Shown here: piece after piece, positions 1-64,000 of the stretch
Layout of the letters: the number at the start of each line of letters is the position of its first letter
Numbering within the stretch: the first letter of the stretch is position 1
Assembly (NCBI GenBank): GCA_017465505.1
Contig: JAFTWB010000013.1
Location: 105,557-169,556, forward strand
Length of the DNA: 64,000 bases
Source of the DNA: Clostridia bacterium
GTDB lineage: Bacteria > Bacillota > Clostridia > Oscillospirales > Acutalibacteraceae
Direction of reading: 5' to 3'
The notes under the pieces: generated by a model
What the model saw: the letters and a program-made list of their open reading frames with translations, nothing else
The model's database searches: none
What the model was told of the DNA's origin: nothing
Program-made: the position numbers and the translations under genes

Positions 1-2
1 CT

Positions 3-644
3 TGTATGGCGATGGGAATGACTGCCGACGAGATTATGAACGAGGTGCGAAACCTTAAAGCGAGCGAGGTGCTCTACGGTGTGCCCAACTTTAACCGTAG
101 CGGACTTTTCTCTACCCGAGGTGTACACCGCAAGCTTAATTCCTTTTTCAAAAGAAAGAGAATCTGGGACTTGAACATAGATTTTTGTTGCGTGGCAACA
201 AACCTTGTTACAGGCAAGCCCAAGATTTTTCACGGCAGAAGCTTTATTGTGCCTTCAATTGTGGCAAGCTCCTGTATTCCTGCACTTTTTGAGCCCGAGG
301 TTATCGGCGGTGTGCAGTATGTAGACGGCGGCGTTACCTCACGTCTTCCCATTAAGGCTATCCGTATGTTTGAGCCCGAGGTGGTTGTAGCGGTGGATGT
401 CTTTGCCGAAAGCGACAAGCCGGGAAGTTATCAGAGTGCTCTGGCGGTGCTTTCACGTTCCATTGATATTATGGACAGAAACTTTACCAAAGCCAAAACC
501 AAGGAAGAAAACCCCGACCTGCTTATTACTCCCGATTTGGGCAATATGACCCAGTATACCTTTAAGGAGCTGGATTTTGCTTTTGAACAGGGCTACAAAG
601 CAGGTAAGGAAAATATAGAAAAAATAAAAGAGCTTATAGCGTAA
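3..644 (+). CDS. Patatin-like phospholipase, 5'-truncated by the window edge
   Basis: This is the C-terminal part of a patatin-like serine hydrolase (RssA/YlbK type) that would cleave acyl chains from lipids. The frame is open to the first base, and the first in-frame ATG at 6 lies inside the usual 'ALYAMGMTADE' stretch that follows the GxSxG nucleophile elbow, so the oxyanion loop and the catalytic Ser are upstream of the window. The second dyad residue is present as the D-G-G motif (YVDGGV), followed by LPIKAIR and a hydrophobic strand. About 212 residues remain. A strong hairpin terminator follows at 656-698, so it is the last gene of its transcript. The family is clear; the substrate is unknown. 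Confidence 0.85.
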   Translation, partial: CMAMGMTADEIMNEVRNLKASEVLYGVPNFNRSGLFSTRGVHRKLNSFFKRKRIWDLNIDFCCVATNLVTGKPKIFHGRSFIVPSIVASSCIPALFEPEVIGGVQYVDGGVTSRLPIKAIRMFEPEVVVAVDVFAESDKPGSYQSALAVLSRSIDIMDRNFTKAKTKEENPDLLITPDLGNMTQYTFKELDFAFEQGYKAGKENIEKIKELIA

Positions 645-655
645 AAAGTAAAAGC

Positions 656-698
656 GGCAGCGAAGTGTAGCCAGAGACGGAACTTCGCTGCCTTTTTT
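656..698 (+). terminator. Rho-independent terminator of the patatin gene
   Basis: A perfect GGCAGCGAAGT / ACTTCGCTGCC stem is followed directly by a run of six T. It lies 12 bases after the stop codon. Confidence 0.9.
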
Positions 699-712
699 AT
701 GAAGGATTGTTG

Positions 713-850
713 AATGATAGCTAATTACCCACCGATGGTGGGAATGATGTTTCGCCTTTGGCGAAATGATGTAGCACGGCTAATGATGTTTTGCTGACGC
801 AAAATGATGTGTTTGCTTTGCACACGTTAATGTGGCACGTTTCACGTGCG
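713..850. repeat. Array of short hairpins separated by AATGATGT spacers
   Basis: Unlike hairpins follow one another here: CCCACC/GGTGGG (728-742), TTTCGCC/GGCGAAA (750-766), TAGC/GCTA (772-782), TTTTGC/GCAAAA (789-804) and GCACGT/ACGTGC (835-849). The segments between them are nearly constant, AATGATAG, AATGATGT (three or more copies) and AATGTGG. The hairpin stems differ from each other while the spacers do not. No open reading frame fits. A related layout with a different spacer stands at 37354-37540. Confidence 0.7.
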
Positions 851-918
851 ATTATAGTTTTTTACTTTTGCTCCCGCCGTTGATGAGAGTTAAAGGTTTC
901 ATCAAACCTTTTAAAAGG

Positions 919-1004
919 CGGAATCGCCCACCGGGTGGCTAACCCGGCGGAACTGCCCTGCCGTGGCTAACGGCCGGAACTGCCCACCGTGGCTAACGGT
1001 TGGC
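919..1004. repeat. Three hairpins with an invariant GGCTA loop
   Basis: Three units share the loop GGCTA but have different, self-complementary stems: CCGGGT/ACCCGG (931-947), GCCGT/ACGGC (960-974) and ACCGT/ACGGT (986-1000). They are joined by CGGAAC(T)GCCC or CGGAATCGCCC linkers. Compensatory stem changes around a fixed loop argue for selection on RNA or DNA structure. A fourth member lies in the 3' end of murE (18552-18580). Confidence 0.75.
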
Positions 1005-1011
1005 TAACGGC

Positions 1012-1052
1012 GAGGGCGACTCCAAAGGGGAAATGGAGCCGCCCTCTTTTTT
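1012..1052 (+). terminator. Terminator-like hairpin after the repeat region
   Basis: GAGGGCGACTCC pairs with GGAGCCGCCCTC (one A/C mismatch), followed by six T on the plus strand. It is oriented to stop plus-strand transcription from the hairpin-array region before it runs into the convergent LRR operon. A much weaker minus-strand hairpin with a T run (AGTC-GAAA-GACT, about 1057-1071) may end the LRR operon. Confidence 0.6.
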
Positions 1053-1080
1053 GAAAAAGTCTTTCGACTATAAGGCATAT

Positions 1081-3111
1081 TTATGTGATTTTAGCAATAC
1101 GCTTCTGAATAGCCGTTGCGTCCCTTATGTTAAGAGCACCATCTTTGTTAAAGTCAGGGATGTGCTTTTGATATTCAGGGGAAAGGATATAGTTTTTGAT
1201 GTTGTTGTTTTTGGCGATATGCTTCTGAATAAGGGTTGCGTCTTTGATGTTCAGCTTTCCGTCGCCATTTGTATCTCCCATAAGCATACCAACGCCATAG
1301 TCTGAGAATACATTTTCGATTCCCTGAACTTTCTGCTCATAAGCCGCTTCCAAAGGCATAAGCTGATTTTTCTCGGGAATGTAAACTCCGTAGCCCGAAA
1401 CAAAGGGTGCGCAACAGTTGGCAAAGAGCACATAGTCGCCATATTCAAAGAGAGAAGGGGTATCAATGCCCAAGCCGGTGTGCAGGTCGGCTTTAATGAG
1501 GACATAATCGGGAGTAGAAGCGTTTTCGCTGAAATATTCGTACTCTTCATTATAAAGGGAGAGGGTGAAACCCTGAGGAGTTTTGCCGTTTTCGTCCACA
1601 TTCATAAGAGGAAGAATTTTATTTTTATACTTGAAATTCCTGTCTTTAAAGAGGAAGCGGTTTTCCGTTGCAAAAGCTTCAGCAAAGCTTCCTGTCTTGC
1701 CGATAATGGTGAGCTTTTCGTTTTTACCGTAGCCCATTACACTGCCTGTGTCGCTGTAAACAAAGTAAAAGCCCAGTGCCATTTCATCAACAGAAGCAAG
1801 GGAGTCGGGGAGAGTAATAAACATAAGCTTGGGACAGTCGAAGAAAGCCTCACCGCTGATGTGCTTTACACCCTCGGGAAGGGTTATAGCCTCAAGGCTT
1901 GAGCAACCCTTGAAGGTGTAGAGGGCAATTTCCTCAACGCCTTGGGGAATGTTCACGGACATAAGCTTTTTGCAGCCCTTGAAAGCCTGCTGGTTAATGA
2001 CTTTCACCTCTTGGGGAAGAGTGATTTTGGTTACTTCAGTACAGTCGCAAAAAGCGGAATCAGCAATTAAGGTTGTGCCGTCTTTTACAGACACGCTGCC
2101 AAAAATGCTTTGGTCAGCACTGATAAGCACAGAGCCGGAGTAAAGCAGGCCTTCGTCACGGTTGAGCTTGTTGTTATAAAAAGCCGTGTTATAAAAAGCG
2201 GAGTAGCCTAAATATTCAAGAGAAGAGCTCAGATTGACCTTCTCAAGACTTGTGCAGTCGTAAAAGGCAGAAAAGCCTATGTAGGTAACGCTTTCGGGGA
2301 TGTTTACATCGGTAATGTTTTTGCACCCTTCAAAGGCACTGTTTCCGATGTAAGTAAGCTTATCTGAAAAATCAAGCTCCTTGATTTCTGTATATCTGAA
2401 AGAGTAATTGCCGATAAAATCAAGGTTTTGGGAAAGCTTAATGTCCTGATTCAGTTTACAGCCTGCAAAAGCAAGGTGACCGATGTAGGAAAGAGCGCTT
2501 GGAAGAATAACCTTTTCAAGATTTTCGCAACCTGAAAAAGCACTCTGGCCGATTGCTTTAATAGAATCGGGAAGGATAACTTCTTTGATGGTTTTGTTAT
2601 CAGTAAACGCTGAGGACGCTATGGAGTAAGTGCCTTCCTGTACCGTAAAAACCTCGCCGATTTTGTCTTTGTCGGTCTTGATAAGGTGGTGGTCAAGGTA
2701 CAAACCGCCGTCAATCCAATCAGCGTGCCACTCAAGAGCAGGAGTGCCGCCGAAAGCCCTCATACCGATAACCCTCAGAGTAGATGGCAGCTCAATGGTG
2801 TGAAGCTTTTTGCTGGTGTAAAAGGCCTCGAAGCCGATGTCAGTCACACCCTCGGGAACAACCACCTTGACGATGTTTTCGTTTCGGCTAAGTGCGTAAT
2901 TTCCGATTGAAGTTACCTTGTAGCCCTCAATTTCTGAGGGAATCTGCACCAAAGCAGACTCGCCTTTGTAGCCTGTAATCTCAGCCGTGCCGTTTTCCCG
3001 AACTATATAATAAAAGTCACCGCTGAGTGTACTTTCTGCCGAGGCAGAAGGGACTAAAAACAGGCTGAGTATAAGAGTTAATATAAGGCTTGTTGCCAGT
3101 ATCTTTTTCAT
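1081..3111 (-). CDS. Secreted BspA-type leucine-rich-repeat protein with C-terminal dockerin
   Basis: The 676-residue product starts with a signal peptide (positive MKK, hydrophobic core, cleavage after SASA near residue 25). Residues about 60-480 are LRR_5/BspA repeats of the form 'I...AF.GC.nLe.v.lP..v..I'. A roughly 95-residue module with EYFS...PDYVLI and GYGVYIPEKN motifs follows, then a type I dockerin with two Ca-binding loops (DTNGDGKLNIKDA and DFNKDGALNIRDA). It is the last of four tandem paralogues on this strand, 15 bp after the previous stop, with a GGAGC ribosome site. It is probably anchored by cohesins to a surface complex. Ligand unknown. Confidence 0.9.
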   Translation of the reverse strand: MKKILATSLILTLILSLFLVPSASAESTLSGDFYYIVRENGTAEITGYKGESALVQIPSEIEGYKVTSIGNYALSRNENIVKVVVPEGVTDIGFEAFYTSKKLHTIELPSTLRVIGMRAFGGTPALEWHADWIDGGLYLDHHLIKTDKDKIGEVFTVQEGTYSIASSAFTDNKTIKEVILPDSIKAIGQSAFSGCENLEKVILPSALSYIGHLAFAGCKLNQDIKLSQNLDFIGNYSFRYTEIKELDFSDKLTYIGNSAFEGCKNITDVNIPESVTYIGFSAFYDCTSLEKVNLSSSLEYLGYSAFYNTAFYNNKLNRDEGLLYSGSVLISADQSIFGSVSVKDGTTLIADSAFCDCTEVTKITLPQEVKVINQQAFKGCKKLMSVNIPQGVEEIALYTFKGCSSLEAITLPEGVKHISGEAFFDCPKLMFITLPDSLASVDEMALGFYFVYSDTGSVMGYGKNEKLTIIGKTGSFAEAFATENRFLFKDRNFKYKNKILPLMNVDENGKTPQGFTLSLYNEEYEYFSENASTPDYVLIKADLHTGLGIDTPSLFEYGDYVLFANCCAPFVSGYGVYIPEKNQLMPLEAAYEQKVQGIENVFSDYGVGMLMGDTNGDGKLNIKDATLIQKHIAKNNNIKNYILSPEYQKHIPDFNKDGALNIRDATAIQKRIAKIT

Positions 3112-3126
3112 ATTAACGCTCCTTTC

Positions 3127-4296
3127 TTAAAGTCCTGCAATTTTCTTCTGAATAGCCGTGGCGTCACGGATATTCATTTCTCTGTCACGGTTAAAGTCGC
3201 CGATGTAAGCAGGGCCTTTGCCTTCAAGCCAGTAGTCGGAAGCTTCAATTGCATTTCTTTCGATTTTGGCAAGACCTGCAAGGCTTTTCTGAATAAGAGT
3301 AGCGTCACGGATATTAAGCTCTCTGTCGTAATTTACATCTCCTATAAGCTCGCCCACACCACCAAGGGTGAAAACATTTTCTATACCCTCAAACTCCATT
3401 TTATAGGCGTTGGGCAAGGGGTAAATCTCGTTTTTCTCGGGATAGTACACATAGTAGCCGAAGGTTGTGGGGTAAAGGTGGCTGGAGCTTCTTAAGATGT
3501 AATCTCCGAAAACCTCAGCCGCAAAGGCAGGGCCGCTGACATTCTCGTAAACCCTGATAAGTACGAAGGTGGGGATGTCTTTGCTCCCAGACTGGGGTGA
3601 GAAGTACTCATATACCTCTTTGTAATACGCAAGATACCCTTCACCTGTTTCAGGGTCTTCCTCAGAAATGTGAAGAAGCTCCAAAACCTTGTCTTTGTAT
3701 ATAGAATATTCGATAAAATCAAACTGATACTCTTGCTTTGAGTATTCTTCGGCGGCAGAGCCTTTGAATCCTTCGATTTCAATGTGATCTAAGGCGATAT
3801 ATCCTCCGTCAAAGAGCAGTTCGCCGTTTTCATAATAACATAAGTCCTCATAGCCGATAGCGCATACACCTATATCGGTAACAGAGGCAGGGATAAAAAT
3901 ATGACGGAGAGAGTGACAGTTTTTGAAAGCTCCTTCGCCAATGAAGGTAACCCCTTCGGGGATATTTACTTTTTGGAGCATTTCATTGTCAGCGAAAGCA
4001 TAGTCGTTGATTCGTGTTACGGTGTTGGGCATAACAACTTCTGTTATGTTGGTGCCGATAAAACCTGAATTGGCGATTTCAGTTACTGTGTATCCGTTAA
4101 TGGTATCAGGTATGATAAGTGTTCCCGACAAATCGTGATTATCCGCACCGATTGCCGCAGTACCGTCATCTAAGAGAATATACCAATATTCCCCACAATC
4201 TATACTGTTTAAGAACCTTTCTGCACTAACAGGAAAAACGCACACTGCACTTAATAGCAGAGTAAGCACCAAAGCAAGACTAAAAGCTTTCTTCAT
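3127..4296 (-). CDS. Secreted leucine-rich-repeat protein with C-terminal dockerin (short paralogue)
   Basis: This 389-residue paralogue has a signal peptide (cleavage near VSA-E), only about three to four BspA-type repeats, the shared pre-dockerin module (VYEYFSPQ, FVLIRVYEN, GYYVYYPEKNEIY, GIENVF) and a dockerin with DVNYDRELNIRDA and DFNRDREMNIRDA loops. The second loop has R at the position normally held by G, which may weaken calcium binding. It lies 50 bp after the upstream paralogue and 15 bp before the next, so all four are probably co-transcribed. Role inferred as accessory surface protein of a cohesin-dockerin complex. Confidence 0.88.
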   Translation of the reverse strand: MKKAFSLALVLTLLLSAVCVFPVSAERFLNSIDCGEYWYILLDDGTAAIGADNHDLSGTLIIPDTINGYTVTEIANSGFIGTNITEVVMPNTVTRINDYAFADNEMLQKVNIPEGVTFIGEGAFKNCHSLRHIFIPASVTDIGVCAIGYEDLCYYENGELLFDGGYIALDHIEIEGFKGSAAEEYSKQEYQFDFIEYSIYKDKVLELLHISEEDPETGEGYLAYYKEVYEYFSPQSGSKDIPTFVLIRVYENVSGPAFAAEVFGDYILRSSSHLYPTTFGYYVYYPEKNEIYPLPNAYKMEFEGIENVFTLGGVGELIGDVNYDRELNIRDATLIQKSLAGLAKIERNAIEASDYWLEGKGPAYIGDFNRDREMNIRDATAIQKKIAGL

Positions 4297-4346
4297 AGAT
4301 ATCGCTCCTTTCGGTAAATCAGCTTTTTATCGCTGAAAGCTTTAAG

Positions 4347-6107
4347 TTAAATTTTTGCCAGCATTTTCTGAATAGCCGTTGCGTCACGGATGTTCATTTC
4401 GCCATCTCGGTTGTAGTCGCTTATATATTTGGGAACTTTTTCGGTGTCGGACCATGTATAATCAGAGATATGGTTGTTTTTTATAAATTCTATTCTTGCA
4501 ATGTCTTTCTGGATAACTGTGGCGTCACGGATATTAAGCTTTCTGTCGTAATTAACATCTCCTATAAGCTCGCCCACACCGCCAAGAGTGAATACGTTAT
4601 AGACATTTTCAATCCCTGCTTCAAAAGCTTTGTCAAGGGTGTAGATTTCTTTTGTTTCTGGCAGATAAATGTAATAGCCTAATTTTTCAGGGAAATAGTA
4701 ATCGCAGTCCCTGATAATGTAATCACCGTAAGCCTGTGCTTCAAGTACCGAGCTTTCGGGGTTTTCGTAAAGCTCTATAAGCACAAAGTCAGGGGTGGAT
4801 TCGTCAGGTGAGGAGTAGTGCTCATACCCTTCGTGATAAGAATGGTATTTTTTATTTACACCGAAGTCCTCTTCGGTAATATCAAAAATCTCAAAAATTT
4901 GTTCCTGATACTTGTTAGCCAAGGGCTTAAAGTTAAATCCGTTTTCATTGGCATATTTCTCGGCAGCGGAGCCTTTGTAGCCTGCAATTGTCAGAATTTC
5001 GGATTTGACTTTGCCGACATCGTAATAGCAATCATTTTTATACTCCCAAAGAGTGTCATAGCCTACGGCATGGATTTCAATTGTTTCAACGGAATTTGGG
5101 ATTTTGATGTAGCTGAGGTTTCTGCAATCCCAGAAAGCGTCTTCGCGGATAGCAGTTACACCTTCGGGAATAGTAACAGAGGTAAGATTGTAACAATCCC
5201 TGAAAGCGTATTTTGGTATTTCCTTAAGGTTTGCAGAAAGCTTTATTTCCTTCAGTCGGTCTGCGGTGAAAAAGCAGTATTCGCCTATATACTCAACGGA
5301 GTCAGGTAGGGAGATAGAACTTAAATCGCTTCCGTGAAATGTGTCGCTTGCAATTATACGGGTTCCGTCTTTTACAGTAAAGTCTCCTTCCATTTTATTG
5401 TCAACATCCAGAAGATATTCTCCGCAATAAAACGCTCCGTTTTCCAGTTCGGCATTATTAGCGAAAGGAGTTTTGAAAAAAGGATTACTGCCGATGTATT
5501 CAAGGGTGTGGGGCAAAGAAGCCTCGGTGAGATTTTCGCACCACATAAATGCAGAGTCGCCCAGATATGTAACGCCTTCGGGGATAATGGCACTTTCGAT
5601 ATTATCACAATCATGAAAAGCTTTTGAACCTATATATTCAAGGCTTTCAGGTAAGCCGTTGTGGCCCAACTTGTAGCAAAACATAAATGCACTTTTACCG
5701 ATATAGGTAAGGCCGTCAGGCAAATTTACGTTTTCAAGCTGAGTGCAGTGGTTGAAGGCATAGTCGCCGATATAGGTCAGATTTTCGGGCAGGTTGATTG
5801 TCGTGAGGTTTTCACAATTGCTGAAGGCGGAGCCGTGTATTTCTCTGATTGTATCGGGAAGTGTAACCTCGGTGATGTGGTTATTGTTATAAAAGGCGTC
5901 TTTTCCTATGGAGGTTACAGTGCGGCCGTCTATCTCGGCGGGAATTATAAGCTTTTGTGCAGTTGTATAATTTCTTTTAAGCTCAGCTGTGCCGTCTGCC
6001 AGAACTTGGTAAGAAAAATGTGTGGTGTCTTCTGCAACCACAGGAAAAGTGCACAGTGTACCGAATACTAAAACCAGTAATAAAGTGATGGATAATATCT
6101 TTTTCAT
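4347..6107 (-). CDS. Secreted leucine-rich-repeat protein with C-terminal dockerin
   Basis: The product has 586 residues: a signal peptide (MKKILSITLLLVLVFG...VVAE), about ten BspA/LRR_5 repeats between residues 50 and 370, the shared pre-dockerin module (GYEHYSSP, DFVLIELYEN, GYYIYLPETKEIY, VYNVFTLGGVGEL) and a dockerin with DVNYDRKLNIRDA and DYNRDGEMNIRDA loops. The segment 'YKGSAAEKYANENGFNF', typical of the cap of BspA repeats, closes the LRR domain. Spacing to its neighbours (34 and 50 bp) and an AAAGGAGC ribosome site support a single operon. Confidence 0.9.
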   Translation of the reverse strand: MKKILSITLLLVLVFGTLCTFPVVAEDTTHFSYQVLADGTAELKRNYTTAQKLIIPAEIDGRTVTSIGKDAFYNNNHITEVTLPDTIREIHGSAFSNCENLTTINLPENLTYIGDYAFNHCTQLENVNLPDGLTYIGKSAFMFCYKLGHNGLPESLEYIGSKAFHDCDNIESAIIPEGVTYLGDSAFMWCENLTEASLPHTLEYIGSNPFFKTPFANNAELENGAFYCGEYLLDVDNKMEGDFTVKDGTRIIASDTFHGSDLSSISLPDSVEYIGEYCFFTADRLKEIKLSANLKEIPKYAFRDCYNLTSVTIPEGVTAIREDAFWDCRNLSYIKIPNSVETIEIHAVGYDTLWEYKNDCYYDVGKVKSEILTIAGYKGSAAEKYANENGFNFKPLANKYQEQIFEIFDITEEDFGVNKKYHSYHEGYEHYSSPDESTPDFVLIELYENPESSVLEAQAYGDYIIRDCDYYFPEKLGYYIYLPETKEIYTLDKAFEAGIENVYNVFTLGGVGELIGDVNYDRKLNIRDATVIQKDIARIEFIKNNHISDYTWSDTEKVPKYISDYNRDGEMNIRDATAIQKMLAKI

Positions 6108-6141
6108 AATTTTTGCTCCTTTCGGTTTTGTGATTGAAGCT

Positions 6142-8688
6142 TTAGTTTAAGGGGAGTCTTTCGAAGGTTACTTCATAAGTAAGGTGAAAATCTGCACCGT
6201 TGAGGGCTTCGTTGTGAGAGCAGAGAGCCTTGCCGTCGGTGCTGTATGCGGAGCGGATTAAGGGCTTTAAAGTAACCTCGCCTTCGCTGTCCAGCTGGTA
6301 GTCCATTGTGTAAAGGAGCTTTTTCTCTCTAAAGTCCAGCTCACCCTCGGGAGTCTGGATGTAGAGGTAGTCGGTGTAATTTCTGAATTGCTCATATTCT
6401 GTGGGCAAATTGGGCAGATGGTTTTTAATAAATTCTGCGTCCTTACCTTGAGAAAGAGTGCGGATGTAACCCTCACGCCTGAACTCAAAGGTTAAATCCC
6501 TGATGATTTCATCACTGGTGAGATAAACATTTACAGTCATAATCTCGTCACTTCTCAAATCGTAAGTCTTATCGCCTAAAGTGACATAGGAGTGCTTAAT
6601 GCTGTTTTCGTAGGCGTTGTTTTCAAAATTTTCGTAGTCGGGATTATCAAGTTCCACCCTTGCAAGGGTTTTCTGAATAGCTGTTGCGTCACGGATATTC
6701 AGCTTGCCGTCACGGTTGAAGTCGGCAATTTTAGTTGCTCTGACAGAGTCATATGTACCCTTTACCATATAATATTTATCCAGAACACTTGCTTTGTTGG
6801 CAACGTCCTTCTGTATAAATGTGGCATCTCTGATATTTACCTTGCCGTCAAAGTTTACATCTCCTGTCAAATCTCCCAGTATGCCCTGAGTGAAGATGTC
6901 GTAAACCCCGTCAATGCCCTTTTCAAAGGCGTTTATGAGGGTGTAAATCTCGTTTTTCTCAGGGAGATATATAAAGTAGCCGAACTCAGCAGGAGTAGAG
7001 GTGGAGTCTTCGTACATTACATAGTCATTGAAATAATATGTAAAGTTTGCTTCCATAACCAAATCGGAATAAGCTCTGATAAGTACATATTTTTCAGAGC
7101 TGTGACTATAAACCTCAGCGTAGTGGACAATGTTGAAGTCTTTAAGAAGTTCAAGCACCTTGTCTTTGTGTGTTGAGGATGTGGGAGCGGATAAATCTTC
7201 AAAGGCGATGTTGTTATCATTAGCATATTCTTCGGCGGCAGTGCCTTTGTGCCCTGCAATGGTAAAGCCTTCAAGGATGGGGTAGCTCTCGGGAATAACA
7301 GGCATACCGTCTATTTCAAAATAGGGGTTGTAGTAGCCCAGAGCCATTTCGTCAATGGTGGAAACTGTTGAGGGGATTTCAATGTATTTAAGTCCCTGAC
7401 AGTTTAAGAAAGCGTTCTTTTCTATAATTTCTACACCCTTAGGAATAGCAATGCTCTCAATTGCCACGCAGTCCTCAAAAGCACACTCGCCGATTACCTT
7501 AAGGCTTTCGGGGAGGTTTACGGTTCTCAGACGATAGCTGAAAGCAAAGCAGTAGGGGCTGATTTTTTCTACACTTTCTGGGAGAGTAACAGACACAAGG
7601 GTTTTGTTATTGGAGAAAACCTGACGGGGAAGAAGCTGTGTGCCTTCTTTTACAGCGATGTTTTTTAATTCTTCGTCAATCTCCAGAAGAGCAGAGCCCA
7701 GATACAGACACCCCTCTTCCCAGTTTGCCTTGTTATTGGCGTAGGCTGTGCCGTAAAAAGCACTGTTTCCCAAGTCTTCAAGGTTTTCGGAAAGAGTGAT
7801 TTTCTCAAGATTTGTACATCTTGCGAAAACTGCGTAGCCCATTTGCTCAACACTTTGGGGAATGGTGACTTCTATGAGGCTTTCGCAACCCTCAAAAGCA
7901 TAGCCTTCAATTGCTTTTATGTTTTCGGGGATGTTAAGAGAATCGATTTTTGAGAATCTGAAAGCACCCATAGGGATAACCTCAAGGCTTTTGGGAATGT
8001 GGATTTCCTTAAGTGCGTCGGAGTTTGCAAAGGTGTACATATCCATAAACTCCACAGAATCGGGCAGAATCGCCTTTTCAAGCACTGTACATTCGGAGAA
8101 AGCCCAGCCTCCGATACGTTTTAATGTGTCGGGAAAATTAACCTCGGTTAGAAAACCACACTTAGCAAAGGCGTCGTCAAAAATAGAAACAGTGCCTTCT
8201 TTAATGGTGTAAGAGCCCTTAAGCTCCTGATTTCTCGCCTTTACAAGATGATTTCCTATGTAAAGCACACCGTTTTCCCAGTTTTCTTGGTTGCGGTAAA
8301 ACTCGGTTTTGTCAAGGTTTCTGAAAAAGGTATTGGTCATAGAGTCGGGCAGGGTGATTTCTTCAAGGTTGGTCAAGCCCTCAAAGACGTATTTGCTCAC
8401 TTGGGTTACACCCTCGGGAATAACCACGGATTTTAATATAAGCTTATAATCCTGAGCAAGACCGCTTATCTCGGTTACCTTTCTGCCTTCGATTTCTTCG
8501 GGGACAATAAGGCTTTCTGTTTTGCCTACTGTGCCTTTAAAGAGGATTGTACCATCCTCTTTGATTTCGTATCTGAAGTCGCCGTAGGATTTTGTGTTGT
8601 CGGCCTTGCTTGCACCAAAAACAGAGGTGACGCTCAAGGCTGAAAGCACAAGAGTTAAAACAAGTATAAAGGATAAAGTTTTTTTCAT
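6142..8688 (-). CDS. Secreted leucine-rich-repeat protein with internal dockerin and extra C-terminal domain
   Basis: This 848-residue protein is the first and largest gene of the LRR cluster. A signal peptide (ends near SVFGA) is followed by about 14 BspA-type repeats, the shared pre-dockerin module (VYSHSSEKYVLIRA, GYFIYLPEKNEIY) and a dockerin at about residues 605-677 (DVNFDGKVNIRDA, DFNRDGKLNIRDA). Unlike its siblings it continues for another 171 residues (678-848). That tail is beta-strand-like with 'YDLRSDEIMTVNVYLTSDE', reminiscent of cohesin-like sandwich domains, but I cannot assign it. Ribosome site AGGAG precedes the ATG by 7 bases. Confidence 0.9.
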   Translation of the reverse strand: MKKTLSFILVLTLVLSALSVTSVFGASKADNTKSYGDFRYEIKEDGTILFKGTVGKTESLIVPEEIEGRKVTEISGLAQDYKLILKSVVIPEGVTQVSKYVFEGLTNLEEITLPDSMTNTFFRNLDKTEFYRNQENWENGVLYIGNHLVKARNQELKGSYTIKEGTVSIFDDAFAKCGFLTEVNFPDTLKRIGGWAFSECTVLEKAILPDSVEFMDMYTFANSDALKEIHIPKSLEVIPMGAFRFSKIDSLNIPENIKAIEGYAFEGCESLIEVTIPQSVEQMGYAVFARCTNLEKITLSENLEDLGNSAFYGTAYANNKANWEEGCLYLGSALLEIDEELKNIAVKEGTQLLPRQVFSNNKTLVSVTLPESVEKISPYCFAFSYRLRTVNLPESLKVIGECAFEDCVAIESIAIPKGVEIIEKNAFLNCQGLKYIEIPSTVSTIDEMALGYYNPYFEIDGMPVIPESYPILEGFTIAGHKGTAAEEYANDNNIAFEDLSAPTSSTHKDKVLELLKDFNIVHYAEVYSHSSEKYVLIRAYSDLVMEANFTYYFNDYVMYEDSTSTPAEFGYFIYLPEKNEIYTLINAFEKGIDGVYDIFTQGILGDLTGDVNFDGKVNIRDATFIQKDVANKASVLDKYYMVKGTYDSVRATKIADFNRDGKLNIRDATAIQKTLARVELDNPDYENFENNAYENSIKHSYVTLGDKTYDLRSDEIMTVNVYLTSDEIIRDLTFEFRREGYIRTLSQGKDAEFIKNHLPNLPTEYEQFRNYTDYLYIQTPEGELDFREKKLLYTMDYQLDSEGEVTLKPLIRSAYSTDGKALCSHNEALNGADFHLTYEVTFERLPLN

Positions 8689-8765
8689 AATAATTCTCCT
8701 CTCTAAGGAAATGTTTTTCGACTTTCACTTATTAGACGTAAATTTTGCGAAAAACTCACACTTAA

Positions 8766-8771
8766 ATTATA
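8766..8771 (-). promoter_or_regulatory. Possible -10 box of the LRR-dockerin operon
   Basis: A TATAAT hexamer on the minus strand lies about 80 bases upstream of the first LRR gene, in an A/T-rich stretch. No good -35 hexamer stands at the right distance, so this is a weak call. Confidence 0.35.
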
Positions 8772-8844
8772 AACTTTTTTGCTGTTTTTGAATATTTGGA
8801 GATGTCGACAAATCTCAGCAGAGGTGATTGTTAAAAATGCAGAT

Positions 8845-8877
8845 AAAAAACCGCCGTCTGACTAAAAACGGCGGTTT
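8845..8877 (-). terminator. Terminator of the DtxR-family regulator gene
   Basis: The inverted repeat AAACCGCCGT / ACGGCGGTTT is flanked on the minus-strand 3' side by six T. It lies directly after the regulator's stop codon. Confidence 0.85.
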
Positions 8878-8880
8878 AAA

Positions 8881-9246
8881 TTATTTGTTATTTACAAAGC
8901 TTTTAATTGCCTCAAAGCTTTTGTCACTGATGTCGTGCTCTATCTTGCAGGCGTCCTCAGTGGCGGTTTCTTCATCTACTCCCAGGCTTATAAAAAACCG
9001 GGTGAGGATGGTGTGGCGTTCATACATTTTTTCGGCGACAATTCTGCCTTCCTCTGTAAGAGAGAGAAAGCCGTCACTGTCTGCCACAACATAACCGCCT
9101 TGCTTTAAAAGTCCCATAGCACGGCTGACACTTGGCTTGGAGTAGCCCATATATTCGCCTACGTCAATGGAGCGTACTGCCTTGCCTTTTTTTGATAATA
9201 TATAAATGGTTTCAAGGTACATCTGACCCGATTCCTGTAAATGCAT
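8881..9246 (-). CDS. DtxR/MntR-family metal-dependent transcriptional regulator
   Basis: The 121-residue protein has an N-terminal winged helix (ETIYILSKK...VRSIDVGEYMGYSKPSVSRAMGLLKQGGYV) and a metal-binding dimerisation domain with candidate ligands in 'YERHTILTRFF', 'DACKIEHDIS'. There is no SH3-like third domain, so it is the short MntR-type form. I chose the ATG at 9246, which gives the usual 'MHLQESGQMYLETIY' start, because GGAGGG stands 7 bases upstream. It is divergent from feoA, and three identical-type palindromes (TTAGC-N4-GCTAA) precede feoA, feoB and the DUF2325 gene. It is therefore probably an iron-responsive repressor of this locus. Confidence 0.92.
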   Translation of the reverse strand: MHLQESGQMYLETIYILSKKGKAVRSIDVGEYMGYSKPSVSRAMGLLKQGGYVVADSDGFLSLTEEGRIVAEKMYERHTILTRFFISLGVDEETATEDACKIEHDISDKSFEAIKSFVNNK

Positions 9247-9378
9247 AAATCGTCCCTCCGATAAATATAATGGGATATGCCCTGATGACAAATATAGTAT
9301 ATCATATTAAAAATAAATTTCAACCGCCTAAAATTCCGTAAAAAATTGACATAAAAGAAAATTTTGTTTGTTTTTCTC

Positions 9379-9407
9379 TTGACAAAAGGCAAATTTTGCT
9401 ATATTAT
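9379..9407 (+). promoter_or_regulatory. Promoter of feoA
   Basis: TTGACA (9379-9384) and TATTAT (9402-9407) are separated by 17 bp. The metal-regulator palindrome begins 8 bp downstream, covering the expected start of transcription. Confidence 0.75.
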
Positions 9408-9414
9408 ATAATCC

Positions 9415-9432
9415 AGTTAGCCGAGGCTAACT
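9415..9432. promoter_or_regulatory. DtxR-type operator 1 (feoA)
   Basis: The sequence AGTTAGCC-GA-GGCTAACT is a perfect palindrome apart from its two central bases. It overlaps the feoA transcription start region, as expected for a repressor site. Confidence 0.75.
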
Positions 9433-9476
9433 GATATAAATTTCAGATTATCTTGTATCTTTCGGGAGAAATAAAT

Positions 9477-9698
9477 ATGAAAACACTTAAAGACGCAAAA
9501 ATCGGACACACCGTTAAGGTTAAAAAGCTTCACGGCGAAGGTCCTGTTAAACGCAGAATTATGGATATGGGCATTACAAAAGGCGTTGAGATTTACATTC
9601 GCAAGGTTGCTCCCCTGGGTGACCCTTTTGAGCTTAACGTACGAGGCTATGCACTTTCTCTGCGTAAGGCAGACGCCGAAATGATTGAGGTTGAGTAA
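9477..9698 (+). CDS. feoA: FeoA ferrous iron transport protein A
   Basis: This is a 73-residue SH3-like cytoplasmic protein that assists FeoB in Fe2+ uptake. Family features are visible: the N-terminal 'LKDAKIGHTVKV', 'GPVKRRIMDMGITKGVEI', 'APLGDPFELNVRGYALSLRKADAEMIEV'. An upstream in-frame TTG at 9453 is possible, but ATG 9477 has GGGAGA at a normal distance and gives the standard FeoA start. feoB follows after a 51-bp gap carrying a second copy of the operator. Confidence 0.95.
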   Translation: MKTLKDAKIGHTVKVKKLHGEGPVKRRIMDMGITKGVEIYIRKVAPLGDPFELNVRGYALSLRKADAEMIEVE

Positions 9699-9715
9699 GT
9701 TTTTTTAAAATGTAA

Positions 9716-9733
9716 GGTTAGCGATTGCTAATT
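9716..9733. promoter_or_regulatory. DtxR-type operator 2 (feoA-feoB gap)
   Basis: GGTTAGC-GATT-GCTAATT matches the TTAGC-N4-GCTAA core of operator 1. It sits 17 bp before the feoB start codon, so it could block a local promoter or act as a roadblock. Confidence 0.65.
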
Positions 9734-9749
9734 GAAAGAGAGGACATTT

Positions 9750-11930
9750 ATGCACATAAAAATCGCTCTTGCCGGTAATCCCAACTCCGGCAAGACCACA
9801 CTTTTTAATACTCTCACAGGCTCAAACCAGTATGTGGGCAACTGGCCCGGTGTAACTGTTGAGAAAAAAGAGGGTAAGCTTAAGAAAAACGAGGATGTTA
9901 TAATCACTGACCTTCCCGGTATTTACTCCCTTTCTCCCTATACGTTGGAGGAAGTTGTAGCCCGAAATTATCTTATTGAGGAGCGTCCCGACGCTATCCT
10001 TAATATTGTGGACGGTACAAACCTTGAGCGTAACCTTTACCTTACAACTCAGCTTATGGAAATCGGTATTCCTGTTGTGGTTGCCATCAATATGATGGAT
10101 GTTGTAAGAAAGCTGGGAGATGAAATCGACAAGGAGCTTCTCAGCAAAAGGCTCAGATGTCCTGTTATTGAGATTTCTGCTCTCAAAAACCAGGGAATCG
10201 AAGAAGCCGCGGAGCTGGCAATTGCTGCCGCAAAAAGAGGCAAGGCTATTCCCCAGCATATTTTCTCGGGAACGGTTGAGCACGCAATTGCTCACATTGA
10301 GGAGGCTGCAATCCACAGTATGCCCGAGGAGCAGCAGCGTTGGTATGCGGTGAAGCTTTTTGAAAGAGATCGCCACGTTCTATGCAAAATGCAGCTTGAC
10401 GAAACCATTGTCAGACATATGGAAAATGACATCAGGGCGGTTGAGAATGAACTGGATGATGACGCAGAGGCGATTATCACCAACGAGCGCTACCTTTATA
10501 TAGACAAAATTCTCAAAGGCTGTTACACCAAAAAGAGTATCGGCAGAATTACCATCACCGATAAAATAGACAGAATCGTTACAAACCGAGTTTTGGCTAT
10601 TCCCATTTTCTTTGTGGCAATGCTTCTTGTTTATATGGTTTCCATTGGAACAGTGGGTAACTGGACTGTTGCTTTTATGAACGATGGCCTTTTCGGCTCT
10701 TTCAAGGAAATGGCAAGTGCAGGAGATTTACCTGCCTTTATGGGCTCTTGGGTAAGTGTGCCCGAGCTTCTGGATTTTTTCCTGTTGGACAGTGCAGGAA
10801 ACCCTGTTATAGAGCATTGGCTTTACAGCCTTATTATGGAAGGTATAGTAGCAGGCGTTGGTGCAATTTTAGGCTTTGTGCCTCAAATGCTCATTCTTTT
10901 TCTTATGCTTTCTCTCCTTGAGGACTGCGGATATATGGCACGAGTTGCCTTTATTATGGACAAGCTTTTCAGAAAGTTCGGCCTTTCGGGCAAATCCTTT
11001 ATTCCAATGCTTGTAGGTACAGGTTGCTCTGTACCCGGTATTATGGCAAGCCGAACAATTGAGAGCGACAGGGACAGAAAAATCACCGTTATGACCACAA
11101 GCTTCATTCCTTGCGGTGCAAAAATGCCTGTGGTGGGGCTTATCGCCAGCTCGCTTTTCGGAGGCTCTGCCTGGATTGCAACCTCTGCTTATTTCGTTGG
11201 CGTTGCTTCGGTGGTTGTTTCGGGTATCATCCTTAAAAAGCTCAAGGCTTTTGCAGGAAACCCTGCTCCCTTTGTTATGGAGCTTCCTTCATACCACGCA
11301 CCTGTTCCCAAGAATTTCCTCAGAGCCACTTGGGAGAGAGGCTGGTCCTTTATCAAACGTGCAGGTACGGTTATCTTTGCTGCAAGTATTATTATCTGGG
11401 TGCTTAATTCCTTAAGCTTTGAGGGTGGCTTCCATTTTATAGATGAGGGTATGACCTCAAAGTCCATTCTTCAGACCGTAGGCTCTGCCGTTGCGTGGAT
11501 TTTTGCTCCCTTGGGCTTTGGCAACTGGCAAAGTGCCGTTGCTACCGTTATGGGGCTTATGGCTAAGGAAGAAATCGTAAGTGTTCTTGAGGAGCTTGCC
11601 GCAATGAGCGGCGAAAATGCAACTGTTGCAAGTGCAGTTTTTTCAAACTCTCCTCTGGCAGGCTACAGCTTCCTTATTTTCAATCTTCTCTGTGCACCCT
11701 GCTTCGCTGCAATGGGAGCTATCAGAAGAGAGATGAATAGCTTCAAGTGGACTGTTTTTGCAATCAGCTATCTCTGCGTTTTTGCTTATATGATTTCGCT
11801 GATTATTTATCAGGTGGGACTTATTTTCACAGGAAATGCAAACCCCTTAGGTCTTGTGTTTGCAGGTATCTCTATGGGTGTGCTTGTATATATGGTTGTT
11901 CGTCCCAACAAACATCTTATTAAAAAGTAA
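9750..11930 (+). CDS. feoB: FeoB ferrous iron transporter
   Basis: The 726-residue membrane GTPase imports Fe2+. The N-terminal G domain shows G1 GNPNSGKTT, G3 DLPGIYSL and G4 NMMD, followed by a helical region and a C-terminal membrane part with two gate/nucleoside-recognition domains containing the conserved GTGCSVPGI and FIPCGAKMP segments. An in-frame TTG at 9732 lies inside operator 2, and ATG 9750 has AGAGAGGA upstream and gives the standard 'MxIALAGNPNSGK' start, so I prefer it. A Cys-rich membrane peptide gene follows after 15 bp. Confidence 0.96.
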   Translation: MHIKIALAGNPNSGKTTLFNTLTGSNQYVGNWPGVTVEKKEGKLKKNEDVIITDLPGIYSLSPYTLEEVVARNYLIEERPDAILNIVDGTNLERNLYLTTQLMEIGIPVVVAINMMDVVRKLGDEIDKELLSKRLRCPVIEISALKNQGIEEAAELAIAAAKRGKAIPQHIFSGTVEHAIAHIEEAAIHSMPEEQQRWYAVKLFERDRHVLCKMQLDETIVRHMENDIRAVENELDDDAEAIITNERYLYIDKILKGCYTKKSIGRITITDKIDRIVTNRVLAIPIFFVAMLLVYMVSIGTVGNWTVAFMNDGLFGSFKEMASAGDLPAFMGSWVSVPELLDFFLLDSAGNPVIEHWLYSLIMEGIVAGVGAILGFVPQMLILFLMLSLLEDCGYMARVAFIMDKLFRKFGLSGKSFIPMLVGTGCSVPGIMASRTIESDRDRKITVMTTSFIPCGAKMPVVGLIASSLFGGSAWIATSAYFVGVASVVVSGIILKKLKAFAGNPAPFVMELPSYHAPVPKNFLRATWERGWSFIKRAGTVIFAASIIIWVLNSLSFEGGFHFIDEGMTSKSILQTVGSAVAWIFAPLGFGNWQSAVATVMGLMAKEEIVSVLEELAAMSGENATVASAVFSNSPLAGYSFLIFNLLCAPCFAAMGAIRREMNSFKWTVFAISYLCVFAYMISLIIYQVGLIFTGNANPLGLVFAGISMGVLVYMVVRPNKHLIKK

Positions 11931-11945
11931 AAAGGAGGTTATCCT

Positions 11946-12101
11946 ATGACCTGGCAGACCTGGGTGGTTTTAGGTATTATCGTAGCTGTATTTGCGGCTA
12001 TTGTGATTGTTGGTATTATAAACAAGAAAAAAGGCAAGTCCTCTTGCTCCTGCGGTTGTTCAGGTTGTGCAATGAAGGATTCCTGCCACAAAAGTAAATA
12101 A
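11946..12101 (+). CDS. FeoB-associated Cys-rich membrane protein
   Basis: This 51-residue peptide has one transmembrane helix (residues about 6-25, WVVLGIIVAVFAAIVIVGII), then a lysine-rich stop-transfer patch and a tail with five Cys (CSCGCSGC ... C). Its ribosome site is a near-perfect AAAGGAGGTT. The size, topology and position directly after feoB match the FeoB-associated Cys-rich family (a FeoC-like partner in Firmicutes). A role in sensing or handing on Fe2+ is assumed from the family, not shown. Confidence 0.88.
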   Translation: MTWQTWVVLGIIVAVFAAIVIVGIINKKKGKSSCSCGCSGCAMKDSCHKSK

Positions 12102-12111
12102 TAAGAAAAAA

Positions 12112-12149
12112 GGACTTTGCCCTTGCTTTAGGTAAGGGCAAAGCTTTAA
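12112..12149 (+). terminator. Hairpin after the feo genes
   Basis: CTTTGCCCTT pairs with AAGGGCAAAG around a 9-base loop. The following tract (CTTTAAAT) is a poor T run, so termination may be partial. Confidence 0.6.
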
Positions 12150-12155
12150 ATGTTC

Positions 12156-12173
12156 GGTTAGCATACGCTAACT
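12156..12173. promoter_or_regulatory. DtxR-type operator 3 (DUF2325 gene)
   Basis: GGTTAGC-ATAC-GCTAACT repeats the TTAGC-N4-GCTAA pattern 30 bp before the DUF2325 start codon. It ties this two-gene unit to the feo regulon. Confidence 0.7.
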
Positions 12174-12202
12174 GCATTTGAGGTATATGGAAAGGAAAAA
12201 TT

Positions 12203-12481
12203 ATGAGCGTAGTTATTGTAGGCGGTAACGAGTGTATGACCCGCCGTTACAAGGATATCTGCAAGGAGTACGGCTGTAAGGCAAAATGCTACCCTAAGCT
12301 TACGGCAGGGCTTAAGGATTTAGGAAATCCCGATTTACTGGTGCTTTTTACAGGTACTATGAGCCACAAAATGCTCCGCACGGCTTTAAGCGAAACCAAG
12401 GGCGGTAAAACTCAGGTTGCCAGAAGCCACTCAGGCTCAGCAAGTGCCCTGAGAGGTATACTTCAGGAGCACACAGGGTAA
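12203..12481 (+). CDS. DUF2325 domain protein in the iron regulon
   Basis: The 92-residue protein begins with a Rossmann-like 'VVIVGGNECMTRRY' and carries four Cys in its first 30 residues (11, 20, 25, 29 approximately), then 'DLLVLFTGTMSHKMLRTAL' and 'ARSHSGSASALRGIL', all typical of DUF2325. The function of the family is not known. The Cys content and the operator upstream suggest metal binding or sensing. AAAGGA precedes the ATG, and the DUF3793 gene follows 25 bp later. Confidence 0.85.
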   Translation: MSVVIVGGNECMTRRYKDICKEYGCKAKCYPKLTAGLKDLGNPDLLVLFTGTMSHKMLRTALSETKGGKTQVARSHSGSASALRGILQEHTG

Positions 12482-12506
12482 AATAATAAGGCAAAGGAGG
12501 GTAAAT

Positions 12507-13061
12507 ATGTCGGAAGAAATGATTTTAAAGCACAGCGCACCTACTCTTGCACGGATAAAAACCGCAAGCCTATTTTCCTGCGATTTTGAAAGCTCTGAGG
12601 AGCTTAAAGAGGATATGCGAAGATTTAACAGACAGTTTGTGAAAAAGGGGCTGAGGATTCTGCCTTTAAGATACAAAGACGGCAGAGCCCTCATATATAT
12701 TTACCGCCCGAAGCTTTTGCTCAGGGATTTGGAGCACAGCTACGCCAGAAGCCTGCTGGGCAGTCTGGGCTATGTTCAGGGCAGTGCCTCGCTTTCTGTG
12801 GCAAGGCTGAAAAACCGCTTTGCCGAGTCAGAGGAGTTTCCGCACGAAATCGGGCTTTTTCTGGGCTATCCCCCGGAGGATGTAAAGGGCTTTATTGAGC
12901 AGGGCTCAAGAGGGTATAAATGTAAGGGGTGCTGGAAGGTGTACTTCGATGAGGAGAAAGCCCTTAAGCTTTTTGAGCAGTACAGACACTGCACTTCGGT
13001 TTATACCAGAAAACACGCACAGGGAAGGACACTGGACAAACTGACAGTTTCCGCAGGATAA
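12507..13061 (+). CDS. DUF3793 family protein
   Basis: The 184-residue soluble protein matches DUF3793, with 'HSAPTLARIKTASLFSC', 'LPLRYKDGRALIYIYRP', 'LGYPPEDVKGFIE' and a C-terminal 'YKCKGCWKVYFDEEKALKLFEQY'. In clostridia this family is commonly found beside feo genes and flavodoxins, so an iron-linked role is likely, but no activity is known. The start at 12507 has an AAAGGAGGG ribosome site. A strong terminator follows at 13094-13137. Confidence 0.88.
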   Translation: MSEEMILKHSAPTLARIKTASLFSCDFESSEELKEDMRRFNRQFVKKGLRILPLRYKDGRALIYIYRPKLLLRDLEHSYARSLLGSLGYVQGSASLSVARLKNRFAESEEFPHEIGLFLGYPPEDVKGFIEQGSRGYKCKGCWKVYFDEEKALKLFEQYRHCTSVYTRKHAQGRTLDKLTVSAG

Positions 13062-13093
13062 ATGTCGAGCTTTTGCGGCAAATTCAACTATAT

Positions 13094-13137
13094 GTTCCAC
13101 ATCTGAGTAAAAATCTTGGATGTGGAACTTTGTTTTT
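13094..13137 (+). terminator. Terminator of the DUF2325-DUF3793 unit
   Basis: GTTCCACATC pairs with GATGTGGAAC, followed by TTTGTTTTT. The segment GTTCCAC recurs at about 13159, just downstream of the next -35 box. Confidence 0.85.
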
Positions 13138-13149
13138 GCAGGAAAAATG

Positions 13150-13178
13150 TTGACAACGTTCCACTTTTGTAGTAACAT
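13150..13178 (+). promoter_or_regulatory. Promoter of the cytidylyltransferase-ABC operon
   Basis: TTGACA (13150-13155) and TAACAT (13173-13178) are 17 bp apart. The predicted transcript has a leader of about 95 bases before the start codon. Confidence 0.6.
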
Positions 13179-13195
13179 AAGAAAAAATGAACGTC

Positions 13196-13247
13196 AAACC
13201 CCTTATTTGCACAGACCCAAACCTTGCTGATAGGGGGTGTTTTTGTT
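13196..13247 (+). promoter_or_regulatory. Leader hairpin with T run (possible attenuator)
   Basis: Nine base pairs can form between ACCCCTTAT (13198-13206) and ATAGGGGGT (13230-13238), followed by GTTTTTGTTT. The hairpin sits between the promoter and the ribosome site of the HTH-cytidylyltransferase gene, so it could end transcription early. I do not recognise it as part of a known riboswitch class. Confidence 0.5.
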
Positions 13248-13278
13248 TCATAAAAGGTTATTGAGAAAGGAAATGAAA

Positions 13279-14175
13279 ATGAGTACATTTCAGTTAAGTC
13301 GCAAACAGTTTGCGTTGCTCACATATCTGGAACGCACAAAGGTTAAAAAGAGTCAGCGTGAAATCGCCGAGGATACAGGTATCTCCTTAGGCTCTGTAAG
13401 CCGCCACCTTGAGATTCTTAAAAATGAAGGTTTGATTTCAGGCACAGCTGTTACAGAAAAGGGATTTGAGGCTCTTGAACCTTACAGAGTTAAACGTGCA
13501 GTTTTTATTGCTGCCGGCTTTGGCTCCCGTCTTGTTCCCATTACTCTCAACACTCCCAAGCCTTTGGTAAGAGTTAACGGCACAAGAATGATTGACACCC
13601 TCCTTGACGCAGTTGTTGAGGCAGGCATTGAGGAGATTTACATTGTAAGAGGCTATCTGGGCGAGCAGTTTGACCAGCTTCTTTACAAATATCCCAACAT
13701 CAAGTTCATCGAAAACTCCATTTATAACGAGGCAAACAACATTTCTTCTGCACTTCTGGCCCGTCATCTTTTGCAGAATGCTTATGTTTTCGAGGCTGAT
13801 CTGGTGCTTTATAACCCCAAGCTCATCACCAAATACCAGTACACATCCAACTACCTTGGTGTTCCTGTTGAGAAGACAGACGACTGGTGCTTTGAGGTTA
13901 AAAACAGAGTTATCACAAAGCTTTGTATCGGCGGCACAGACTGCTATCATATGTTCGGTATCTCTTACTGGAATGCTGAGGACGGCAAAAAGCTTGAGAG
14001 TGACGTTGAGAAGGTATTCAATCTTCCCGGCGGCAAAGAGAGATACTGGGACCAGGTTTCTCTGGAGTATTGCCTCAAGAACTACGAGGTAGAGGTTCGT
14101 CCCTGTACTTTCCAGGATATTATCGAAATCGACACTTACAACGACCTAAAGAACATTGACCACACATACATTTAA
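13279..14175 (+). CDS. HTH-nucleotidyltransferase fusion (LicC/PntC-like cytidylyltransferase)
   Basis: The first 60 or so residues form a winged helix (KKSQREIAEDTGISLGSVSRHLEILKNEGLI). Residues about 75-298 are a nucleotidyltransferase of the LicC type with 'AAGFGSRLVPITLNTPKPLVRVNG', an acidic 'FEADLVLY' and 'EIDTYNDLKNID' near the end. The family activates phosphocholine or 2-aminoethylphosphonate with CTP. The next three genes encode an importer resembling 2-aminoethylphosphonate or iron(III)-type systems, so uptake and activation of one small headgroup is inferred. ATG 13279 is favoured over 13237 and 13273 because GAAAGGA lies 8 bases upstream. The HTH may regulate its own operon. Confidence 0.8.
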   Translation: MSTFQLSRKQFALLTYLERTKVKKSQREIAEDTGISLGSVSRHLEILKNEGLISGTAVTEKGFEALEPYRVKRAVFIAAGFGSRLVPITLNTPKPLVRVNGTRMIDTLLDAVVEAGIEEIYIVRGYLGEQFDQLLYKYPNIKFIENSIYNEANNISSALLARHLLQNAYVFEADLVLYNPKLITKYQYTSNYLGVPVEKTDDWCFEVKNRVITKLCIGGTDCYHMFGISYWNAEDGKKLESDVEKVFNLPGGKERYWDQVSLEYCLKNYEVEVRPCTFQDIIEIDTYNDLKNIDHTYI

Positions 14176-14185
14176 GAGGTAAATT

Positions 14186-15166
14186 ATGAAAAAAGGACTT
14201 ATTGTGTTGCTGGCAGTTACTCTTTTGTTTACCATTTTTGCCGATTTCGGCTCAAAGGAAACAATTGTAGTTTGTGCCTCTTCTGAGCAGTTCCGTAACG
14301 ACGAGTTACAGGCTCAGCTTTCCGAGGAATTTCCTCAGTACAATGTTGTTGTTACCTATATGTCCACAGGTAAGTCTGCCGCCAAAATCTTTGCCGAAGG
14401 CGAAGACACAGAGGTTGACATCCTTGTGGGTCTTGAAACAGGCTATATGAACAAAATCAAAGGCGAGCTTGCAAATATCGAGGGCAAAAGCGAAATTCCT
14501 TACCTTGAGGGTCTTGCTCCCGAGGATAACGAAAACCTCTGGGTAACCTGGGAAAAGCAGGCGGGTGGAATTATCGTAAACACCGATATTTTAGAGAAGC
14601 ACGGTCTGGAAGCTCCCAAGTCATACGAGGACTTACTCAAGCCCGAGTATCAGGGTCTGGTTGCTATGCCTGACCCCAAATCCTCAGGTACAGGCTACTT
14701 CTTTTACAAGAACTGGGTTAACCTCTGGGGTGAGGAAGCTACCCTTGAGTATGTTGACAAGCTTTATCCCAACTTAAAGCAGTTTACAGAGTCAGGCTCA
14801 GGCCCTATCAAGCTTCTTAAGCAGGGCGAAATCGCCGTGGGTCTTGCCCTTACTTTCCAGGGTATTACAGAAATGAACGACGGTCAGCCCTTTGAGGTTA
14901 TCTTCCCTCCCGAGGGTTCCCCTTACTCCCTTACAGGCTCTGCCATTGTTAAGGGCCACGAAGACAAGAAGGGCGTTTCGGAGGTGTTTGATTACATCGC
15001 CAACGTTTTCCTTAAGTACGACAAAGAGTATTTCTGCCCCGAAACAATTTACGAGGGTCAGATAAATTACATTGAAAATTATCCCGCTGATATACCTTAC
15101 GCAGATATGACAGGTATTCAGGATTATGAGGCGAAAGAGAGGCTGCTGTCAATATGGAAGTATTAA
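14186..15166 (+). CDS. ABC transporter substrate-binding protein (Fe3+/2-aminoethylphosphonate type)
   Basis: The 326-residue protein has an N-terminal hydrophobic helix (GLIVLLAVTLLFTIFA) but no lipobox Cys, so it is either released or held by an uncleaved anchor. It belongs to the class of extracellular binding proteins with 'IVVCASSEQFRNDEL', 'WEKQAGGIIVNTDIL', 'PSYEDLL..EYQGLVAMPDPKSSGTGYF' and 'GSPYSLTGSAIVKG', typical of AfuA/PotD-like and 2-aminoethylphosphonate receptors. The ATPase gene starts 13 bases before its stop codon. The ligand cannot be decided from sequence. The adjacent cytidylyltransferase favours a phosphonate or choline-like compound. Confidence 0.85.
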   Translation: MKKGLIVLLAVTLLFTIFADFGSKETIVVCASSEQFRNDELQAQLSEEFPQYNVVVTYMSTGKSAAKIFAEGEDTEVDILVGLETGYMNKIKGELANIEGKSEIPYLEGLAPEDNENLWVTWEKQAGGIIVNTDILEKHGLEAPKSYEDLLKPEYQGLVAMPDPKSSGTGYFFYKNWVNLWGEEATLEYVDKLYPNLKQFTESGSGPIKLLKQGEIAVGLALTFQGITEMNDGQPFEVIFPPEGSPYSLTGSAIVKGHEDKKGVSEVFDYIANVFLKYDKEYFCPETIYEGQINYIENYPADIPYADMTGIQDYEAKERLLSIWKY

Positions 15167-15930
15167 ACAAGAAGTTATCAGTAAAAAATATCACAAAAAC
15201 CTACGCAGGTAAAACTGTTCTCAATAACGTAAGCTTTGACCTTATGGAAGGTGAGTTTCTTTCCATCTTAGGCCCTTCAGGCTGCGGTAAAACCACACTT
15301 TTAAGAATCCTCATCGGTCTTGAGAAAGCCGACAGCGGCGAAATCATCAAGGGCGGCAAGGATATTTCAGGTCTTGCCAGCTTTGACAGAGGTATGGGCA
15401 TTGTTTTCCAGAACTACGCACTTTTCCCCAATATGACAGTTCTGCAGAACGTTATGTATGCTCTGACTCTTCGCAAGGATACCAAAAAGCAGGCTAAGGA
15501 AATCGCTACCAGAACCTTGGAGCAGGTTGGTCTTACTGACCAGATGCACAAGCGTCCCCATCAGCTTTCAGGCGGTCAGCAGCAGAGAGTTGCTATTGCA
15601 AGAACTCTTGCTATGAATCCCGACGTTATCCTTCTTGACGAGCCTATTTCAGCTCTCGACGTTACAAACCGCGAGATTATGAAAGCAGAGCTTAAGTCGC
15701 TTCAGAAAAAGTTCAACGCAACAATGCTTTTCATTACCCACGACCAGGAGGAGGCGTTCTTCCTTTCTGACAGAATTATGGTAATGAGCGAGGGTAACAT
15801 TGAGCAGATGGCTACCCCCGAGGAGCTTTACAACAATCCTGTCAGCGACTATATCAAGGAGTTCGTTGTTGAGCAGCTTGACAAAAAGTACGAGGATCTC
15901 TCTCGCTACACAGGAAGAGGTAAAGTATGA
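15154..15930 (+). CDS. ABC transporter ATP-binding protein
   Basis: The 258-residue ATPase shows all motifs of an importer nucleotide-binding domain: Walker A GPSGCGKTT, Q-loop 'VFQNYALFPNMTV', signature LSGGQQQR, Walker B VILLDEP with 'ISALD', and switch His in 'MLFITHDQEEA'. It is a CysA/PotA-type subunit without the long TOBE extension. It overlaps the genes on both sides (13 and 4 bases), so all three are translated together. Confidence 0.93.
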   Translation: MEVLNKKLSVKNITKTYAGKTVLNNVSFDLMEGEFLSILGPSGCGKTTLLRILIGLEKADSGEIIKGGKDISGLASFDRGMGIVFQNYALFPNMTVLQNVMYALTLRKDTKKQAKEIATRTLEQVGLTDQMHKRPHQLSGGQQQRVAIARTLAMNPDVILLDEPISALDVTNREIMKAELKSLQKKFNATMLFITHDQEEAFFLSDRIMVMSEGNIEQMATPEELYNNPVSDYIKEFVVEQLDKKYEDLSRYTGRGKV

Positions 15931-17555
15931 AAATAAAGAAGAACAAAGGTTATTTCGGCTTGAAGTATCTGCTTCTTGTCTACCTTCTGATTTCTGTTGT
16001 TCTTCCTATTATCTACCTTTTCAGCAGTATCAGAGGTCAGCATATCAGCGATGTTTTCTCATCGGCTCAGTTCTTGCCTATGCTCAAGAACTCTGTTGTC
16101 ACCACAGTTATTGCAACGGTTATCTCCATTGTGCTTTCCTTTTTCCTTGCATATATGCTTAACCGTTCCAACATAAAGTTCAAATCCTTTTTCGTTGTGC
16201 TTTTCACAATTCCAATGCTTATCCCCAGTATTTCCCACGGTATGGGTCTTGTGTTCCTTTTCGGCGACAACGGAATTGTTACAAACCTTCTGGGGCTTAA
16301 CATCGGCCTTTACGGCTACAAGGGTATTGTAATGGGCTCTGTGCTCTATTCTTTCCCTGTTTCCTTTTTGATGTTCAACGACTCTTTCCAGTATGAGGAC
16401 TTCACAATCTACGAGGCCGCAAGCGTACTGGGTATGAGCAAGGTAAGACAGTTTGTGTCCATTACATTACCTTCTATGCGTCGCACAATTGTTTCTGCGG
16501 TTCTTGCAGTTTTCACAATGATTTTCACCGACTACGGTGTTTCTCTTATGACAGGCGGCACAGATATGACCTTGCCTGTTTATATGTACCGAGAGGTTAT
16601 CGGTATGATGAACTTCTCAGGCGGTGCGGTTATCGGCGTTGTGCTTTTGCTTCCTGCTATGGTCGCCTTTATTATGGACCTTAAAAACAGCGGTATCAAC
16701 GCTTCTTCCAGCACAGTTACAAAGGCTTATCAGATTGAAGAAAACAAGGCAAGAGATATTCTTGTTTATATAGTTTTTGCCCTTGTTATCTTCCTTTTGT
16801 GCCTGCCTATTATCGCTTTCCTGCTCTTAAGCTTTGTAAAGCAGTATCCCATTGATATGTCTTTCAGTCTGGAAACTGCCAAAAAGCTTCTCTCAAGCGG
16901 TATCGGCCAGTACTTTATCAACTCCGTGGCAATTGCACTGCTTACGTCCTTGGTGGGTACCTGCCTTTCTTACTTCTCTGCTTATGTTACTGCAAGAAGC
17001 CAGAAGGCAATCTCCAACGGTGTGCTCCACTTTATCAGTATGCTTTCCCTTGCAGTTCCCGGTATCGTTCTGGGCCTTTCCTACGTTCTTACTTTCAAGA
17101 ACGTTCCCATCTACGGCACAATTTTCATCCTTGTGGTTGTAAACATCGCTCACTTCTTCTCATCTCCCTACCTGCTTGCCTACAACTCCCTCTCCAAGTT
17201 CAATCCCAACCTTGAGGACGTGGCAGACACTCTGGGTATCAGCAGAATGAAGCTTCTTCTTTCCGTTTACATCCCCAGCACAAGAGCAACTATCGTTGAA
17301 ATGTACAGCTATTTCTTCGTTAATGCTATGATTACAATTTCTGCGGTGTCTTTCCTTATGAACTTTCGCACAATGCCTCTTTCTCTGCTGATTCCTCAGC
17401 TTGAGTCTCAGTCCTTCATTGAGGGTACGGCTATGGTATCTCTCCTGATTCTGGTGATTAACCTTGTTGAAAAAGGAATCGCATTTGCAGTTAAGAAAAA
17501 GGTTTCCAAAGAGGACGAAAAAATCCTTTCTGCACCCTTAGAGGTGGAAGAATAA
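15927..17555 (+). CDS. ABC transporter permease, fused double-domain
   Basis: The 542-residue membrane protein has about 12 transmembrane helices in two homologous halves, each with an EAA loop (EAASVLGMSKVRQFVSITLPSMR and DVADTLGISRMKLLLSVYIPSTR). This single-chain layout is usual for iron(III)/phosphonate-type importers (FbpB/PhnU-V class). It starts 4 bases before the ATPase stop with AGAGGT upstream, and ends at a strong terminator that is also the left repeat of the next islet. Confidence 0.9.
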   Translation: MKIKKNKGYFGLKYLLLVYLLISVVLPIIYLFSSIRGQHISDVFSSAQFLPMLKNSVVTTVIATVISIVLSFFLAYMLNRSNIKFKSFFVVLFTIPMLIPSISHGMGLVFLFGDNGIVTNLLGLNIGLYGYKGIVMGSVLYSFPVSFLMFNDSFQYEDFTIYEAASVLGMSKVRQFVSITLPSMRRTIVSAVLAVFTMIFTDYGVSLMTGGTDMTLPVYMYREVIGMMNFSGGAVIGVVLLLPAMVAFIMDLKNSGINASSSTVTKAYQIEENKARDILVYIVFALVIFLLCLPIIAFLLLSFVKQYPIDMSFSLETAKKLLSSGIGQYFINSVAIALLTSLVGTCLSYFSAYVTARSQKAISNGVLHFISMLSLAVPGIVLGLSYVLTFKNVPIYGTIFILVVVNIAHFFSSPYLLAYNSLSKFNPNLEDVADTLGISRMKLLLSVYIPSTRATIVEMYSYFFVNAMITISAVSFLMNFRTMPLSLLIPQLESQSFIEGTAMVSLLILVINLVEKGIAFAVKKKVSKEDEKILSAPLEVEE

Positions 17556-17569
17556 TCCCATAAACAAAA

Positions 17570-17615
17570 AACGCCTGACGGAGTTAAATCCGCCAGGCGT
17601 TTTTGCATAGAATTT
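17570..17615. repeat. 46-bp direct repeat, left copy (contains bidirectional terminator)
   Basis: This segment and 18453-18498 are identical except for one base (C versus A in the right arm). Each holds an ACGCCTGNCGGA / TCCG-CAGGCGT hairpin with a T run on the plus strand; on the minus strand the left copy also has a TTTTTT run, so it can serve the permease gene and the convergent XRE gene. Two such long matching copies around two genes suggest an insertion or duplication event. Confidence 0.85.
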
Positions 17616-17867
17616 TTAATCGGTATCGTCTTCGTCAAAAGCATAATCATTAAGTTCAGTAAAATCAAGAAACTCTGCAAGAGTCATATTAAATGCAATA
17701 GCAAGCTTATGGAGAGTTTTAACTCTGGGGTTTTTAGTCAGACCTCTTACGATATTATCTAGAGTGGATTGTTTAACATCGCTCATAGTGGCAAGCTTGT
17801 TAATTGCAATTCCCCGTTGTTTGCATAACTCGCGGATTCTCTTTACATAAATATCTGAATACTCCAT
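17616..17867 (-). CDS. XRE-family transcriptional regulator
   Basis: The 83-residue protein is almost wholly a helix-turn-helix domain: 'IRELCKQRGIAINKLATMSDVKQSTLDNIVRG', with a short acidic tail (DYAFDEDDTD). There is no effector domain. It is divergent from the SLOG-like gene and the gap between them carries three TTACCCG-N4-CGGGTAA palindromes, so it probably represses both. The ATG at 17867 has a GAGGTG ribosome site. Its stop codon abuts the left direct repeat. Confidence 0.88.
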   Translation of the reverse strand: MEYSDIYVKRIRELCKQRGIAINKLATMSDVKQSTLDNIVRGLTKNPRVKTLHKLAIAFNMTLAEFLDFTELNDYAFDEDDTD

Positions 17868-17888
17868 ATCTGCACCTCAACACTATAA

Positions 17889-17906
17889 TTACCCGTTTGC
17901 GGTTAA
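17889..17906. promoter_or_regulatory. Islet operator 1
   Basis: TTACCCG-TTTG-CGGTTAA is an 18-bp palindrome with one altered base in the right arm. It lies next to the start of the XRE gene. Confidence 0.7.
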
Positions 17907-17935
17907 TATAATGATAAAAGGAAACAAAGGAGAGG

Positions 17936-17953
17936 TTACCCGAATACGGGTTG
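17936..17953. promoter_or_regulatory. Islet operator 2 (overlaps the -35 box)
   Basis: TTACCCG-AATA-CGGGTTG shares the pattern of its neighbours and overlaps the first bases of the TTGACA box at 17951. Confidence 0.75.
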
Positions 17954-17979
17954 ACATCGCCATAATATTTGAATAAAAT
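17951..17979 (+). promoter_or_regulatory. Promoter of the SLOG-like gene
   Basis: TTGACA (17951-17956) and TAAAAT (17974-17979) are separated by 17 bp. Operators 2 and 3 cover the -35 box and the start of transcription, an arrangement suited to strong repression. Confidence 0.75.
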
Positions 17980-17983
17980 AAAG

Positions 17984-18001
17984 TTACCCGAAAACGGGTA
18001 A
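17984..18001. promoter_or_regulatory. Islet operator 3 (at the transcription start)
   Basis: TTACCCG-AAAA-CGGGTAA is the perfect form of the palindrome. It starts 4 bp after the -10 box. Confidence 0.78.
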
Positions 18002-18032
18002 TAATTTTGTTTGCATATAAAAGGTGATGTGT

Positions 18033-18461
18033 GTGAAAACCTGCACGTTCTTTGGACATAGAGATATAGCGGAAAATATAGAACCTTTGCTGAGAGAAGT
18101 TTTGATTGAGTTGATTGAGAAAAAAGGAGTATATAATTTTTTGGTGGGAAATGAAGGCGCATTTGACAAAACGGTACAGAGCGAGTTGAGAAGGCTAAAA
18201 AATACTTATGGGCATATTGATTTTTTGGTGGTGTTGGCATATTTGCCTTGCGGTGAAACAAAAAACGAAACGCTTTATCCCGAGGGGTTGGAAAGTGTTC
18301 CGAAAAAGTTTGCCATAGATTACAGAAACCGTTGGCTAATAGAAAAATCCAATTGCGTGGTATCGTATGTTAACAGAAACTACGGCGGAGCGGCAAAGTT
18401 TTCTCAATTGGCGGAGAAAAAAGGACTGAAAGTAATAAATATAGCAAAAATCAACGCCTGA
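18033..18461 (+). CDS. SLOG/DUF1273-like (YpsA-type) protein
   Basis: The protein of about 142 residues has a Rossmann-like SLOG fold: 'CTFFGHRDI' at the N-terminus, 'NFLVGNEGAFDKTV', 'FLVVLAYLP', 'YPEGLESVPKKFAIDYRNRWLIEKSNCVVSYVNRNYGGAAKF' and 'VINIAK'. SLOG proteins are thought to bind nucleotide-type ligands, and some act in defence systems; the role of this subfamily is unknown. GTG 18033 is chosen because AAGGTGAT ends 4 bases before it. ATG 18027 lies within that site. The stop codon is inside the right direct repeat. Expression is probably held down by the XRE protein. Confidence 0.8.
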   Translation: MKTCTFFGHRDIAENIEPLLREVLIELIEKKGVYNFLVGNEGAFDKTVQSELRRLKNTYGHIDFLVVLAYLPCGETKNETLYPEGLESVPKKFAIDYRNRWLIEKSNCVVSYVNRNYGGAAKFSQLAEKKGLKVINIAKINA

Positions 18462-18498
18462 CGGAGTTAAATCCGACAGGCGTTTTTGCATAGAATTT
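18453..18498. repeat. 46-bp direct repeat, right copy (terminator)
   Basis: This is the second copy of the repeat at 17570-17615, with one substitution. It provides the last codon and stop of the SLOG-like gene and its terminator (stem 18454-18482, then TTTTT). Confidence 0.85.
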
Positions 18499-18516
18499 GC
18501 ACAATTGAAGAATATA

Positions 18517-18580
18517 TTTTCAGTAGGGGCGAAGATGGATTTAAAATCAATCGGAATCGCCCTGCAGGTGGCTAACCTGC
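18517..18580. repeat. Repeat element that supplies the 3' end of murE
   Basis: The segment contains GTAGGGGCGA ... TCGCCC and then CGGAATCGCCC followed by a GCAGGT-GGCTA-ACCTGC hairpin (18564-18580). The last two match the linker and invariant loop of the array at 919-1004. On the minus strand it encodes the last residues of MurE, QVSHLQGDSD. Confidence 0.7.
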
Positions 18581-20046
18581 TCCTCGTCTTCTCGGGGATT
18601 TAAAATATCCGCGATAACTTCTCTTTCGTCAAGGTGGTATTTAACGCCTTTGATTTCCTGATAATCCTCGTGGCCTTTGCCTGCAAGGACAATAATATCT
18701 CCTGCTTCGGCGTTTTCGATACAGTAGCGGATGGCGTCAACTCTGTTGGGGACGATTACATATTTGCCCTGAGTTTTGTCGATACCAACCTTGATGTCGG
18801 CAATAATGTCGTTTACATCTTCAAATCGGGAATTGTCCTCGGTAATAACGGAAAGGTCAGAAAGTCTTCCCGAAACTTCGCCCATTTCATAACGTCTTGC
18901 CTTGGGGCGGTTGCCGCCTGCACCGAACATTGTAATAAGGCGGTGGGGCTTGTATTCACGCAGGGTTTTGAGCACATTTTCCATAGAAACGGCATTGTGA
19001 GCGTAGTCAATGAGAAGAGTGTAGTTGCTCTTGAGAGGATAAACCTCAACTCTGCCCTTGACTTTTACGGTTTCAAGGCCTTTTAAAATGTATTCATCCT
19101 CAACACCCATAGCAGAGCACAGAGCAATGGCAGCAAGAGCGTTGTAAACGCTGAATCTGCCGGGGATGGCAACGTCTGCGGAAAGCTCCTTTTTGCCTGT
19201 AACATCAAAGTGAACTCCGATAAAGCCCTGACGAGCCAGAAGCTTATCGCCTTTTGCCACAAAATCGGCAGAATCAGAGAAACCGTAGGTGGTTTTTTCG
19301 CAGGTGCTGTCTTTGAGAAGCTCGGTGTGAGCTACGTCGTCAATGTTTATGATACCCTTTTTGCAATGTCTGAAAAGAATCGCCTTACTGTTAAGGTAAT
19401 CCTGCATATCACTGTGTTCGCTTTCGCCGATATGGTCATTGGAGAAGTTGGTGAAAATGCCGTAATCAAACTCAATGCAGTCTGTTCGGTGGTGCTTAAG
19501 CCCGAGACTTGAGGCCTCAATAACCATTGCCTTGCAACCCTTTGCCACCATTTTTCTCATAGCCTGCTGAATTTCGTAGGATTCGGGAGTGGTGTTGGCG
19601 GTTTTGTAGATTTTGTCCCCGATAACAATTCCCAATGTGCCGATGGTTCCTGTCTGTATTCCTGCACATTCGAGAATGGAGCGAATCATTGCAACGGTAG
19701 TGGTTTTGCCCTTTGTGCCTGTAATGGCAATGGTGGTAAGCTCTTTGGCAGGGTAAGAGAAAAGAGCGGCACTCATTAGTGCCAGAGCGGCTCGGGTGTT
19801 TTCTACCTTTATAATTGTAACGTCTGCCTCTGTCTGGATTTCGTCGCTGACAATAAGTGCAGAAGCTCCTTTTTCAATGGCGTCCGGGGCGTACTTGTGG
19901 CCATCGGTGTTAAAGCCCTTTAGGCACACAAAGGCTGTGCCCTTTACAACTTTTCTGGAATCATAAATAAGGTCACTGATGTCTGTATCCTCAGAGCCCT
20001 TAAGAACTTCATAGGAAAGGGAAGAGAGCATATCCTTAAGCTTCAT
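18547..20046 (-). CDS. murE: UDP-MurNAc-tripeptide synthetase (MurE)
   Basis: The 499-residue cytoplasmic ligase adds the third stem-peptide residue to UDP-MurNAc-L-Ala-D-Glu. Visible motifs are the ATP loop TGTKGKTTT, 'TTPES', 'EASSLGLKHHR', 'FTNFSNDHIGES', and the C-terminal 'DYAHN', 'GAGGNR' and 'AGKGHE'. The specificity motif reads EDNSR where DAP-adding enzymes have DNPR, so the third residue is probably meso-DAP but not certain. I start at ATG 20046 (GAGGTGG upstream) rather than the longer frame. The last ten residues come from a repeat element and lie outside the conserved fold. Confidence 0.92.
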   Translation of the reverse strand: MKLKDMLSSLSYEVLKGSEDTDISDLIYDSRKVVKGTAFVCLKGFNTDGHKYAPDAIEKGASALIVSDEIQTEADVTIIKVENTRAALALMSAALFSYPAKELTTIAITGTKGKTTTVAMIRSILECAGIQTGTIGTLGIVIGDKIYKTANTTPESYEIQQAMRKMVAKGCKAMVIEASSLGLKHHRTDCIEFDYGIFTNFSNDHIGESEHSDMQDYLNSKAILFRHCKKGIINIDDVAHTELLKDSTCEKTTYGFSDSADFVAKGDKLLARQGFIGVHFDVTGKKELSADVAIPGRFSVYNALAAIALCSAMGVEDEYILKGLETVKVKGRVEVYPLKSNYTLLIDYAHNAVSMENVLKTLREYKPHRLITMFGAGGNRPKARRYEMGEVSGRLSDLSVITEDNSRFEDVNDIIADIKVGIDKTQGKYVIVPNRVDAIRYCIENAEAGDIIVLAGKGHEDYQEIKGVKYHLDEREVIADILNPREDEEQVSHLQGDSD

Positions 20047-20061
20047 AAATAAAACCACCTC

Positions 20062-20091
20062 AGTATATATTATAATGTAAGTGCTTGTCAC
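20062..20091 (-). promoter_or_regulatory. Possible murE promoter
   Basis: On the minus strand GTGACA (20086-20091) and TATACT (20062-20067) are 18 bp apart. Confidence 0.4.
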
Positions 20092-20545
20092 TATTCTAAA
20101 GGTACAACTTTTTCCGTCGGTTGTCAATCGGTTTTTCATTGGGGCCGATACGATATTTAGTGGTAAATAAAGGTTGTTTTTACAAATAAACACAACAGGA
20201 AGTAATTTTGACGAAAAAGTGGTTACAAAAGGGTAAAAGTGGCAGTAAAAGGGTTACATATATGTCAAATTGCCTCTATTTGGAACTCTCAGGGTGGCAA
20301 GGTGCACAAAGGATAGCTTGGCATAACTGACAAATAGACAAATGCATATTTATGCAATGTGACGGTTATTTGAAAAAACGGTTGTTAAAATGCCCAAAAT
20401 CGGGTCGTTTATTTATTATTTTAGATAAAAAGTACAAAGGGAGTTGAAATTGTGGTATAATTTATGTTATTATTACAACAGTGAAACAGTGCCCCTTTGT
20501 GCACTGTCACAAGAAAAATTTATTTTAAAAAAGGAGTTATCCAAA
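20092..20545. other. Intergenic region between murE and the maltodextrin operon
   Basis: No gene was found. A perfect 14-bp palindrome TGCATA-TT-TATGCA lies at 20343-20356. A TATAAT box is present at about 20456-20461 without a convincing -35 hexamer, so activator dependence is possible. A CAGTGC/GCACTG hairpin lies in the expected 5' leader (about 20486-20507). Confidence 0.5.
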
Positions 20546-21898
20546 ATGAAAGCAAAGAGAATTCTTGCTCTGTTGTTTGCTGTTCTTATGGCAGTTTGCT
20601 GCCTCACAGCTTGCGGCGAAACAACAAAGCCCGCAACAACAGACCCTGCAACAGACGGCACACAGGCTGCAACACAGGGTGGCGAATTAGCATTCGTTCC
20701 TTGGTCCGATGAGGACATCGCAGACATGGGCGCAGCTATCAAAGAAGAGGCTGCAGGCAACAAGATCACACTTAAAGTATGGCAGCCTGAGGCAGCTCAG
20801 GACGTATTCAAGGCTCAGGTAGCTAAGTTCCAGGAAATCTTCAAGGATTATGCTGAGATCGAAATCGAAGTAGCAATCCAGGGCGAGGGTGACGCTGGTG
20901 CAGCAGTTATCTCTGACCCCAACACAGCAGCTGACGTATTCGGCTTCGCTTCTGACCAAATTATGAAGCTTGCTAAGCCCGGTGCTATCAGCGAGATCAC
21001 ATTCAAGCCCGAAGTTACATCTATGAACTCTGCTGAGTCCGTAGCTGCAGCTACATTCGACGGCAAGCTCGTTGCTTACCCCGAGGTTGGCGACAACTCC
21101 TACTTCCTCTGCTACGACAAGACCGTTGTAACAGACGAGCAGGCTAAGTCCCTTGAGGCTATCTTCGAGGCATGCGTAGCTTCCAACAAGAGATTCATCA
21201 TGGACGCAGGCAACAGCTACTTTGCTTGCACATTCCCCTTCACAGGCGGTCTTGCAACAGACGGTCTTGAGGCTGACGGCGAAACACAGAAGTTCAACGA
21301 TTATGACATCGATCAGGTTACAGCAGCTGTTAAGGCTTTCGCTGACCTCTTCAAGAAGTATTCCGCAAACTTCGAGTCCAACACAACTTCTGCTGTAGTT
21401 GACGGTTTCAAGAACGGCACAACAGCAGCTGGTGTTATCGGTTCTTGGGACGTTGCTTCCGCTAAGGCAGCTCTCGGCGACAACGCAGGTTTCGCAGTTC
21501 TTCCCACAATCGAGATCAACGGCACAGCTACACAGATGAAGAACATGTTCGGTTACAAGTTCATCGGTGTTAACAGCCAGTCCAAGGCTCTCTACACAGC
21601 TAACGCTCTTGCATACTACCTCACAAACGAGGAGTGCCAGATGGAAAGAGCTCAGAAGCTCGAGTGGGGTCCCTCTAACATCAACGTTGCAAACAGCGAC
21701 TACGTTGCAGGCAACGCTTCTATGTCCGCTATCCTTAAGCAGGCAGAGAGCTCTGTTCCCCAGACAGTTATCGTTGGTACATTCTGGACTCCCATGGACG
21801 CTCTCGGCAAGTACGTAGCAGATCCTAAGAATGCTTTCGAGACAGCAGAAGTTAAGGCTGAGGTTGAGAAGTGCATCAACAACATCCTCGACCTTTAA
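20546..21898 (+). CDS. Maltodextrin-type ABC transporter substrate-binding lipoprotein
   Basis: The 450-residue protein has a lipoprotein signal with lipobox LTAC (Cys at about residue 23), a short Thr/Ala-rich linker, then a MalE/MdxE-like fold: 'ITLKVWQPEAAQDVFKAQVAKFQE', 'ADVFGFASDQIMKLAKPGAI', 'GTTAAGVIGSWDVASAKAALG', 'MFGYKFIGVNSQSK'. It captures malto-oligosaccharides outside the membrane for the two permeases downstream. ATG 20546 has AAAAAAGGAG upstream. A stable hairpin after its stop codon probably keeps this gene expressed above the permeases. Codon use is strongly biased, as for a highly expressed protein. Confidence 0.9.
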   Translation: MKAKRILALLFAVLMAVCCLTACGETTKPATTDPATDGTQAATQGGELAFVPWSDEDIADMGAAIKEEAAGNKITLKVWQPEAAQDVFKAQVAKFQEIFKDYAEIEIEVAIQGEGDAGAAVISDPNTAADVFGFASDQIMKLAKPGAISEITFKPEVTSMNSAESVAAATFDGKLVAYPEVGDNSYFLCYDKTVVTDEQAKSLEAIFEACVASNKRFIMDAGNSYFACTFPFTGGLATDGLEADGETQKFNDYDIDQVTAAVKAFADLFKKYSANFESNTTSAVVDGFKNGTTAAGVIGSWDVASAKAALGDNAGFAVLPTIEINGTATQMKNMFGYKFIGVNSQSKALYTANALAYYLTNEECQMERAQKLEWGPSNINVANSDYVAGNASMSAILKQAESSVPQTVIVGTFWTPMDALGKYVADPKNAFETAEVKAEVEKCINNILDL

Positions 21899-21948
21899 TT
21901 TCTAAAGTCAGGATATACTAATTTTTTGAAATTAACTTAATCTGAATC

Positions 21949-21981
21949 TGTGCAGCCCGAGGCAGGGCTTCGGGCTGCACA
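21949..21981 (+). terminator. Intra-operon hairpin after the binding-protein gene
   Basis: TGTGCAGCCCGA pairs with TCGGGCTGCACA around a 9-base loop, without a true T run. It is better read as a partial terminator or 3'-end mRNA stabiliser. Confidence 0.6.
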
Positions 21982-22039
21982 ACAATTTATTACGCTAAGG
22001 ATTTTATTCTGAAAACAGGATAAAGGGGAGTGAACAAGA

Positions 22040-23560
22040 GTGAAATATATCGATTATATTCAGTTGAACCCTTTACAGCGTTTCTGGTATAAGTTCAAAG
22101 AAGCTATCAAGAACTTACCAGCAACACTTAAGGCTTTCTTCTGTGCTATCGGTAATGCCATCAAAAAGTTTGTGCTTGGCATTGGTGCAGGCATAAAGGA
22201 TTTCGCTGTTGGTTTTGCTCAGGGTGATGCTATTACCAAGCTTTCTTACCTATTTATGGGTCTTGGTAATGTTACCAGAGGACAGGTTATCAAGGGTCTT
22301 ATTTTCTTCGCATTTGAAGTTGCCTACATAGCATTTATGGTATTCTTCGGCGGCAATTACCTGAGATTATTCTTCATTCTTGAAGGTCAGTATCATTACG
22401 AGTCAGTACCCGGCCGTGGTGGCGCAGTATCCCAGAAATTAGTATGGGACGCATACAGTAACCAGATTCTTATTTATGGTATTCTGGCAATTTTAGCTAC
22501 AGTAGTATTTATTGCTGTTTACGTTGCAAGCACAAAGTCCGCAAGAAAATGCGAGCAGCTTGTAAAAGCAGGCAAAAAGCCTGAATCATTTATTTCCGAA
22601 ATCAAGGAGTTCCTCGACTCCAAGTTCCACATTACATTACTTTCAGTTCCTGTAATTCTTATCTGTGTGTTTGTACTTCTGCCTCTTATCTTTATGATTC
22701 TTATGGCATTTACAAACTACAGCGACAAGGACTACTTCTCCTTCCAGTGGGTAGGAATGCAGAACTTCGCTGAAATCTTCAGCGGCAGCTCCGTTGGCGG
22801 TGCTTCCATGGGTTACACCTTTGGTAACATCGTTCTCTGGACACTCATCTGGGCTGTTGCAGCTACATTCTCCAACTATATCTTAGGTATGGTTGTAGCC
22901 CTGATGATCAATAAAAAAGGAATCAAGCTGAAGAAGTTATGGAGAACACTTTTCGTTATGACAATTGCTGTTCCCCAGTTCGTTACACTTCTTCTTGTTG
23001 CACAGATGATCGGCTCATCTCAGGATAGCCCTCTCAATCTGTTTATATCTATGTTCACAGGTCAGCCCTCTCAGTTTGACGTTCTTACTCAGCAGTATGA
23101 CGGCTGGATTGCAAGAGCTGCTGTTATCATCATCAACATCTGGATTGGTATTCCTTACACAATCCTGATGACAACAGGTATCCTTATGAACATCCCCGAG
23201 GACCTTTACGAAAGTGCTCGTATCGACGGCGCAGGTCCTGTTAAGAGCTTTACAGCAATTACATTGCCCTACATGCTCTTCGTTACAACACCCCACCTGA
23301 TTACTACCTTCATCGGTAACGTAAACAACTTTAACGTTATTTACCTCCTTACAGGCGGTGGTCCCAACACAAACAACTACAAGTACGGTGCAGGTAAGAC
23401 CGACCTTCTTATCACACTTCTCTACAAACTTTCCGTTGACCAGCAGAAGTACGGCTTAGGTGCGGCTATCGGTATTCTCGTATTTATCGTTTGTGCTACA
23501 TTGTCACTTATTACATTTAATATGACAAAATCAGCTAAGGATGAGGAGGCGTTCTCATGA
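22040..23560 (+). CDS. Maltodextrin ABC transporter permease (MalF type, extended)
   Basis: The 506-residue permease has an N-terminal extension of roughly 200 residues with about three extra hydrophobic segments before the core. The core shows six helices and the EAA loop 'YESARIDGAGPVKSFTAITLPYM', with 'FNVIYLLTGGGP' as in MalF. GTG 22040 is the start, with AAAGGGGAG 9 bases upstream. Its last four bases overlap the MalG gene. No ATPase is encoded here; a shared MsiK/MsmX-like ATPase elsewhere is expected. Confidence 0.9.
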   Translation: MKYIDYIQLNPLQRFWYKFKEAIKNLPATLKAFFCAIGNAIKKFVLGIGAGIKDFAVGFAQGDAITKLSYLFMGLGNVTRGQVIKGLIFFAFEVAYIAFMVFFGGNYLRLFFILEGQYHYESVPGRGGAVSQKLVWDAYSNQILIYGILAILATVVFIAVYVASTKSARKCEQLVKAGKKPESFISEIKEFLDSKFHITLLSVPVILICVFVLLPLIFMILMAFTNYSDKDYFSFQWVGMQNFAEIFSGSSVGGASMGYTFGNIVLWTLIWAVAATFSNYILGMVVALMINKKGIKLKKLWRTLFVMTIAVPQFVTLLLVAQMIGSSQDSPLNLFISMFTGQPSQFDVLTQQYDGWIARAAVIIINIWIGIPYTILMTTGILMNIPEDLYESARIDGAGPVKSFTAITLPYMLFVTTPHLITTFIGNVNNFNVIYLLTGGGPNTNNYKYGAGKTDLLITLLYKLSVDQQKYGLGAAIGILVFIVCATLSLITFNMTKSAKDEEAFS

Positions 23561-24429
23561 TAAAAAGTTATAAATTGAGAAGAGGCCTTGCAAACACTTT
23601 TATTTACATCATTCTTGCAGTATTAGGTCTTATTTGGATTTTCCCCCTTGTGTGGATGATTCTTCACTCTTTCAGAATTGACCCCACAGGCACAAGCTTC
23701 CCTGCAGCTAACGTTGACCACCTCTTCCCCTACTGGAACGAGATGGGCTTTGACAACTACATTGAGCTTTTCACAGAAACAAAGTTTATGCTTTGGTTCA
23801 AGAACACATTCATCATTGCAGTTGTTTGCTGTATTATTTCTACCCTTTCTGTTCTGGTTGTTGCTTATGCATTCAGCCGACTCAGATTTAAGGCTAGAAA
23901 GCCCCTTATCAACGTTGGTATGATTATGGGTATGTTCCCCGGCTTTATGACAATGATCGCCCTTTACTACATCTTAAAGATGATGGGCTTAGACCAGACT
24001 ATGCTTGGTCTTATCCTCTGCTACAGTGCAGGTTCAGGTCTTGGCTACCTGGTTATGAAGGGTTACCTCGATACAATTCCTCACGCTCTTGATGAGGCTG
24101 CTACCATCGACGGTGCAAACCAGTTCCAGGTGTTCTGGAAGATTATTCTTCCTATGGCTAAGCCTATGGTTATTTATCAGATTCTTACATCTTTCATTGG
24201 TCCTTGGTGTGACTTTATTCTCGTTAAACTTATTATGGTTGATAACGAGGCAGGCTACACAGTTGCAAGAGGTCTTTGGATGTGGACTGAACAGGAATAC
24301 AAGGCACAGGGCTATTACAGATTCTTCCTTGCAGGTGCAGTTGTTGTTTCTATTCCCATTACAGCCCTCTTCCTCTATATGCAGAAGTACTACGTTGAAG
24401 GCGTAACCGCCGGCGGCGTTAAGGGCTAA
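23557..24429 (+). CDS. Maltodextrin ABC transporter permease (MalG type)
   Basis: The 290-residue permease has six predicted helices, the EAA loop 'HALDEAATIDGANQFQVFWKIILPMAKP' and the typical C-terminal 'LYMQKYYVEGVTAGGVKG' of MalG. It overlaps MalF by 4 bases and ends before a strong terminator at 24445. Confidence 0.92.
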   Translation: MIKSYKLRRGLANTFIYIILAVLGLIWIFPLVWMILHSFRIDPTGTSFPAANVDHLFPYWNEMGFDNYIELFTETKFMLWFKNTFIIAVVCCIISTLSVLVVAYAFSRLRFKARKPLINVGMIMGMFPGFMTMIALYYILKMMGLDQTMLGLILCYSAGSGLGYLVMKGYLDTIPHALDEAATIDGANQFQVFWKIILPMAKPMVIYQILTSFIGPWCDFILVKLIMVDNEAGYTVARGLWMWTEQEYKAQGYYRFFLAGAVVVSIPITALFLYMQKYYVEGVTAGGVKG

Positions 24430-24444
24430 TAACTCCTACTATTT

Positions 24445-24475
24445 GGGCGGCTGTTCTTCGCAGCCGCCCTTTTTG
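24445..24475 (+). terminator. Terminator between malG and the amylase gene
   Basis: GGGCGGCTG pairs with CAGCCGCCC, followed by TTTTTG. The amylase gene starts 28 bp later, so it depends on readthrough or on its own promoter, which I did not find. Confidence 0.85.
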
Positions 24476-24502
24476 CAAAAAGTAAAATTAAGGAGAGTAA
24501 AT

Positions 24503-26203
24503 ATGAAAAAAATCATCGCCTTGTTCCTTGTGCTTACTCTTGCTCTCTCTTGTCTTCTTTTCGCAGGCTGCGATAATAAGGAAGAGGGTGCACCAAAGGA
24601 ATATGTGGACCCTGTTGCTTCAAGAAAAATTGTAGAAACAGACGACAAATTCCGAAACTATTATCACATCTGGGTTTGTGCCTTTGCTGACAGCAACGGT
24701 GACGAAACAGGTGACTTGCAGGGTATTATTGACAACCTTGACTACATTAACGACGGCAACCCCGAAACCGATACAGACTTGGGAATGACAGGCATCTGGC
24801 TTTCTCCCATTATGCCTTCGGATTCTTACCATAAATATGACGTAGACGATTATATGGACATTGACCCTGAGTTTGGTGACCTTGAAACCTTTGATAAGCT
24901 TATTGAAGAGTGCGACAAGCGTGGTATTGATGTTATTCTTGACCTTGTGCTGAATCACTGCGGTACAGGCCACGAGTTCTATCAGAACGCCCTCAAAGAG
25001 GTTAAAGAGGGCAACCTTGACGGTTATGCAAAGTACTATCGCTTCAAGGCAGCAGGGGCTATGAGCCCCGGAGAGGGTTGGCGTCAGGTTATCGGTACAA
25101 CAGGTGTGTGGTACGAGGGCCAGTTCTCCACCGAAATGCCCGAGTGGAATCTTGAATACGAGGGTACAAAAGAGTATTTCGAGGAGCTGGCAAAGTTCTG
25201 GCTTGAAAGAGGCGTTGCAGGTTTCAGACTTGACGCAGTTAAGTATATGACCGACGATGTTACCGACGGCGCAGACTTCCTCAACTGGTTCTATACAACT
25301 GCTCAGAAGTATAACCCCGACGTTTATATGGTAGGCGAAAACTGGCAGGGCAACTCTTACCTTTACGATATGTACGAGTCAGGTATTGACAGCCAGTTTG
25401 CTTTCTCCTTTGCAACTGCAACAGGTAACTTTGCCATTGCCGCAAATTCGGGAGATGGCGACAGCCTCGCTTCACAGCTTAAGAAGTTTGATAACGCTTC
25501 CAGAGAGGCTAACCCAAACGTTATTCACGCAATGTTCCTGTCTAACCACGACCAGGTTCGAAGCGGCTCCTATTTCTCAAAGGGTCTTAACGTTATGAAA
25601 AACGCCGCAGCCCTTTACATTCTCACACCAGGTAACTCCTACACATACTACGGTGAGGAAATCGGTATGAAAACTCCCGGTAACTATCACCAGAACGACG
25701 CCTACTTCCGTTCACCAATGATTTGGGACAGCGACGTTGAGCCTGATATCTGGTGTACTGCCGACGCCTTCTGTGAGCTTGATTTCGGCGGCGTAAAACA
25801 GCAGAGCCAGGACGAGAATTCTTTGCTTAACTTCTATAAACGTGCAATTAAAATCAAGGGTCAGAACCCTGAAATTGCCCGTGGTACTATTGTCGACACC
25901 TATGAGATTGATGGCACAGTAAACCTTTGTGCCTTTAAGATGGATTACAACGGCAATGAGGTTATTATCGCTCACAATGTTAGCGGCGATAAGGTGCTTG
26001 AGCTTGAAATTACAGAAGAAATGATGAAGAACCCCGAGATTGTGGGTGACCTTTATGCAGGTGCAGACGAAAAGAGCTCTGTTCCCGTCAGAGGCGAAAC
26101 TCAGCCTGCTGAGGTTGAGGAGCTTCCTAAGTATGCATATATCGAAAACGGCAAGCTGGTGCTTCCTCCCAGAGCAAGTGTGGTTTTAAAGCCTGCTCAG
26201 TAA
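24503..26203 (+). CDS. Alpha-amylase family (GH13) lipoprotein
   Basis: The 566-residue protein has a lipobox (LLFAGC, Cys near residue 23) and should be anchored outside the membrane. The GH13 barrel carries the conserved regions 'DLVLNHCG', 'GFRLDAVKYM' (nucleophile Asp), 'MVGENW' (acid/base Glu) and 'LSNHDQVR' (third Asp). The early 'YHIWVCAFADSNGDETGDLQGI' resembles neopullulanase/alpha-glucosidase-like members. Residues about 480-566 form a beta C-domain. It probably trims maltodextrins for the importer encoded just upstream. ATG 24503 has AAGGAGAG upstream. Confidence 0.93.
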   Translation: MKKIIALFLVLTLALSCLLFAGCDNKEEGAPKEYVDPVASRKIVETDDKFRNYYHIWVCAFADSNGDETGDLQGIIDNLDYINDGNPETDTDLGMTGIWLSPIMPSDSYHKYDVDDYMDIDPEFGDLETFDKLIEECDKRGIDVILDLVLNHCGTGHEFYQNALKEVKEGNLDGYAKYYRFKAAGAMSPGEGWRQVIGTTGVWYEGQFSTEMPEWNLEYEGTKEYFEELAKFWLERGVAGFRLDAVKYMTDDVTDGADFLNWFYTTAQKYNPDVYMVGENWQGNSYLYDMYESGIDSQFAFSFATATGNFAIAANSGDGDSLASQLKKFDNASREANPNVIHAMFLSNHDQVRSGSYFSKGLNVMKNAAALYILTPGNSYTYYGEEIGMKTPGNYHQNDAYFRSPMIWDSDVEPDIWCTADAFCELDFGGVKQQSQDENSLLNFYKRAIKIKGQNPEIARGTIVDTYEIDGTVNLCAFKMDYNGNEVIIAHNVSGDKVLELEITEEMMKNPEIVGDLYAGADEKSSVPVRGETQPAEVEELPKYAYIENGKLVLPPRASVVLKPAQ

Positions 26204-26210
26204 AAATCAG

Positions 26211-26243
26211 AACGCTTCCTTGAAATACAGGAAGCGTTTTTTC
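26211..26243 (+). terminator. Terminator of the amylase gene
   Basis: AACGCTTCCT pairs with AGGAAGCGTT, followed by a T run. Confidence 0.88.
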
Positions 26244-26304
26244 TTGCTTTTTTTAAGGTGCAGGAATATAATGAGTGTGAAAGAAATCAAAGGGAGTCTT
26301 TTTT

Positions 26305-27471
26305 GTGGAGTTTGAGTCTGCAAAGCAATGTGCAGAAAGGCTGAATGTGAATATTCGCACCGTGCAGAAGTGGGCAAAGGAAAACCGCCTCAAGGGTGCA
26401 AAACGCCTTGGCAGAGAGTGGCTGATTCCCACCTCCGCTGTACCTGAAAAGGAAGAAGTGGCAGAAAGCCCTATGGGTCATCAGCTTATGCCGGTATTGA
26501 GCAATACCTTTGTCCCGGGAAGGTGCAACGAGCTTATTGAAAGCTTTGAAGATGAGGACGACAGACAGATTGCAAGAGCCGAATACAGTTATTATAAGGG
26601 AAACTCCCTGAAAGCTGCCGAGATAGCAGAGCTTTATCTTAACCATAAGGACTTCGCTTTGTCCCTTTCTGCAGGGTTTATCTATGTTTTTGCAAACCTG
26701 AGTTTAGGCAAGCTTCATCTCATAGAGCTGGGACTTAACAATATCAAGCTTCGAATCAAAGAGGCTCTTGAGTCAGAGAGCGACAAAAGGTTTTACGCCT
26801 ACGGGGTTTTTATGGACAACGCCGTGTCCCTGCTGCTTCATCTGGATATAGAAAAAATCCAACCCATAGAAAATGTGATTAAAGATTTGCCCAAGGGCCT
26901 TAAGCTTTTCGGAGCATACATTATGGCTCATCGAGCCTATCTTCATAAAAAGTACAGCCTCGCCGCAGGCATTGCTCAGGGGGCGTTGGTGACTTGTGAG
27001 GATTATTACCCGGTAGCAAGCCTTTACCTCAAGCTGATTCGTACAGTTTGTCTTATAAATCTGAAAGAGCCTTTAAAGGCTCAGGAAAGTTTCATGGACA
27101 TCAATCGTCTTGCTATTGAAGAGCAATTTTATCAACCCTTTGTTGAGCACCACGGACTTTTGCAGGGCATTATTGAAACTCAGATTAAAAAGTATTCGCC
27201 TCAGGCTTATAAAGATATTGTATCTAAGGTAAATGATTTCAGCACAGGCTGGCGAACTCTTCACAATAAGCTCACCAGCAGCAGTATAACGGTGTGTCTT
27301 TCTGCCACAGAGTTTGCCGTGGCAATGCTTTTTAACCGAAGCTGGTCGGTTAAGGAGATTTCCGCTTATCTTGACACCTCACCCCGAATGGTGAAGCACC
27401 ACCTTTCGGTTATATACGAAAAGCTGGGTGTTTCAAACCGAGAGGAGCTGGGGCAGTTCCTGCTTAAATAA
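26305..27471 (+). CDS. Two-HTH regulator (MerR-like N-terminus, LuxR-type C-terminus)
   Basis: The 388-residue protein begins with an excisionase/MerR-like HTH (ESAKQCAERLNVNIRTVQKWAKENRLKGAKRLGREWLIP). A long alpha-helical, TPR-like middle follows (residues about 90-310). The end is a LuxR-type HTH (ATEFAVAMLFNRSWSVKEISAYLDTSPRMVKHHLSVIYEKLGVSNREELGQFL). The architecture recalls MalT, without its ATPase domain. Its place after the maltodextrin genes suggests it controls them. The start is GTG 26305 with AAAGGGAG upstream. Confidence 0.82.
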   Translation: MEFESAKQCAERLNVNIRTVQKWAKENRLKGAKRLGREWLIPTSAVPEKEEVAESPMGHQLMPVLSNTFVPGRCNELIESFEDEDDRQIARAEYSYYKGNSLKAAEIAELYLNHKDFALSLSAGFIYVFANLSLGKLHLIELGLNNIKLRIKEALESESDKRFYAYGVFMDNAVSLLLHLDIEKIQPIENVIKDLPKGLKLFGAYIMAHRAYLHKKYSLAAGIAQGALVTCEDYYPVASLYLKLIRTVCLINLKEPLKAQESFMDINRLAIEEQFYQPFVEHHGLLQGIIETQIKKYSPQAYKDIVSKVNDFSTGWRTLHNKLTSSSITVCLSATEFAVAMLFNRSWSVKEISAYLDTSPRMVKHHLSVIYEKLGVSNREELGQFLLK

Positions 27472-27524
27472 AATGCCGCTTTTAGTTTTTGGAAAAGAAT
27501 ACCACTATAAAAACAACCACCCGA

Positions 27525-27557
27525 AAAAGAGATTTTTCTCTTCGTCGGGTGGTTTTT
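27525..27557. terminator. Bidirectional terminator between the LuxR-type gene and metA
   Basis: AACCACCCGA pairs with TCGGGTGGTT, with T runs on both strands. The genes on either side converge. Confidence 0.85.
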
Positions 27558-27602
27558 GCTTTATACCTTAGCAAACTCGTTTCCTTATAGAAGGCAGTTT
27601 GC

Positions 27603-28529
27603 TTATTTTATAGACTGTATTTCGTCAATGTTGTATGGGGTTGTCTGGTACACAAAGTAGTTGAGCCAGTTGGAGTAAAGGAGACTTGAGTGACTTCTCC
27701 ACTTGACGATAGGGTCCTTTGTGTCGTCATCATCGGGGAAGTAATTCTTGGGCAAATCAATGTTTTTGCCGAGGTTTTTGTCCCTTAAATACTCTTTTTT
27801 CAGGGTGTCACGGTCGTACTCTGAGTGGCCTGTAATGAAAATCTGTCTGCCTTTTGCAGTGGAAACGGCGTAAACTCCTGTTTCCTCAGAAGAGGAGAGG
27901 ATTTTAAGACCTTCGATTGCCTCGATGTCTTCACGTCTTACTGTGGTGTGGCGTGATTGAGGCACCCAGAACTCGTCGTCTGAGCCACGGAAAAGCATAG
28001 AGTGCTTGTAGTCCAGAGTGTGCTTGAAAATACCGAAAAGCTTTTTCTCCAAGGGGTATTTCTTTATGCCGTAATGGTAGTAAAGACCTGCCTGAGCACC
28101 CCAACAGATGTGAAATGTTGAGGTGACGTTGGTTTTTGTCCACTCTAAAATTCTGCAAAGCTCATCCCAGTACTCAACCTCTTCAAACTCAAGGTGCTCA
28201 ACGGGAGCACCTGTGATAATCATACCGTCAAACTTGCGGTGTTTGATTTCGTCAAAGGTTTTGTAAAAGCTGAGAAGGTGGTCGCTGTCCACATTTTTGG
28301 ACTTGTGGGTAGCGGTGTGAATCAGCTCCAAATCAACCTGCAATGGAGAATTTCCCAGAAGACGTGCAAGCTGAGTTTCGGTTTCCACCTTGGTGGGCAT
28401 AAGATTTAAAACAACAATCTGCAAAGGACGGATGTCCTGTGTGAGAGCTCTTGTTTCGGTAATTGCGAAAATATTTTCGTCAGATAAGGTTTTGGTAGCA
28501 GGAAGCTCATTTGGGATTTTGATTGGCAC
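27603..28529 (-). CDS. metA: Homoserine O-acetyltransferase (MetA family)
   Basis: The 308-residue enzyme acylates homoserine in methionine synthesis. The catalytic Cys lies in '[16 protein letters not shown]', and the His-x-Glu pair in '[12 protein letters not shown]'. The loop reads TGAPVE, with Glu where the succinyl-CoA-using E. coli enzyme has Gly. In this family Glu is linked to acetyl-CoA use, which also suits the O-acetylhomoserine sulfhydrylase upstream. The start is GTG 28529, placed by AGGAGGTG seven bases upstream. It follows metY by 17 bp. Confidence 0.92.
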
Positions 28530-28546
28530 AAAATCACCTCCTAAAA

Positions 28547-29830
28547 TCAAACTTGTGCTAATGCGTTTTCAATGTCAGCGATTAAGTCCTCTGCGCCTTC
28601 AATACCGCAGGAGAAGCGGACTAAATCAGGAGAAATGCCTGCGGCTGTAAGCTCGTCGTCGTTCATCTGTCTGTGGGTTGCACTGGCAGGATGTAAGCAG
28701 CAGGTACGGGCGTCTGCAACGTGGGTTTCGATTGCAGCAATCTTAAGGTTTTTCATAAAGGCTTCAGCGGCAGCTCTGCCACCCTTAACACCAAAGGATA
28801 CAACGCCGCAACCGCCCTGAGGCATATATTTCATTGCAAGCTCATAGGAAGCGTCACCCTCTAAATGGGGAAAACGTACCCAGGAAACCTTGGGATGATT
28901 CTTAAGATACTGTGCTACAGCAAGACCGTTTGTGCAGTGCTGACGCATTCTCAGGTGTAAGCTTTCAAGACCCATATTTATATAGAAAGCATTCTGAGGG
29001 GACTGGATACAGCCGAAATCTCTCATAAGCTGAGCAGTTGCCTTTGTGATATATGCACCCTCAAGACCGAATCTTTCTGTATAAGTTACGCCGTGATAGC
29101 TCTCGTCGGGAGTGCACAGACCAGGGAATTTGTCGGGGTACTTTGTCCAGTCGAATTTGCCTGAGTCAACAATACATCCGCCTACGGAAACGCCGTGGCC
29201 GTCGATGTATTTTGTGGTGGAGTGGATAACAATGTCAGCACCCCACTCAAAGGGACGGCAGTTAACGGGAGTAGCAAAGGTGTTGTCAACAATAAGAGGA
29301 ACGCCGTGGCTGTGAGCAGCATTTGCAAACTTCTCAATATCAAGTACAACTAAAGCGGGGTTTGCAATAGTTTCGCCGAAAAGTGCCTTTGTGTTGGGCT
29401 TAAAGGCGGCGTTGAGCTCTTCTTCACTGCAATCGGGAGCGACAAAGGTGAAGTCAATGCCCATTCTCTTCATTGTAACTGCGAAAAGGTTATATGTGCC
29501 GCCGTAAATTGCAGAAGAGGCAACAACGTGATCTCCTGCACCAGCAATGTTGAAAATGCTGAAAAAGCTTGCAGCCTGACCTGAAGAGGTAAGCATTGCG
29601 GCAGTGCCGCCTTCAAGCTCACAGATTTTCTTTGCAACGGTGTCGTTGGTGGGGTTCTGAAGTCTTGTGTAAAAATAGCCCTCAGCCTCTAAGTCGAAGA
29701 GCTTACCCATAGCCTCACTTGTGGCGTACTTGAAGGTTGTGCTCTGAACAATGGGAATCTGACGGGGCTCGCCGCTTTCAGGGGTGTAGCCGCCCTGAAC
29801 GCATTTGGTATCGATACTGAAGTTATTCAT
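28547..29830 (-). CDS. metY: O-acetylhomoserine sulfhydrylase (MetY)
   Basis: The 427-residue PLP enzyme makes homocysteine from O-acetylhomoserine and sulfide. Family marks are '[12 protein letters not shown]', '[15 protein letters not shown]', 'LTSSGQAA', '[10 protein letters not shown]' and the PLP lysine in '[11 protein letters not shown]'. Length and the '[11 protein letters not shown]' insertion distinguish it from MetB/MetC. The gene lies behind a leader containing a Met/Cys-rich peptide and a terminator (29850-30003). AGGAGG precedes the ATG. Confidence 0.95.
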
Positions 29831-29849
29831 TGTATCTTCCTCCTTTGTA

Positions 29850-29890
29850 AAAATAAAGAAAAGGCAGAAACCCTGAAACGGGTATCTGCC
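29850..29890 (-). terminator. Attenuator terminator of the metY-metA operon
   Basis: On the minus strand GGCAGA-ACCC-type arms (GGGCAGATACCC and GGGTTTCTGCC) pair around GTTTCA, followed by a T-rich tract TTTTCTTTATTTTT. It lies between the leader peptide and metY. Its 5' arm (GAGGGCA, 29887-29893) can instead pair with TGCCTTC inside the leader peptide (29931-29937). Confidence 0.8.
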
Positions 29891-29921
29891 CTCAAAAATC
29901 AGATAAAATCAAAAGATTACA

Positions 29922-29981
29922 TCAGTTTTTGAAGGCACAGGTGCACATCATCATATTGTAGTTTAAATACAAGCTTTTCAT
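29922..29981 (-). CDS. Met/Cys-rich leader peptide of metY-metA
   Basis: A 19-codon frame reads MKSLYLNYN-MMM-CTC-AFKN and stops. AGGAGGAC stands 6 bases before its ATG, a better ribosome site than most genes here. Three consecutive Met codons and two nearby Cys codons are the expected sensor for a methionine/sulfur operon. The peptide stop is 31 bases before the terminator stem. Promoter, ribosome site, regulatory codons, competing stems and terminator are all in place for ribosome-mediated attenuation. Confidence 0.8.
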   Translation of the reverse strand: MKSLYLNYNMMMCTCAFKN

Positions 29982-30009
29982 TTTGGTGTCCTCCTGTAAA
30001 CTTAAATTT

Positions 30010-30038
30010 ATTATAAACCAACTTGCAGACTATGTCAA
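30010..30038 (-). promoter_or_regulatory. Promoter of the metY-metA operon
   Basis: Consensus TTGACA (30033-30038) and TATAAT (30010-30015) are 17 bp apart on the minus strand. Transcription would start about 22 bases before the leader peptide. Confidence 0.88.
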
Positions 30039-30107
30039 CTTTTTTTAGCTGTAAAGGCTTACCAAGAGAGATTTTGCAAATTTATTGGATAAATCCTGCA
30101 AAAATAC

Positions 30108-30136
30108 TTGTGCTTATTGCCGAGTTTTGGTATAAT
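30108..30136 (+). promoter_or_regulatory. Promoter of the symporter-ior-paaK operon
   Basis: TTGTGC (30108-30113) and TATAAT (30131-30136) are 17 bp apart, about 52 bases before the first ATG. Confidence 0.6.
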
Positions 30137-30187
30137 TAAATATCAATTTTGTGAAAAATGGAATTTTTCGCTATTTTTTGAAAGAAG

Positions 30188-31741
30188 ATGATAAATATGG
30201 TTATTAAAATCCTGTTTATTCTGCTTTTTCTGGTAATTACCGTGGGTATCGGTATTTACTGCCGAAAAAAAGCAACGGATGTAAACGGGTTTGTACTGGG
30301 CGGCAGGTCTGTGGGCCCTTGGCTTACGGCTTTTTCTTTTGGTACATCTTACTTTTCTGCTGTAATCTTTGTTGGCTATGCAGGACAGTTTGGTTGGAAC
30401 TTCGGTCTGGCCTCCACCTGGATTGGTCTGGGTAACGCCCTTATCGGCTCTTACCTCGCCTGGAAGATTTTAGGCAGACGAACAAGGGTTATGACTCAGC
30501 ACCTCGGTAGTGCTACAATGCCCGACTTTTTTGAGAAACGTTACGGCTCAAAGACTCTTAAGATAGTTGCTTCTGCCATTGTTTTTGTCTTTATGATTCC
30601 TTACACCGCTTCTCTTTACAATGGTCTTTCAAGACTTTTTGAGATGAGCTTTAACGTGCCTTACTGGGTATGCGTTGTGGTAATGGCTTTGGTTACTGCT
30701 ATGTACGTTGTGCTTTCAGGCTATATGGGCACAGCCTTAAACAGTGCGGTGCAGGCGGTAATTATGCTTGTGGGCATTATTGTGGTTGTTTTTAGCGTTC
30801 TTAATGTTCACGGCGGCTTACAGGCTTCCGTAGAGTGTCTTGCACAGGAAACCAGCGAAACAGTTGGTCCCGGCGGCTTCACTTCTCTCTTCGGCCCTGA
30901 CCCTCTGGCACTGCTGGGAGTTGTGCTTCTTACCTCTCTGGGTACTTGGGGACTTCCTCAGATGATTGGCAAGTTCTACGCTATTAAGGACGAAAAGGCT
31001 ATTAAGACAGGCACAATTGTTTCCACAGCCTTTGCGGTTATTGTTGCAGGCGGCTGTTATTTCCTTGGTGGCTTCGGCAGAATCTTCTTTGAAGATGGAG
31101 AGTTCAACGGTCAGTTTGACAATATCATTCCCACAATGCTCTCAGAGCTTAGTGATGTTGTAATCGCTCTTGTAATTATGCTGGTGCTTGCGGCTTCTAT
31201 GTCCACTCTTTCTTCCTTGGTGCTTACCTCAAGCTCCACCCTTACTCTGGATTTTCTCAATCCTCTTAAAGGCGGCAAGATGAAAGAATCACAGAAAATG
31301 CGTTGGATGAGATTTTTCATCATCTTCTTTATTGTTGTTTCCGCAGGCATTGCCATTGTGCAGGCAAATTCAAAAGTCGCCTTTATTGCTGACCTTATGG
31401 GTATCTCCTGGGGTACAATGAGCGGTGCTTTCCTTGGTCCCTTTATGCTGGGCCTTTACTGGAAGCGAGCAACAAAGCCTGCTGTGTGGGCAAGCTTTAT
31501 ATTCAGCACAGTGCTTAACATCACCTTTATGGTTTTCAAGCTTTCAGGTGCGGTGAGTGTACTTCCCAAGCTGTTGCAGTCATCCTCAAACGTTGGTGTT
31601 ATTGCAATGCTTACAGGTGTTCTTCTTGTGGTTGTAATCAGCCTTCTTACAAAGAAGCCTGACGAAAAAGCGGTTAACGAAATGTTCGCTTGTTATGATA
31701 AAACAGTGACTGTTAAAGCTAAAAACAGTCTTGGTGAATAA
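30188..31741 (+). CDS. Sodium:solute symporter family protein
   Basis: The 517-residue protein has about 13 hydrophobic helices and SSS-family marks: 'GGRSVGPWLTAFSFGTSYFSAVIFVGYAG', 'GSATMPDFFEKRYGS', 'VVLSGYMGTALNSAVQAVIM', 'AASMSTLSSLVLTSSS'. It uses a sodium gradient to import an organic solute. Being first in an operon with indolepyruvate oxidoreductase and phenylacetate-CoA ligase, it may import an aromatic acid or amino acid. ATG 30197 is an alternative start. Neither has a strong ribosome site. Confidence 0.88.
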   Translation: MINMVIKILFILLFLVITVGIGIYCRKKATDVNGFVLGGRSVGPWLTAFSFGTSYFSAVIFVGYAGQFGWNFGLASTWIGLGNALIGSYLAWKILGRRTRVMTQHLGSATMPDFFEKRYGSKTLKIVASAIVFVFMIPYTASLYNGLSRLFEMSFNVPYWVCVVVMALVTAMYVVLSGYMGTALNSAVQAVIMLVGIIVVVFSVLNVHGGLQASVECLAQETSETVGPGGFTSLFGPDPLALLGVVLLTSLGTWGLPQMIGKFYAIKDEKAIKTGTIVSTAFAVIVAGGCYFLGGFGRIFFEDGEFNGQFDNIIPTMLSELSDVVIALVIMLVLAASMSTLSSLVLTSSSTLTLDFLNPLKGGKMKESQKMRWMRFFIIFFIVVSAGIAIVQANSKVAFIADLMGISWGTMSGAFLGPFMLGLYWKRATKPAVWASFIFSTVLNITFMVFKLSGAVSVLPKLLQSSSNVGVIAMLTGVLLVVVISLLTKKPDEKAVNEMFACYDKTVTVKAKNSLGE

Positions 31742-31772
31742 ATACATATTAAAGGTAAACGGAGAAATAAAA

Positions 31773-33512
31773 ATGAAAGAATTACTTATCGGTAACGGTG
31801 CAGTAGCCAGAGGTCTTTACGAGGCAGGCTGCGAAATCGTATCCTCTTACCCCGGCACACCCAGTACGGAAATTACTGAGCTCGCCGCAAAATTTGACGA
31901 CATTTACTGTGAGTGGGCTCCCAACGAAAAGGTAGCTATGGAGGTTGCCTTTGGTGCTTCCTTAAGAGGCAAGCGTGCCTGCTGTGCTATGAAGCACGTT
32001 GGTTTAAACGTTGCTGCTGACCCTCTCTTCACACTTTCCTATACAGGTGTAACAGGCGGTCTTGTTATCTGCGTTGCAGACGACCCCGGTATGCACTCCT
32101 CTCAGAATGAGCAGGACTCCCGTCACTATGCAATTGCAGCAAAGGTGCCTATGCTTGAGCCCAGCGACTCTAAAGAGGCTCTTGAGTTTACAAAACGTGC
32201 CTTTGAGATTTCCGAGGAGTACGATACTCCCGTGCTTATTAAAATGTGCACCCGTGTTGCACACTCTCAGAGTATTGTTGAAACTTCTGATAGAGTTGTG
32301 CCCGAGACAAAGCCCTACGAAAAGAATATGCAGAAGTATATTATGATGCCTGCAATGGCTAAGAAACGCCATCCTTTCGTTGAGGAAAGAACCGCTAAGC
32401 TTACTGCTCTGGCAGAAACAAGCGACCTTAACCGCGAGGAGTGGGGAAGCACTGAGATTGGTATTATCACAAGCTCTACTTCATATCAGTATGTTAAGGA
32501 AGTTTTCGGTGAAGAGGCAAGCGTACTTAAAATCGGTATGATTAACCCTCTTCCTGTTGAGAGAATCAAAAACTTTGCTTCAAAGGTTAAGAAGCTTTAC
32601 ATTGTAGAAGAGCTGGACGGCATTATTGAAAGCCACGTTAAGAACCTTGGCCTTGAGGTAGAAGGCAAGGAGATGTTCTCCAACATCGGTGAGTTTTCTC
32701 AGAATATGGTTGCTCAGGCTTTCGGCAAAGAGGTTGCAGAGTTTGACAGTATCGAAACAGCGGTTCCCATGCGTCCCCCTGTTATGTGTGCAGGCTGTCC
32801 CCACAGAGGTATGTACTACGTTCTCTCCAAGAATAAGATTACCGTTCTTGGCGATATCGGTTGCTACACACTGGGTGCACAGGCTCCCTTAAGTGCTCTT
32901 GACTCAACCCTTTGTATGGGTGCTTCCGTTTCAGGTCTTCACGGCTTTAACAAAGCAGGCGGCAAAGAAAGCGAGGGCAAGAGCGTTTGCGTTATCGGCG
33001 ACTCCACCTTTATGCACTCAGGCGTAACAGGTCTTATCAATATCGCTTATAATGCTTCAAATTCCACAGTAATTATCTTAGACAACTCCATTACAGGTAT
33101 GACAGGCCATCAGCAGAATCCCACCACAGGCTACTCCATCAAGGGCGACCCTGCGGCTAAGATTGACCTTGAAACCCTCTGCCGTGCCGTTGGTATCAAC
33201 AGAGTAAGAGTTGTTGACCCATATAACCTTAAAGAGTGCGAAGAGGCTGTTAAGGAAGAGCTCTGTGCTGAAGAGCCTTCTGTAATTATCTCACGCAGAC
33301 CCTGCGTTCTTCTTAAGAGTGTTAAGCTTAAGCCTTCTTTCAAGGTTGAGGCAGATAAATGTAAGTCCTGCAAAATGTGTATGAAGCTGGGTTGTCCTGC
33401 TATCAGTATGCACGGTGGTAAGGCTGAAATTGACAAAACCCTTTGTGTTGGTTGCGGCGTATGTCAGCAGCTTTGTAAATTTGACGCAATAGAGGACGGA
33501 GGTGCTCTTTGA
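31773..33512 (+). CDS. iorA: Indolepyruvate ferredoxin oxidoreductase, alpha subunit
   Basis: The 579-residue subunit oxidises aryl pyruvates to aryl-acetyl-CoA with ferredoxin as acceptor. It shows the pyrimidine domain (SSYPGTPSTEITEL), the TPP domain (GDIGCYTLGAQAPL, 'GDSTFMHSGVTGL', 'LDNSITGMTGHQ') and two C-terminal 4Fe-4S motifs (CKSCKMCMKLGC and CVGCGVCQQLC). ATG 31773 is chosen by GGAGA eight bases upstream. Its stop codon overlaps the iorB start (ATGA). Confidence 0.95.
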   Translation: MKELLIGNGAVARGLYEAGCEIVSSYPGTPSTEITELAAKFDDIYCEWAPNEKVAMEVAFGASLRGKRACCAMKHVGLNVAADPLFTLSYTGVTGGLVICVADDPGMHSSQNEQDSRHYAIAAKVPMLEPSDSKEALEFTKRAFEISEEYDTPVLIKMCTRVAHSQSIVETSDRVVPETKPYEKNMQKYIMMPAMAKKRHPFVEERTAKLTALAETSDLNREEWGSTEIGIITSSTSYQYVKEVFGEEASVLKIGMINPLPVERIKNFASKVKKLYIVEELDGIIESHVKNLGLEVEGKEMFSNIGEFSQNMVAQAFGKEVAEFDSIETAVPMRPPVMCAGCPHRGMYYVLSKNKITVLGDIGCYTLGAQAPLSALDSTLCMGASVSGLHGFNKAGGKESEGKSVCVIGDSTFMHSGVTGLINIAYNASNSTVIILDNSITGMTGHQQNPTTGYSIKGDPAAKIDLETLCRAVGINRVRVVDPYNLKECEEAVKEELCAEEPSVIISRRPCVLLKSVKLKPSFKVEADKCKSCKMCMKLGCPAISMHGGKAEIDKTLCVGCGVCQQLCKFDAIEDGGAL

Positions 33513-34078
33513 TGAATAAAAGTATTATGATTGTGGGTGTTGGCGGTCAGGGCTCACTTCTGGCAAGCAAGCTTTTAGGCAAGCTTCTTATGAACGAAGG
33601 TCTGGACGTTAAGGTGAGCGAGGTTCACGGTATGAGCCAGAGAGGCGGCTCTGTTGTTACCTATGTAAGATGTGGCGAAAAGGTTTATTCTCCTGTTATT
33701 GACAAGGGCGGTGCAGACTGCATTGTTTCCTTTGAAAAGCTGGAGGCAGCAAGATGGGTTGAGTACCTCAAAAAAGATGGTGTAATCATCACCAACACTC
33801 AGCAGATTGACCCTATGCCTGTTATTACAGGTGCAGCGGTTTATCCCGAAAATATCCTTGAAGAACTTAAAGAAAAGGTAAAGGTAGACGAGCTGGACGC
33901 TCTCTCCTTAGCAACTGAGGCAGGCTCAGCCAAGGCAGTTAACATTGTGCTTATGGGCAGAGTTGCAAAGTACTTTGACATTTCCTACGACAAGTGGATA
34001 AACGCTATTGAAACCACAGTTGCAGAGAGGTTCGTAGAGCTTAATAAAAAAGCTTTTGAGCTGGGATATAATTATTGA
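33512..34078 (+). CDS. iorB: Indolepyruvate ferredoxin oxidoreductase, beta subunit
   Basis: The 188-residue gamma/beta-type subunit begins 'MNKSIMIVGVGGQGSLLASKLLG' with 'VSEVHGMSQRGGSVVTYVR', both diagnostic of IorB. It pairs with IorA. The start codon overlaps the iorA stop and has GGAGGTG eight bases upstream. Confidence 0.94.
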   Translation: MNKSIMIVGVGGQGSLLASKLLGKLLMNEGLDVKVSEVHGMSQRGGSVVTYVRCGEKVYSPVIDKGGADCIVSFEKLEAARWVEYLKKDGVIITNTQQIDPMPVITGAAVYPENILEELKEKVKVDELDALSLATEAGSAKAVNIVLMGRVAKYFDISYDKWINAIETTVAERFVELNKKAFELGYNY

Positions 34079-34095
34079 TAAAGAGGGTGCTTAAA

Positions 34096-35415
34096 ATGGC
34101 TGAAAAATATTGGCAAAAAGAAATCGAAACAGCTTCCCGTGAAGAAATCAAGGCCATTCAGGACGAAAGACTTGTAAAAACCGTGAAGCACGTTTTTCAG
34201 AATGTTGAGCCTTACCGCAAAAGAATGGAAGAGGCAGGTCTCACCCCTGATGATATCCGTGGTGTTGAGGACTTACACAAGCTCCCTTTTACAGTAAAGC
34301 AGGATTTACGAGATTATTACCCCTACGGACTTTTTGCTGTACCTACCAAGGACGTTGTAAGGCTTCACGCTTCCTCGGGTACAACAGGTAAGCAGATTGT
34401 TGTAGGCTACACAAGAAACGACCTTGACGTTTGGGACGATATCGCCGCACGTCAGCTCTGTGCAGTTGGAGCGGATGAAAATGACTTTGTTCACGTTTCC
34501 TACGGCTACGGCCTTTTCACAGGCGGCTTCGGTCTTCACGGCGGTGCTACAAAGCTTGGTGCAACCGCAATTCCTGTTTCCTCAGGCAATACTGACAGAC
34601 AGGTTACAATTTTGCAGGATTTCGGCTCTACAGTTCTTTGCTGTACTCCTTCTTACGCTATGTATATCGGCGAAACTCTCAAGAAAAAGGGCGTTGACCC
34701 CAAGAGCCTTTCTCTTAAGGCAGGTATCTTCGGTGCAGAGCCCTGGACAGAAGAAATGCGTCAGCAGATTCAGGAGCTTCTTGACATCAAGGCTTACGAC
34801 GTTTACGGCTTAACAGAGATTATGGGCCCCTGTGTTTCCTACGAATGCAGCCAGCAGGCAGGTATGCACGTTAACGAGGACCATTTTATTATAGAAACCA
34901 TCAATCCCGACACAGGCGAGGTTATCCCCAACGGTGAGGTAGGCGAGCTGGTTTTCACTTGCATTACCAAAGAGTGCTGTCCCTTTATCCGCTACCGCAC
35001 CAGAGATATCGGTGTTGTAAATACCGAGCCCTGTGCCTGCGGCAGAACTTTTGTTAGAATGTCAAAGCCTATGGGAAGATCAGACGATATGATGATTATC
35101 CGTGGCGTAAACGTATTCCCCTCACAGATTGAAACAGTTCTTCTTAAGATGGGCTACTCTCCCAACTATAAGATTTATGTTGACAGAGTCAACAATACAG
35201 ATACTTTAGATGTTCACGTTGAGATGAACGAGGATATGTTCTCAGATACAGTTTCCGATATTAAGAAAAACGAAGAGAAGCTTGAGGCTGAGCTTCGTTC
35301 CCTTCTTGGTATTTCCGCAAACGTTAAGCTGGTTGCACCCAACTCTATTGAAAGAAGTATGGGCAAAGCAGTGAGAGTCGAGGACAAGAGAAAGTTATTA
35401 GGGGGTAAAAAATAA
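34096..35415 (+). CDS. paaK: Phenylacetate-CoA ligase
   Basis: The 439-residue adenylate-forming enzyme has the PaaK marks 'LHASSGTTGKQIVVGYT', 'YGYGLFTGGFGLHGG', 'YDVYGLTEIMGP' and the C-terminal 'GRSDDMMIIRGVNVFPSQIE'. With iorAB it links aryl-acetyl-CoA to free aryl acetate: run in reverse it could conserve ATP from aromatic amino acid fermentation, run forward it could feed synthesis of aromatic amino acids from aryl acetates. Start at ATG 34096 (GAGGGTG upstream) is preferred to the overlapping 34075. Confidence 0.93.
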   Translation: MAEKYWQKEIETASREEIKAIQDERLVKTVKHVFQNVEPYRKRMEEAGLTPDDIRGVEDLHKLPFTVKQDLRDYYPYGLFAVPTKDVVRLHASSGTTGKQIVVGYTRNDLDVWDDIAARQLCAVGADENDFVHVSYGYGLFTGGFGLHGGATKLGATAIPVSSGNTDRQVTILQDFGSTVLCCTPSYAMYIGETLKKKGVDPKSLSLKAGIFGAEPWTEEMRQQIQELLDIKAYDVYGLTEIMGPCVSYECSQQAGMHVNEDHFIIETINPDTGEVIPNGEVGELVFTCITKECCPFIRYRTRDIGVVNTEPCACGRTFVRMSKPMGRSDDMMIIRGVNVFPSQIETVLLKMGYSPNYKIYVDRVNNTDTLDVHVEMNEDMFSDTVSDIKKNEEKLEAELRSLLGISANVKLVAPNSIERSMGKAVRVEDKRKLLGGKK

Positions 35416-35846
35416 TGTCTATCCGCCAGATTTCAGTTTTCGTAGAAAATAAAAAGGGCTCCCTTGTGGAGATTACCGATACCCTTGCCAAAGAGAATAT
35501 CGACCTCAGAGCAATGTCCATTGCCGACACTCAGGATTTCGGTATTTTAAGACTTATTGTATCTGATACCGACAAAGCTCTCTCTGTTCTGAGAAGTAAA
35601 AACTGTATTGTTACAGAAACCGCAGTTGTGGGCGTAAGACTGAGAAACGAGCCCGGTGCTCTTGCAACTGTTGTTAAGGTGCTTTCAGAGGGAGATATCA
35701 ACGTTGAATATATGTATGCTTTCAACGGTTCAACTCCTCACCACGCCTATCTTGTTCTCAGAGTGAATGACAACGATAAGGTCAGTGAGCTTCTTCTTAA
35801 AGAAGGCATTAAATGCATTACTCAGCAGCAGGTTTCTGAGATTTAA
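35415..35846 (+). CDS. Tandem ACT-domain protein
   Basis: The 143-residue protein is two ACT domains ('ISVFVENKKGSLVEITDTLAKENIDLRAMSI' and 'VGVRLRNEPGALATVVKVLSEGDINVEYMYAF') with nothing else. Such proteins bind amino acids and often stand beside paaK-ior genes. It probably senses an aromatic amino acid. Its ATG overlaps the paaK stop codon. Confidence 0.9.
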   Translation: MSIRQISVFVENKKGSLVEITDTLAKENIDLRAMSIADTQDFGILRLIVSDTDKALSVLRSKNCIVTETAVVGVRLRNEPGALATVVKVLSEGDINVEYMYAFNGSTPHHAYLVLRVNDNDKVSELLLKEGIKCITQQQVSEI

Positions 35847-35854
35847 GAAAATTA

Positions 35855-35884
35855 TTGACGAAACGTAACTTTTTGTGATATATT
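35855..35884 (+). promoter_or_regulatory. Promoter of glnA
   Basis: TTGACG (35855-35860) and TATATT (35879-35884) are separated by 18 bp, 35 bases before the glnA start. Confidence 0.6.
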
Positions 35885-35918
35885 CGTCTTGTAACCAAAT
35901 ATAATTGGAGGAATAATT

Positions 35919-37355
35919 ATGTTTAAAACTGTACAGGAAGTTCAGAATTTCTGTAAAGAAAACGGTATCAAAATGATTGATTTCAAGATGATTGATATCA
36001 ATGGCCGTTGGAGACACATCACAATTCCCACAGGCCGTCTTACCGAGGACACAATGACCTACGGTATCGGCTTTGACGGTTCAAACTACGGTTTTGCTGC
36101 TGTTGAGAAGAGCGATATGGTGTTTATCCCCAACCTCGCTTCTGCAAAGGTTGACCCCTTCGTTGAGGATACCCTCACAATGACAGGCGACGTTTGCATT
36201 ATCGGTGCAGTAGGCGAAGCTAACCGTCCCTTTGACCAGTATCCCAGAAACGTTGCTATCCGTGCTCAGGAGTATATGAAGGAAACAGGCATTGCCGACG
36301 AAATGATTATCGGTCCTGAGTTCGAGTTCCATCTTTTAGACCACGTAAGCTATGAGTGCAAGTCCAACAAGGTTGCCTATGAGGTTGACACAGACCAGGC
36401 TCAGTGGAACACAGGCGAGAACGAGGTTCAGAACTTCGGCTATCAGGTTCCTCAGCACGGCGGTTACCACATTGCTGCTCCTCAGGATATTACATACGAC
36501 CTCAGAAGCAAGATGTGCCTGCTCTTAGAGGAGTGGGGTGTTAAGGTTAAGTACCACCACCACGAGGTTGGCGGCTCAGGCCAGGTTGAAATCGAGGTAG
36601 AGCTTGGCGATATGCTTGAAATGGCTGACAAGACAATGATTATCAAGTATGTTGTTAAGAACGAGGCTGTTAAGAATGGCAAAACTGCTACATTTATGCC
36701 CAAGCCCATTTTCGGCGAGGCAGGTAACGGTATGCACGTTCATATGCTCCTCTTTAAAGACGGCAAGCCCCTCTTCTTTGACGAGAAGGGTTACTCAGGC
36801 CTTTCTGAAACAGCTCACTGGTTTATGGGCGGTCTTTTAAAGCACGCAGCTTCTCTTTGTGCAATCACTAACCCCTCCACAAACTCCTACAAGCGTCTTG
36901 TTCCCGGCTACGAAGCTCCTGTTACAATCGGTTACGCAACCTCCAACAGAAGTGCAGTTATCCGTATTCCTGCTTATGCAAAGAGCCCTGAAACAAAGCG
37001 TTTTGAGCTGAGAAACCCCGACGCAACCTGCAACCCCTACTATGCTTATGCAGCTATCCTTATGGCAGGTCTTGACGGCGTTAAGAATAAGATAGACCCC
37101 GAGAAAAACGGCTGGGGTCCCTATGACTACAACCTCTACAACCTTTCCGATGAGGAAAAGGCAAAGCTTCAGGGTCTTCCCAAGACCTTGGACGAGGCAC
37201 TTGACGCTCTTGAGGCTGACTACGAGTACCTCACAGCAGGCGGCGTATTCCCCGAAAGACTTCTTAAGCTCTGGATTAAGAACAAGCGAGCAGAAGCTTC
37301 CAGAATCAACCAGATTCCTCATCCTGCAGAGTTCGGTCAGTATTACGACCTGTAA
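35919..37355 (+). CDS. glnA: Glutamine synthetase type I
   Basis: The 478-residue enzyme forms glutamine from glutamate and ammonia. It has 'GFDGSNYGFAAVEKSDM' (variant of the Asp-50 loop), 'GPEFEFHLLD', 'HHHEVGGSGQVEIEV', 'GNGMHVHMLLF' and 'NRSAVIRIPAYA.SPETKRFELRNPDATCNPYYAYAAIL'. No clear adenylylation-loop Tyr of the NLYDLP type is present (it reads YNLYNLS). GGAGG precedes ATG 35919. The stop codon is inside the first hairpin of the array that follows. Confidence 0.94.
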   Translation: MFKTVQEVQNFCKENGIKMIDFKMIDINGRWRHITIPTGRLTEDTMTYGIGFDGSNYGFAAVEKSDMVFIPNLASAKVDPFVEDTLTMTGDVCIIGAVGEANRPFDQYPRNVAIRAQEYMKETGIADEMIIGPEFEFHLLDHVSYECKSNKVAYEVDTDQAQWNTGENEVQNFGYQVPQHGGYHIAAPQDITYDLRSKMCLLLEEWGVKVKYHHHEVGGSGQVEIEVELGDMLEMADKTMIIKYVVKNEAVKNGKTATFMPKPIFGEAGNGMHVHMLLFKDGKPLFFDEKGYSGLSETAHWFMGGLLKHAASLCAITNPSTNSYKRLVPGYEAPVTIGYATSNRSAVIRIPAYAKSPETKRFELRNPDATCNPYYAYAAILMAGLDGVKNKIDPEKNGWGPYDYNLYNLSDEEKAKLQGLPKTLDEALDALEADYEYLTAGGVFPERLLKLWIKNKRAEASRINQIPHPAEFGQYYDL

Positions 37356-37540
37356 GCTAAAACCTTGTTTTAGCTTAATGAAATAAATCCCTGAGGATTT
37401 ATGAAATATCTGTTGATATGAAGTAGCTGAAGCTATGAAGTACGCTTCGCATATGAATGATTTATTTTACTTCATATTTTCGCAGAAAATACTTCATAAT
37501 TCTTAAGGAATTACTTCATATTGCATTGCAATACTTCATT
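37354..37540. repeat. Fishbone hairpin array with ATGAAGTA / TACTTCAT spacers
   Basis: Hairpins follow each other: AAGCTAAAAC/GTTTTAGCTT (37354-37376), ATAAATCC/GGATTTAT (37383-37402), ATATC/GATAT, TAGC/GCTA, then ATTTTC/GAAAAT (37476-37490), AATTC/GAATT and ATTGC/GCAAT (37520-37532). In the left half the spacers read ATGAAATA or ATGAAGTA. In the right half they are the reverse complement, TACTTCAT, at 37468, 37490, 37512 and 37532. The two sets of spacers can therefore pair to form one long stem with hairpin side arms. It ends 27 bases before the four-helix-bundle gene. Confidence 0.75.
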
Positions 37541-37566
37541 TGCACTTTTCTGCAGAGGTGACCTTT

Positions 37567-37920
37567 ATGAGGGAAAATAAGCTTGCGGACTTGTCAATGG
37601 AATTTTCAGTTAGGATTGTTCGTTTTTGCGAAACAATAAACGGTCATCGCTCCTTGGTAAATCAACTTGAACGTTCAGCAACAAGTATTGGTGCAAATAT
37701 CTACGAGGCTAATTATGTCAATAGCAGAGCAGACTTTGTAGCTAAAATGCATATTTCGCTGAAAGAAAGCTACGAAACCGAATACTGGTTAAAGCTTTTT
37801 GTAAATGCCGGTTTGGCACAAGAAAGTCAAGTGGTTGATTTGTGTAATCAATGCGGAACTATTCGTCGCATATTGGTAGCCTCTATCAATACTGCAAAGA
37901 AAAAAGAAGATGTAAAGTAA
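37567..37920 (+). CDS. Four-helix-bundle protein (S23/Avd-like, TIGR02436 family)
   Basis: The 117-residue protein matches the family by 'LSMEFSVRIVRFCETINGHRSLVNQLERSATSIGANIYEANYVNSRADFVAKMHISLKESYETEYWLKLFV'. Members include the S23 proteins encoded in 23S rRNA intervening sequences and the Avd factors of diversity-generating retroelements. They are basic bundles that bind nucleic acid. No reverse transcriptase is present in the window. The gene has AGAGGTGA before the ATG and stands directly after a fishbone hairpin array, which may be its ligand or its own mobile unit. Confidence 0.88.
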   Translation: MRENKLADLSMEFSVRIVRFCETINGHRSLVNQLERSATSIGANIYEANYVNSRADFVAKMHISLKESYETEYWLKLFVNAGLAQESQVVDLCNQCGTIRRILVASINTAKKKEDVK

Positions 37921-37928
37921 GCTAATGG

Positions 37929-37955
37929 GCAGACCCTTTTTAGGGTCTGCTTTTT
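37929..37955 (+). terminator. Terminator of the four-helix-bundle gene
   Basis: GCAGACCCT pairs with AGGGTCTGC around TTTT, followed by TTTTT. Confidence 0.9.
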
Positions 37956-38043
37956 GTTTTCAGAGCGCTTGGCAAAAAATGGCAATGAGAAGTGTCGATT
38001 ATTTACAATTCATAAAAAACAATTACATTTTCTTAATAAATTA

Positions 38044-38072
38044 TTGACAATTGATACAGCAAGGGTTATTAT
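38044..38072 (+). promoter_or_regulatory. Promoter of the second sugar ABC operon
   Basis: TTGACA (38044-38049) and TATTAT (38067-38072) are 17 bp apart. A leader of about 130 bases follows, with GGGAA/TTCCC inverted segments but no recognised riboswitch. Confidence 0.75.
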
Positions 38073-38209
38073 AGGAGTGTAATTATAGGGAAGTTTTCCC
38101 CGTGTTCCCAAATTTTGTGAATAGGGAAATGCTCCTGCGGTTACGATGTTCTGTTAAGGATTGCAGAATATCAAAATTATATTTTTTTCAAAGAAAGGAA
38201 GAAACACAA

Positions 38210-39499
38210 ATGAAAAAGTTTTTCGCACTTCTTCTCGTTGCTGTTATGGCTATCTCCTTAGTAGCTTGCGTTGGCGGCACAGAGGAAAAGGGTTCCGTTT
38301 ACTGGCTTAACTTCAAGCCTGAGTCTGACGAAGCTCTTCAGGAAATCGCAAAAATGTACACAGACGAAACCGGCGTAGAGGTAAAGGTTGTTACTGCTGC
38401 TTCCGGTACTTACAATGAAAGACTCACATCCGAAATGGATAAGGGTACAGACGCTCCTACAATCTTCGTTGTAGGTAATGCTGCTGCTGTTGAGCAGTGG
38501 GGCGACTATTGCTACGACCTCACAGACACAGCTGTTGCTAAGGAGCTCAGCTCTGACGCTTACAAGCTCACAGACGCTGATGGTAAGCTCTGCTCCATCG
38601 GCTACTGCTACGAGTGCTACGGTATCATCGTAAACACAAAGCTTCTTGAGAAGGCCGGCTATGCTAAGGACTACATCAAGAACTTCGAAACACTCAAGAC
38701 TGTTGCTGAGGACGTTCACGCTCGTGCAGCAGAGCTCGGTTTCGACGCTTTCTCTGCAACTGATATGGACGATTCTTCTTCCTGGAGATTCACAGGTCAC
38801 CTTGCAAACCTCGAGTACTACTATGAGTCCGTTGACGATCCCGCTGCTTGGGAAACTTGCCCTGCTGAAATCAAGGGTACATATATGGACAATTACAGAG
38901 CTCTCTACGACCTTATGTGCGTAAACTCTGCTACACCTCGTGGTGAGCTGGCAACAGGCGGTCACGACGCTGCTAACCAGTTCGCAACAGAGACAGCTCT
39001 CTTCTACGTAAACGGTAACTGGGAGTGGTCCGGTCTTTCCGAAAAGGGTATGAAGGCTGAAGATCTCTCTATGATTCCTTACTACTGCGGTGTTGAGGGC
39101 GAAGAGAAGGCAGGTCTTAACTGCGGTACAGAGAACTACTGGGCAGTTAACGCAAAGGCAAGCGAGGCTGACATCAAGGCTACACTTGAGTTTATGAACT
39201 GGCTTGTAACAGATAAGGAAGCTTCCGAAATCGCTGTTGGTACATTCGGCGTTATGCCTTATAAGAACGCAGTTGCTTCTACTAACCCCTTCCTCGGTCA
39301 GTCTGAGGCTTATGCAAACGCAGGCAACTACACAATGCCTTGGGTTACAAACTTCCAGCCCAACGTTGACCAGTATCGTGCTGCTTTAGTTGCTGCTCTT
39401 AACGAGTACAACGGCAACCCCTCCGACGCAACTTGGGAGAAGGTTGAAACTGCATTCGTTGCAGGTTGGGCAACTCAGTATGCTGCTGCAAATCAGTAA
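38210..39499 (+). CDS. Sugar ABC transporter substrate-binding lipoprotein
   Basis: The 429-residue binding protein has a lipobox (SLVAC, Cys near residue 20) and a class 1 sugar-binding fold: 'GSVYWLNFKPESDEALQEIAKMYTDETGVEVKVV', 'DAPTIFVVGNAAAVEQWGDYCYDLTD', 'ALFYVNGNWEWSGL', 'LNCGTENYWAVNAKA'. It is distinct from the maltodextrin receptor at 20546. Highly biased codons suggest strong expression. A terminator and a cruciform element separate it from its permeases. Confidence 0.9.
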   Translation: MKKFFALLLVAVMAISLVACVGGTEEKGSVYWLNFKPESDEALQEIAKMYTDETGVEVKVVTAASGTYNERLTSEMDKGTDAPTIFVVGNAAAVEQWGDYCYDLTDTAVAKELSSDAYKLTDADGKLCSIGYCYECYGIIVNTKLLEKAGYAKDYIKNFETLKTVAEDVHARAAELGFDAFSATDMDDSSSWRFTGHLANLEYYYESVDDPAAWETCPAEIKGTYMDNYRALYDLMCVNSATPRGELATGGHDAANQFATETALFYVNGNWEWSGLSEKGMKAEDLSMIPYYCGVEGEEKAGLNCGTENYWAVNAKASEADIKATLEFMNWLVTDKEASEIAVGTFGVMPYKNAVASTNPFLGQSEAYANAGNYTMPWVTNFQPNVDQYRAALVAALNEYNGNPSDATWEKVETAFVAGWATQYAAANQ

Positions 39500-39538
39500 T
39501 TTCTGTTAATACAGATTAACTTAGTTTGTTGCTAACAA

Positions 39539-39570
39539 ACGGGGCGAGCTTCAAACTCGCCCCGTTTTTT
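39539..39570 (+). terminator. Intra-operon terminator after the binding-protein gene
   Basis: ACGGGGCGAG pairs with CTCGCCCCGT, followed by TTTTTT. It should lower expression of the permeases relative to the binding protein. Confidence 0.88.
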
Positions 39571-39581
39571 GATAAAACTTA

Positions 39582-39637
39582 TGTAGGGAATGGATTTATC
39601 CATTCCGAAAGCGGAACGCATAAATGCGTTTCCTACA
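39582..39637. repeat. Two-armed TGTAGG...CCTACA cruciform element
   Basis: Outer arms TGTAGG and CCTACA enclose two hairpins, GGAATGGA/TCCATTCC and GGAACGCAT/ATGCGTTTCC, joined by GAAAGC. It lies between a terminator and the permease ribosome site. The GTAGGG start recurs at about 18519, so this looks like a dispersed intergenic repeat. Confidence 0.65.
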
Positions 39638-39661
39638 AAAACTTTTCCCGGAGGTGGAAAA

Positions 39662-40597
39662 ATGGAAAAAACAAAAAAGAAAAAGAAGAAAGCTCAAAGC
39701 TATTCTTCTGTTAACAGTAAGCTTTTAAGACGTCCCATAAAAAGAGCAAGCTGGTTCTTCCTGCTTCCTATGGTTGCGGCTTTCTGCGTTGGTTTTGTTT
39801 GGCCTTTTTTACAGGGTTTGTTCCTGTCCTTCTGTAAATTCAAAACAACAAGCGACTGGAAGTTGATAGGCTTTGACAACTACATAAAAGCTTTTGCAGA
39901 CGAAAGTTTTCGCTATTCTTTCTTCTACACAGCATTGTTTGCGGTAGTTTCCGTTATTTTCATTAACGTTCTCGCCTTTGTTGTTGCTTACGCACTGACA
40001 CAGGGTATCAAGGGTACAAACCTTTTCAGAACCGTGTTCTTTATGCCTAACCTCATCGGCGGTATTGTTCTCGGCTACATCTGGAGTATGATTTTCGACG
40101 GTATCCTTACAGCCTACGGCACATCTATTCTTATGAATTCTTCCTGGGGCTTCTGGGGTCTGATAATCCTGATGTGTTGGCAGCAGGTTGGTTATATGAT
40201 GATTATCTACGTTGCCGGCTTGCAGGCAGTTCCCGAGGATATGATTGAGGCTGCAAAGATTGACGGTGCGTCCTCAGCTCAGACACTTTTCAAAATCACA
40301 ATCCCCAATGTAATGCCTTCCATCACAATCTGTATGTTCCTCTCTCTGACAAACGGCTTCAAGCTCTTTGACCAGAACCTGGCACTTACAGGCGGTCTGC
40401 CCTACATTATCAACCCCGACGGCACAACAGTCCACACAACCGAAATGCTGGCACTTAACATTTATAACACCTTCTACGGTCAGGCCTCCACATCCCGTGG
40501 TGTTGCCCAGGCTAAGGCGGTTATTTTCTTTATTCTTGTTGCTTGTATCGGACTTGTTCAGCTCAGATCTACCCGTAAGAAGGAGGTGCAGCAGTAA
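39662..40597 (+). CDS. Sugar ABC transporter permease (MalF/UgpA type)
   Basis: The 311-residue permease has a lysine-rich N-terminus, six helices and the EAA loop 'EDMIEAAKIDGASSAQTLFKITIPNVMPS'. 'FDQNLALTGGLP' near the end is typical of the family. ATG 39662 has GGAGGTGG just upstream. It overlaps the next gene by one base. Confidence 0.92.
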   Translation: MEKTKKKKKKAQSYSSVNSKLLRRPIKRASWFFLLPMVAAFCVGFVWPFLQGLFLSFCKFKTTSDWKLIGFDNYIKAFADESFRYSFFYTALFAVVSVIFINVLAFVVAYALTQGIKGTNLFRTVFFMPNLIGGIVLGYIWSMIFDGILTAYGTSILMNSSWGFWGLIILMCWQQVGYMMIIYVAGLQAVPEDMIEAAKIDGASSAQTLFKITIPNVMPSITICMFLSLTNGFKLFDQNLALTGGLPYIINPDGTTVHTTEMLALNIYNTFYGQASTSRGVAQAKAVIFFILVACIGLVQLRSTRKKEVQQ

Positions 40598-41466
40598 TGG
40601 CAAAAGCAGACAGAAAAGTAAAGCCCCCAAAGGGCAAGCCCAAGAAGATTTGGCTCACAATTCTCTTTTCAGTTGTATCAGTTTTCTACATAGCTCCTGT
40701 ATTTATGGTACTGCTGAACTCCTTTAAGAAGAATACTTTCGTTAAAACCGAAACCTTTGCTTTGCCCAATGCCGAAAGCTGGGCAGGATTTGACAACTTC
40801 ATCAAGGGCGTAACCTTTGGCGGTTATCCCTTCTGGAAGTCGGTTCTTTTCAGCCTTGTTATTACCCTGCTGTCTACTTTCCTTATTATTTTCTTCACAT
40901 CTATGGCAGCTTGGTATATTTCCAGAGTTAACTCTCCCATCTGTAAGATTGTTTACTATGCCTGTGTTTTCTCAATGGTTATTCCTTTCCAGATGGTTAT
41001 GTTTACCCTCTCAAAGACTGCATATAACCTTAAGCTCAATACCCCTTGGACTATCCCTGTAATTTATCTGGGATTTGGTGCAGGTCTGGCGGTGTTTATG
41101 TTCACGGGCTTTGTCAAGAGTATTCCTCTGGAAATCGAAGAAGCCGCCGCTATTGACGGCTGCGGTCCTTTCAGAACCTACTTCAAGGTTGTTCTTCCTA
41201 TGCTTAAGCCCACTATTATCTCTGTTGCTATTCTTGAGATTATGTGGGTATGGAACGACTACCTCCTGCCTTACCTCGTTCTGGACGGCACAAAGTACAG
41301 AACTATTCCCATTCACATTCAGTACCTCAAGGGAAGCTACGGCACAGTAGACCTTGGTGCTACTATGGCACTTATCTTTATGAGTATTGTGCCTGTTATT
41401 GTGTTCTACCTCACTTGCCAGAAGCACATCATCAAGGGTGTTGCCGCAGGTGCAGTTAAGGGTTAA
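40597..41466 (+). CDS. Sugar ABC transporter permease (MalG/UgpE type)
   Basis: The 289-residue permease has six helices, the EAA loop 'LEIEEAAAIDGCGPFRTYFKVVLPMLKP' and the C-terminal 'CQKHIIKGVAAGAVKG'. GAAGGAGGTG precedes the ATG. No ATPase gene is linked. Confidence 0.92.
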   Translation: MAKADRKVKPPKGKPKKIWLTILFSVVSVFYIAPVFMVLLNSFKKNTFVKTETFALPNAESWAGFDNFIKGVTFGGYPFWKSVLFSLVITLLSTFLIIFFTSMAAWYISRVNSPICKIVYYACVFSMVIPFQMVMFTLSKTAYNLKLNTPWTIPVIYLGFGAGLAVFMFTGFVKSIPLEIEEAAAIDGCGPFRTYFKVVLPMLKPTIISVAILEIMWVWNDYLLPYLVLDGTKYRTIPIHIQYLKGSYGTVDLGATMALIFMSIVPVIVFYLTCQKHIIKGVAAGAVKG

Positions 41467-41485
41467 TTCTCTTTTAAACAAAAAT

Positions 41486-41514
41486 AATCCCCGAAGATTT
41501 AATCTTCGGGGATT
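41486..41514. terminator. Bidirectional terminator
   Basis: AATCCCCGAAGATT pairs with AATCTTCGGGGATT between two convergent genes. The minus-strand side is followed by ATTTTTGTTT. Confidence 0.85.
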
Positions 41515-41517
41515 TGC

Positions 41518-42696
41518 TTATTGTTCAGGGGTTTCGCTTGCCTTTGCTGCAAGCTTTTTCTTTTGCTCTCGTTTTTCCGTAGCTTCTCGCAGGAGCACAT
41601 AAAGAGTTGATGTAAGAGGAATACCCAGAAGTATTCCCAGAGGGCCTGCCAGAGCACCGCCAACAGTAACGGAAGCCAGCACCCAGATTGCAGGGAGCTT
41701 AATCTGATTGCCCACAACCTTGGGGTAAATGAGATTACCCTCAATCTGCTGAAGAATAATGAGGAAAATTATAAAAATAAGAGCCTTTAAGGGGGATTCG
41801 GTGAATATCATAAAAGCACCCACACCGCCTGCGATAAAAGCGCCCACAACGGGAATCAGAGCACACACACCTACCAAAGCACCAACCATAGGTGCGTAGG
41901 GAATACGGAGAATGAACATTCCCAGAGCACAGAGAGAGCCTAAAATAATGGCTTCAATTGTCTGACCTGCTACAAAATTTCTGAAAACACCGTTTGCTAC
42001 AGAAGAGGCGTGAACAAGATAGCTTCCGCCTCTTTTGGGAAGCCAGGCGTTAATAAGGCGTTTTGCCTGATACTTCAGGGTTTCCTTGCTGAAAAGGATG
42101 TAAATGGAGAAAATAACCGCAAAGAAAAAGTCGATTATTCCGCCCACAAGGGTAATTACGGTGTCCATTGCACCGTTGACGATTGTGCCGCTTTGGTCTT
42201 TTATCCATCCCTGAACATTGACGTAAATAGAGCTCCAGTCGATTTTTGCCAGAAGACCTCCAAAGGGCAGGGTGCTCAAAGCCTCTTTTTTATTGAGCTT
42301 TGCAAGGTTGTTGATAACATCCATAAGGCCTTTTGCGAAAATCTTCACAGCCTCCACAACCTCGGGAACAACCAGCACTATAACGCCTGTTAAAATGCCC
42401 AGAATCAGCACAAGGCTGAGAACAAAGGCGAGAGGCCGCCTCAGCTTTATGGCAGATTTTTTCTTGGCTTTGGGCCATAGGTGGCTTTCAATGAACCTCA
42501 TAGGCACATTGAGAATAAGAGCCATAAAAAAGCCCACAATCAAAGGAGTAAAGAGCCCCAAAAACCACTTTACGGCACCTGTTACAGAGCTTAGATTTGC
42601 AAATCCGAGGAAAATAAGAATCAGCACCGCACCGATACCGATAATCCACTTAGCGTAAGCCTTCATAAAGGCCTTCGCTTTTTCTTTTTTGTTCAT
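41518..42696 (-). CDS. AI-2E family transporter
   Basis: The 392-residue membrane protein has about eight helices and the family pattern 'ANLSSVTGAVKWFLGLFTPLIVGFFMALILNVPMRFIE', 'GGIIDFFFAVIFSIYILFSKE', 'YAPMVGALVGVCALIPVVGAFIAGGVGAFMIF', 'QQIEGNLIYPKVVGNQIKLP'. Members export small molecules or act as sodium/proton exchangers. An autoinducer role is only a family name. ATG 42696 has AAAGGAG upstream; the longer frame from 42714 is less likely. Confidence 0.9.
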   Translation of the reverse strand: MNKKEKAKAFMKAYAKWIIGIGAVLILIFLGFANLSSVTGAVKWFLGLFTPLIVGFFMALILNVPMRFIESHLWPKAKKKSAIKLRRPLAFVLSLVLILGILTGVIVLVVPEVVEAVKIFAKGLMDVINNLAKLNKKEALSTLPFGGLLAKIDWSSIYVNVQGWIKDQSGTIVNGAMDTVITLVGGIIDFFFAVIFSIYILFSKETLKYQAKRLINAWLPKRGGSYLVHASSVANGVFRNFVAGQTIEAIILGSLCALGMFILRIPYAPMVGALVGVCALIPVVGAFIAGGVGAFMIFTESPLKALIFIIFLIILQQIEGNLIYPKVVGNQIKLPAIWVLASVTVGGALAGPLGILLGIPLTSTLYVLLREATEKREQKKKLAAKASETPEQ

Positions 42697-42781
42697 ATAC
42701 ACTCTCCTTTTCATAAAAATAAACCTTCCTATGAAGATTATGTTACTTCATAGAAAGGTTAAAGTCAAGAAAAAACAGGTC

Positions 42782-44110
42782 TTAATTTGATTTTTGTTTC
42801 AGCATAACGTCAGCGTAAAAGGTTTTTTCGTCGTTGTAAAAGCTTGCAATACCGCCGTAACGCTCAGCGGTACTCTTAACAGAGGCAATTCCAAGTCCCG
42901 AGCCGTTCTTTTTGGTAGAAAGATATCTGCCGTGCTCTTTTTTTGTTTTGCCTGAAAAGCCGTTGGTGGTCACAATGTAAATATCGCCGTTTTCTTCAAG
43001 GTCAGCCTTGAAGGTGATGTAACGGTTGTGGATGTCGTCTTCAAGCTTTGTGGCGTGAATCGCATTTTCAAGAAGATTGCCCACCACAGAGCAAAGGTCG
43101 GTAACGTCTATGTTTATTTTCTCGGGCAGACTTACTCTCCAGTTGCAGATAATTTCAAGCTCTCTTGCTCGGGCGTAGTAGTAGCCGATAATTGCATTTA
43201 AGGTGCTGTTCTGGGTGAAAATTGTCTGGGTGTGGGATTTTTCAATTTCTATACCATAGTCGGTCAGAAGCTTGATGAGCCCTTCGTTGTCACCCTCCTG
43301 AGCAAGTGCAACAGCGGTTCGGGCTGTGTGCTTGAAGTCGTGCCTGAGCTTTGAGGTTGCCTGAATATGCCTCTGAAGGCCTTCGTACTGTGCCGCCTGA
43401 ATGGAAAGCATCTGAGCTTGTTGTTGACTCTGGTTTTTTGCCGCAATGTTTTTGGCGATATAGTAGAGCATATACTGAAAAACCAGATTCATAACAAGCT
43501 GAACAGTGGCAATAGTGGTGTAAATAGCCTTGATTCTTCCGAAGGTGAAGAGAATGTAGTTGTGAGGAATCATCATTACGTTGCCGACTATAAACACAAG
43601 AGGCACAAGCCACACAACGGCCCAGACGTTGCCCAGCTCGCTGCTATCCATCAGCCAGCGGATTTTTTTGAGCATAAAAAAGAAGGCAGCGAAAAAGACT
43701 ATAAGCATAGCAATTCTGATAACAAGTCCCCAGCCCTCTACATCGTAGTAGTTGTTGTACTGGTTCTGGTGAGCCTCAAGCAAATAGCCGAAAAGCATAA
43801 TTGAAGAGGTGAAAGAGGTGGCAGAGATGAAAATGTAAATAATTTTCATCTTGTTTTCGTTGATTGACAAAAGCACAAAACCGAGAGCAAAGGTGGCAAC
43901 AATCAGCAGAATATAGTTGATGTTAAGCTTATAGTTAACTCTTAATGTGCCGAAAACAACACTAAACACCAAAGTAGACAGGGTATAAATTCCTATGCAG
44001 AAGGGTGCCTTGACCTTAAGCCTGGGCATAAAGGTAATAAGGCAGAAAAGACCAATGGGAATAACAACCGCAACCTCTAAAATGGAGCGTAGGAGGTATT
44101 GTATCTGCAA
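42782..44110 (-). CDS. GHKL-type sensor histidine kinase (AgrC-like)
   Basis: The 442-residue kinase has seven N-terminal transmembrane helices (residues about 10-220), the phospho-acceptor motif 'LRHDFKHTA', then a GHKL ATPase with 'VVGNLLENAIHA' (N box) and 'GSGLGIASVKSTAERYGG' (G boxes). It phosphorylates the LytTR regulator encoded 2 bp upstream. The start appears to be TTG at 44110, since no ATG or GTG fits near the regulator stop, suggesting reduced or coupled translation. The signal is unknown and no agrD-like peptide gene is visible nearby. Confidence 0.9.
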   Translation of the reverse strand: MQIQYLLRSILEVAVVIPIGLFCLITFMPRLKVKAPFCIGIYTLSTLVFSVVFGTLRVNYKLNINYILLIVATFALGFVLLSINENKMKIIYIFISATSFTSSIMLFGYLLEAHQNQYNNYYDVEGWGLVIRIAMLIVFFAAFFFMLKKIRWLMDSSELGNVWAVVWLVPLVFIVGNVMMIPHNYILFTFGRIKAIYTTIATVQLVMNLVFQYMLYYIAKNIAAKNQSQQQAQMLSIQAAQYEGLQRHIQATSKLRHDFKHTARTAVALAQEGDNEGLIKLLTDYGIEIEKSHTQTIFTQNSTLNAIIGYYYARARELEIICNWRVSLPEKINIDVTDLCSVVGNLLENAIHATKLEDDIHNRYITFKADLEENGDIYIVTTNGFSGKTKKEHGRYLSTKKNGSGLGIASVKSTAERYGGIASFYNDEKTFYADVMLKQKSN

Positions 44111-44111
44111 A

Positions 44112-44843
44112 TCAATTACCTGCCTTTCTCCTCAGCTGGAAGCGTCGGTTAATAAGTGCCTGTTCAGCCTCTTGCTTTTTCTTTTTGCTTATGGGCAGAA
44201 GACTTTTGTCCGAGAGCTCACAGTCAGTTTCGGTAATGTTAAGAACGTGGTCAAGGTTAACCGCAATGCCTCGGTTGATGGTGAAAAACTGGGGAAACTC
44301 TTCAAGCAAGGTGAGAAATTTGCCAAACTGCATTCTTGTGCGGTACTCTTCATCCTTGGCATAAACAAGGCAGTAGTTAAGGTCAGACATAACGTAAGAG
44401 ATGTCGCTTACAAAAATGTTTATGTCCTGTTTGTCGCAGGTTACGGTAATATAAGGCTTGTTTTCAGGGAGAAGCTCCAGAGCCTGGTCCAATGCCTTTG
44501 TAAGTCTTGCAGGGTCAACCGGCTTCATAATATAGTCAAAGGCACGGCAGGGAAAAGCCTGTGCCATATGGTCGGCACTGGTTGTGGCAAAAATCAGCAG
44601 GGTGTCAAGGTTGATTTCCCTTAACTTTTCGGCGGCTTCAATACCTGTTAAGCCATCCATATATATGTCCATAATTACAACGTCAAAGCTTTCGTTTTCC
44701 ACAGCTGCCAGAAAGCTTTCGCCGCTTTTAAAGCCCTTTATGGCAACGGCTTCTTTTCTGTCTTTTGCCCACTGCAAAACTGCTTTTCCTGTGCTTTCAC
44801 GGTATTCCTTGATGTCGTCAACAATGGCAAGTTTCATATCCAT
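44112..44843 (-). CDS. LytTR-family response regulator
   Basis: The 243-residue protein has a receiver domain (AIVDDIKEYRES..., phospho-acceptor Asp in 'VVIMDIYMDGLTG', 'KPVDPARL') and a C-terminal LytTR DNA-binding domain ('FVSDISYVMSDLNYCLVYAKDEEYRTRMQFGKFLTLLEEFPQFFTINRGIAVNLDHV'). It is the partner of the adjacent kinase. ATG 44835 is an alternative start, with AAAGG better spaced. A TATAAT-TTT-ATTATA palindrome lies upstream at about 44860-44874 and may be part of its promoter. Confidence 0.92.
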   Translation of the reverse strand: MDMKLAIVDDIKEYRESTGKAVLQWAKDRKEAVAIKGFKSGESFLAAVENESFDVVIMDIYMDGLTGIEAAEKLREINLDTLLIFATTSADHMAQAFPCRAFDYIMKPVDPARLTKALDQALELLPENKPYITVTCDKQDINIFVSDISYVMSDLNYCLVYAKDEEYRTRMQFGKFLTLLEEFPQFFTINRGIAVNLDHVLNITETDCELSDKSLLPISKKKKQEAEQALINRRFQLRRKAGN

Positions 44844-44937
44844 ACAACCTTTGCAATTAGTATAATTTTATTATACAATAAAATATAAATATATTCTACA
44901 CTTTTTTCTACTAAATGTTATCAATTTACCCATACTA

Positions 44938-44965
44938 TTGCAATTTTTATTGTAAATGGTATAAT
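44938..44965 (+). promoter_or_regulatory. Promoter of the ATP-grasp gene
   Basis: TTGCAA (44938-44943) and TATAAT (44960-44965) are 16 bp apart. The -10 box covers the upstream ATG at 44964, which therefore cannot be the start codon. Confidence 0.6.
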
Positions 44966-44999
44966 GAGGAAAATTAAAGGCTTCATAAGGATTGGTTTT

Positions 45000-46004
45000 A
45001 TGAATAAAATTGTAACCTTTTTCAGACGTGTTGCTTCGGGCAGCTTCAAAAGATTCTTCAGAAATCTGAATATCGTTCACAAAGAGTCGGGCAAAAGCCG
45101 CCTGTGGCTCTTTTTCAGTATGATTTTTTCAATGTTCCGTTACGGTATCGGTTACCTTGATTATATGACCTTCGGCTTTGCCTATATCAAAAGGGACAAA
45201 CGCCTGACCTTTATGACAATGGACGACAACCTCAGCCTTGCCAGAAGGCTCAACAATCCCGAGGCTAATCCCACCTTTACGGACAAGCTTAACTTCAACC
45301 GCACCTTCAGGGATTACCTTAAAAGAGATTTTGTTGACCTTAATGACGGCTTTACTGCTTTTGAGAGCTTTTGTCAGGGCAAGACCTGCTTTTTTGCCAA
45401 AGAGCCCTCATCCTTCGGCGGTCTGGGTGTTATGAAGGTTTCTCTTGAAAATGCTGATTTAAAGGAGCTTTATGAACAGCTTAAGGCTAAAAAGCTTTTC
45501 CTTGCGGAAGAGGCAATTGTCCAGCACGAGGAAATGAATAAGCTCTGCCGAAGAAGTGTAAATACAATCCGAATTGTCACAGTGCTTTCTGATAAGGGCA
45601 ACGCCAATTTTGTTTATGCTCTTATTCGTGTGGGCAGCGGCAAAAACGACGTTGACAACGTAACCAGTGGCGGAATGTATACTCTCCTGTCAGAAAAAGG
45701 CGAGATTACCCATCCTCTTTTCTGTGATAAAACCGTTTCTTATTATACTGTTCACCCCAACACAGGAGCTGAATTTATTGGCTTTAAAGTGCCTTACTTT
45801 GCTGAAGCTCTTGAGCTTTGCAAAAATGCCGCCAAGGTTGAGAAGCGTATGCGTTATGTAGGCTGGGATGTTGCCATTACTCCCACAGGCCCTGTGCTTG
45901 TAGAGGGCAATAACCTGCCGGGTTACGATATGTGCCAGAATCACCGCTTCCACGACTCAGGCGAGGGTATGAAAGCTGCTTTTGAGTTTGCTGAGAAAAA
46001 CTGA
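45000..46004 (+). CDS. Sugar-transfer-associated ATP-grasp protein
   Basis: The 334-residue protein matches the ATP-grasp family found in capsule and surface-polymer loci: 'FTDKLNFNRTFRDYLKRDFVDL', 'FFAKEPSSFGGLGVMKV', 'AEEAIVQHEEMNKLCRRSVNTIRIVTV', 'MRYVGWDVAITPTGPVLVEGNNLPGYDM'. The last segment holds the metal-binding Glu/Asn. The substrate is unknown. No glycosyltransferase is adjacent here, unlike the usual setting. ATG 45000 is chosen because 44964 overlaps the promoter. Confidence 0.85.
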   Translation: MNKIVTFFRRVASGSFKRFFRNLNIVHKESGKSRLWLFFSMIFSMFRYGIGYLDYMTFGFAYIKRDKRLTFMTMDDNLSLARRLNNPEANPTFTDKLNFNRTFRDYLKRDFVDLNDGFTAFESFCQGKTCFFAKEPSSFGGLGVMKVSLENADLKELYEQLKAKKLFLAEEAIVQHEEMNKLCRRSVNTIRIVTVLSDKGNANFVYALIRVGSGKNDVDNVTSGGMYTLLSEKGEITHPLFCDKTVSYYTVHPNTGAEFIGFKVPYFAEALELCKNAAKVEKRMRYVGWDVAITPTGPVLVEGNNLPGYDMCQNHRFHDSGEGMKAAFEFAEKN

Positions 46005-46011
46005 TATTTCT

Positions 46012-46042
46012 GCCGTTTGCGAGTTTGCAGACGGCAGTTTTT
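46012..46042 (+). terminator. Terminator of the ATP-grasp gene
   Basis: CTGCCGT and ACGGCAG arms, with partial pairing inside, are followed by TTTTTG. Confidence 0.75.
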
Positions 46043-46054
46043 GTTGGCTTTTTA

Positions 46055-46083
46055 TTGTCAATTCTCAAAATTTATGATATAAT
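46055..46083 (+). promoter_or_regulatory. Promoter of tex
   Basis: TTGTCA (46055-46060) and TATAAT (46078-46083) are 17 bp apart, 38 bases before the start codon. Confidence 0.75.
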
Positions 46084-46120
46084 CAATCTGTTATGCAAAT
46101 TAAAGAAAAGGACTACTGTT

Positions 46121-48268
46121 ATGGATTTTATCGCTAAGTTATCACAGGAATTTAACATCAGGCCTGAGTACGCAGGCAACATCATAAATCTTCTTGACGA
46201 GGGCAACACCATCCCCTTTATTGCCCGATATCGTAAAGAGCTTCACGGCTCTATGGACGACCAGCTTATCCGTGAGGTGAGCGAGCGTCTGGATTATCTG
46301 AGAAATTTTGAGGCAAGAGCCAAGGAAATCACAGAGCTCATTGAGGCTCAGGGCAAGCTCACCGAAGAAATCACCGCTTCCATTGAAAAAGCCGAAACAA
46401 TGGCGGATTTGGAGAATATCTACCGTCCTTTCAGACCCAAGAGAAAGACCCGTGCTTCTATTGCCAAGGAAAAGGGCCTTGAGCCTTTGGCAGAGATGAT
46501 TCTCTCTCAGGAGGATGAAAAATCCTTCCCCATAGATATGGCAGAAAATTTTGTGGACGAAGAAAAAGGCGTAGAAACCCCCGAGGACGCCTTGCAGGGT
46601 GCACTGGACATTATCGCAGAAATCTGCTCCGATAATGCGGATATAAGAAAGCGACTTTTCAATCTTCTCTGGCTCAACGGCGTGGTTGTCAGCGAGGCAG
46701 TGGACGAAGAAGCAGACTCTGTTTATACAGGCTACTATAAATTCTCCGAGGCAGTTAAGAAAATCAGCGGCCACAGAGTGTTGGCAATAAATAGAGGGGA
46801 GAGGGAGAAATTCCTCAAGGTTTCTGTTGAGATTTCCGACGAAAAGCCTCTTAATATGATGAAAAAGCTTATGGTAAAGGGTGACTCCCCTTGCGGTGAG
46901 GCAGTTTTCACTGCTTGTCAGGACGCTTACACCAGGCTTCTTTTTCCTTCAATTGAGCGAGAAGTGAGAGCAACCCTTACAGAAAACGCCGATGTTCAGG
47001 CTATGAAGCTTTTCGGCACAAACCTTCATCAGCTTTTAATGCAGCCTCCTGTTAAGGACAGGGTTGTTATCGGTCTTGACCCCGGTTACAGAACCGGCTG
47101 TAAGGTGGCGGTTGTGGACGGCACAGGCAGAGTTCTGGACACTACCGTAATCTACCCCACTCACAGTGAGGCAAAAATCAAAGAAAGCAAAGAAAAACTC
47201 AAGGCTCTTATTTTAAAGCACGACGCAACGGTACTTTCCATCGGCAACGGCACTGCTTCCAAGGAAACAGAGATTTTTGCCGCCGAGGTTATTTCAGAGC
47301 TTAAGAAAAACGACCTTGCATATATGATGGTAAGCGAGGCGGGTGCTTCCATTTACTCTGCAAGTAAGCTTGCGGCAGATGAGCTTCCCGAGCTTGACCT
47401 GACACTTCGCAGTGCGGTTTCCATTGCTCGCAGACTTCAGGACCCCTTGGCAGAGCTTGTTAAAATCGACCCCAAGTCCATCGGTATCGGCCAGTATCAG
47501 CACGATATGCCTCAGAAGCGTCTGGGTGAAACCCTCGACGGCGTTGTTGAGGATTGCGTAAACAGTGTGGGAGCCGACCTTAACACAGCCTCTCCTGCAC
47601 TTTTAAGCAGAATTGCAGGTCTGAGCTCTACCGTTTCCAAAAATATCGTGGCTTACCGCGAGGAAAACGGCAAATTCACAAGCAGAAGCGAGCTCAAAAA
47701 AGTTCCTAAGCTTGGCCCCAAGGCTTTTGAGCAGTGTGCAGGCTTCTTGAGAGTAGCAGACAGCAAAGAAGCTCTGGACAACACCGCAGTTCACCCCGAA
47801 TCCTACAAAGCCGCCAAGGAGCTTTTAAAGCTTCTGGGCTTTACCTCAAAGGATGTGAAAAACGGCGGTATCAAGGGCATTAAGGAAAAAGCCGTAAATA
47901 AAAAAGAGCTTGCCGAAACCTTAGGTATCGGTATTCCTACTTTAGAGGATATTTTAGACGAGCTTACTCAGCCCGGTCGTGACCCCAGAGAGAGCTTGCC
48001 TCAGCCGGTGCTTCGAACAGACGTTATGGGCATTGAGGATCTTAAAGAGGGTATGGAGCTTACAGGTACAGTGCGAAACGTAATTGACTTTGGTGCTTTT
48101 GTGGACATCGGCGTTCATCAGGACGGACTTGTGCACATCTCCCAGATAAGCGACAAGTTTATCAAGCACCCCAGTGAAGCTCTCAAGGTGGGCGACATCG
48201 TCAAGGTAAAGGTAATAGCGGTAGACACCAAAAAGCAGAGAATTTCTCTTACTATGAAGGGTTTTTGA
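46121..48268 (+). CDS. tex: Tex-family RNA-binding transcription accessory protein
   Basis: The 715-residue protein has the full Tex layout: an N-terminal helical domain (IPFIARYRKELHG), a YqgF/RuvC-like domain (RVVIGLDPGYRTGCKVAVVDGTG), helix-hairpin-helix segments (VNTASPALLSRIAGLSSTVSKNIVAYREENG) and a C-terminal S1 domain (GMELTGTVRNVIDFGAFVDIGVHQDGLVHISQIS). It binds RNA and affects transcription and stress survival in other bacteria. ATG 46121 has AAAAGGA upstream; the longer frame to 46025 crosses the promoter. Confidence 0.95.
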   Translation: MDFIAKLSQEFNIRPEYAGNIINLLDEGNTIPFIARYRKELHGSMDDQLIREVSERLDYLRNFEARAKEITELIEAQGKLTEEITASIEKAETMADLENIYRPFRPKRKTRASIAKEKGLEPLAEMILSQEDEKSFPIDMAENFVDEEKGVETPEDALQGALDIIAEICSDNADIRKRLFNLLWLNGVVVSEAVDEEADSVYTGYYKFSEAVKKISGHRVLAINRGEREKFLKVSVEISDEKPLNMMKKLMVKGDSPCGEAVFTACQDAYTRLLFPSIEREVRATLTENADVQAMKLFGTNLHQLLMQPPVKDRVVIGLDPGYRTGCKVAVVDGTGRVLDTTVIYPTHSEAKIKESKEKLKALILKHDATVLSIGNGTASKETEIFAAEVISELKKNDLAYMMVSEAGASIYSASKLAADELPELDLTLRSAVSIARRLQDPLAELVKIDPKSIGIGQYQHDMPQKRLGETLDGVVEDCVNSVGADLNTASPALLSRIAGLSSTVSKNIVAYREENGKFTSRSELKKVPKLGPKAFEQCAGFLRVADSKEALDNTAVHPESYKAAKELLKLLGFTSKDVKNGGIKGIKEKAVNKKELAETLGIGIPTLEDILDELTQPGRDPRESLPQPVLRTDVMGIEDLKEGMELTGTVRNVIDFGAFVDIGVHQDGLVHISQISDKFIKHPSEALKVGDIVKVKVIAVDTKKQRISLTMKGF

Positions 48269-48277
48269 GAAACTTTA

Positions 48278-48306
48278 TTGACAAATGCATATAGTTGTAG
48301 TAAGAT
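48278..48306 (+). promoter_or_regulatory. Promoter of the T-box-trpB transcript
   Basis: TTGACA (48278-48283) and TAAGAT (48301-48306) are 17 bp apart. Confidence 0.78.
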
Positions 48307-48312
48307 AAATTA

Positions 48313-48593
48313 CAAATTAAACCGTTGACGCGGAGATAACGGCAATTATGCCTTCACAGAGAGCCCGGGTAGCTGAAAGCCGGGCAGGAAACAGGTTGTC
48401 AAATGGGCCGCTGAGGGTGCAGTCAAATGAGCCTTTGCTCAGAGTATTCTGCAACGTGTGACATACGTCAGTTGTCGGGAGTATGATAGTACTCCTCAAA
48501 GTGTACGGCGAGCCCGTAAATCAAGGTGGCACCGCGGATAATCAGTTTATTCGTCCTTGACAGAGTATTTTTCTGTCAAGGACTGATTTTTTT
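48313..48593 (+). promoter_or_regulatory. T-box leader, probably tRNA-Trp responsive
   Basis: The leader contains the distal stem I motif AGAGAGCCCGGGT-GCTG-AAGCCGGGC (about 48356-48384), the T-box core AAGGTGGCACCGCGG (48523-48537), which pairs with the free tRNA acceptor end, and a terminator (GTCCTTGACAG / CTGTCAAGGAC then seven T, to 48593). A TGG triplet at 48404-48406 lies where the specifier codon should be and would read tRNA-Trp, in agreement with trpB downstream. The specifier assignment is by position only. Confidence 0.92.
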
Positions 48594-48675
48594 ATGAAAC
48601 TGTTTACAAAACGATGGCGACGCTTACACCCATAATTTAAAAACAACTACATTTATATATTACGGAGGTTTTTTT

Positions 48676-49896
48676 ATGAATTTCAGTGGCGTTGATTTTG
48701 ATACCTATTTCAGACATTACCCTAACAAGGACGGTTACTTCGGCAAATACGGCGGAGTTTACATTGAGGATAAGTTAAAGGACGCAATGGCAGAGATTAC
48801 AGAGGCTTACTTCTCTATCTGTCAGTCCAGAAAGTTTATTGCAGAGCTTCGACGTATCCGCAAGGAGTTTCAGGGCAGACCCACTCCTGTTTCTCACCTT
48901 GAGCGTCTGTCAGACGCCTTGGGCGGAAGAGTTCAGCTTTACGCAAAGAGAGAGGATTTAAACCACTCAGGTGCTCACAAGCTCAACCACTGTATGGGCG
49001 AGGCACTCCTTGCAAAGTATATGGGCAAGAAGAAGGTTATTGCTGAAACAGGCGCAGGTCAGCACGGTGTTGCTCTTGCAACTGCCGCCGCTTACTTTGG
49101 TCTTGAGTGTGACATTTATATGGGCTCTGTGGATATTAAGAAGCAGGCTCCCAATGTTGCAAGAATGAAGATTTTAGGTGCAAATGTTATTGAGGTTACT
49201 CACGGTCTTAAAACTCTCAAAGAGGCTGTGGACGCCGCATTTGACGCCTATTCCAAGGAATATAAGGACTCCATCTACTGTATCGGCTCTGTTTTAGGCC
49301 CTCATCCTTTCCCAATGATGGTAAGAGATTTTCAGAGCGTTATCGGTATTGAGGCAAGAGAGCAGTTTGTTGATATGACAGGTCATCTTCCTGACGCAAT
49401 CGTTGCCTGCGTAGGCGGCGGTTCTAATGCAGCAGGTCTTTTCTCAGGCTTTTTAAATGACCCCGTTGACATTTACGGCATTGAGCCCTTGGGCAAAGGC
49501 CCTGCACTGGGAGACCACGCCGCTTCCCTTAAGTACGGCACAGAGGGTATTATGCACGGCTTTAACTCCATTATGCTTAAGGACGAAAAGGGCGAGCCTG
49601 CTCCCGTTTACTCTGTGGCTTCAGGTCTTGACTATCCCTCTTCAGGCCCCGAACACGCATTTTTACAGGAAATCGGCAGAGTTAAGTACGACGTAATCGA
49701 CGACGAGGAAACTATCGACGCCTTCTACAAGCTCAGCCGTCTTGAGGGTATTATCCCCGCTATTGAGAGCTCTCACGCCGTTGCTTACGGTATGAAGCTT
49801 GCAAAGACTATGGAACACGGCTCTGTGCTTATTAACCTTTCAGGCAGAGGCGACAAGGATATGGATTATATCATCGAAAAATACGGTATCAGATAA
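48676..49896 (+). CDS. trpB: Tryptophan synthase beta chain
   Basis: The 406-residue PLP enzyme joins indole and serine. Marks are '[38 protein letters not shown]' with the PLP lysine (HK), '[16 protein letters not shown]', '[13 protein letters not shown]' and '[12 protein letters not shown]'. It is of the TrpB1 type. No trpA or other trp gene is adjacent, so it may salvage indole. The T-box and GGAGG ribosome site precede the ATG. Confidence 0.95.
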
Positions 49897-49916
49897 ACTT
49901 CTTTGAGGTGACACGG

Positions 49917-50405
49917 ATGTTTAAGCTTTTTTCCGCTATGCTGGAAAAAATGGGCAATTGGTTCGGCATAATTTTTAAAATAATCATTCCTGTCTTTATA
50001 ATGTTTCGTCCCCTGAAGCTGACGGCTTTCACTATTTTTATGGGCGGCACTATGCTTGGTGGAGATTACACCACCTTCGACGGCCTGGGTCAGATTGCTT
50101 TTTATGTTATGTATATTATTTTCATACTTCTTTGCTTTCTTTTCCCGAAGGTTGCGTCGGCTTTTGAATTTGTGATAATTCCTTACTACTTTGTTTCTCT
50201 TATTGTTCTTAATGTAAGTGATTATCTCAATCTGGTTTACAGCGGCCTTGGCAACGCTCTCACTTCTTACGAGCGAATGGCTCCTGTTGTGGCACTTTTT
50301 CTTATTGCAAAGATTGTGTTTTTTATCTTCCTTAAGACAAACGGTGAAAAAATCGAAGCCGCAAGAGAGGCTAAGTTTGGCGACAAGGACAATTCTTTAT
50401 ATTAA
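49917..50405 (+). CDS. Small integral membrane protein of unknown function
   Basis: I do not recognise this 162-residue protein. It has four hydrophobic helices ('GIIFKIIIPVFIMF', 'IAFYVMYIIFILLCFLFP', 'FVIIPYYFVSLIVLNVS', 'MAPVVALFLIAKIVFFIFL') and a charged C-terminal tail (KIEAAREAKFGDKDNSLY). ATG 49917 has GAGGTGAC upstream. It starts 20 bases after trpB, with no terminator between, so it should share the T-box transcript. A link to tryptophan or indole is only inferred from this. Confidence 0.75.
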   Translation: MFKLFSAMLEKMGNWFGIIFKIIIPVFIMFRPLKLTAFTIFMGGTMLGGDYTTFDGLGQIAFYVMYIIFILLCFLFPKVASAFEFVIIPYYFVSLIVLNVSDYLNLVYSGLGNALTSYERMAPVVALFLIAKIVFFIFLKTNGEKIEAAREAKFGDKDNSLY

Positions 50406-50412
50406 AAATAAA

Positions 50413-50456
50413 ATCACCCGAAAAAGAGGCTGACTCTTCTTCGGGTGATATTTTTT
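50413..50456. terminator. Bidirectional terminator
   Basis: ATCACCCGAA pairs with TTCGGGTGAT, followed by TTTTTT on the plus strand, between two convergent genes. Confidence 0.85.
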
Positions 50457-50463
50457 GCAAAAA

Positions 50464-51120
50464 TTATTGCTTTTTTGCTTTGCGGTTTTTGATTGTGTAA
50501 ATAAGCCCGCCAATAAGAAGCCCCAGAGTGGCAGAAACTATACCGACAAAAACCATTCCGAACTCGGGAGCAATAAGATTGCCTGAATTTGCGAAGTTTA
50601 AAGCACCAAAGGTTGCGTACTCGGAAAGCATATACATAACTCCTGCAATAGCGGTAAAAGCCCATTTGTAGCCGCCGAAAAAGTTCTGAGCTCCGATAAT
50701 AAGTGAAATCACAAAGATACTTACGGGCTGAATAATCCACAGGTGCATAAGGCTGTAAGCTACTGCGTCCTTACCCGGGAACAACCAGAAAATAATAATG
50801 GAAATCGCCCATATCAAAAGGTAAGTGGCAGTGAGGATGATTTTTGAGAGCTTGTGGTTGCTCCTTACTGTGTTTGTACTTTCCTCAAGGTAATTTAGGT
50901 ATGTAGCGGTTTCTGTGTTTTCTTCCTTGTCTTTTAAAAGAAAATCAAGGCTGACACTATATAAATCGCTGAGCTTTACTATGCTTATAATATCGGGGTA
51001 GGTTCTTTCGTTTTCCCAGTTGGAAACAGACTGCCTGCTTACTCCCAGATGTTCCGCCACCTGCTCCTGGGTGAGCTGTGAGTTTGTACGTGCTGTATGA
51101 AGCTTTGTGCCGATGTTCAT
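50464..51120 (-). CDS. XRE-family regulator fused to a membrane domain
   Basis: The 218-residue protein has an N-terminal HTH ('LHTARTNSQLTQEQVAEHLGVSRQSVSNWENERTYPDIISIVKLSDLYSVSLDFLL') and a C-terminal membrane domain with four to five helices ('LLIWAISIIIFWLFPG', 'VSIFVISLIIGA', 'AFTAIAGVMYMLSEYATF', 'VFVGIVSATLGLLIGGLIY'). It is thus a membrane-tethered DNA-binding protein. The paralogue encoded just upstream has the membrane part only. ATG 51120 is placed by GGAGAGG. Confidence 0.85.
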   Translation of the reverse strand: MNIGTKLHTARTNSQLTQEQVAEHLGVSRQSVSNWENERTYPDIISIVKLSDLYSVSLDFLLKDKEENTETATYLNYLEESTNTVRSNHKLSKIILTATYLLIWAISIIIFWLFPGKDAVAYSLMHLWIIQPVSIFVISLIIGAQNFFGGYKWAFTAIAGVMYMLSEYATFGALNFANSGNLIAPEFGMVFVGIVSATLGLLIGGLIYTIKNRKAKKQ

Positions 51121-51193
51121 ATTAACCTCTCCTTTTTCCATACCTTATTTTATAGGTTTCTTAAGGAAATGTCTACGAAAATTAAATGAAATA

Positions 51194-51658
51194 TTATTTT
51201 TTGGGATTAAAAGCTTTTTCTGCTTTGCGTTTTCCGATTTTGTGAATTATCAATCCAAGGACAAGGCCAACAGCAGATACAACTGCACCGCCTAAAAGCA
51301 TTTCGAAGTTAGGTACATTTATACGGCCTGCATAAACATTATTAGCCATACTGAAGGTTGCGTATTCACAAAGCATATACATCACTCCTGCAATAAGGGG
51401 TAAAACACAACTGAATTTGCCGAAACAGTTTTTAATGCCTGAAATAATAGATACTGTAAAGATACTTGCTGGCTGGATTAACCAAAGGTACAAAAGGCTG
51501 TAACCCATTGCGTCAGAGGGGGCTGTGAAGAACCAGAAGGCAATAATGGAAATCGCCCATATTAAAAGATATACGCTGATAAGAATTACTTTGGTAAGAG
51601 TCTGCTTGCTCTTTGCTGTGTTTGTGCTTTCTTCCAGATGATTAAGGATTTTTGTCAT
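51194..51658 (-). CDS. Membrane paralogue of the neighbouring XRE fusion, without HTH
   Basis: The 154-residue protein aligns with the membrane half of the product of 50464-51120 from 'LEESTNT' onwards, including 'LLIWAISII.FWFF', 'GVMYMLCEYATF' and a C-terminal lysine-rich tail. No HTH is encoded upstream. It has its own ribosome site (GGAGG, eight bases before ATG 51658), so it is an intact gene rather than a decayed one. It could pair with the fusion protein and control it. Confidence 0.72.
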   Translation of the reverse strand: MTKILNHLEESTNTAKSKQTLTKVILISVYLLIWAISIIAFWFFTAPSDAMGYSLLYLWLIQPASIFTVSIISGIKNCFGKFSCVLPLIAGVMYMLCEYATFSMANNVYAGRINVPNFEMLLGGAVVSAVGLVLGLIIHKIGKRKAEKAFNPKK

Positions 51659-51853
51659 TTTCATTACCTCCAAAAATTTTGAAAAAGTTTTTGTTTTGCT
51701 GAGCCTGAGGGCTTGGTTGCCTCTCTTGTCAACGCCATCATTTTAGTTCGATTTTGAAGGAAAGTCTATCAAATGTCTTTATCAAATGCTGATTTTGGGT
51801 GTAAAAATCCTTTTACATAGCCCGAAAACAGCCTTTATTTCCCGTTTTTACGC

Positions 51854-51895
51854 AAAAAAGCACCCGAAGAAGAGAAAATCCTCTATTCGGGTGCT
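51854..51895 (-). terminator. Terminator of the detoxification operon
   Basis: AGCACCCGAA pairs with TTCGGGTGCT; the minus-strand side ends in TTTTTT. It follows the rubredoxin gene. Confidence 0.8.
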
Positions 51896-51922
51896 GTGTT
51901 TATTAAAGCTAAAAATTCTTAA

Positions 51923-52057
51923 TTATTCTTTGGCTTTGAACATATCTTTGCCCACTCCGCAGAGTTCACATTCAAAATCCTCTGATAAATCCTCAAATTT
52001 TATTCCTGTTTCGGCTTCGTCATAAACCCAGCCGCAAACTTCACAAACATATTTCAT
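51923..52057 (-). CDS. Rubredoxin, short
   Basis: The 44-residue protein has the two Fe-binding knuckles CEVCGW and CELCGV plus 'VYDEAETG'. It carries one electron to superoxide reductase or the flavodiiron protein. It is shorter than the usual 52-54 residues in the region between the knuckles. GAGGTGAG precedes ATG 52057. It lies 15 bp after the superoxide reductase gene. Confidence 0.9.
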
Positions 52058-52072
52058 CTTGCTCACCTCGTT

Positions 52073-52453
52073 TTAAATATCCGCTTTCCATAAGCCGTGG
52101 AGGTTGCAGTACTCATATACGGCAACGGGCTTTTCGTCCATAAGTGCAAATCTTACCTGAGGTTTGTCACCGGGCTTGAGGCACTTACGCTGGCCGCCTC
52201 TGTCTGTCTGCAGGTAAACCCACTGGATAAAATGCTCCTCAACCATAGGGTGCTCAACCTCGCCGATGTCAACAGTCACAACGTCGCCTGCGATGTTAAC
52301 AACAGGAACGTGCTTCTCTAAACTGGCGTCAACTGTGCCGGGTACAAGCTCGGTCATCTTCTGGCCGCAGCACATCATAGGCACACCTGCGTTGTGGATA
52401 ACACCGATAATGTTACCGCAATGCTCACATTTGAAAAATCTGATTTCACACAT
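52073..52453 (-). CDS. Desulfoferrodoxin / superoxide reductase
   Basis: The 126-residue protein has an N-terminal desulforedoxin-like Fe site (FKCEHCG ... MMCCGQ) and the catalytic non-haem Fe domain with 'EKHVPVV', 'VEHPMVEEHFIQWVYL' and the Cys/His pair in 'YEYCNLHGLW'. It reduces superoxide to peroxide without making oxygen. The gene stands between flavodiiron protein and rubredoxin genes in one transcript. Confidence 0.95.
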   Translation of the reverse strand: MCEIRFFKCEHCGNIIGVIHNAGVPMMCCGQKMTELVPGTVDASLEKHVPVVNIAGDVVTVDIGEVEHPMVEEHFIQWVYLQTDRGGQRKCLKPGDKPQVRFALMDEKPVAVYEYCNLHGLWKADI

Positions 52454-52471
52454 AAAAAATACCTCCGTAAA

Positions 52472-54262
52472 TTATAAAATTTCTTCAAAATCCACTGCTC
52501 CGTGCTTGCACAAGGGGCAGATGAAGTCTTCGGGAAGAGTGTCGCCCTCATAGATATATCCGCAGATTTTGCAGACATAGCCCTTTTTGCCTTCGGTCTG
52601 GGGCTGAGGCTTCACGTTTTCGTGATAATAGGTGTAGGTCATAGTTTCTCTGTCAGAGATAACACGGGACTCTGTAATAGAGCAGATAAACATTCCGTGG
52701 GTGTCAAGGTCAACATACTGCTCAACCTTCAAGGACATAAAGGAGTTGATGAATCTGGGCAGGAACACAAGGCCGTTGTCAGACCTTAAGGGAGTGCAAT
52801 CTGAGAACTTGTCCTCGTTTCTGCCGCTGGTAAAGCCGAATTTCTCAAAAACAGCGAAGGGGGCGTCTGTTGTAAGGCAGTTAACGTTCATAACTCCTGT
52901 CTGCTTGATAACGTGGTGAGAGTAGTTTTCCTTGTTGATTGTTACGGCAATGCGGTTGGGCACGTTTGTCACCTGAGTAACGGTGTTTACAATAAGGCCG
53001 TTGTCCTTTTTGCCGTCGTTGCAGGTTACAACGTAAAGACCATAGCCGATGTTAAAGAGTGCAGTAAGGTCGTTTTTGTTTGCGGTAGAATCCTGCTGAG
53101 CAAGATATTCCTTGCAAAGCTCCTCGCTCAGTGCCTCAAGAGCGTTGAGGCTTTCTTCGTTAAGAGCAGAGCGGATGGTAACACTGTTTTCGGCAAAGGT
53201 AAGATTCTTGCTCTTTTCAAACATAGCTTTCATAACCTTGTTTGCCATAGGAGCCCAGCTGCCGTTTTCAATAAAAGCAACTGTGCGGTTAGAGAAGTTC
53301 CTCTCGGTAAGGTGGTGGATAAACTCACGCATAAAGGGGAAAATCTCGGAGTTATAGGTTGTGGTGGCAAGAACAAGCTTGCTGTAACGGAAAGCGTCCT
53401 CAACTGCCTCTGCCATATCAACCCTTGCAAGGTCGTTTAAAACTACCTTGGGGCAACCCTTTGCCTTGAGCTTTTCCTTAAGCTCAATAGCCGCCTTTTT
53501 GGTGTTGCCGTAAACAGAGGTGTAGGCAATAACCACGCCTTCTTCCTCGGGCTGATAGCTTGACCAGGTGTTGTAAAGGTCAAGGTAGTAGCCTAAGTTT
53601 TCATTAAGCACAGGGCCGTGTAAAGGACAGATAGTCTGAATATCAAGGTCTGCGGCTTTCTTGAGAAGATTCTGCACCTGAACGCCGTATTTGCCCACAA
53701 TGCCGATGTAATATCTTCTTGCCTCGCAAGCCCAGTCCTCAGAAACATCAAGAGCACCGAATTTGCCGAAGCCGTCGGCAGAGAAAAGTACCTTATCGTA
53801 GCTGTCGTAAGTTACAATAACCTCAGGCCAGTGCACCATAGGAGCGGTTACAAAGGTCAGAGTGTGCTTGCCAAGCTCAAGAGTGTCGCCTTCACCTACA
53901 ACTACCTGCTTGTCCTCAAAATCTGTGCCGAAGAAGTTCTTCATCATTACGAAAGCTTTCTGGGAAGCAACGATTTTTGCCTCGGGATAAACCTTTGTAA
54001 AGCTGAGGATGTTTGCAGAGTGGTCAGGCTCCATATGCTGAACAATCAGATAATCGGGCTTTCTGCCTTCAAGTGCAGACTGGAGATTATCAAGCCACTC
54101 GTGGGTAAAGCCTGCGTCAACAGTGTCCATAACTGCGATTTTCTCGTCTGTAATGACATAAGAGTTATAAGCCATACCATTGGGAACAATATACTGACCC
54201 TCAAAAAGGTCAACCTTATGGTCGTTTACACCTATGTATTTAATATCATTTGAAATAAACAT
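52472..54262 (-). CDS. Flavodiiron protein with flavin reductase and rubredoxin domains
   Basis: The 596-residue enzyme has four parts: a beta-lactamase-like diiron domain (residues 1-245, 'HMEPDHSAN', 'CPLHGPVL'), a flavodoxin domain (about 250-400, 'IAYTSVYGNTKKAA'), a flavin-reductase-like domain (about 400-545, 'LTALFNIGYGLYVVTCNDGKKDNGLIVNTVTQV') and a C-terminal rubredoxin (CKICGY ... CPLCKHG). In the first His motif the usual HxExDH reads HMEPDH. It reduces oxygen to water, or nitric oxide, using reduced ferredoxin or NAD(P)H electrons. Confidence 0.94.
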   Translation of the reverse strand: MFISNDIKYIGVNDHKVDLFEGQYIVPNGMAYNSYVITDEKIAVMDTVDAGFTHEWLDNLQSALEGRKPDYLIVQHMEPDHSANILSFTKVYPEAKIVASQKAFVMMKNFFGTDFEDKQVVVGEGDTLELGKHTLTFVTAPMVHWPEVIVTYDSYDKVLFSADGFGKFGALDVSEDWACEARRYYIGIVGKYGVQVQNLLKKAADLDIQTICPLHGPVLNENLGYYLDLYNTWSSYQPEEEGVVIAYTSVYGNTKKAAIELKEKLKAKGCPKVVLNDLARVDMAEAVEDAFRYSKLVLATTTYNSEIFPFMREFIHHLTERNFSNRTVAFIENGSWAPMANKVMKAMFEKSKNLTFAENSVTIRSALNEESLNALEALSEELCKEYLAQQDSTANKNDLTALFNIGYGLYVVTCNDGKKDNGLIVNTVTQVTNVPNRIAVTINKENYSHHVIKQTGVMNVNCLTTDAPFAVFEKFGFTSGRNEDKFSDCTPLRSDNGLVFLPRFINSFMSLKVEQYVDLDTHGMFICSITESRVISDRETMTYTYYHENVKPQPQTEGKKGYVCKICGYIYEGDTLPEDFICPLCKHGAVDFEEIL

Positions 54263-54323
54263 TTTTATGCACCTCTTTTTGCTTTTGATTAAATTATAGC
54301 ACTATTTTTGAAAAAATAAACAA

Positions 54324-55028
54324 TTATTCTAAAATTTTTCCGTCGGTTGAAATAGTAACAACCTGCCAGGGGATAAACTTGCCGCTATCCATAAGAGCTT
54401 TCTTCACTGCGTTTTCAATGCCTGAGCAACAGGGTACTTCCATTCTCACAACCTTTACGCTTTTAATGTTGTTGTTTCTGATGATTTCAGTAAGCTTTTC
54501 GGAGTAATCCACTGCGTCCAGCTTGGGGCATCCCACAAGGGTGATGTGATTCTTTATAAACTCCTGATGAAAGTTGCCGTAGGCAAATGCAGTGCAGTCG
54601 GCGGCAACAAGAAGATTTGCATTTTCAAAGTAAGGTGCGTTTAAAGGCACAAGTTTAATCTGACAAGGCCACTGGGAAAGCTGACTGTTAACGCTTGCCG
54701 CTCCGGGCAGTTCTGTATTCTGTCTTTTTATTGCCTTTGCCATTGTGCCGGGACAACCGCAGGGCAGAGGGTTCCTGGCTTTTTCTGCCTTTTCTGCCTG
54801 AGCTTTTTTCACTGCTTCTTCATTGTATGCAGGAGCTTCTCTTTCCTCAAAGGTAATTGCTCCTGTGGGGCAGGCAGGTAAGCAGTCGCCCAGACCGTCG
54901 CAGTAGTCTTCACGGGTGAGCTTTGCCTTGCCATTTATCATCTCAATTGCTCCTTCGTGACAAGCTGTTGCACAAGCGGAGCAACCGTTACATTTTTCTT
55001 CATCTATTTTAATTATTTTTCTCAGCAT
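54324..55028 (-). CDS. 4Fe-4S ferredoxin-type protein
   Basis: The 234-residue protein has two cluster motifs (CNGCSACATACHEGAI and DGLGDCLPACPTGAI), then a middle 'PCGCPGTMAKAI' and a C-terminal domain with further Cys (DCTAFAYGNFHQEF, VGCPKLDAVDY, VEVPCCSGIENAV). It is common in anaerobes beside Crp/Fnr regulators. It probably passes electrons to the downstream flavodiiron/superoxide reductase chain. A Crp/Fnr-like palindrome is centred about 41.5 bases upstream of the predicted transcription start. Confidence 0.88.
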   Translation of the reverse strand: MLRKIIKIDEEKCNGCSACATACHEGAIEMINGKAKLTREDYCDGLGDCLPACPTGAITFEEREAPAYNEEAVKKAQAEKAEKARNPLPCGCPGTMAKAIKRQNTELPGAASVNSQLSQWPCQIKLVPLNAPYFENANLLVAADCTAFAYGNFHQEFIKNHITLVGCPKLDAVDYSEKLTEIIRNNNIKSVKVVRMEVPCCSGIENAVKKALMDSGKFIPWQVVTISTDGKILE

Positions 55029-55057
55029 TTTAATATCCTCCTTGCTTTTGTGGCTCC

Positions 55058-55063
55058 ATTATA
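55058..55063 (-). promoter_or_regulatory. -10 box of the ferredoxin-flavodiiron-SOR-rubredoxin operon
   Basis: TATAAT on the minus strand, 30 bases before the ferredoxin start codon, has no good -35 hexamer. That fits an activator-dependent promoter with the palindrome at 55086-55099 in place of the -35 region. Confidence 0.6.
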
Positions 55064-55085
55064 ATATAATCAAAGTATAAAGTAT

Positions 55086-55099
55086 GTTGAAATTTCAAC
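55086..55099. promoter_or_regulatory. Crp/Fnr-type operator
   Basis: GTTGAAATTTCAAC is a perfect 14-bp palindrome between the divergent ferredoxin and Crp/Fnr genes. Its centre (55092.5) is about 41.5 bases from the predicted start of the ferredoxin transcript, the class II activator position. It also lies just upstream of the regulator's own ribosome site. Confidence 0.7.
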
Positions 55100-55112
55100 A
55101 AAAGGTGAGAAA

Positions 55113-55772
55113 ATGAAAAAATATCTGGAAGTTTTATACACCTGTCCTCTTTTTGAAGGAATAGCCGAAGAAAATCTTTTGCGTATGCTTAACTGCCTTG
55201 GGGCACGGGTGGTTTTCTTTGACAAAAAGTACACCGTACTTGCAGAGGGTACGCCGGGTAAGTTTATCGGCATTGTGCTTTCAGGTGAGGTGGTTATGAG
55301 CACCACCGATTTTTACGGTAACAGGCATATTGTCACCAATGCCCGCAGTGGAGAAATGTTTGGCGAGGCTTTTGCCTGTGCTCAGGCAGAGAGTATTCCT
55401 GTCAGCGTAATTGCGGCAAAGGCGTCTGAGGTGATGTTTATTGACAGCTCTCACATTCTGCACACCTGCGAAAACAATTGCGGCTTTCACCAGCAGCTTA
55501 TTTTTAACCTTATGAGGAGTCTTGCGGTGAAAAATCTTCAGTTTCATCAGAAAATCGAGATTACTTCTCGTCGCAGCACCAGAGAAAAGCTTCTTGCTTA
55601 TCTAACCTTTTACGCCAAAAAAGCGGACAGCAGAAGTTTCAGCCTTCCATTTGACAGGCAGGAGCTGGCAGATTACCTTTGTGTTGAGCGAAGCGGACTC
55701 TCGGCAGAAATCGGCAAGCTTAAGCGAGAGGGCGTTATAAATGCCGACAAAAACCATTTTGAGCTTCTGTAG
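55113..55772 (+). CDS. Crp/Fnr-family transcriptional regulator
   Basis: The 219-residue protein has an N-terminal cyclic-nucleotide-like beta barrel (residues 10-120) and a C-terminal winged helix ('LPFDRQELADYLCVERSGLSAEIGKLKREGVI'). Several Cys (near residues 11, 28, 89, 118 and 122) could bind a cofactor, but not in the FNR spacing. Its position opposite an electron-carrier and oxygen-detoxification operon suggests a redox, NO or oxygen sensor. AAAGGTGAG precedes the ATG. Confidence 0.9.
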   Translation: MKKYLEVLYTCPLFEGIAEENLLRMLNCLGARVVFFDKKYTVLAEGTPGKFIGIVLSGEVVMSTTDFYGNRHIVTNARSGEMFGEAFACAQAESIPVSVIAAKASEVMFIDSSHILHTCENNCGFHQQLIFNLMRSLAVKNLQFHQKIEITSRRSTREKLLAYLTFYAKKADSRSFSLPFDRQELADYLCVERSGLSAEIGKLKREGVINADKNHFELL

Positions 55773-55786
55773 ATAGGAGATTGACT

Positions 55787-58700
55787 ATGAAAAAAGCGGT
55801 TTCTTTTATTCTTTCATTTATAATCTGTTTTTCCTGCCTTGGAGTGGTTGTGTCTGCCGAGGCAGAGGTTAAGGAGCTTACACTGACCTTGCCTGAAAGT
55901 GTTGATAACAGCACAAGCCCCTATTTTCCGGAAATAGGCAATCAGGGCTCAATGGGATCCTGCACCTCATGGGCTCACGTTTATTACAGCTTTACTTATG
56001 CAATGAACAAGCTCAGAGGTATTAAGACTACTCCTGAGAATACCTACTCACCCCAGTGGTCTTATAACCTTACATCCAACGGTGAGGGTGAGGGCTCAAC
56101 GGCGGCAGATATTGAGTGGTTTTTGGAAAAGCAGGGTGCGGTGCCTCTTTCTATGGTGCCTTACGAGGAAGACCCTGTAACCTGGTGTGCTGACGAAAAG
56201 GTGTGGCGGGAGTCCATTAACAACCGTCTTCTGGACACAATCAAATACAAAAGCTTCGGCTACGAAAAAAGTCAGATTACTTCTGCTGACGACAGCGACC
56301 TTACAGATGTGAAAACCGCTCTTGCACAGGGTGAGATTCTCACTTTCTCCACTGCTATTTACAGTTGGGTTACCACAAAGCTTACTTCTCACAAGGACGT
56401 TTCCGAAAACGATAAGTTTTTAGGGGAAGAGGCGGTTATTGCTCAGCACGGCTACAAAGGCGGTCACGCAATGACCATTGTAGGCTATAACGATAACCTC
56501 TGGGTGGATATCAACGCAAACTCCAAGGTGGACTCGGGTGAGATGGGTGCGTTTAAGATTGCCAACTCTTGGGGTGAAGATTACGCTAACGGCGGCTTTA
56601 TTTGGATGGCTTACGACGCTTTAAACGAATATTCCTGTGTAGGAGGCGTCGAAAACGTCTCAAACCGTGAAATGGCTATGAGCAGTATCGAGGGTGTTGT
56701 TGCCAGACCTTACGGAGAAGGTACTGATGTTTACATCAAATACAACTTAAAAACCGACAACCGTCGTGCAAACCACATTATAATCACTGCCGAAAAGGAC
56801 GGCACAGCAAGCACCTATAAGGCGTTTTTTCCTTTGCTGACACTCACTTCGGGAGAGGCAAAAATCCCCTATGACGGCAATATGCTGATTTCTCTGGATA
56901 ATGTAATTCCCGACATATCTGAGAAAAATTTCAAAGACTATACCTGGAGCGTCACCTTCGTGGATAAATACGAGGATGATTGCTCAACCACATACAGAAA
57001 TGCCGAAATCGTAATTGAAAGCACAGGGGAGGTTTTCAGGCCTGCCAACACCTTTCCCATAACCTTAAACGGCGGTGAAAAAACCGTTGAGTTTTCTCAA
57101 ACCGACCTTAACCACGCTGTTGTATATTACAGGGGTTATTCAAACCCCACCATAAACTATCAGATTAACGGCGAAAACTGGATTAACAGTAAGCCAATGG
57201 AATCAAACACCGAGCGAGAGGGCTATGTAAACAAGTTTGTAATTGACCTTAAGGATAAAGCTTCCGCAAGGGTTTATTTTACCAATCCTCAAGGTAAAAG
57301 GGACGACAACGAGGGAGGATTTTTCACTGTTACCAAGGGCCTTAACTACGTCGTTACCGAGGGTGTAGCCGACCCTTTGAACATTGATATCGTCTTTGAC
57401 GCCGAAGCCATTGAAAGGACAATGTCCCATCAGTATTCGGCAAATGTTACAGGCGGTTATGCTCCCTATAAATACACCTATGTTTTCAAAAATCTTGAAA
57501 CAGGCGAGGAAAGTACCCTTGGCGGAAAAGAAAAGGATCAAAGCGTTTTCAAAATCTTCAATGAAACAGGCTCTTACAGTGTTACTGTTCTTGTAGAGGA
57601 TTTTGAAGGCACAAAGGCAAGCAAGGAAGCTTTCTTTCAGGTACAGGACTCTCCCTTTGAGTTTGCCGAGTTCAAAGTAACCAATGAGGGCGAGCTTTTC
57701 TTTGGCAAGGCAGTGAATTTCAGTGCGGTGACAAGATTTGAAAACATCCAGCGTTTTGGCATTGGCAAGGAGAGATATGACCTTGTCATCACCAAAAACG
57801 GCAAAGTTTGCTACACCGCTGTTCTTGACCCGCTGACGGTGGACCACAACAAAATGACAAGCACTATCGCTTTCTCCTGGACTCCGGACGGAGCAGGTGT
57901 TTACAGAGTGACAATCTCAGGCACAGACTACGGCAAGGATTACGCCGAGAAAACCATTGAGATTCAGGTGGTCAACAAAGCTGTTATTTATTACAAGGGC
58001 TTTAGCAACCCCTACCTTTACTACCGGATAGCTGACGGCTCTTTTCAGAAAAAAGAAATGAATCAAAGCCGTGAGGAAACAGGATATATCAACAAAGCCG
58101 AGCTTAATCTGGGTTATGCCGAAGACACAAAGATTTACTTCGGCGACGGCAAAGGCAGGGCTGACGACAACGGCGGCGAGTATTACACGGTAAAAGCAGG
58201 TAAAAGCTTCTTTACCACCAAAAACGCCGAAGAGGCCCTTAAGGTTTCTTTAAACAGCGATATTTTAAATGCAGAAATAAACACCCCCTTAACCCTTAAA
58301 GCAGAGGTAGTGGGGGGATATACTCCTTATACATATAAATACACCGTAGAAAACAAGGCAACAGGGGAAAAGCTTTCCTCAGATAATCAGCAGGATTTAA
58401 GTGAGTTTTTATGCACCTTAAAGACAGAGGGTGAGTATAATGCTCAGGTTGTGGTTACGGATTTCTCAGGTGCACAGGCACAGGCAGATTTAAAGCTTGT
58501 TATCACCCTTCCCACCGAAGCCACAACCGCTGCTTCTACAGAAATAAGCACAACTGCAACCTTTGATGAGGTAACAGTCCCCACAGAACCAACTATACCT
58601 GCTTCTACTGCCGATGAGCCTGCTTTCACAGAGGAAACTACTGTCGCTGAGGCTACTCATCCCACAGAGATTATCGAGGAGTTTGTGGGCTATATAGGTG

Positions 58701-59551
58701 ATACAAACGCTGATTTAAAGGTCAGCATTAAGGACGCAACCCTTGTGCAGAAAAAAATCGCCAACATTCCCGTGGGCGTTGAGATTCTGGAAGAAATCGC
58801 AGACTGCAACGAAGACTCCAAGGTGAATATCAAGGACGCAACCCTTATCCAGAAGCACCTTGCAAAGCTTCCTGCATTAAGAGTTGGCGAGAGTATTTAC
58901 AGATATATAACCATCACCCTGCCTATTCCTACAACTATTACTTCACAGGCAAGCGAGGACGAGGCTACTCAAAACACCACTCATATCACTACGCAGACTA
59001 TAATAACCACTATTCCTGTGGAGAGCTCTGTGCCTCAGACCTCTTCTACTGTATGGACAGACCCCACCGAAGAGGCTACAACTGCGCCTGACATCACAGA
59101 AGCAACTGAGCCTGTCACAACCGAGCACACCACCACAGAGAAGACCGAGGTAACAACTGAAGAAATAACCACAACTCAGATTGCTACAGAAGAGCCTACG
59201 ACGGAAGAAATCACCACAGAGGAGATTACAACTTCTCCCGTGACTCAGCCTGAGCTCAGAGAGGTTACCTTTACAAATTCTTTCAAGTGGAGCGGCACAA
59301 TTTACTGCTACTATTGGTCAGATTCAGATATAACTATGACCGCTTGGCCGGGTGCTCCTATGCAGAGCATCGGACTCAATGATTTCGGCGAAAGCCTATA
59401 TAATCTTCAGATTCCCCAAAACGCTCAGTACATAATCTTCACCAACGGCACAAACCAGACCGTGGACATCCGGTACAGTGGCGGCGTCTGCCGATATTAC
59501 CCCTTACCTGCTGTTAACGACAAGGGTCACCACCTTGTCGAAAGATGGTAA
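55787..59551 (+). CDS. Secreted papain-like (C1) peptidase with starch-binding modules and internal dockerin
   Basis: The 1254-residue protein has a signal peptide and a C1 peptidase domain (about 40-290) with oxyanion Gln53 and Cys59 (NQGSMGSCTSWA), His in 'GGHAMTIVGY' and Asn in 'IANSWGEDY'. Two copies of a CBM25-like module follow ('YYRGYSNPTINYQING', 'YYKGFSNPYLYYRIAD'), alternating with Ig/Y_Y_Y-like domains ('GGYAPYKYTYVF', 'GGYTPYTYKYTV'). Next come a Thr/Glu linker, a dockerin (DTNADLKVSIKDA, DCNEDSKVNIKDA), a second Thr-rich linker and a C-terminal CBM26-like module ('FKWSGTIYCYYWSDSDITMTAWPG'). The dockerin loops lack some glycines. It probably acts at the cell surface near starch. 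Confidence 0.88.
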   Translation: MKKAVSFILSFIICFSCLGVVVSAEAEVKELTLTLPESVDNSTSPYFPEIGNQGSMGSCTSWAHVYYSFTYAMNKLRGIKTTPENTYSPQWSYNLTSNGEGEGSTAADIEWFLEKQGAVPLSMVPYEEDPVTWCADEKVWRESINNRLLDTIKYKSFGYEKSQITSADDSDLTDVKTALAQGEILTFSTAIYSWVTTKLTSHKDVSENDKFLGEEAVIAQHGYKGGHAMTIVGYNDNLWVDINANSKVDSGEMGAFKIANSWGEDYANGGFIWMAYDALNEYSCVGGVENVSNREMAMSSIEGVVARPYGEGTDVYIKYNLKTDNRRANHIIITAEKDGTASTYKAFFPLLTLTSGEAKIPYDGNMLISLDNVIPDISEKNFKDYTWSVTFVDKYEDDCSTTYRNAEIVIESTGEVFRPANTFPITLNGGEKTVEFSQTDLNHAVVYYRGYSNPTINYQINGENWINSKPMESNTEREGYVNKFVIDLKDKASARVYFTNPQGKRDDNEGGFFTVTKGLNYVVTEGVADPLNIDIVFDAEAIERTMSHQYSANVTGGYAPYKYTYVFKNLETGEESTLGGKEKDQSVFKIFNETGSYSVTVLVEDFEGTKASKEAFFQVQDSPFEFAEFKVTNEGELFFGKAVNFSAVTRFENIQRFGIGKERYDLVITKNGKVCYTAVLDPLTVDHNKMTSTIAFSWTPDGAGVYRVTISGTDYGKDYAEKTIEIQVVNKAVIYYKGFSNPYLYYRIADGSFQKKEMNQSREETGYINKAELNLGYAEDTKIYFGDGKGRADDNGGEYYTVKAGKSFFTTKNAEEALKVSLNSDILNAEINTPLTLKAEVVGGYTPYTYKYTVENKATGEKLSSDNQQDLSEFLCTLKTEGEYNAQVVVTDFSGAQAQADLKLVITLPTEATTAASTEISTTATFDEVTVPTEPTIPASTADEPAFTEETTVAEATHPTEIIEEFVGYIGDTNADLKVSIKDATLVQKKIANIPVGVEILEEIADCNEDSKVNIKDATLIQKHLAKLPALRVGESIYRYITITLPIPTTITSQASEDEATQNTTHITTQTIITTIPVESSVPQTSSTVWTDPTEEATTAPDITEATEPVTTEHTTTEKTEVTTEEITTTQIATEEPTTEEITTEEITTSPVTQPELREVTFTNSFKWSGTIYCYYWSDSDITMTAWPGAPMQSIGLNDFGESLYNLQIPQNAQYIIFTNGTNQTVDIRYSGGVCRYYPLPAVNDKGHHLVERW

Positions 59552-59557
59552 AACTAC

Positions 59558-59588
59558 ACCCCGCAAGGTTTTCTTGCGGGGTGATTTT
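59558..59588 (+). terminator. Terminator of the peptidase gene
   Basis: ACCCCGCAAG pairs with CTTGCGGGGT, followed by GATTTTGT. Confidence 0.8.
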
Positions 59589-59591
59589 GTC

Positions 59592-60131
59592 TTATTTCTT
59601 CTTTTTGTATTCTTTTACCTTCTTTTTCAGATAGCTGAAGGTGTAGTCTTCTCCCTTTTCGCTGAGCATAACCAGAAGCTCTTCCAAATCATTGCTGGTG
59701 TCGGGATGGATAAAACGGGTGTTTTTTGAACGCTGAAAGTAAGCCAGAGGATGGCTGTCGGTGTAAGAGCTCTTGTTATAAATCTTGCTGGCGGCAACCC
59801 TGTCGCAGAACATCTCCGCAACGTAATTGTAGGGCATTTTCACAGGCTCAACCCTGCGGGTTGCCTGATTGTAATCTGTCCAGTATTCAAAGTGGTGGCG
59901 GTTTCTGCCTTTGTGGTGAAGCCACGCCTTGGAATATCCGTAAAGCTCCCTCTCCGCTTCGTTGGGACTGCGTGTGCCAAGGTAGTGCTTTGCTCCCGTA
60001 AAAAACTCCGCAGGAGAATACTTCGACAAATCGTGCCTCAGCCCCTGCCACAGAATCCCTGCCTTTTTGCAGTGGGCAATTACCTTGTGGCGGTGCTTTG
60101 TAATTGTTATAAAATGTTTTATGGCTTTCAT
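59592..60131 (-). CDS. DUF5662 family protein
   Basis: The 179-residue soluble protein is rich in His and aromatic residues: 'HRHKVIAHCKKAGILWQGLRHDLSKYSPAEFF', 'WLHHKGRNRHHFEYWTDY', 'MPYNYVAEMFCDRVAASKIY', 'HPLAYFQRS'. These are the DUF5662 marks, and the His/Asp pattern suggests a metal-binding HD-like site. No function is known. AAAGGAAAA precedes the ATG. Confidence 0.85.
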   Translation of the reverse strand: MKAIKHFITITKHRHKVIAHCKKAGILWQGLRHDLSKYSPAEFFTGAKHYLGTRSPNEAERELYGYSKAWLHHKGRNRHHFEYWTDYNQATRRVEPVKMPYNYVAEMFCDRVAASKIYNKSSYTDSHPLAYFQRSKNTRFIHPDTSNDLEELLVMLSEKGEDYTFSYLKKKVKEYKKKK

Positions 60132-60157
60132 TTTTATTTTCCTTTATATTTTACAAT

Positions 60158-60832
60158 TTATATTTTGAGCCGTCTCACAAAATCGAGTGCCTCTGATGTT
60201 GTGTTTAGCGATTCGTAGTATTTGTGTCTGGCCAGAATGTCATATAGCTTTCCGACATAGTTCGGTTTGCACATCTCTTTGGCTTTTTCGAGATATCCCT
60301 TTGCTTCGTCAAGCTTCCCATAATGCATTGAAATTACTATATTAGCAACAGCGACTTTGAACTCAGCATTTACAAAGGATTTTGAAAAATTGTTAGTTTT
60401 TTCATAGCAGGAAAGAAACTCCTCTAACTCCACCGAATACTTAAAGGAATCCATATGGAGCTTCATCCACATAAGGTCTTTTGACAATTCCTCGACATAT
60501 TCGGGATGATCTGATCCAAGAGCTTCTTTTGCCAGCAAGTAGGCCTCAAAGGCTTTTTGATAATCGCTTGTCCCTTCATAGATATGCCCAATATGCAAAT
60601 ACGATGTATATGTGGAAAACCAATCGTCTTCAAAATTTTCCAAACCATATTGTATCAGCTTTACTGCTTGTTCAGCATATTGGCGAGGAAACTGAATGGC
60701 TGTTGTATAACAATGTTGGCGTTTTAGGAAATTTCCCCGAACTCTTTTTAGAAGTTTTTCGTATTCAAAAAAATCCTCATCTGTCATACCTTGATTGATG
60801 AGTTTGTGCTCAAAATCATCTATTTTTCCCAT
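60158..60832 (-). CDS. TPR-like helical protein of unknown function
   Basis: The 224-residue protein is all alpha and shows tetratricopeptide-like repeats ('YTSYLHIGHIYEGTSDYQKAFEAYLLAKEALG', 'VANIVISMHYGKLDEAKGYLEKAKEM'). There is no signal peptide or catalytic motif. Its A/T content is higher than that of its neighbours, hinting at separate acquisition. ATG 60832 has GGAGGT upstream. The longer frame to 60916 would run into the rRNA methyltransferase gene. Confidence 0.7.
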   Translation of the reverse strand: MGKIDDFEHKLINQGMTDEDFFEYEKLLKRVRGNFLKRQHCYTTAIQFPRQYAEQAVKLIQYGLENFEDDWFSTYTSYLHIGHIYEGTSDYQKAFEAYLLAKEALGSDHPEYVEELSKDLMWMKLHMDSFKYSVELEEFLSCYEKTNNFSKSFVNAEFKVAVANIVISMHYGKLDEAKGYLEKAKEMCKPNYVGKLYDILARHKYYESLNTTSEALDFVRRLKI

Positions 60833-60879
60833 CCGTTTTACCTCCGATGAGATTCTATTTTGTCGGTCAGCTCGTTTTT

Positions 60880-62061
60880 TTACAAATCGTTCGTAGGAAC
60901 TGACATACGGATACAATCGCCGGATTTTTCCTTACTTAAAAGGACGATACTCTCAATATGCTTTGTGTAAGGGAACATATCAACACCCTGTTGCTTTTTT
61001 ATTTCGTAGCCTTGTTTTTTCAGATATCTCAAATCCCTCACCTGAGTTTCGGGGTTACAGGAAATGTATACGATTTTTGGGATTTCTGCTGATGAAATAC
61101 TCTTTAAAAACTCTATGTCACAGCCCATTCTGGGTGGGTCTACAAAGCAGATGTCAAATCTCTCTCCCTTATTTAAAAGGGTCTTAATCTGCTTTTTAAC
61201 GTCGTTGGCGTAAAATTCAGCATTTGTTATATTGTTGAGCTTACAGTTTTCCTTTGCGTTTTCAATAGAGCTTTCGTTAAGCTCTACTCCAATAACCTTT
61301 TTGCAGTCCTTGGCACAGGCAAGTGAAATCGTGCCGATTCCGCAGTAAGCGTCCAGCACGGAGTCCTCTTTCGTGAGATTAGCCATTTTAATGGCGGTGG
61401 AGTAAAGCACCTCTGTCTGAACAGGGTTTATCTGATAAAATGTGTTGTAGCCGATTTTAAAGTCAAGACCGCAGAGGGTGTCCGTTATAAACTCGCTGCC
61501 GAAAATCACTCTGGGATTTCCCCCACAGGTAAGCTTTTCGCTCTGGCTTTCGGTGATGATTACGCTTTTTATGCAGGGGTGAAAAGTGCTCAGCCTCTCG
61601 CAAAATTCCTTTTCCTTGGAGAAAGTGTTCTTTGAAGCAATGATGTTTATAAGCACCTCGCCCGTCATAAAGCCTTCGCGGATAACCACGCTTCTTATAA
61701 AGCCCTGTCTTCGTTTGAAATCAAAGGGAGCAAGGCTGAATCTGTCAAAAAGCATGCACAGTGTAGCGGCGATTTCGTTTGCCGTGTCTGTGTGCAGAGG
61801 ACAGCTTGGGGTGAGGACAATGCCCTTGTTTGCGGACTGATAAATGCCGAATCGGGTTTTGCCCTTTTCTTTTTTGAAAACAAGCTGAGCCTTGTTGCGG
61901 TAATTAAGAGGTGAGGCGGCAGGGAGAATTTTGTTGACCTTAACAAGATTTGAAAAAAGCTTTCTGAGGTTACTTTGCTTTAATTTCACCTGAGAAAGAT
62001 AGTCCAGATTTGAAAGCTGACATCCGCTGCATTTTTTGTAAACCTTGCAGTAATTCTCCAT
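60880..62061 (-). CDS. rlmD: 23S rRNA (uracil-5-)-methyltransferase, RlmD family
   Basis: The 393-residue enzyme methylates a uridine in 23S rRNA (or tRNA, as TrmA-like members do). It has an N-terminal Fe-S cluster motif (CKVYKKCSGCQL, with a fourth Cys in 'LTPSCPLH'), the SAM motif 'VLDAYCGIGTISLACA', 'FVDPPRMGCD' and the catalytic Cys in 'YISCNPETQVRDL'. The usual 'HIESIVLLS' end is followed by a 17-residue tail. There is no TRAM domain. ATG 62061 has GGGGACGG upstream. Confidence 0.85.
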   Translation of the reverse strand: MENYCKVYKKCSGCQLSNLDYLSQVKLKQSNLRKLFSNLVKVNKILPAASPLNYRNKAQLVFKKEKGKTRFGIYQSANKGIVLTPSCPLHTDTANEIAATLCMLFDRFSLAPFDFKRRQGFIRSVVIREGFMTGEVLINIIASKNTFSKEKEFCERLSTFHPCIKSVIITESQSEKLTCGGNPRVIFGSEFITDTLCGLDFKIGYNTFYQINPVQTEVLYSTAIKMANLTKEDSVLDAYCGIGTISLACAKDCKKVIGVELNESSIENAKENCKLNNITNAEFYANDVKKQIKTLLNKGERFDICFVDPPRMGCDIEFLKSISSAEIPKIVYISCNPETQVRDLRYLKKQGYEIKKQQGVDMFPYTKHIESIVLLSKEKSGDCIRMSVPTNDL

Positions 62062-62128
62062 TTTTCCGTCCCCTTTGCTTTTATATTTAACTATTGTAAC
62101 ACAGATTAAGGCCCAATGCAAAAAAATC

Positions 62129-62157
62129 TTGATATAATGGAAGAAATGTACTATACT
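62129..62157 (+). promoter_or_regulatory. Promoter of the transpeptidase-like lipoprotein gene
   Basis: TTGATA (62129-62134) and TATACT (62152-62157) are 17 bp apart. Confidence 0.6.
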
Positions 62158-62187
62158 TAAACTGAGAAAATATAAGGAGGCAGAGGT

Positions 62188-63396
62188 GTGTCTTTTAAAA
62201 TAAAAACAATCTACTTACTGCTTTTGCTTGCCATTGTAGTGAGCCTTGCAGGATGTGCGGTGCGTATTGACCCTCCGAGGGAGCTTACTGCTGAAGAAGA
62301 AGCCGAGTATATGGGCTTTTCCAAGGTGGAGCACGACGGCGAGGTGGAGGTCGGCAAATACGAGTACCTTGAGATAAAAATCAAGCTTGATTATGCTAAC
62401 GACGTTACCTGGACTTCCAGCGACCCTAAAATTGTCAGAGTTGACGCAGGCGGAAGAATTGACGGTGTGAAGACAGGCGAGGCTGTGGTTACGGCTACTG
62501 CAAGAAGTGCCTCTGTTGAATATCCCATAAAAGTTGTCAAAGCGGAGAAGACCTCCCTTTCCTATTCCACTGCATTTACCAAAAACGAGGATTACATTGA
62601 AGCAAACAAAAACGACCCCAGCGGCACTCTCCCTTACGGAATTATCGTCAATGAATATAATAACTGTGTTTCGGTTTTTACCTACCGTGCAGGAGATAAT
62701 GGCCACAACGTTATCGTAAGGTCAATGGTTTGCAGTACAGGCGTTGAGGGCAAAACCCCTAACATTGACCGCACTGTCACAAGTCAGGCGGAGCTTGTGC
62801 AGCTTAGCGACGGCAAATATTACCGCTATACCACCTATGTAGGTGACGACTTGATGTTCCAGTCTTCGCCTTACAGCAGTGAGTCGGCTGACTCTCTCAT
62901 TGCAGAGGAGTACAATAAACTAGGCACAGCCGCTACCGCAAAAAATATTCGCTTGTCAGTAGCTGACGCAAAGTGGATTTACGATAATTGCAAAGAAGGC
63001 ACAAGAGTCAAAATTGTAAACGACAGCAGAACTTCTGTTTATACTCCTCTGGGTGTGCCAAAAACTATGAAGCTGACAGAAAATTCAGCAAGCCTTAACT
63101 GGGACCCCACTGACAGCACAAAGGGAAACCCTTACATCAAGCTCAAGCCTGTGATTTCAGGAGTTGAGGATGTTGCCGTTATGATTGACAAGGGCTTTGA
63201 CCTTATGAGCGGAGTAACTGCCGTTGATACCTGCGGTAACGACATCACCGCCAAGGTGAAGGTAGATGGCAATCTTAATCGTGCCAAAGAGGGCGATTAT
63301 GTAGTTACCTACTTAGTTACCGATTCTATGGGAAGAACTGCCAGAGTTGACAGAACAATCACTGTCACATCAGACGAAAGTAAAATCAAAAAATAA
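62188..63396 (+). CDS. Lipoprotein with Ig-like domains and an inactivated L,D-transpeptidase fold
   Basis: The 402-residue protein has a lipobox (LAGC, Cys23), a BIG2-like domain (about 45-118, 'VTWTSSDPKIVRVDAGGRIDGVKTGEAVVTATA'), a YkuD-like domain (about 148-285) and a C-terminal Ig-like DUF5011-type domain (about 315-395). The YkuD domain keeps 'YGIIVNEYNNCVSVFTY' and 'IRLSVADAKWIYDNCKEGTRVKI', but the catalytic 'SHGCIRL' reads TAKNIRL (Asn253 for Cys) and the upstream His of 'FHSxPY' is Gln225. It cannot cross-link peptidoglycan by the known mechanism and may bind it instead. The start is GTG 62188 after AAGGAGG. Confidence 0.85.
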   Translation: MSFKIKTIYLLLLLAIVVSLAGCAVRIDPPRELTAEEEAEYMGFSKVEHDGEVEVGKYEYLEIKIKLDYANDVTWTSSDPKIVRVDAGGRIDGVKTGEAVVTATARSASVEYPIKVVKAEKTSLSYSTAFTKNEDYIEANKNDPSGTLPYGIIVNEYNNCVSVFTYRAGDNGHNVIVRSMVCSTGVEGKTPNIDRTVTSQAELVQLSDGKYYRYTTYVGDDLMFQSSPYSSESADSLIAEEYNKLGTAATAKNIRLSVADAKWIYDNCKEGTRVKIVNDSRTSVYTPLGVPKTMKLTENSASLNWDPTDSTKGNPYIKLKPVISGVEDVAVMIDKGFDLMSGVTAVDTCGNDITAKVKVDGNLNRAKEGDYVVTYLVTDSMGRTARVDRTITVTSDESKIKK

Positions 63397-63413
63397 ACTT
63401 TATAAACCAACAA

Positions 63414-63447
63414 AAAACCTGCCAAGATTTTTCTTTGGCAGGTTTTT
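63414..63447 (+). terminator. Terminator of the lipoprotein gene
   Basis: AAAACCTGCCAA pairs with TTGGCAGGTTTT and merges into a T run. Confidence 0.88.
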
Positions 63448-63455
63448 GATTTAGT

Positions 63456-63597
63456 GCCTTTCAGGCAGTTCTGCACGAAAGTGCAGAACAAGCAACCACC
63501 CGCTATGCGGGTGGGAAACAAAAGTTATACAAAAAATTCCCCAATCTTGGTACAATTAGGGTGTTCAGGCCTTATTGTAGAAGAAAGGAGAATTTTT
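63456..63597 (+). mobile_element. Left end and leader of an IS200-type element
   Basis: Two perfect hairpins, GTTCTGCAC-GAAA-GTGCAGAAC (63468-63489) and CCACCCGC-TAT-GCGGGTGG (63496-63514), precede the transposase gene. IS200/IS605 elements have subterminal hairpins recognised by TnpA and leaders that limit its translation. The exact left boundary was not determined. Confidence 0.7.
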
Positions 63598-64000
63598 ATG
63601 GCGAATCAATATAATAGTTTATCACACACAAAGTGGTTATGCAAATATCACATAGTAATAGTACCGAAGTATAGAAGAAAAATAATATACAATCAGTACA
63701 GAAAAGACTTACAAGAAATCATAAGAACTTTGTGTAAGTATAAAGGTGTAGAAATATTAGAGGGACATATGATGCCCGACCATGTACATCTACTCTTAAG
63801 TATACCACCAAGAGTTAGTGTGTCAAGTTTTATGGGATACCTTAAGGGTAAAAGTGCACTTATGATGTTTGACAGACATGCAAATTTAAAATACAAGTTT
63901 GGAAATCGGCACTTTTGGGCAGAAGGTTACTATGTATCGACAGTTGGACTCAATGAGTCAACGATTAGAAAATACATACAAGACCAAGAAAAAGCAGATA
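63598..64000 (+). CDS. tnpA: IS200-family transposase TnpA, cut by the window edge
   Basis: About 134 codons are visible. The HUH motif stands in 'MMPDHVHLLLSIPPR' and the catalytic Tyr lies in the C-terminal helix region 'FWAEGYYVSTVGLNESTIRKYIQDQEKAD'. The start 'HTKWLCKYHIVIVPKYRRK' is typical of Y1 transposases. It cuts and joins single-stranded DNA. Only a few residues should be missing. AAAGGAG precedes the ATG. Its A/T-rich codon use differs from the neighbouring genes, as expected for a mobile element. Confidence 0.93.
   Translation, partial: MANQYNSLSHTKWLCKYHIVIVPKYRRKIIYNQYRKDLQEIIRTLCKYKGVEILEGHMMPDHVHLLLSIPPRVSVSSFMGYLKGKSALMMFDRHANLKYKFGNRHFWAEGYYVSTVGLNESTIRKYIQDQEKAD

Follow-up and report, generated by a model that had tools for sequence, protein, structure and literature searches.

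What controls the metY-metA genes in this clostridial genome? T-box and SAM (S-box) leaders are the usual control of methionine genes in Firmicutes. For the locus studied here, which lies within a window of 64,000 nucleotides (the whole stretch of DNA that was analysed), a sequence-only reading had instead proposed that a leader peptide read by a translating ribosome senses both methionine and cysteine and governs a transcription attenuator. As set out below, the attenuator and its methionine part are supported by the present analysis, and the cysteine part is not.

All of the elements in question lie on the minus strand. A promoter matching the consensus at 12 of 12 bases (30010..30038; -35 TTGACA at 30038-30033 and -10 TATAAT at 30015-30010, with a 17-base spacer) is followed by a Shine-Dalgarno (SD) sequence, AGGAGG (29990..29995), and by a frame of 19 codons that starts at ATG 29981 and encodes MKSLYLNYNMMMCTCAFKN (29922..29981 including the stop codon, 29924-29922). 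In this frame three successive Met codons (29946..29954), the putative control codons, are followed by Cys-Thr-Cys codons (29945-29937). An intrinsic terminator stem-loop, GGGCAGATACCC-GTTTCA-GGGTTTCTGCCT (29862..29891), seen in the sequence and in folds, and its T-rich tail (29849..29862) separate the frame from metY, an O-acetylhomoserine sulfhydrylase gene starting at ATG 29830 (28547..29830; NCBIfam TIGR01326, 562 bits against a cut-off of 495.1). The 3' end of metY is overlapped by metA, a homoserine O-acetyltransferase gene (27603..28550; NF047918 MetA_acetyl, 494.5 bits against 460.5) whose true start is probably a few codons downstream of the listed TTG; by these NCBIfam matches the controlled genes belong to methionine synthesis. 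The stem at 29891-29862 is absent from the list of a simple terminator scan, perhaps because of an internal mismatch, and is present in RNA folds. Promoter, ribosome site, Met-run frame and terminator had all been named by the sequence-only reading, and all are borne out by the sequence and, most strongly, by their conservation in 12 species.

The same reading had paired TGCCTTC (29937-29931) with GAGGGCA (29893-29887). This helix is real and longer than claimed: the pairing of a 5' arm within the frame, GCCTTCAAAAA (29926..29936, in the Ala-Phe-Lys-Asn codons), with a 3' arm, TTTTTGAGGGC (29888..29898), extends the seven pairs by five A-U pairs, and the 3' arm overlaps the 5' arm of the terminator. 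In terms of the competing helix, GCCUUCAAAAA pairs with UUUUUGAGGGC, a segment that includes the 5' portion of the terminator stem. None of 200 shuffles folds as well as the leader RNA (z -4.38). Four short ATG frames with a strong SD occur in the window and only the leader frame has Met-Met-Met after its start; none of the 594 SD-preceded short frames in 40 first-order Markov shuffles of the window has such a run. Three of the leader peptides were searched against NCBIfam and matched nothing up to an E of 1.

Relatives carry the same arrangement. We sought metY in 60 genomes of the genus and inspected the upstream DNA of 30 matches (L012 had none), one further leader being recovered from a split gene, and a covariance model built from six leaders was then run on 161 genomes of the genus. 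It found the leader in 12 of the 161 species at 93-116 bits, the next match scoring 34; six of the 12 match by construction, and the independent six are G082, G068, G092, G080, G072 and G079. In every one of the 12 species the leader stands before metY, and metA adjoins metY in nine, the sequence ending too soon in the other three. Beyond the genus, the sole strong match in samples of the family (398 genomes) and the order (394 genomes) was the window's own genome; these samples contain few genomes of the genus and none of the other 11 leader genomes, since these would have matched. Three other family genomes reached 37-38 bits. Neither these three loci nor the weak matches L045-L050 and L053-L056 have a neighbouring met gene, as judged from ORFs by eye, and we rejected them; L056, near an ilvB-like ORF, has its terminator ahead of that gene's own promoter-like stretch, no SD-preceded leader frame and no Rfam match.

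A pattern scan of a named genome collection returned 12 records, 11 of them identical letter for letter to one of the 12 leaders and labelled as Ruminococcus sp., Clostridia, Eubacteriales and Oscillospiraceae MAGs, seven of which come from goat, sheep or roe deer gut according to their titles. The twelfth, L063 in a Verrucomicrobia record, was discarded as a chance match inside a long open frame. Inspection of the upstream stretches of 60 more family metY genes revealed no short ATG frame that followed an SD and contained either a Met pair or three Met codons. A generic pattern of SD, frame and three ATG codons matches in at least 127 of the 398 family genomes, and many of the matches listed look like signal peptides from the matched strings only, so that an unrelated Met leader could escape such a scan.

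The 12 leaders share a strict architecture around varied peptides. The TTGACA-TATAAT spacing is 17 bases in five leaders and 18 in seven, and GGAG stands ahead of the start codon in all of them; the G092 frame is also open to an ATG farther upstream within the promoter, and there we used the ATG that follows the SD. The peptides, of 19 to 21 amino acids, fall into groups formed by MKSLYLNYNMMMCTCAFKN and its near copies (5 species), MYINYEKTHMMMCNSAFRNH and three similar peptides, MYATLKNTYMMMRRSAFKNT and one similar peptide, and MYTNFKTIYMMCRSAFRSITE. Throughout, the Met run begins at codon 10 (three Met codons in 11 leaders, two in one) and nine bases, that is three codons, lie between the last Met codon and the GCC at which the antiterminator arm begins. 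The stop codon lies 21 to 35 bases from GAGGGC, depending on the species. The sequence-only reading had proposed looking to relatives for conserved Met/Cys-rich frames, and it is the Met run that is conserved, in 12 of 12; the three codons after it hold two Cys codons in five leaders, one in five and none in two.

The two RNA helices are conserved as well. The antiterminator has 94.7% of its cells paired across the 12 species, and sliding its arms lowers pairing to 36-69%. Of the co-varying pairs that the same reading had proposed to test for, there is one that varies on both sides (A-U, G-U or G-C), which is weak evidence, the observed covariation score being reached by 53 of 500 shuffles. 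In the terminator 97.0% of cells are paired and changes are one-sided only, a pattern to be expected of a 5' arm shared between two helices.

Could this be a metabolite- or tRNA-binding RNA, a SAM riboswitch or a T-box, with an accidental short frame? Such RNAs are certainly at hand. A SAM riboswitch match is present in 139 of the 161 genomes of the genus (138 above cut-off), all 12 leader species included, and it lies directly before a metK-like ORF, identified by eye, in G000, G028, G010 and G072; the one match in the window's genome lies before a metK-like gene. T-boxes are present in all 12 leader species, and one precedes metY at each of two sister-genus loci (103.8 and 86.2 bits, cut-off 93, in 13 searched of 29 loci), namely L124 2851-3098 and L131 2865-3116 (minus strand). 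At the leader itself, however, RF00162 (SAM riboswitch) gave no match, RF00230 (T-box) gave none in 29700-30200 at E up to 5, and the best weak Rfam match, L20 leader, was rejected at 22.1 bits against a cut-off of 58.7. No Rfam family exceeds its cut-off in the window, and bases in the 5' half of the leader differ between subclades, unlike T-box and SAM leaders, which need no translation and have a conserved RNA fold, one that the Met leader does not match. We consider this explanation exceedingly improbable.

Two further matches from these searches may be recorded here. A second SAM riboswitch match in G010 (C7:1105-1192, L120; 59.2 bits) does not lie before metK, and no Met gene was recognised beside it by eye. 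On the plus strand of the window, a T-box leader at 48316-48561 scores 90.9 bits, just below the Rfam cut-off of 93; the ORF that follows from about 48598 is trpB-like by eye, and a UGG in the specifier region would point to Trp.

Met has a single codon, so kept ATG repeats alone cannot separate selection on the peptide from selection on the RNA. Over codons 2-10 the MMMCTC subclade (5 rows) has a pN/pS of 0.075 and the YEKTH subclade (4 rows) one of 0.081; the value rises to 0.47 for the MMMRRS pair and to 0.57 across 11 rows, G020 being left out of these counts for its one Met codon fewer and the compared pairs not being independent. In the first two subclades about 8 of 12 changes are synonymous by eye, against 14-20% expected (binomial 4e-5 to 6e-4). 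The other two frames contain stops in most groups; frame 2 is open in the MMMCTC and MMMRRS groups, where it gives no synonymous change and a value of 0.87. The Ala-Phe codons are GCC TTC in all 12 leaders; in the metY genes GCC makes up 18% of Ala codons and TTC 56% of Phe codons. Within two subclades the residues of codons 2-9 are kept, and they differ between subclades (L033-L044).

That constraint could also be taken as the signature of an arrest peptide, in which the nascent chain, perhaps together with bound Met or S-adenosylmethionine, halts the ribosome instead of uncharged tRNA. A plain codon counter would not need the residues ahead of the Met run to be kept as they are in two subclades (pN/pS about 0.08). 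Yet these residues vary among subclades (KSLYLNYN, YINYEKTH, YATLKNTY) while the Met run and its spacing stay constant, and arrest by the nascent chain thus seems to us an improbable account, if perhaps the least improbable of those we set against attenuation by Met codons.

How would a Met run at this position act on the terminator? Beyond its A-site codon a ribosome shields about nine bases, and we assumed this reach in all stall calculations. When the last Met codon occupies the A site, the edge of the ribosome therefore stands just before GCC. For a ribosome so placed, folding of only the RNA in front of it, made up to the terminator loop, gives the antiterminator a probability of 1.00 in all 12 species. 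With the ribosome one codon farther on or at the stop, the base of the terminator pairs at 1.00 in all 12 in the full leader, the antiterminator value of 0.00 past the Met run and at the stop being imposed by the assumption that GCC is covered and not computed. In some folds with GCC covered, the remaining arm UUCAAAAA can pair with UUUUUGAG beside the terminator.

These calculations bear directly on the cysteine part of the earlier claim. That the leader senses Cys, or Met and Cys jointly, by way of the Cys codons that follow the Met run would fit the chemistry of MetY, which uses sulfide, and is consistent with Cys-Thr-Cys in five of the 12 leaders and a single Cys in five more; were the ribosome to extend just six bases beyond the A-site codon, the arm would indeed stay free during a stall at the first Cys. 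If it extends nine bases, GCC, the arm's first codon, is already hidden when the ribosome stalls on the codon after the Met run, and the base of the terminator pairs as described. Two leaders moreover have no Cys after the run (MMMRRSAF) and only five have two, so that Cys codons at the stall site are not conserved. We judge a role for Cys improbable, and slightly more so than an arrest peptide.

Equilibrium folding of the full leader tells a different story from folding up to the terminator loop. At the Met stall the antiterminator then reaches 0.02-0.45 and the terminator 0.48-0.98, with a near tie only in G079, and the terminator is favoured in all ribosome states. E. coli trpL behaves likewise and also looks always terminated, for which reason we did not rely on equilibrium folding to judge the switch. 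Because equilibrium favours the terminator, the antiterminator must act during RNA synthesis.

We return to attenuation by Met codons and to what it would entail. When Met is ample, the ribosome would pass the Met codons and reach the stop, covering GCCUUCAAAAA, and the terminator would form. When Met is scarce, it would wait on the Met codons with its front edge ending just before GCCUUCAAAAA, and the freed segment could pair with nascent UUUUUGAGGGC, removing the 5' half of the terminator and letting transcription reach metY-metA. The locus has what such an attenuator calls for: a frame with its own SD, predicted to be translated, successive codons for the amino acid that the controlled genes make, an intrinsic terminator, and an antiterminator exclusive with it whose arm is free at the Met stall, coverage of that arm at the stop following from the assumed reach. 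The anatomy observed at the locus, its conservation in 12 species, the codon-level constraint in two of the three subclades and the invariant spacing together lead us to regard it as likely that this is a ribosome-mediated transcription attenuator that would stall and switch in response to charged Met tRNA, controlling metY-metA and sensing Met, not Cys.

The fate of a leader that is not translated at all deserves separate attention. In free RNA, before the 3' arm of the terminator is made, the antiterminator forms at 0.92-1.00 in all 12 species, and an untranslated leader is accordingly predicted by the model to read through. Loss of initiator Met-tRNA, by leaving the leader untranslated, would act in the same direction as a stall on the Met codons; lack of Met also reduces initiation, so such readthrough suits a Met sensor. 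The same prediction might suggest that the leader reports on translation in general, its initiation or its speed, and not on Met. A reporter of that kind would not need Met codons placed identically in all 12 leaders and ahead of Met genes, however, and we think it very unlikely. Returning to the Met sensor, we lean modestly towards a Met-specific attenuator of Clostridia in which stalled elongation and failed initiation would both give readthrough. A protector (1:2) helix making the untranslated leader terminate, typical of trpL and not required by the mechanism, was not found in the leader. The leader SD can pair with the segment before GCC, in letters that differ by subclade (CGGAG/CUCCG, ACAGG/CCUGU; L033-L044), and this helix is possibly a pause or protector helix. 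It appears in several folds; as a protector it was set aside, the free-RNA calculation not favouring it.

Where might the leader have come from? A tree of 65 MetY proteins places the 11 leader rows (G028, whose contig ends after 106 residues, being left out) in one clade (100/99) inside the metY of other genera. Among 29 metY loci of other genera, 19 have metA adjoining, and in none of the 29 do the 350 bases upstream contain a short frame bearing a Met pair or run. The sequence-only reading had named relatives with the same operon and no such frame as a case that would refute it; this case does occur, at the 19 sister-genus metY-metA loci, and since the leader species form one clade, these frame-less operons mark the reach of one origin. 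A further 24 species of the genus whose upstream DNA was inspected carry a metY of another lineage, without the leader and without metA beside it within the stretch inspected. That other-lineage metY (L007-L031) often lies right after an ORF with a membrane-like end segment, as seen by eye. The grouping of the leader clade's metY with that of other genera suggests transfer or differential loss, and the leader looks like a single invention retained by one clade.

The amino acids for which classic attenuators have been described, mostly in Proteobacteria, are Trp, His, Phe, Thr, Leu, Ile and Val. E. coli trpL is the closest comparison: its short frame includes successive codons for the pathway's product, its antiterminator and terminator helices are alternatives, and its stop codon lets the ribosome cover the antiterminator arm; when folded alike it gives the antiterminator at 1.00 for Trp stalls and 0.00 at the stop. 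It differs in sensing Trp where the leader described here would sense Met, and in its free RNA, in which the antiterminator is at 0.00, whereas the untranslated Met leader is predicted to read through. The parts of two papers that bear on the subject agree with that range of amino acids (PMC1262725, PMC2965389).

Leader peptides in Firmicutes and before sulfur genes have precedents. For instance, the ilv-leu operon of Staphylococcus aureus has a leucine-rich attenuator peptide, while in its relative Bacillus subtilis that operon is under T-box control (PMC5794164); the likeness is leader-peptide attenuation in a Firmicute, and the differences are Leu/Ile codons, the class and the operon. In bacilli a histidine leader peptide stands before hisS/hisZ in place of a T-box (PMC2965389), again a Firmicute leader peptide, with His codons and before genes of an aminoacyl-tRNA synthetase family. 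Mycobacteria have cysteine-run leader peptides before cys operons (PMC1262725), which resemble the Met leader in being short frames that encode consecutive residues of one sulfur amino acid ahead of sulfur genes; the amino acid there is Cys and no terminator was seen, whereas the Met leader has both terminator and antiterminator. The accessible part of the open-licence PubMed Central literature contained no Met leader-peptide attenuator that we could find, an absence of little weight given that scope. The principle of attenuation is thus known, and Met as the amino acid and the host group appear to be new.

With a T-box before the homologous metY in one sister genus and a leader peptide here, the two would represent a switch of sensor within one family. 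Met also starts every protein, and so a translation-based sensor of Met must work when initiation fails. If our reading is true, this sensor avoids the problem of a Met-starved ribosome that may never start the leader, and the Met leader would offer a concrete, testable design for such a sensor.
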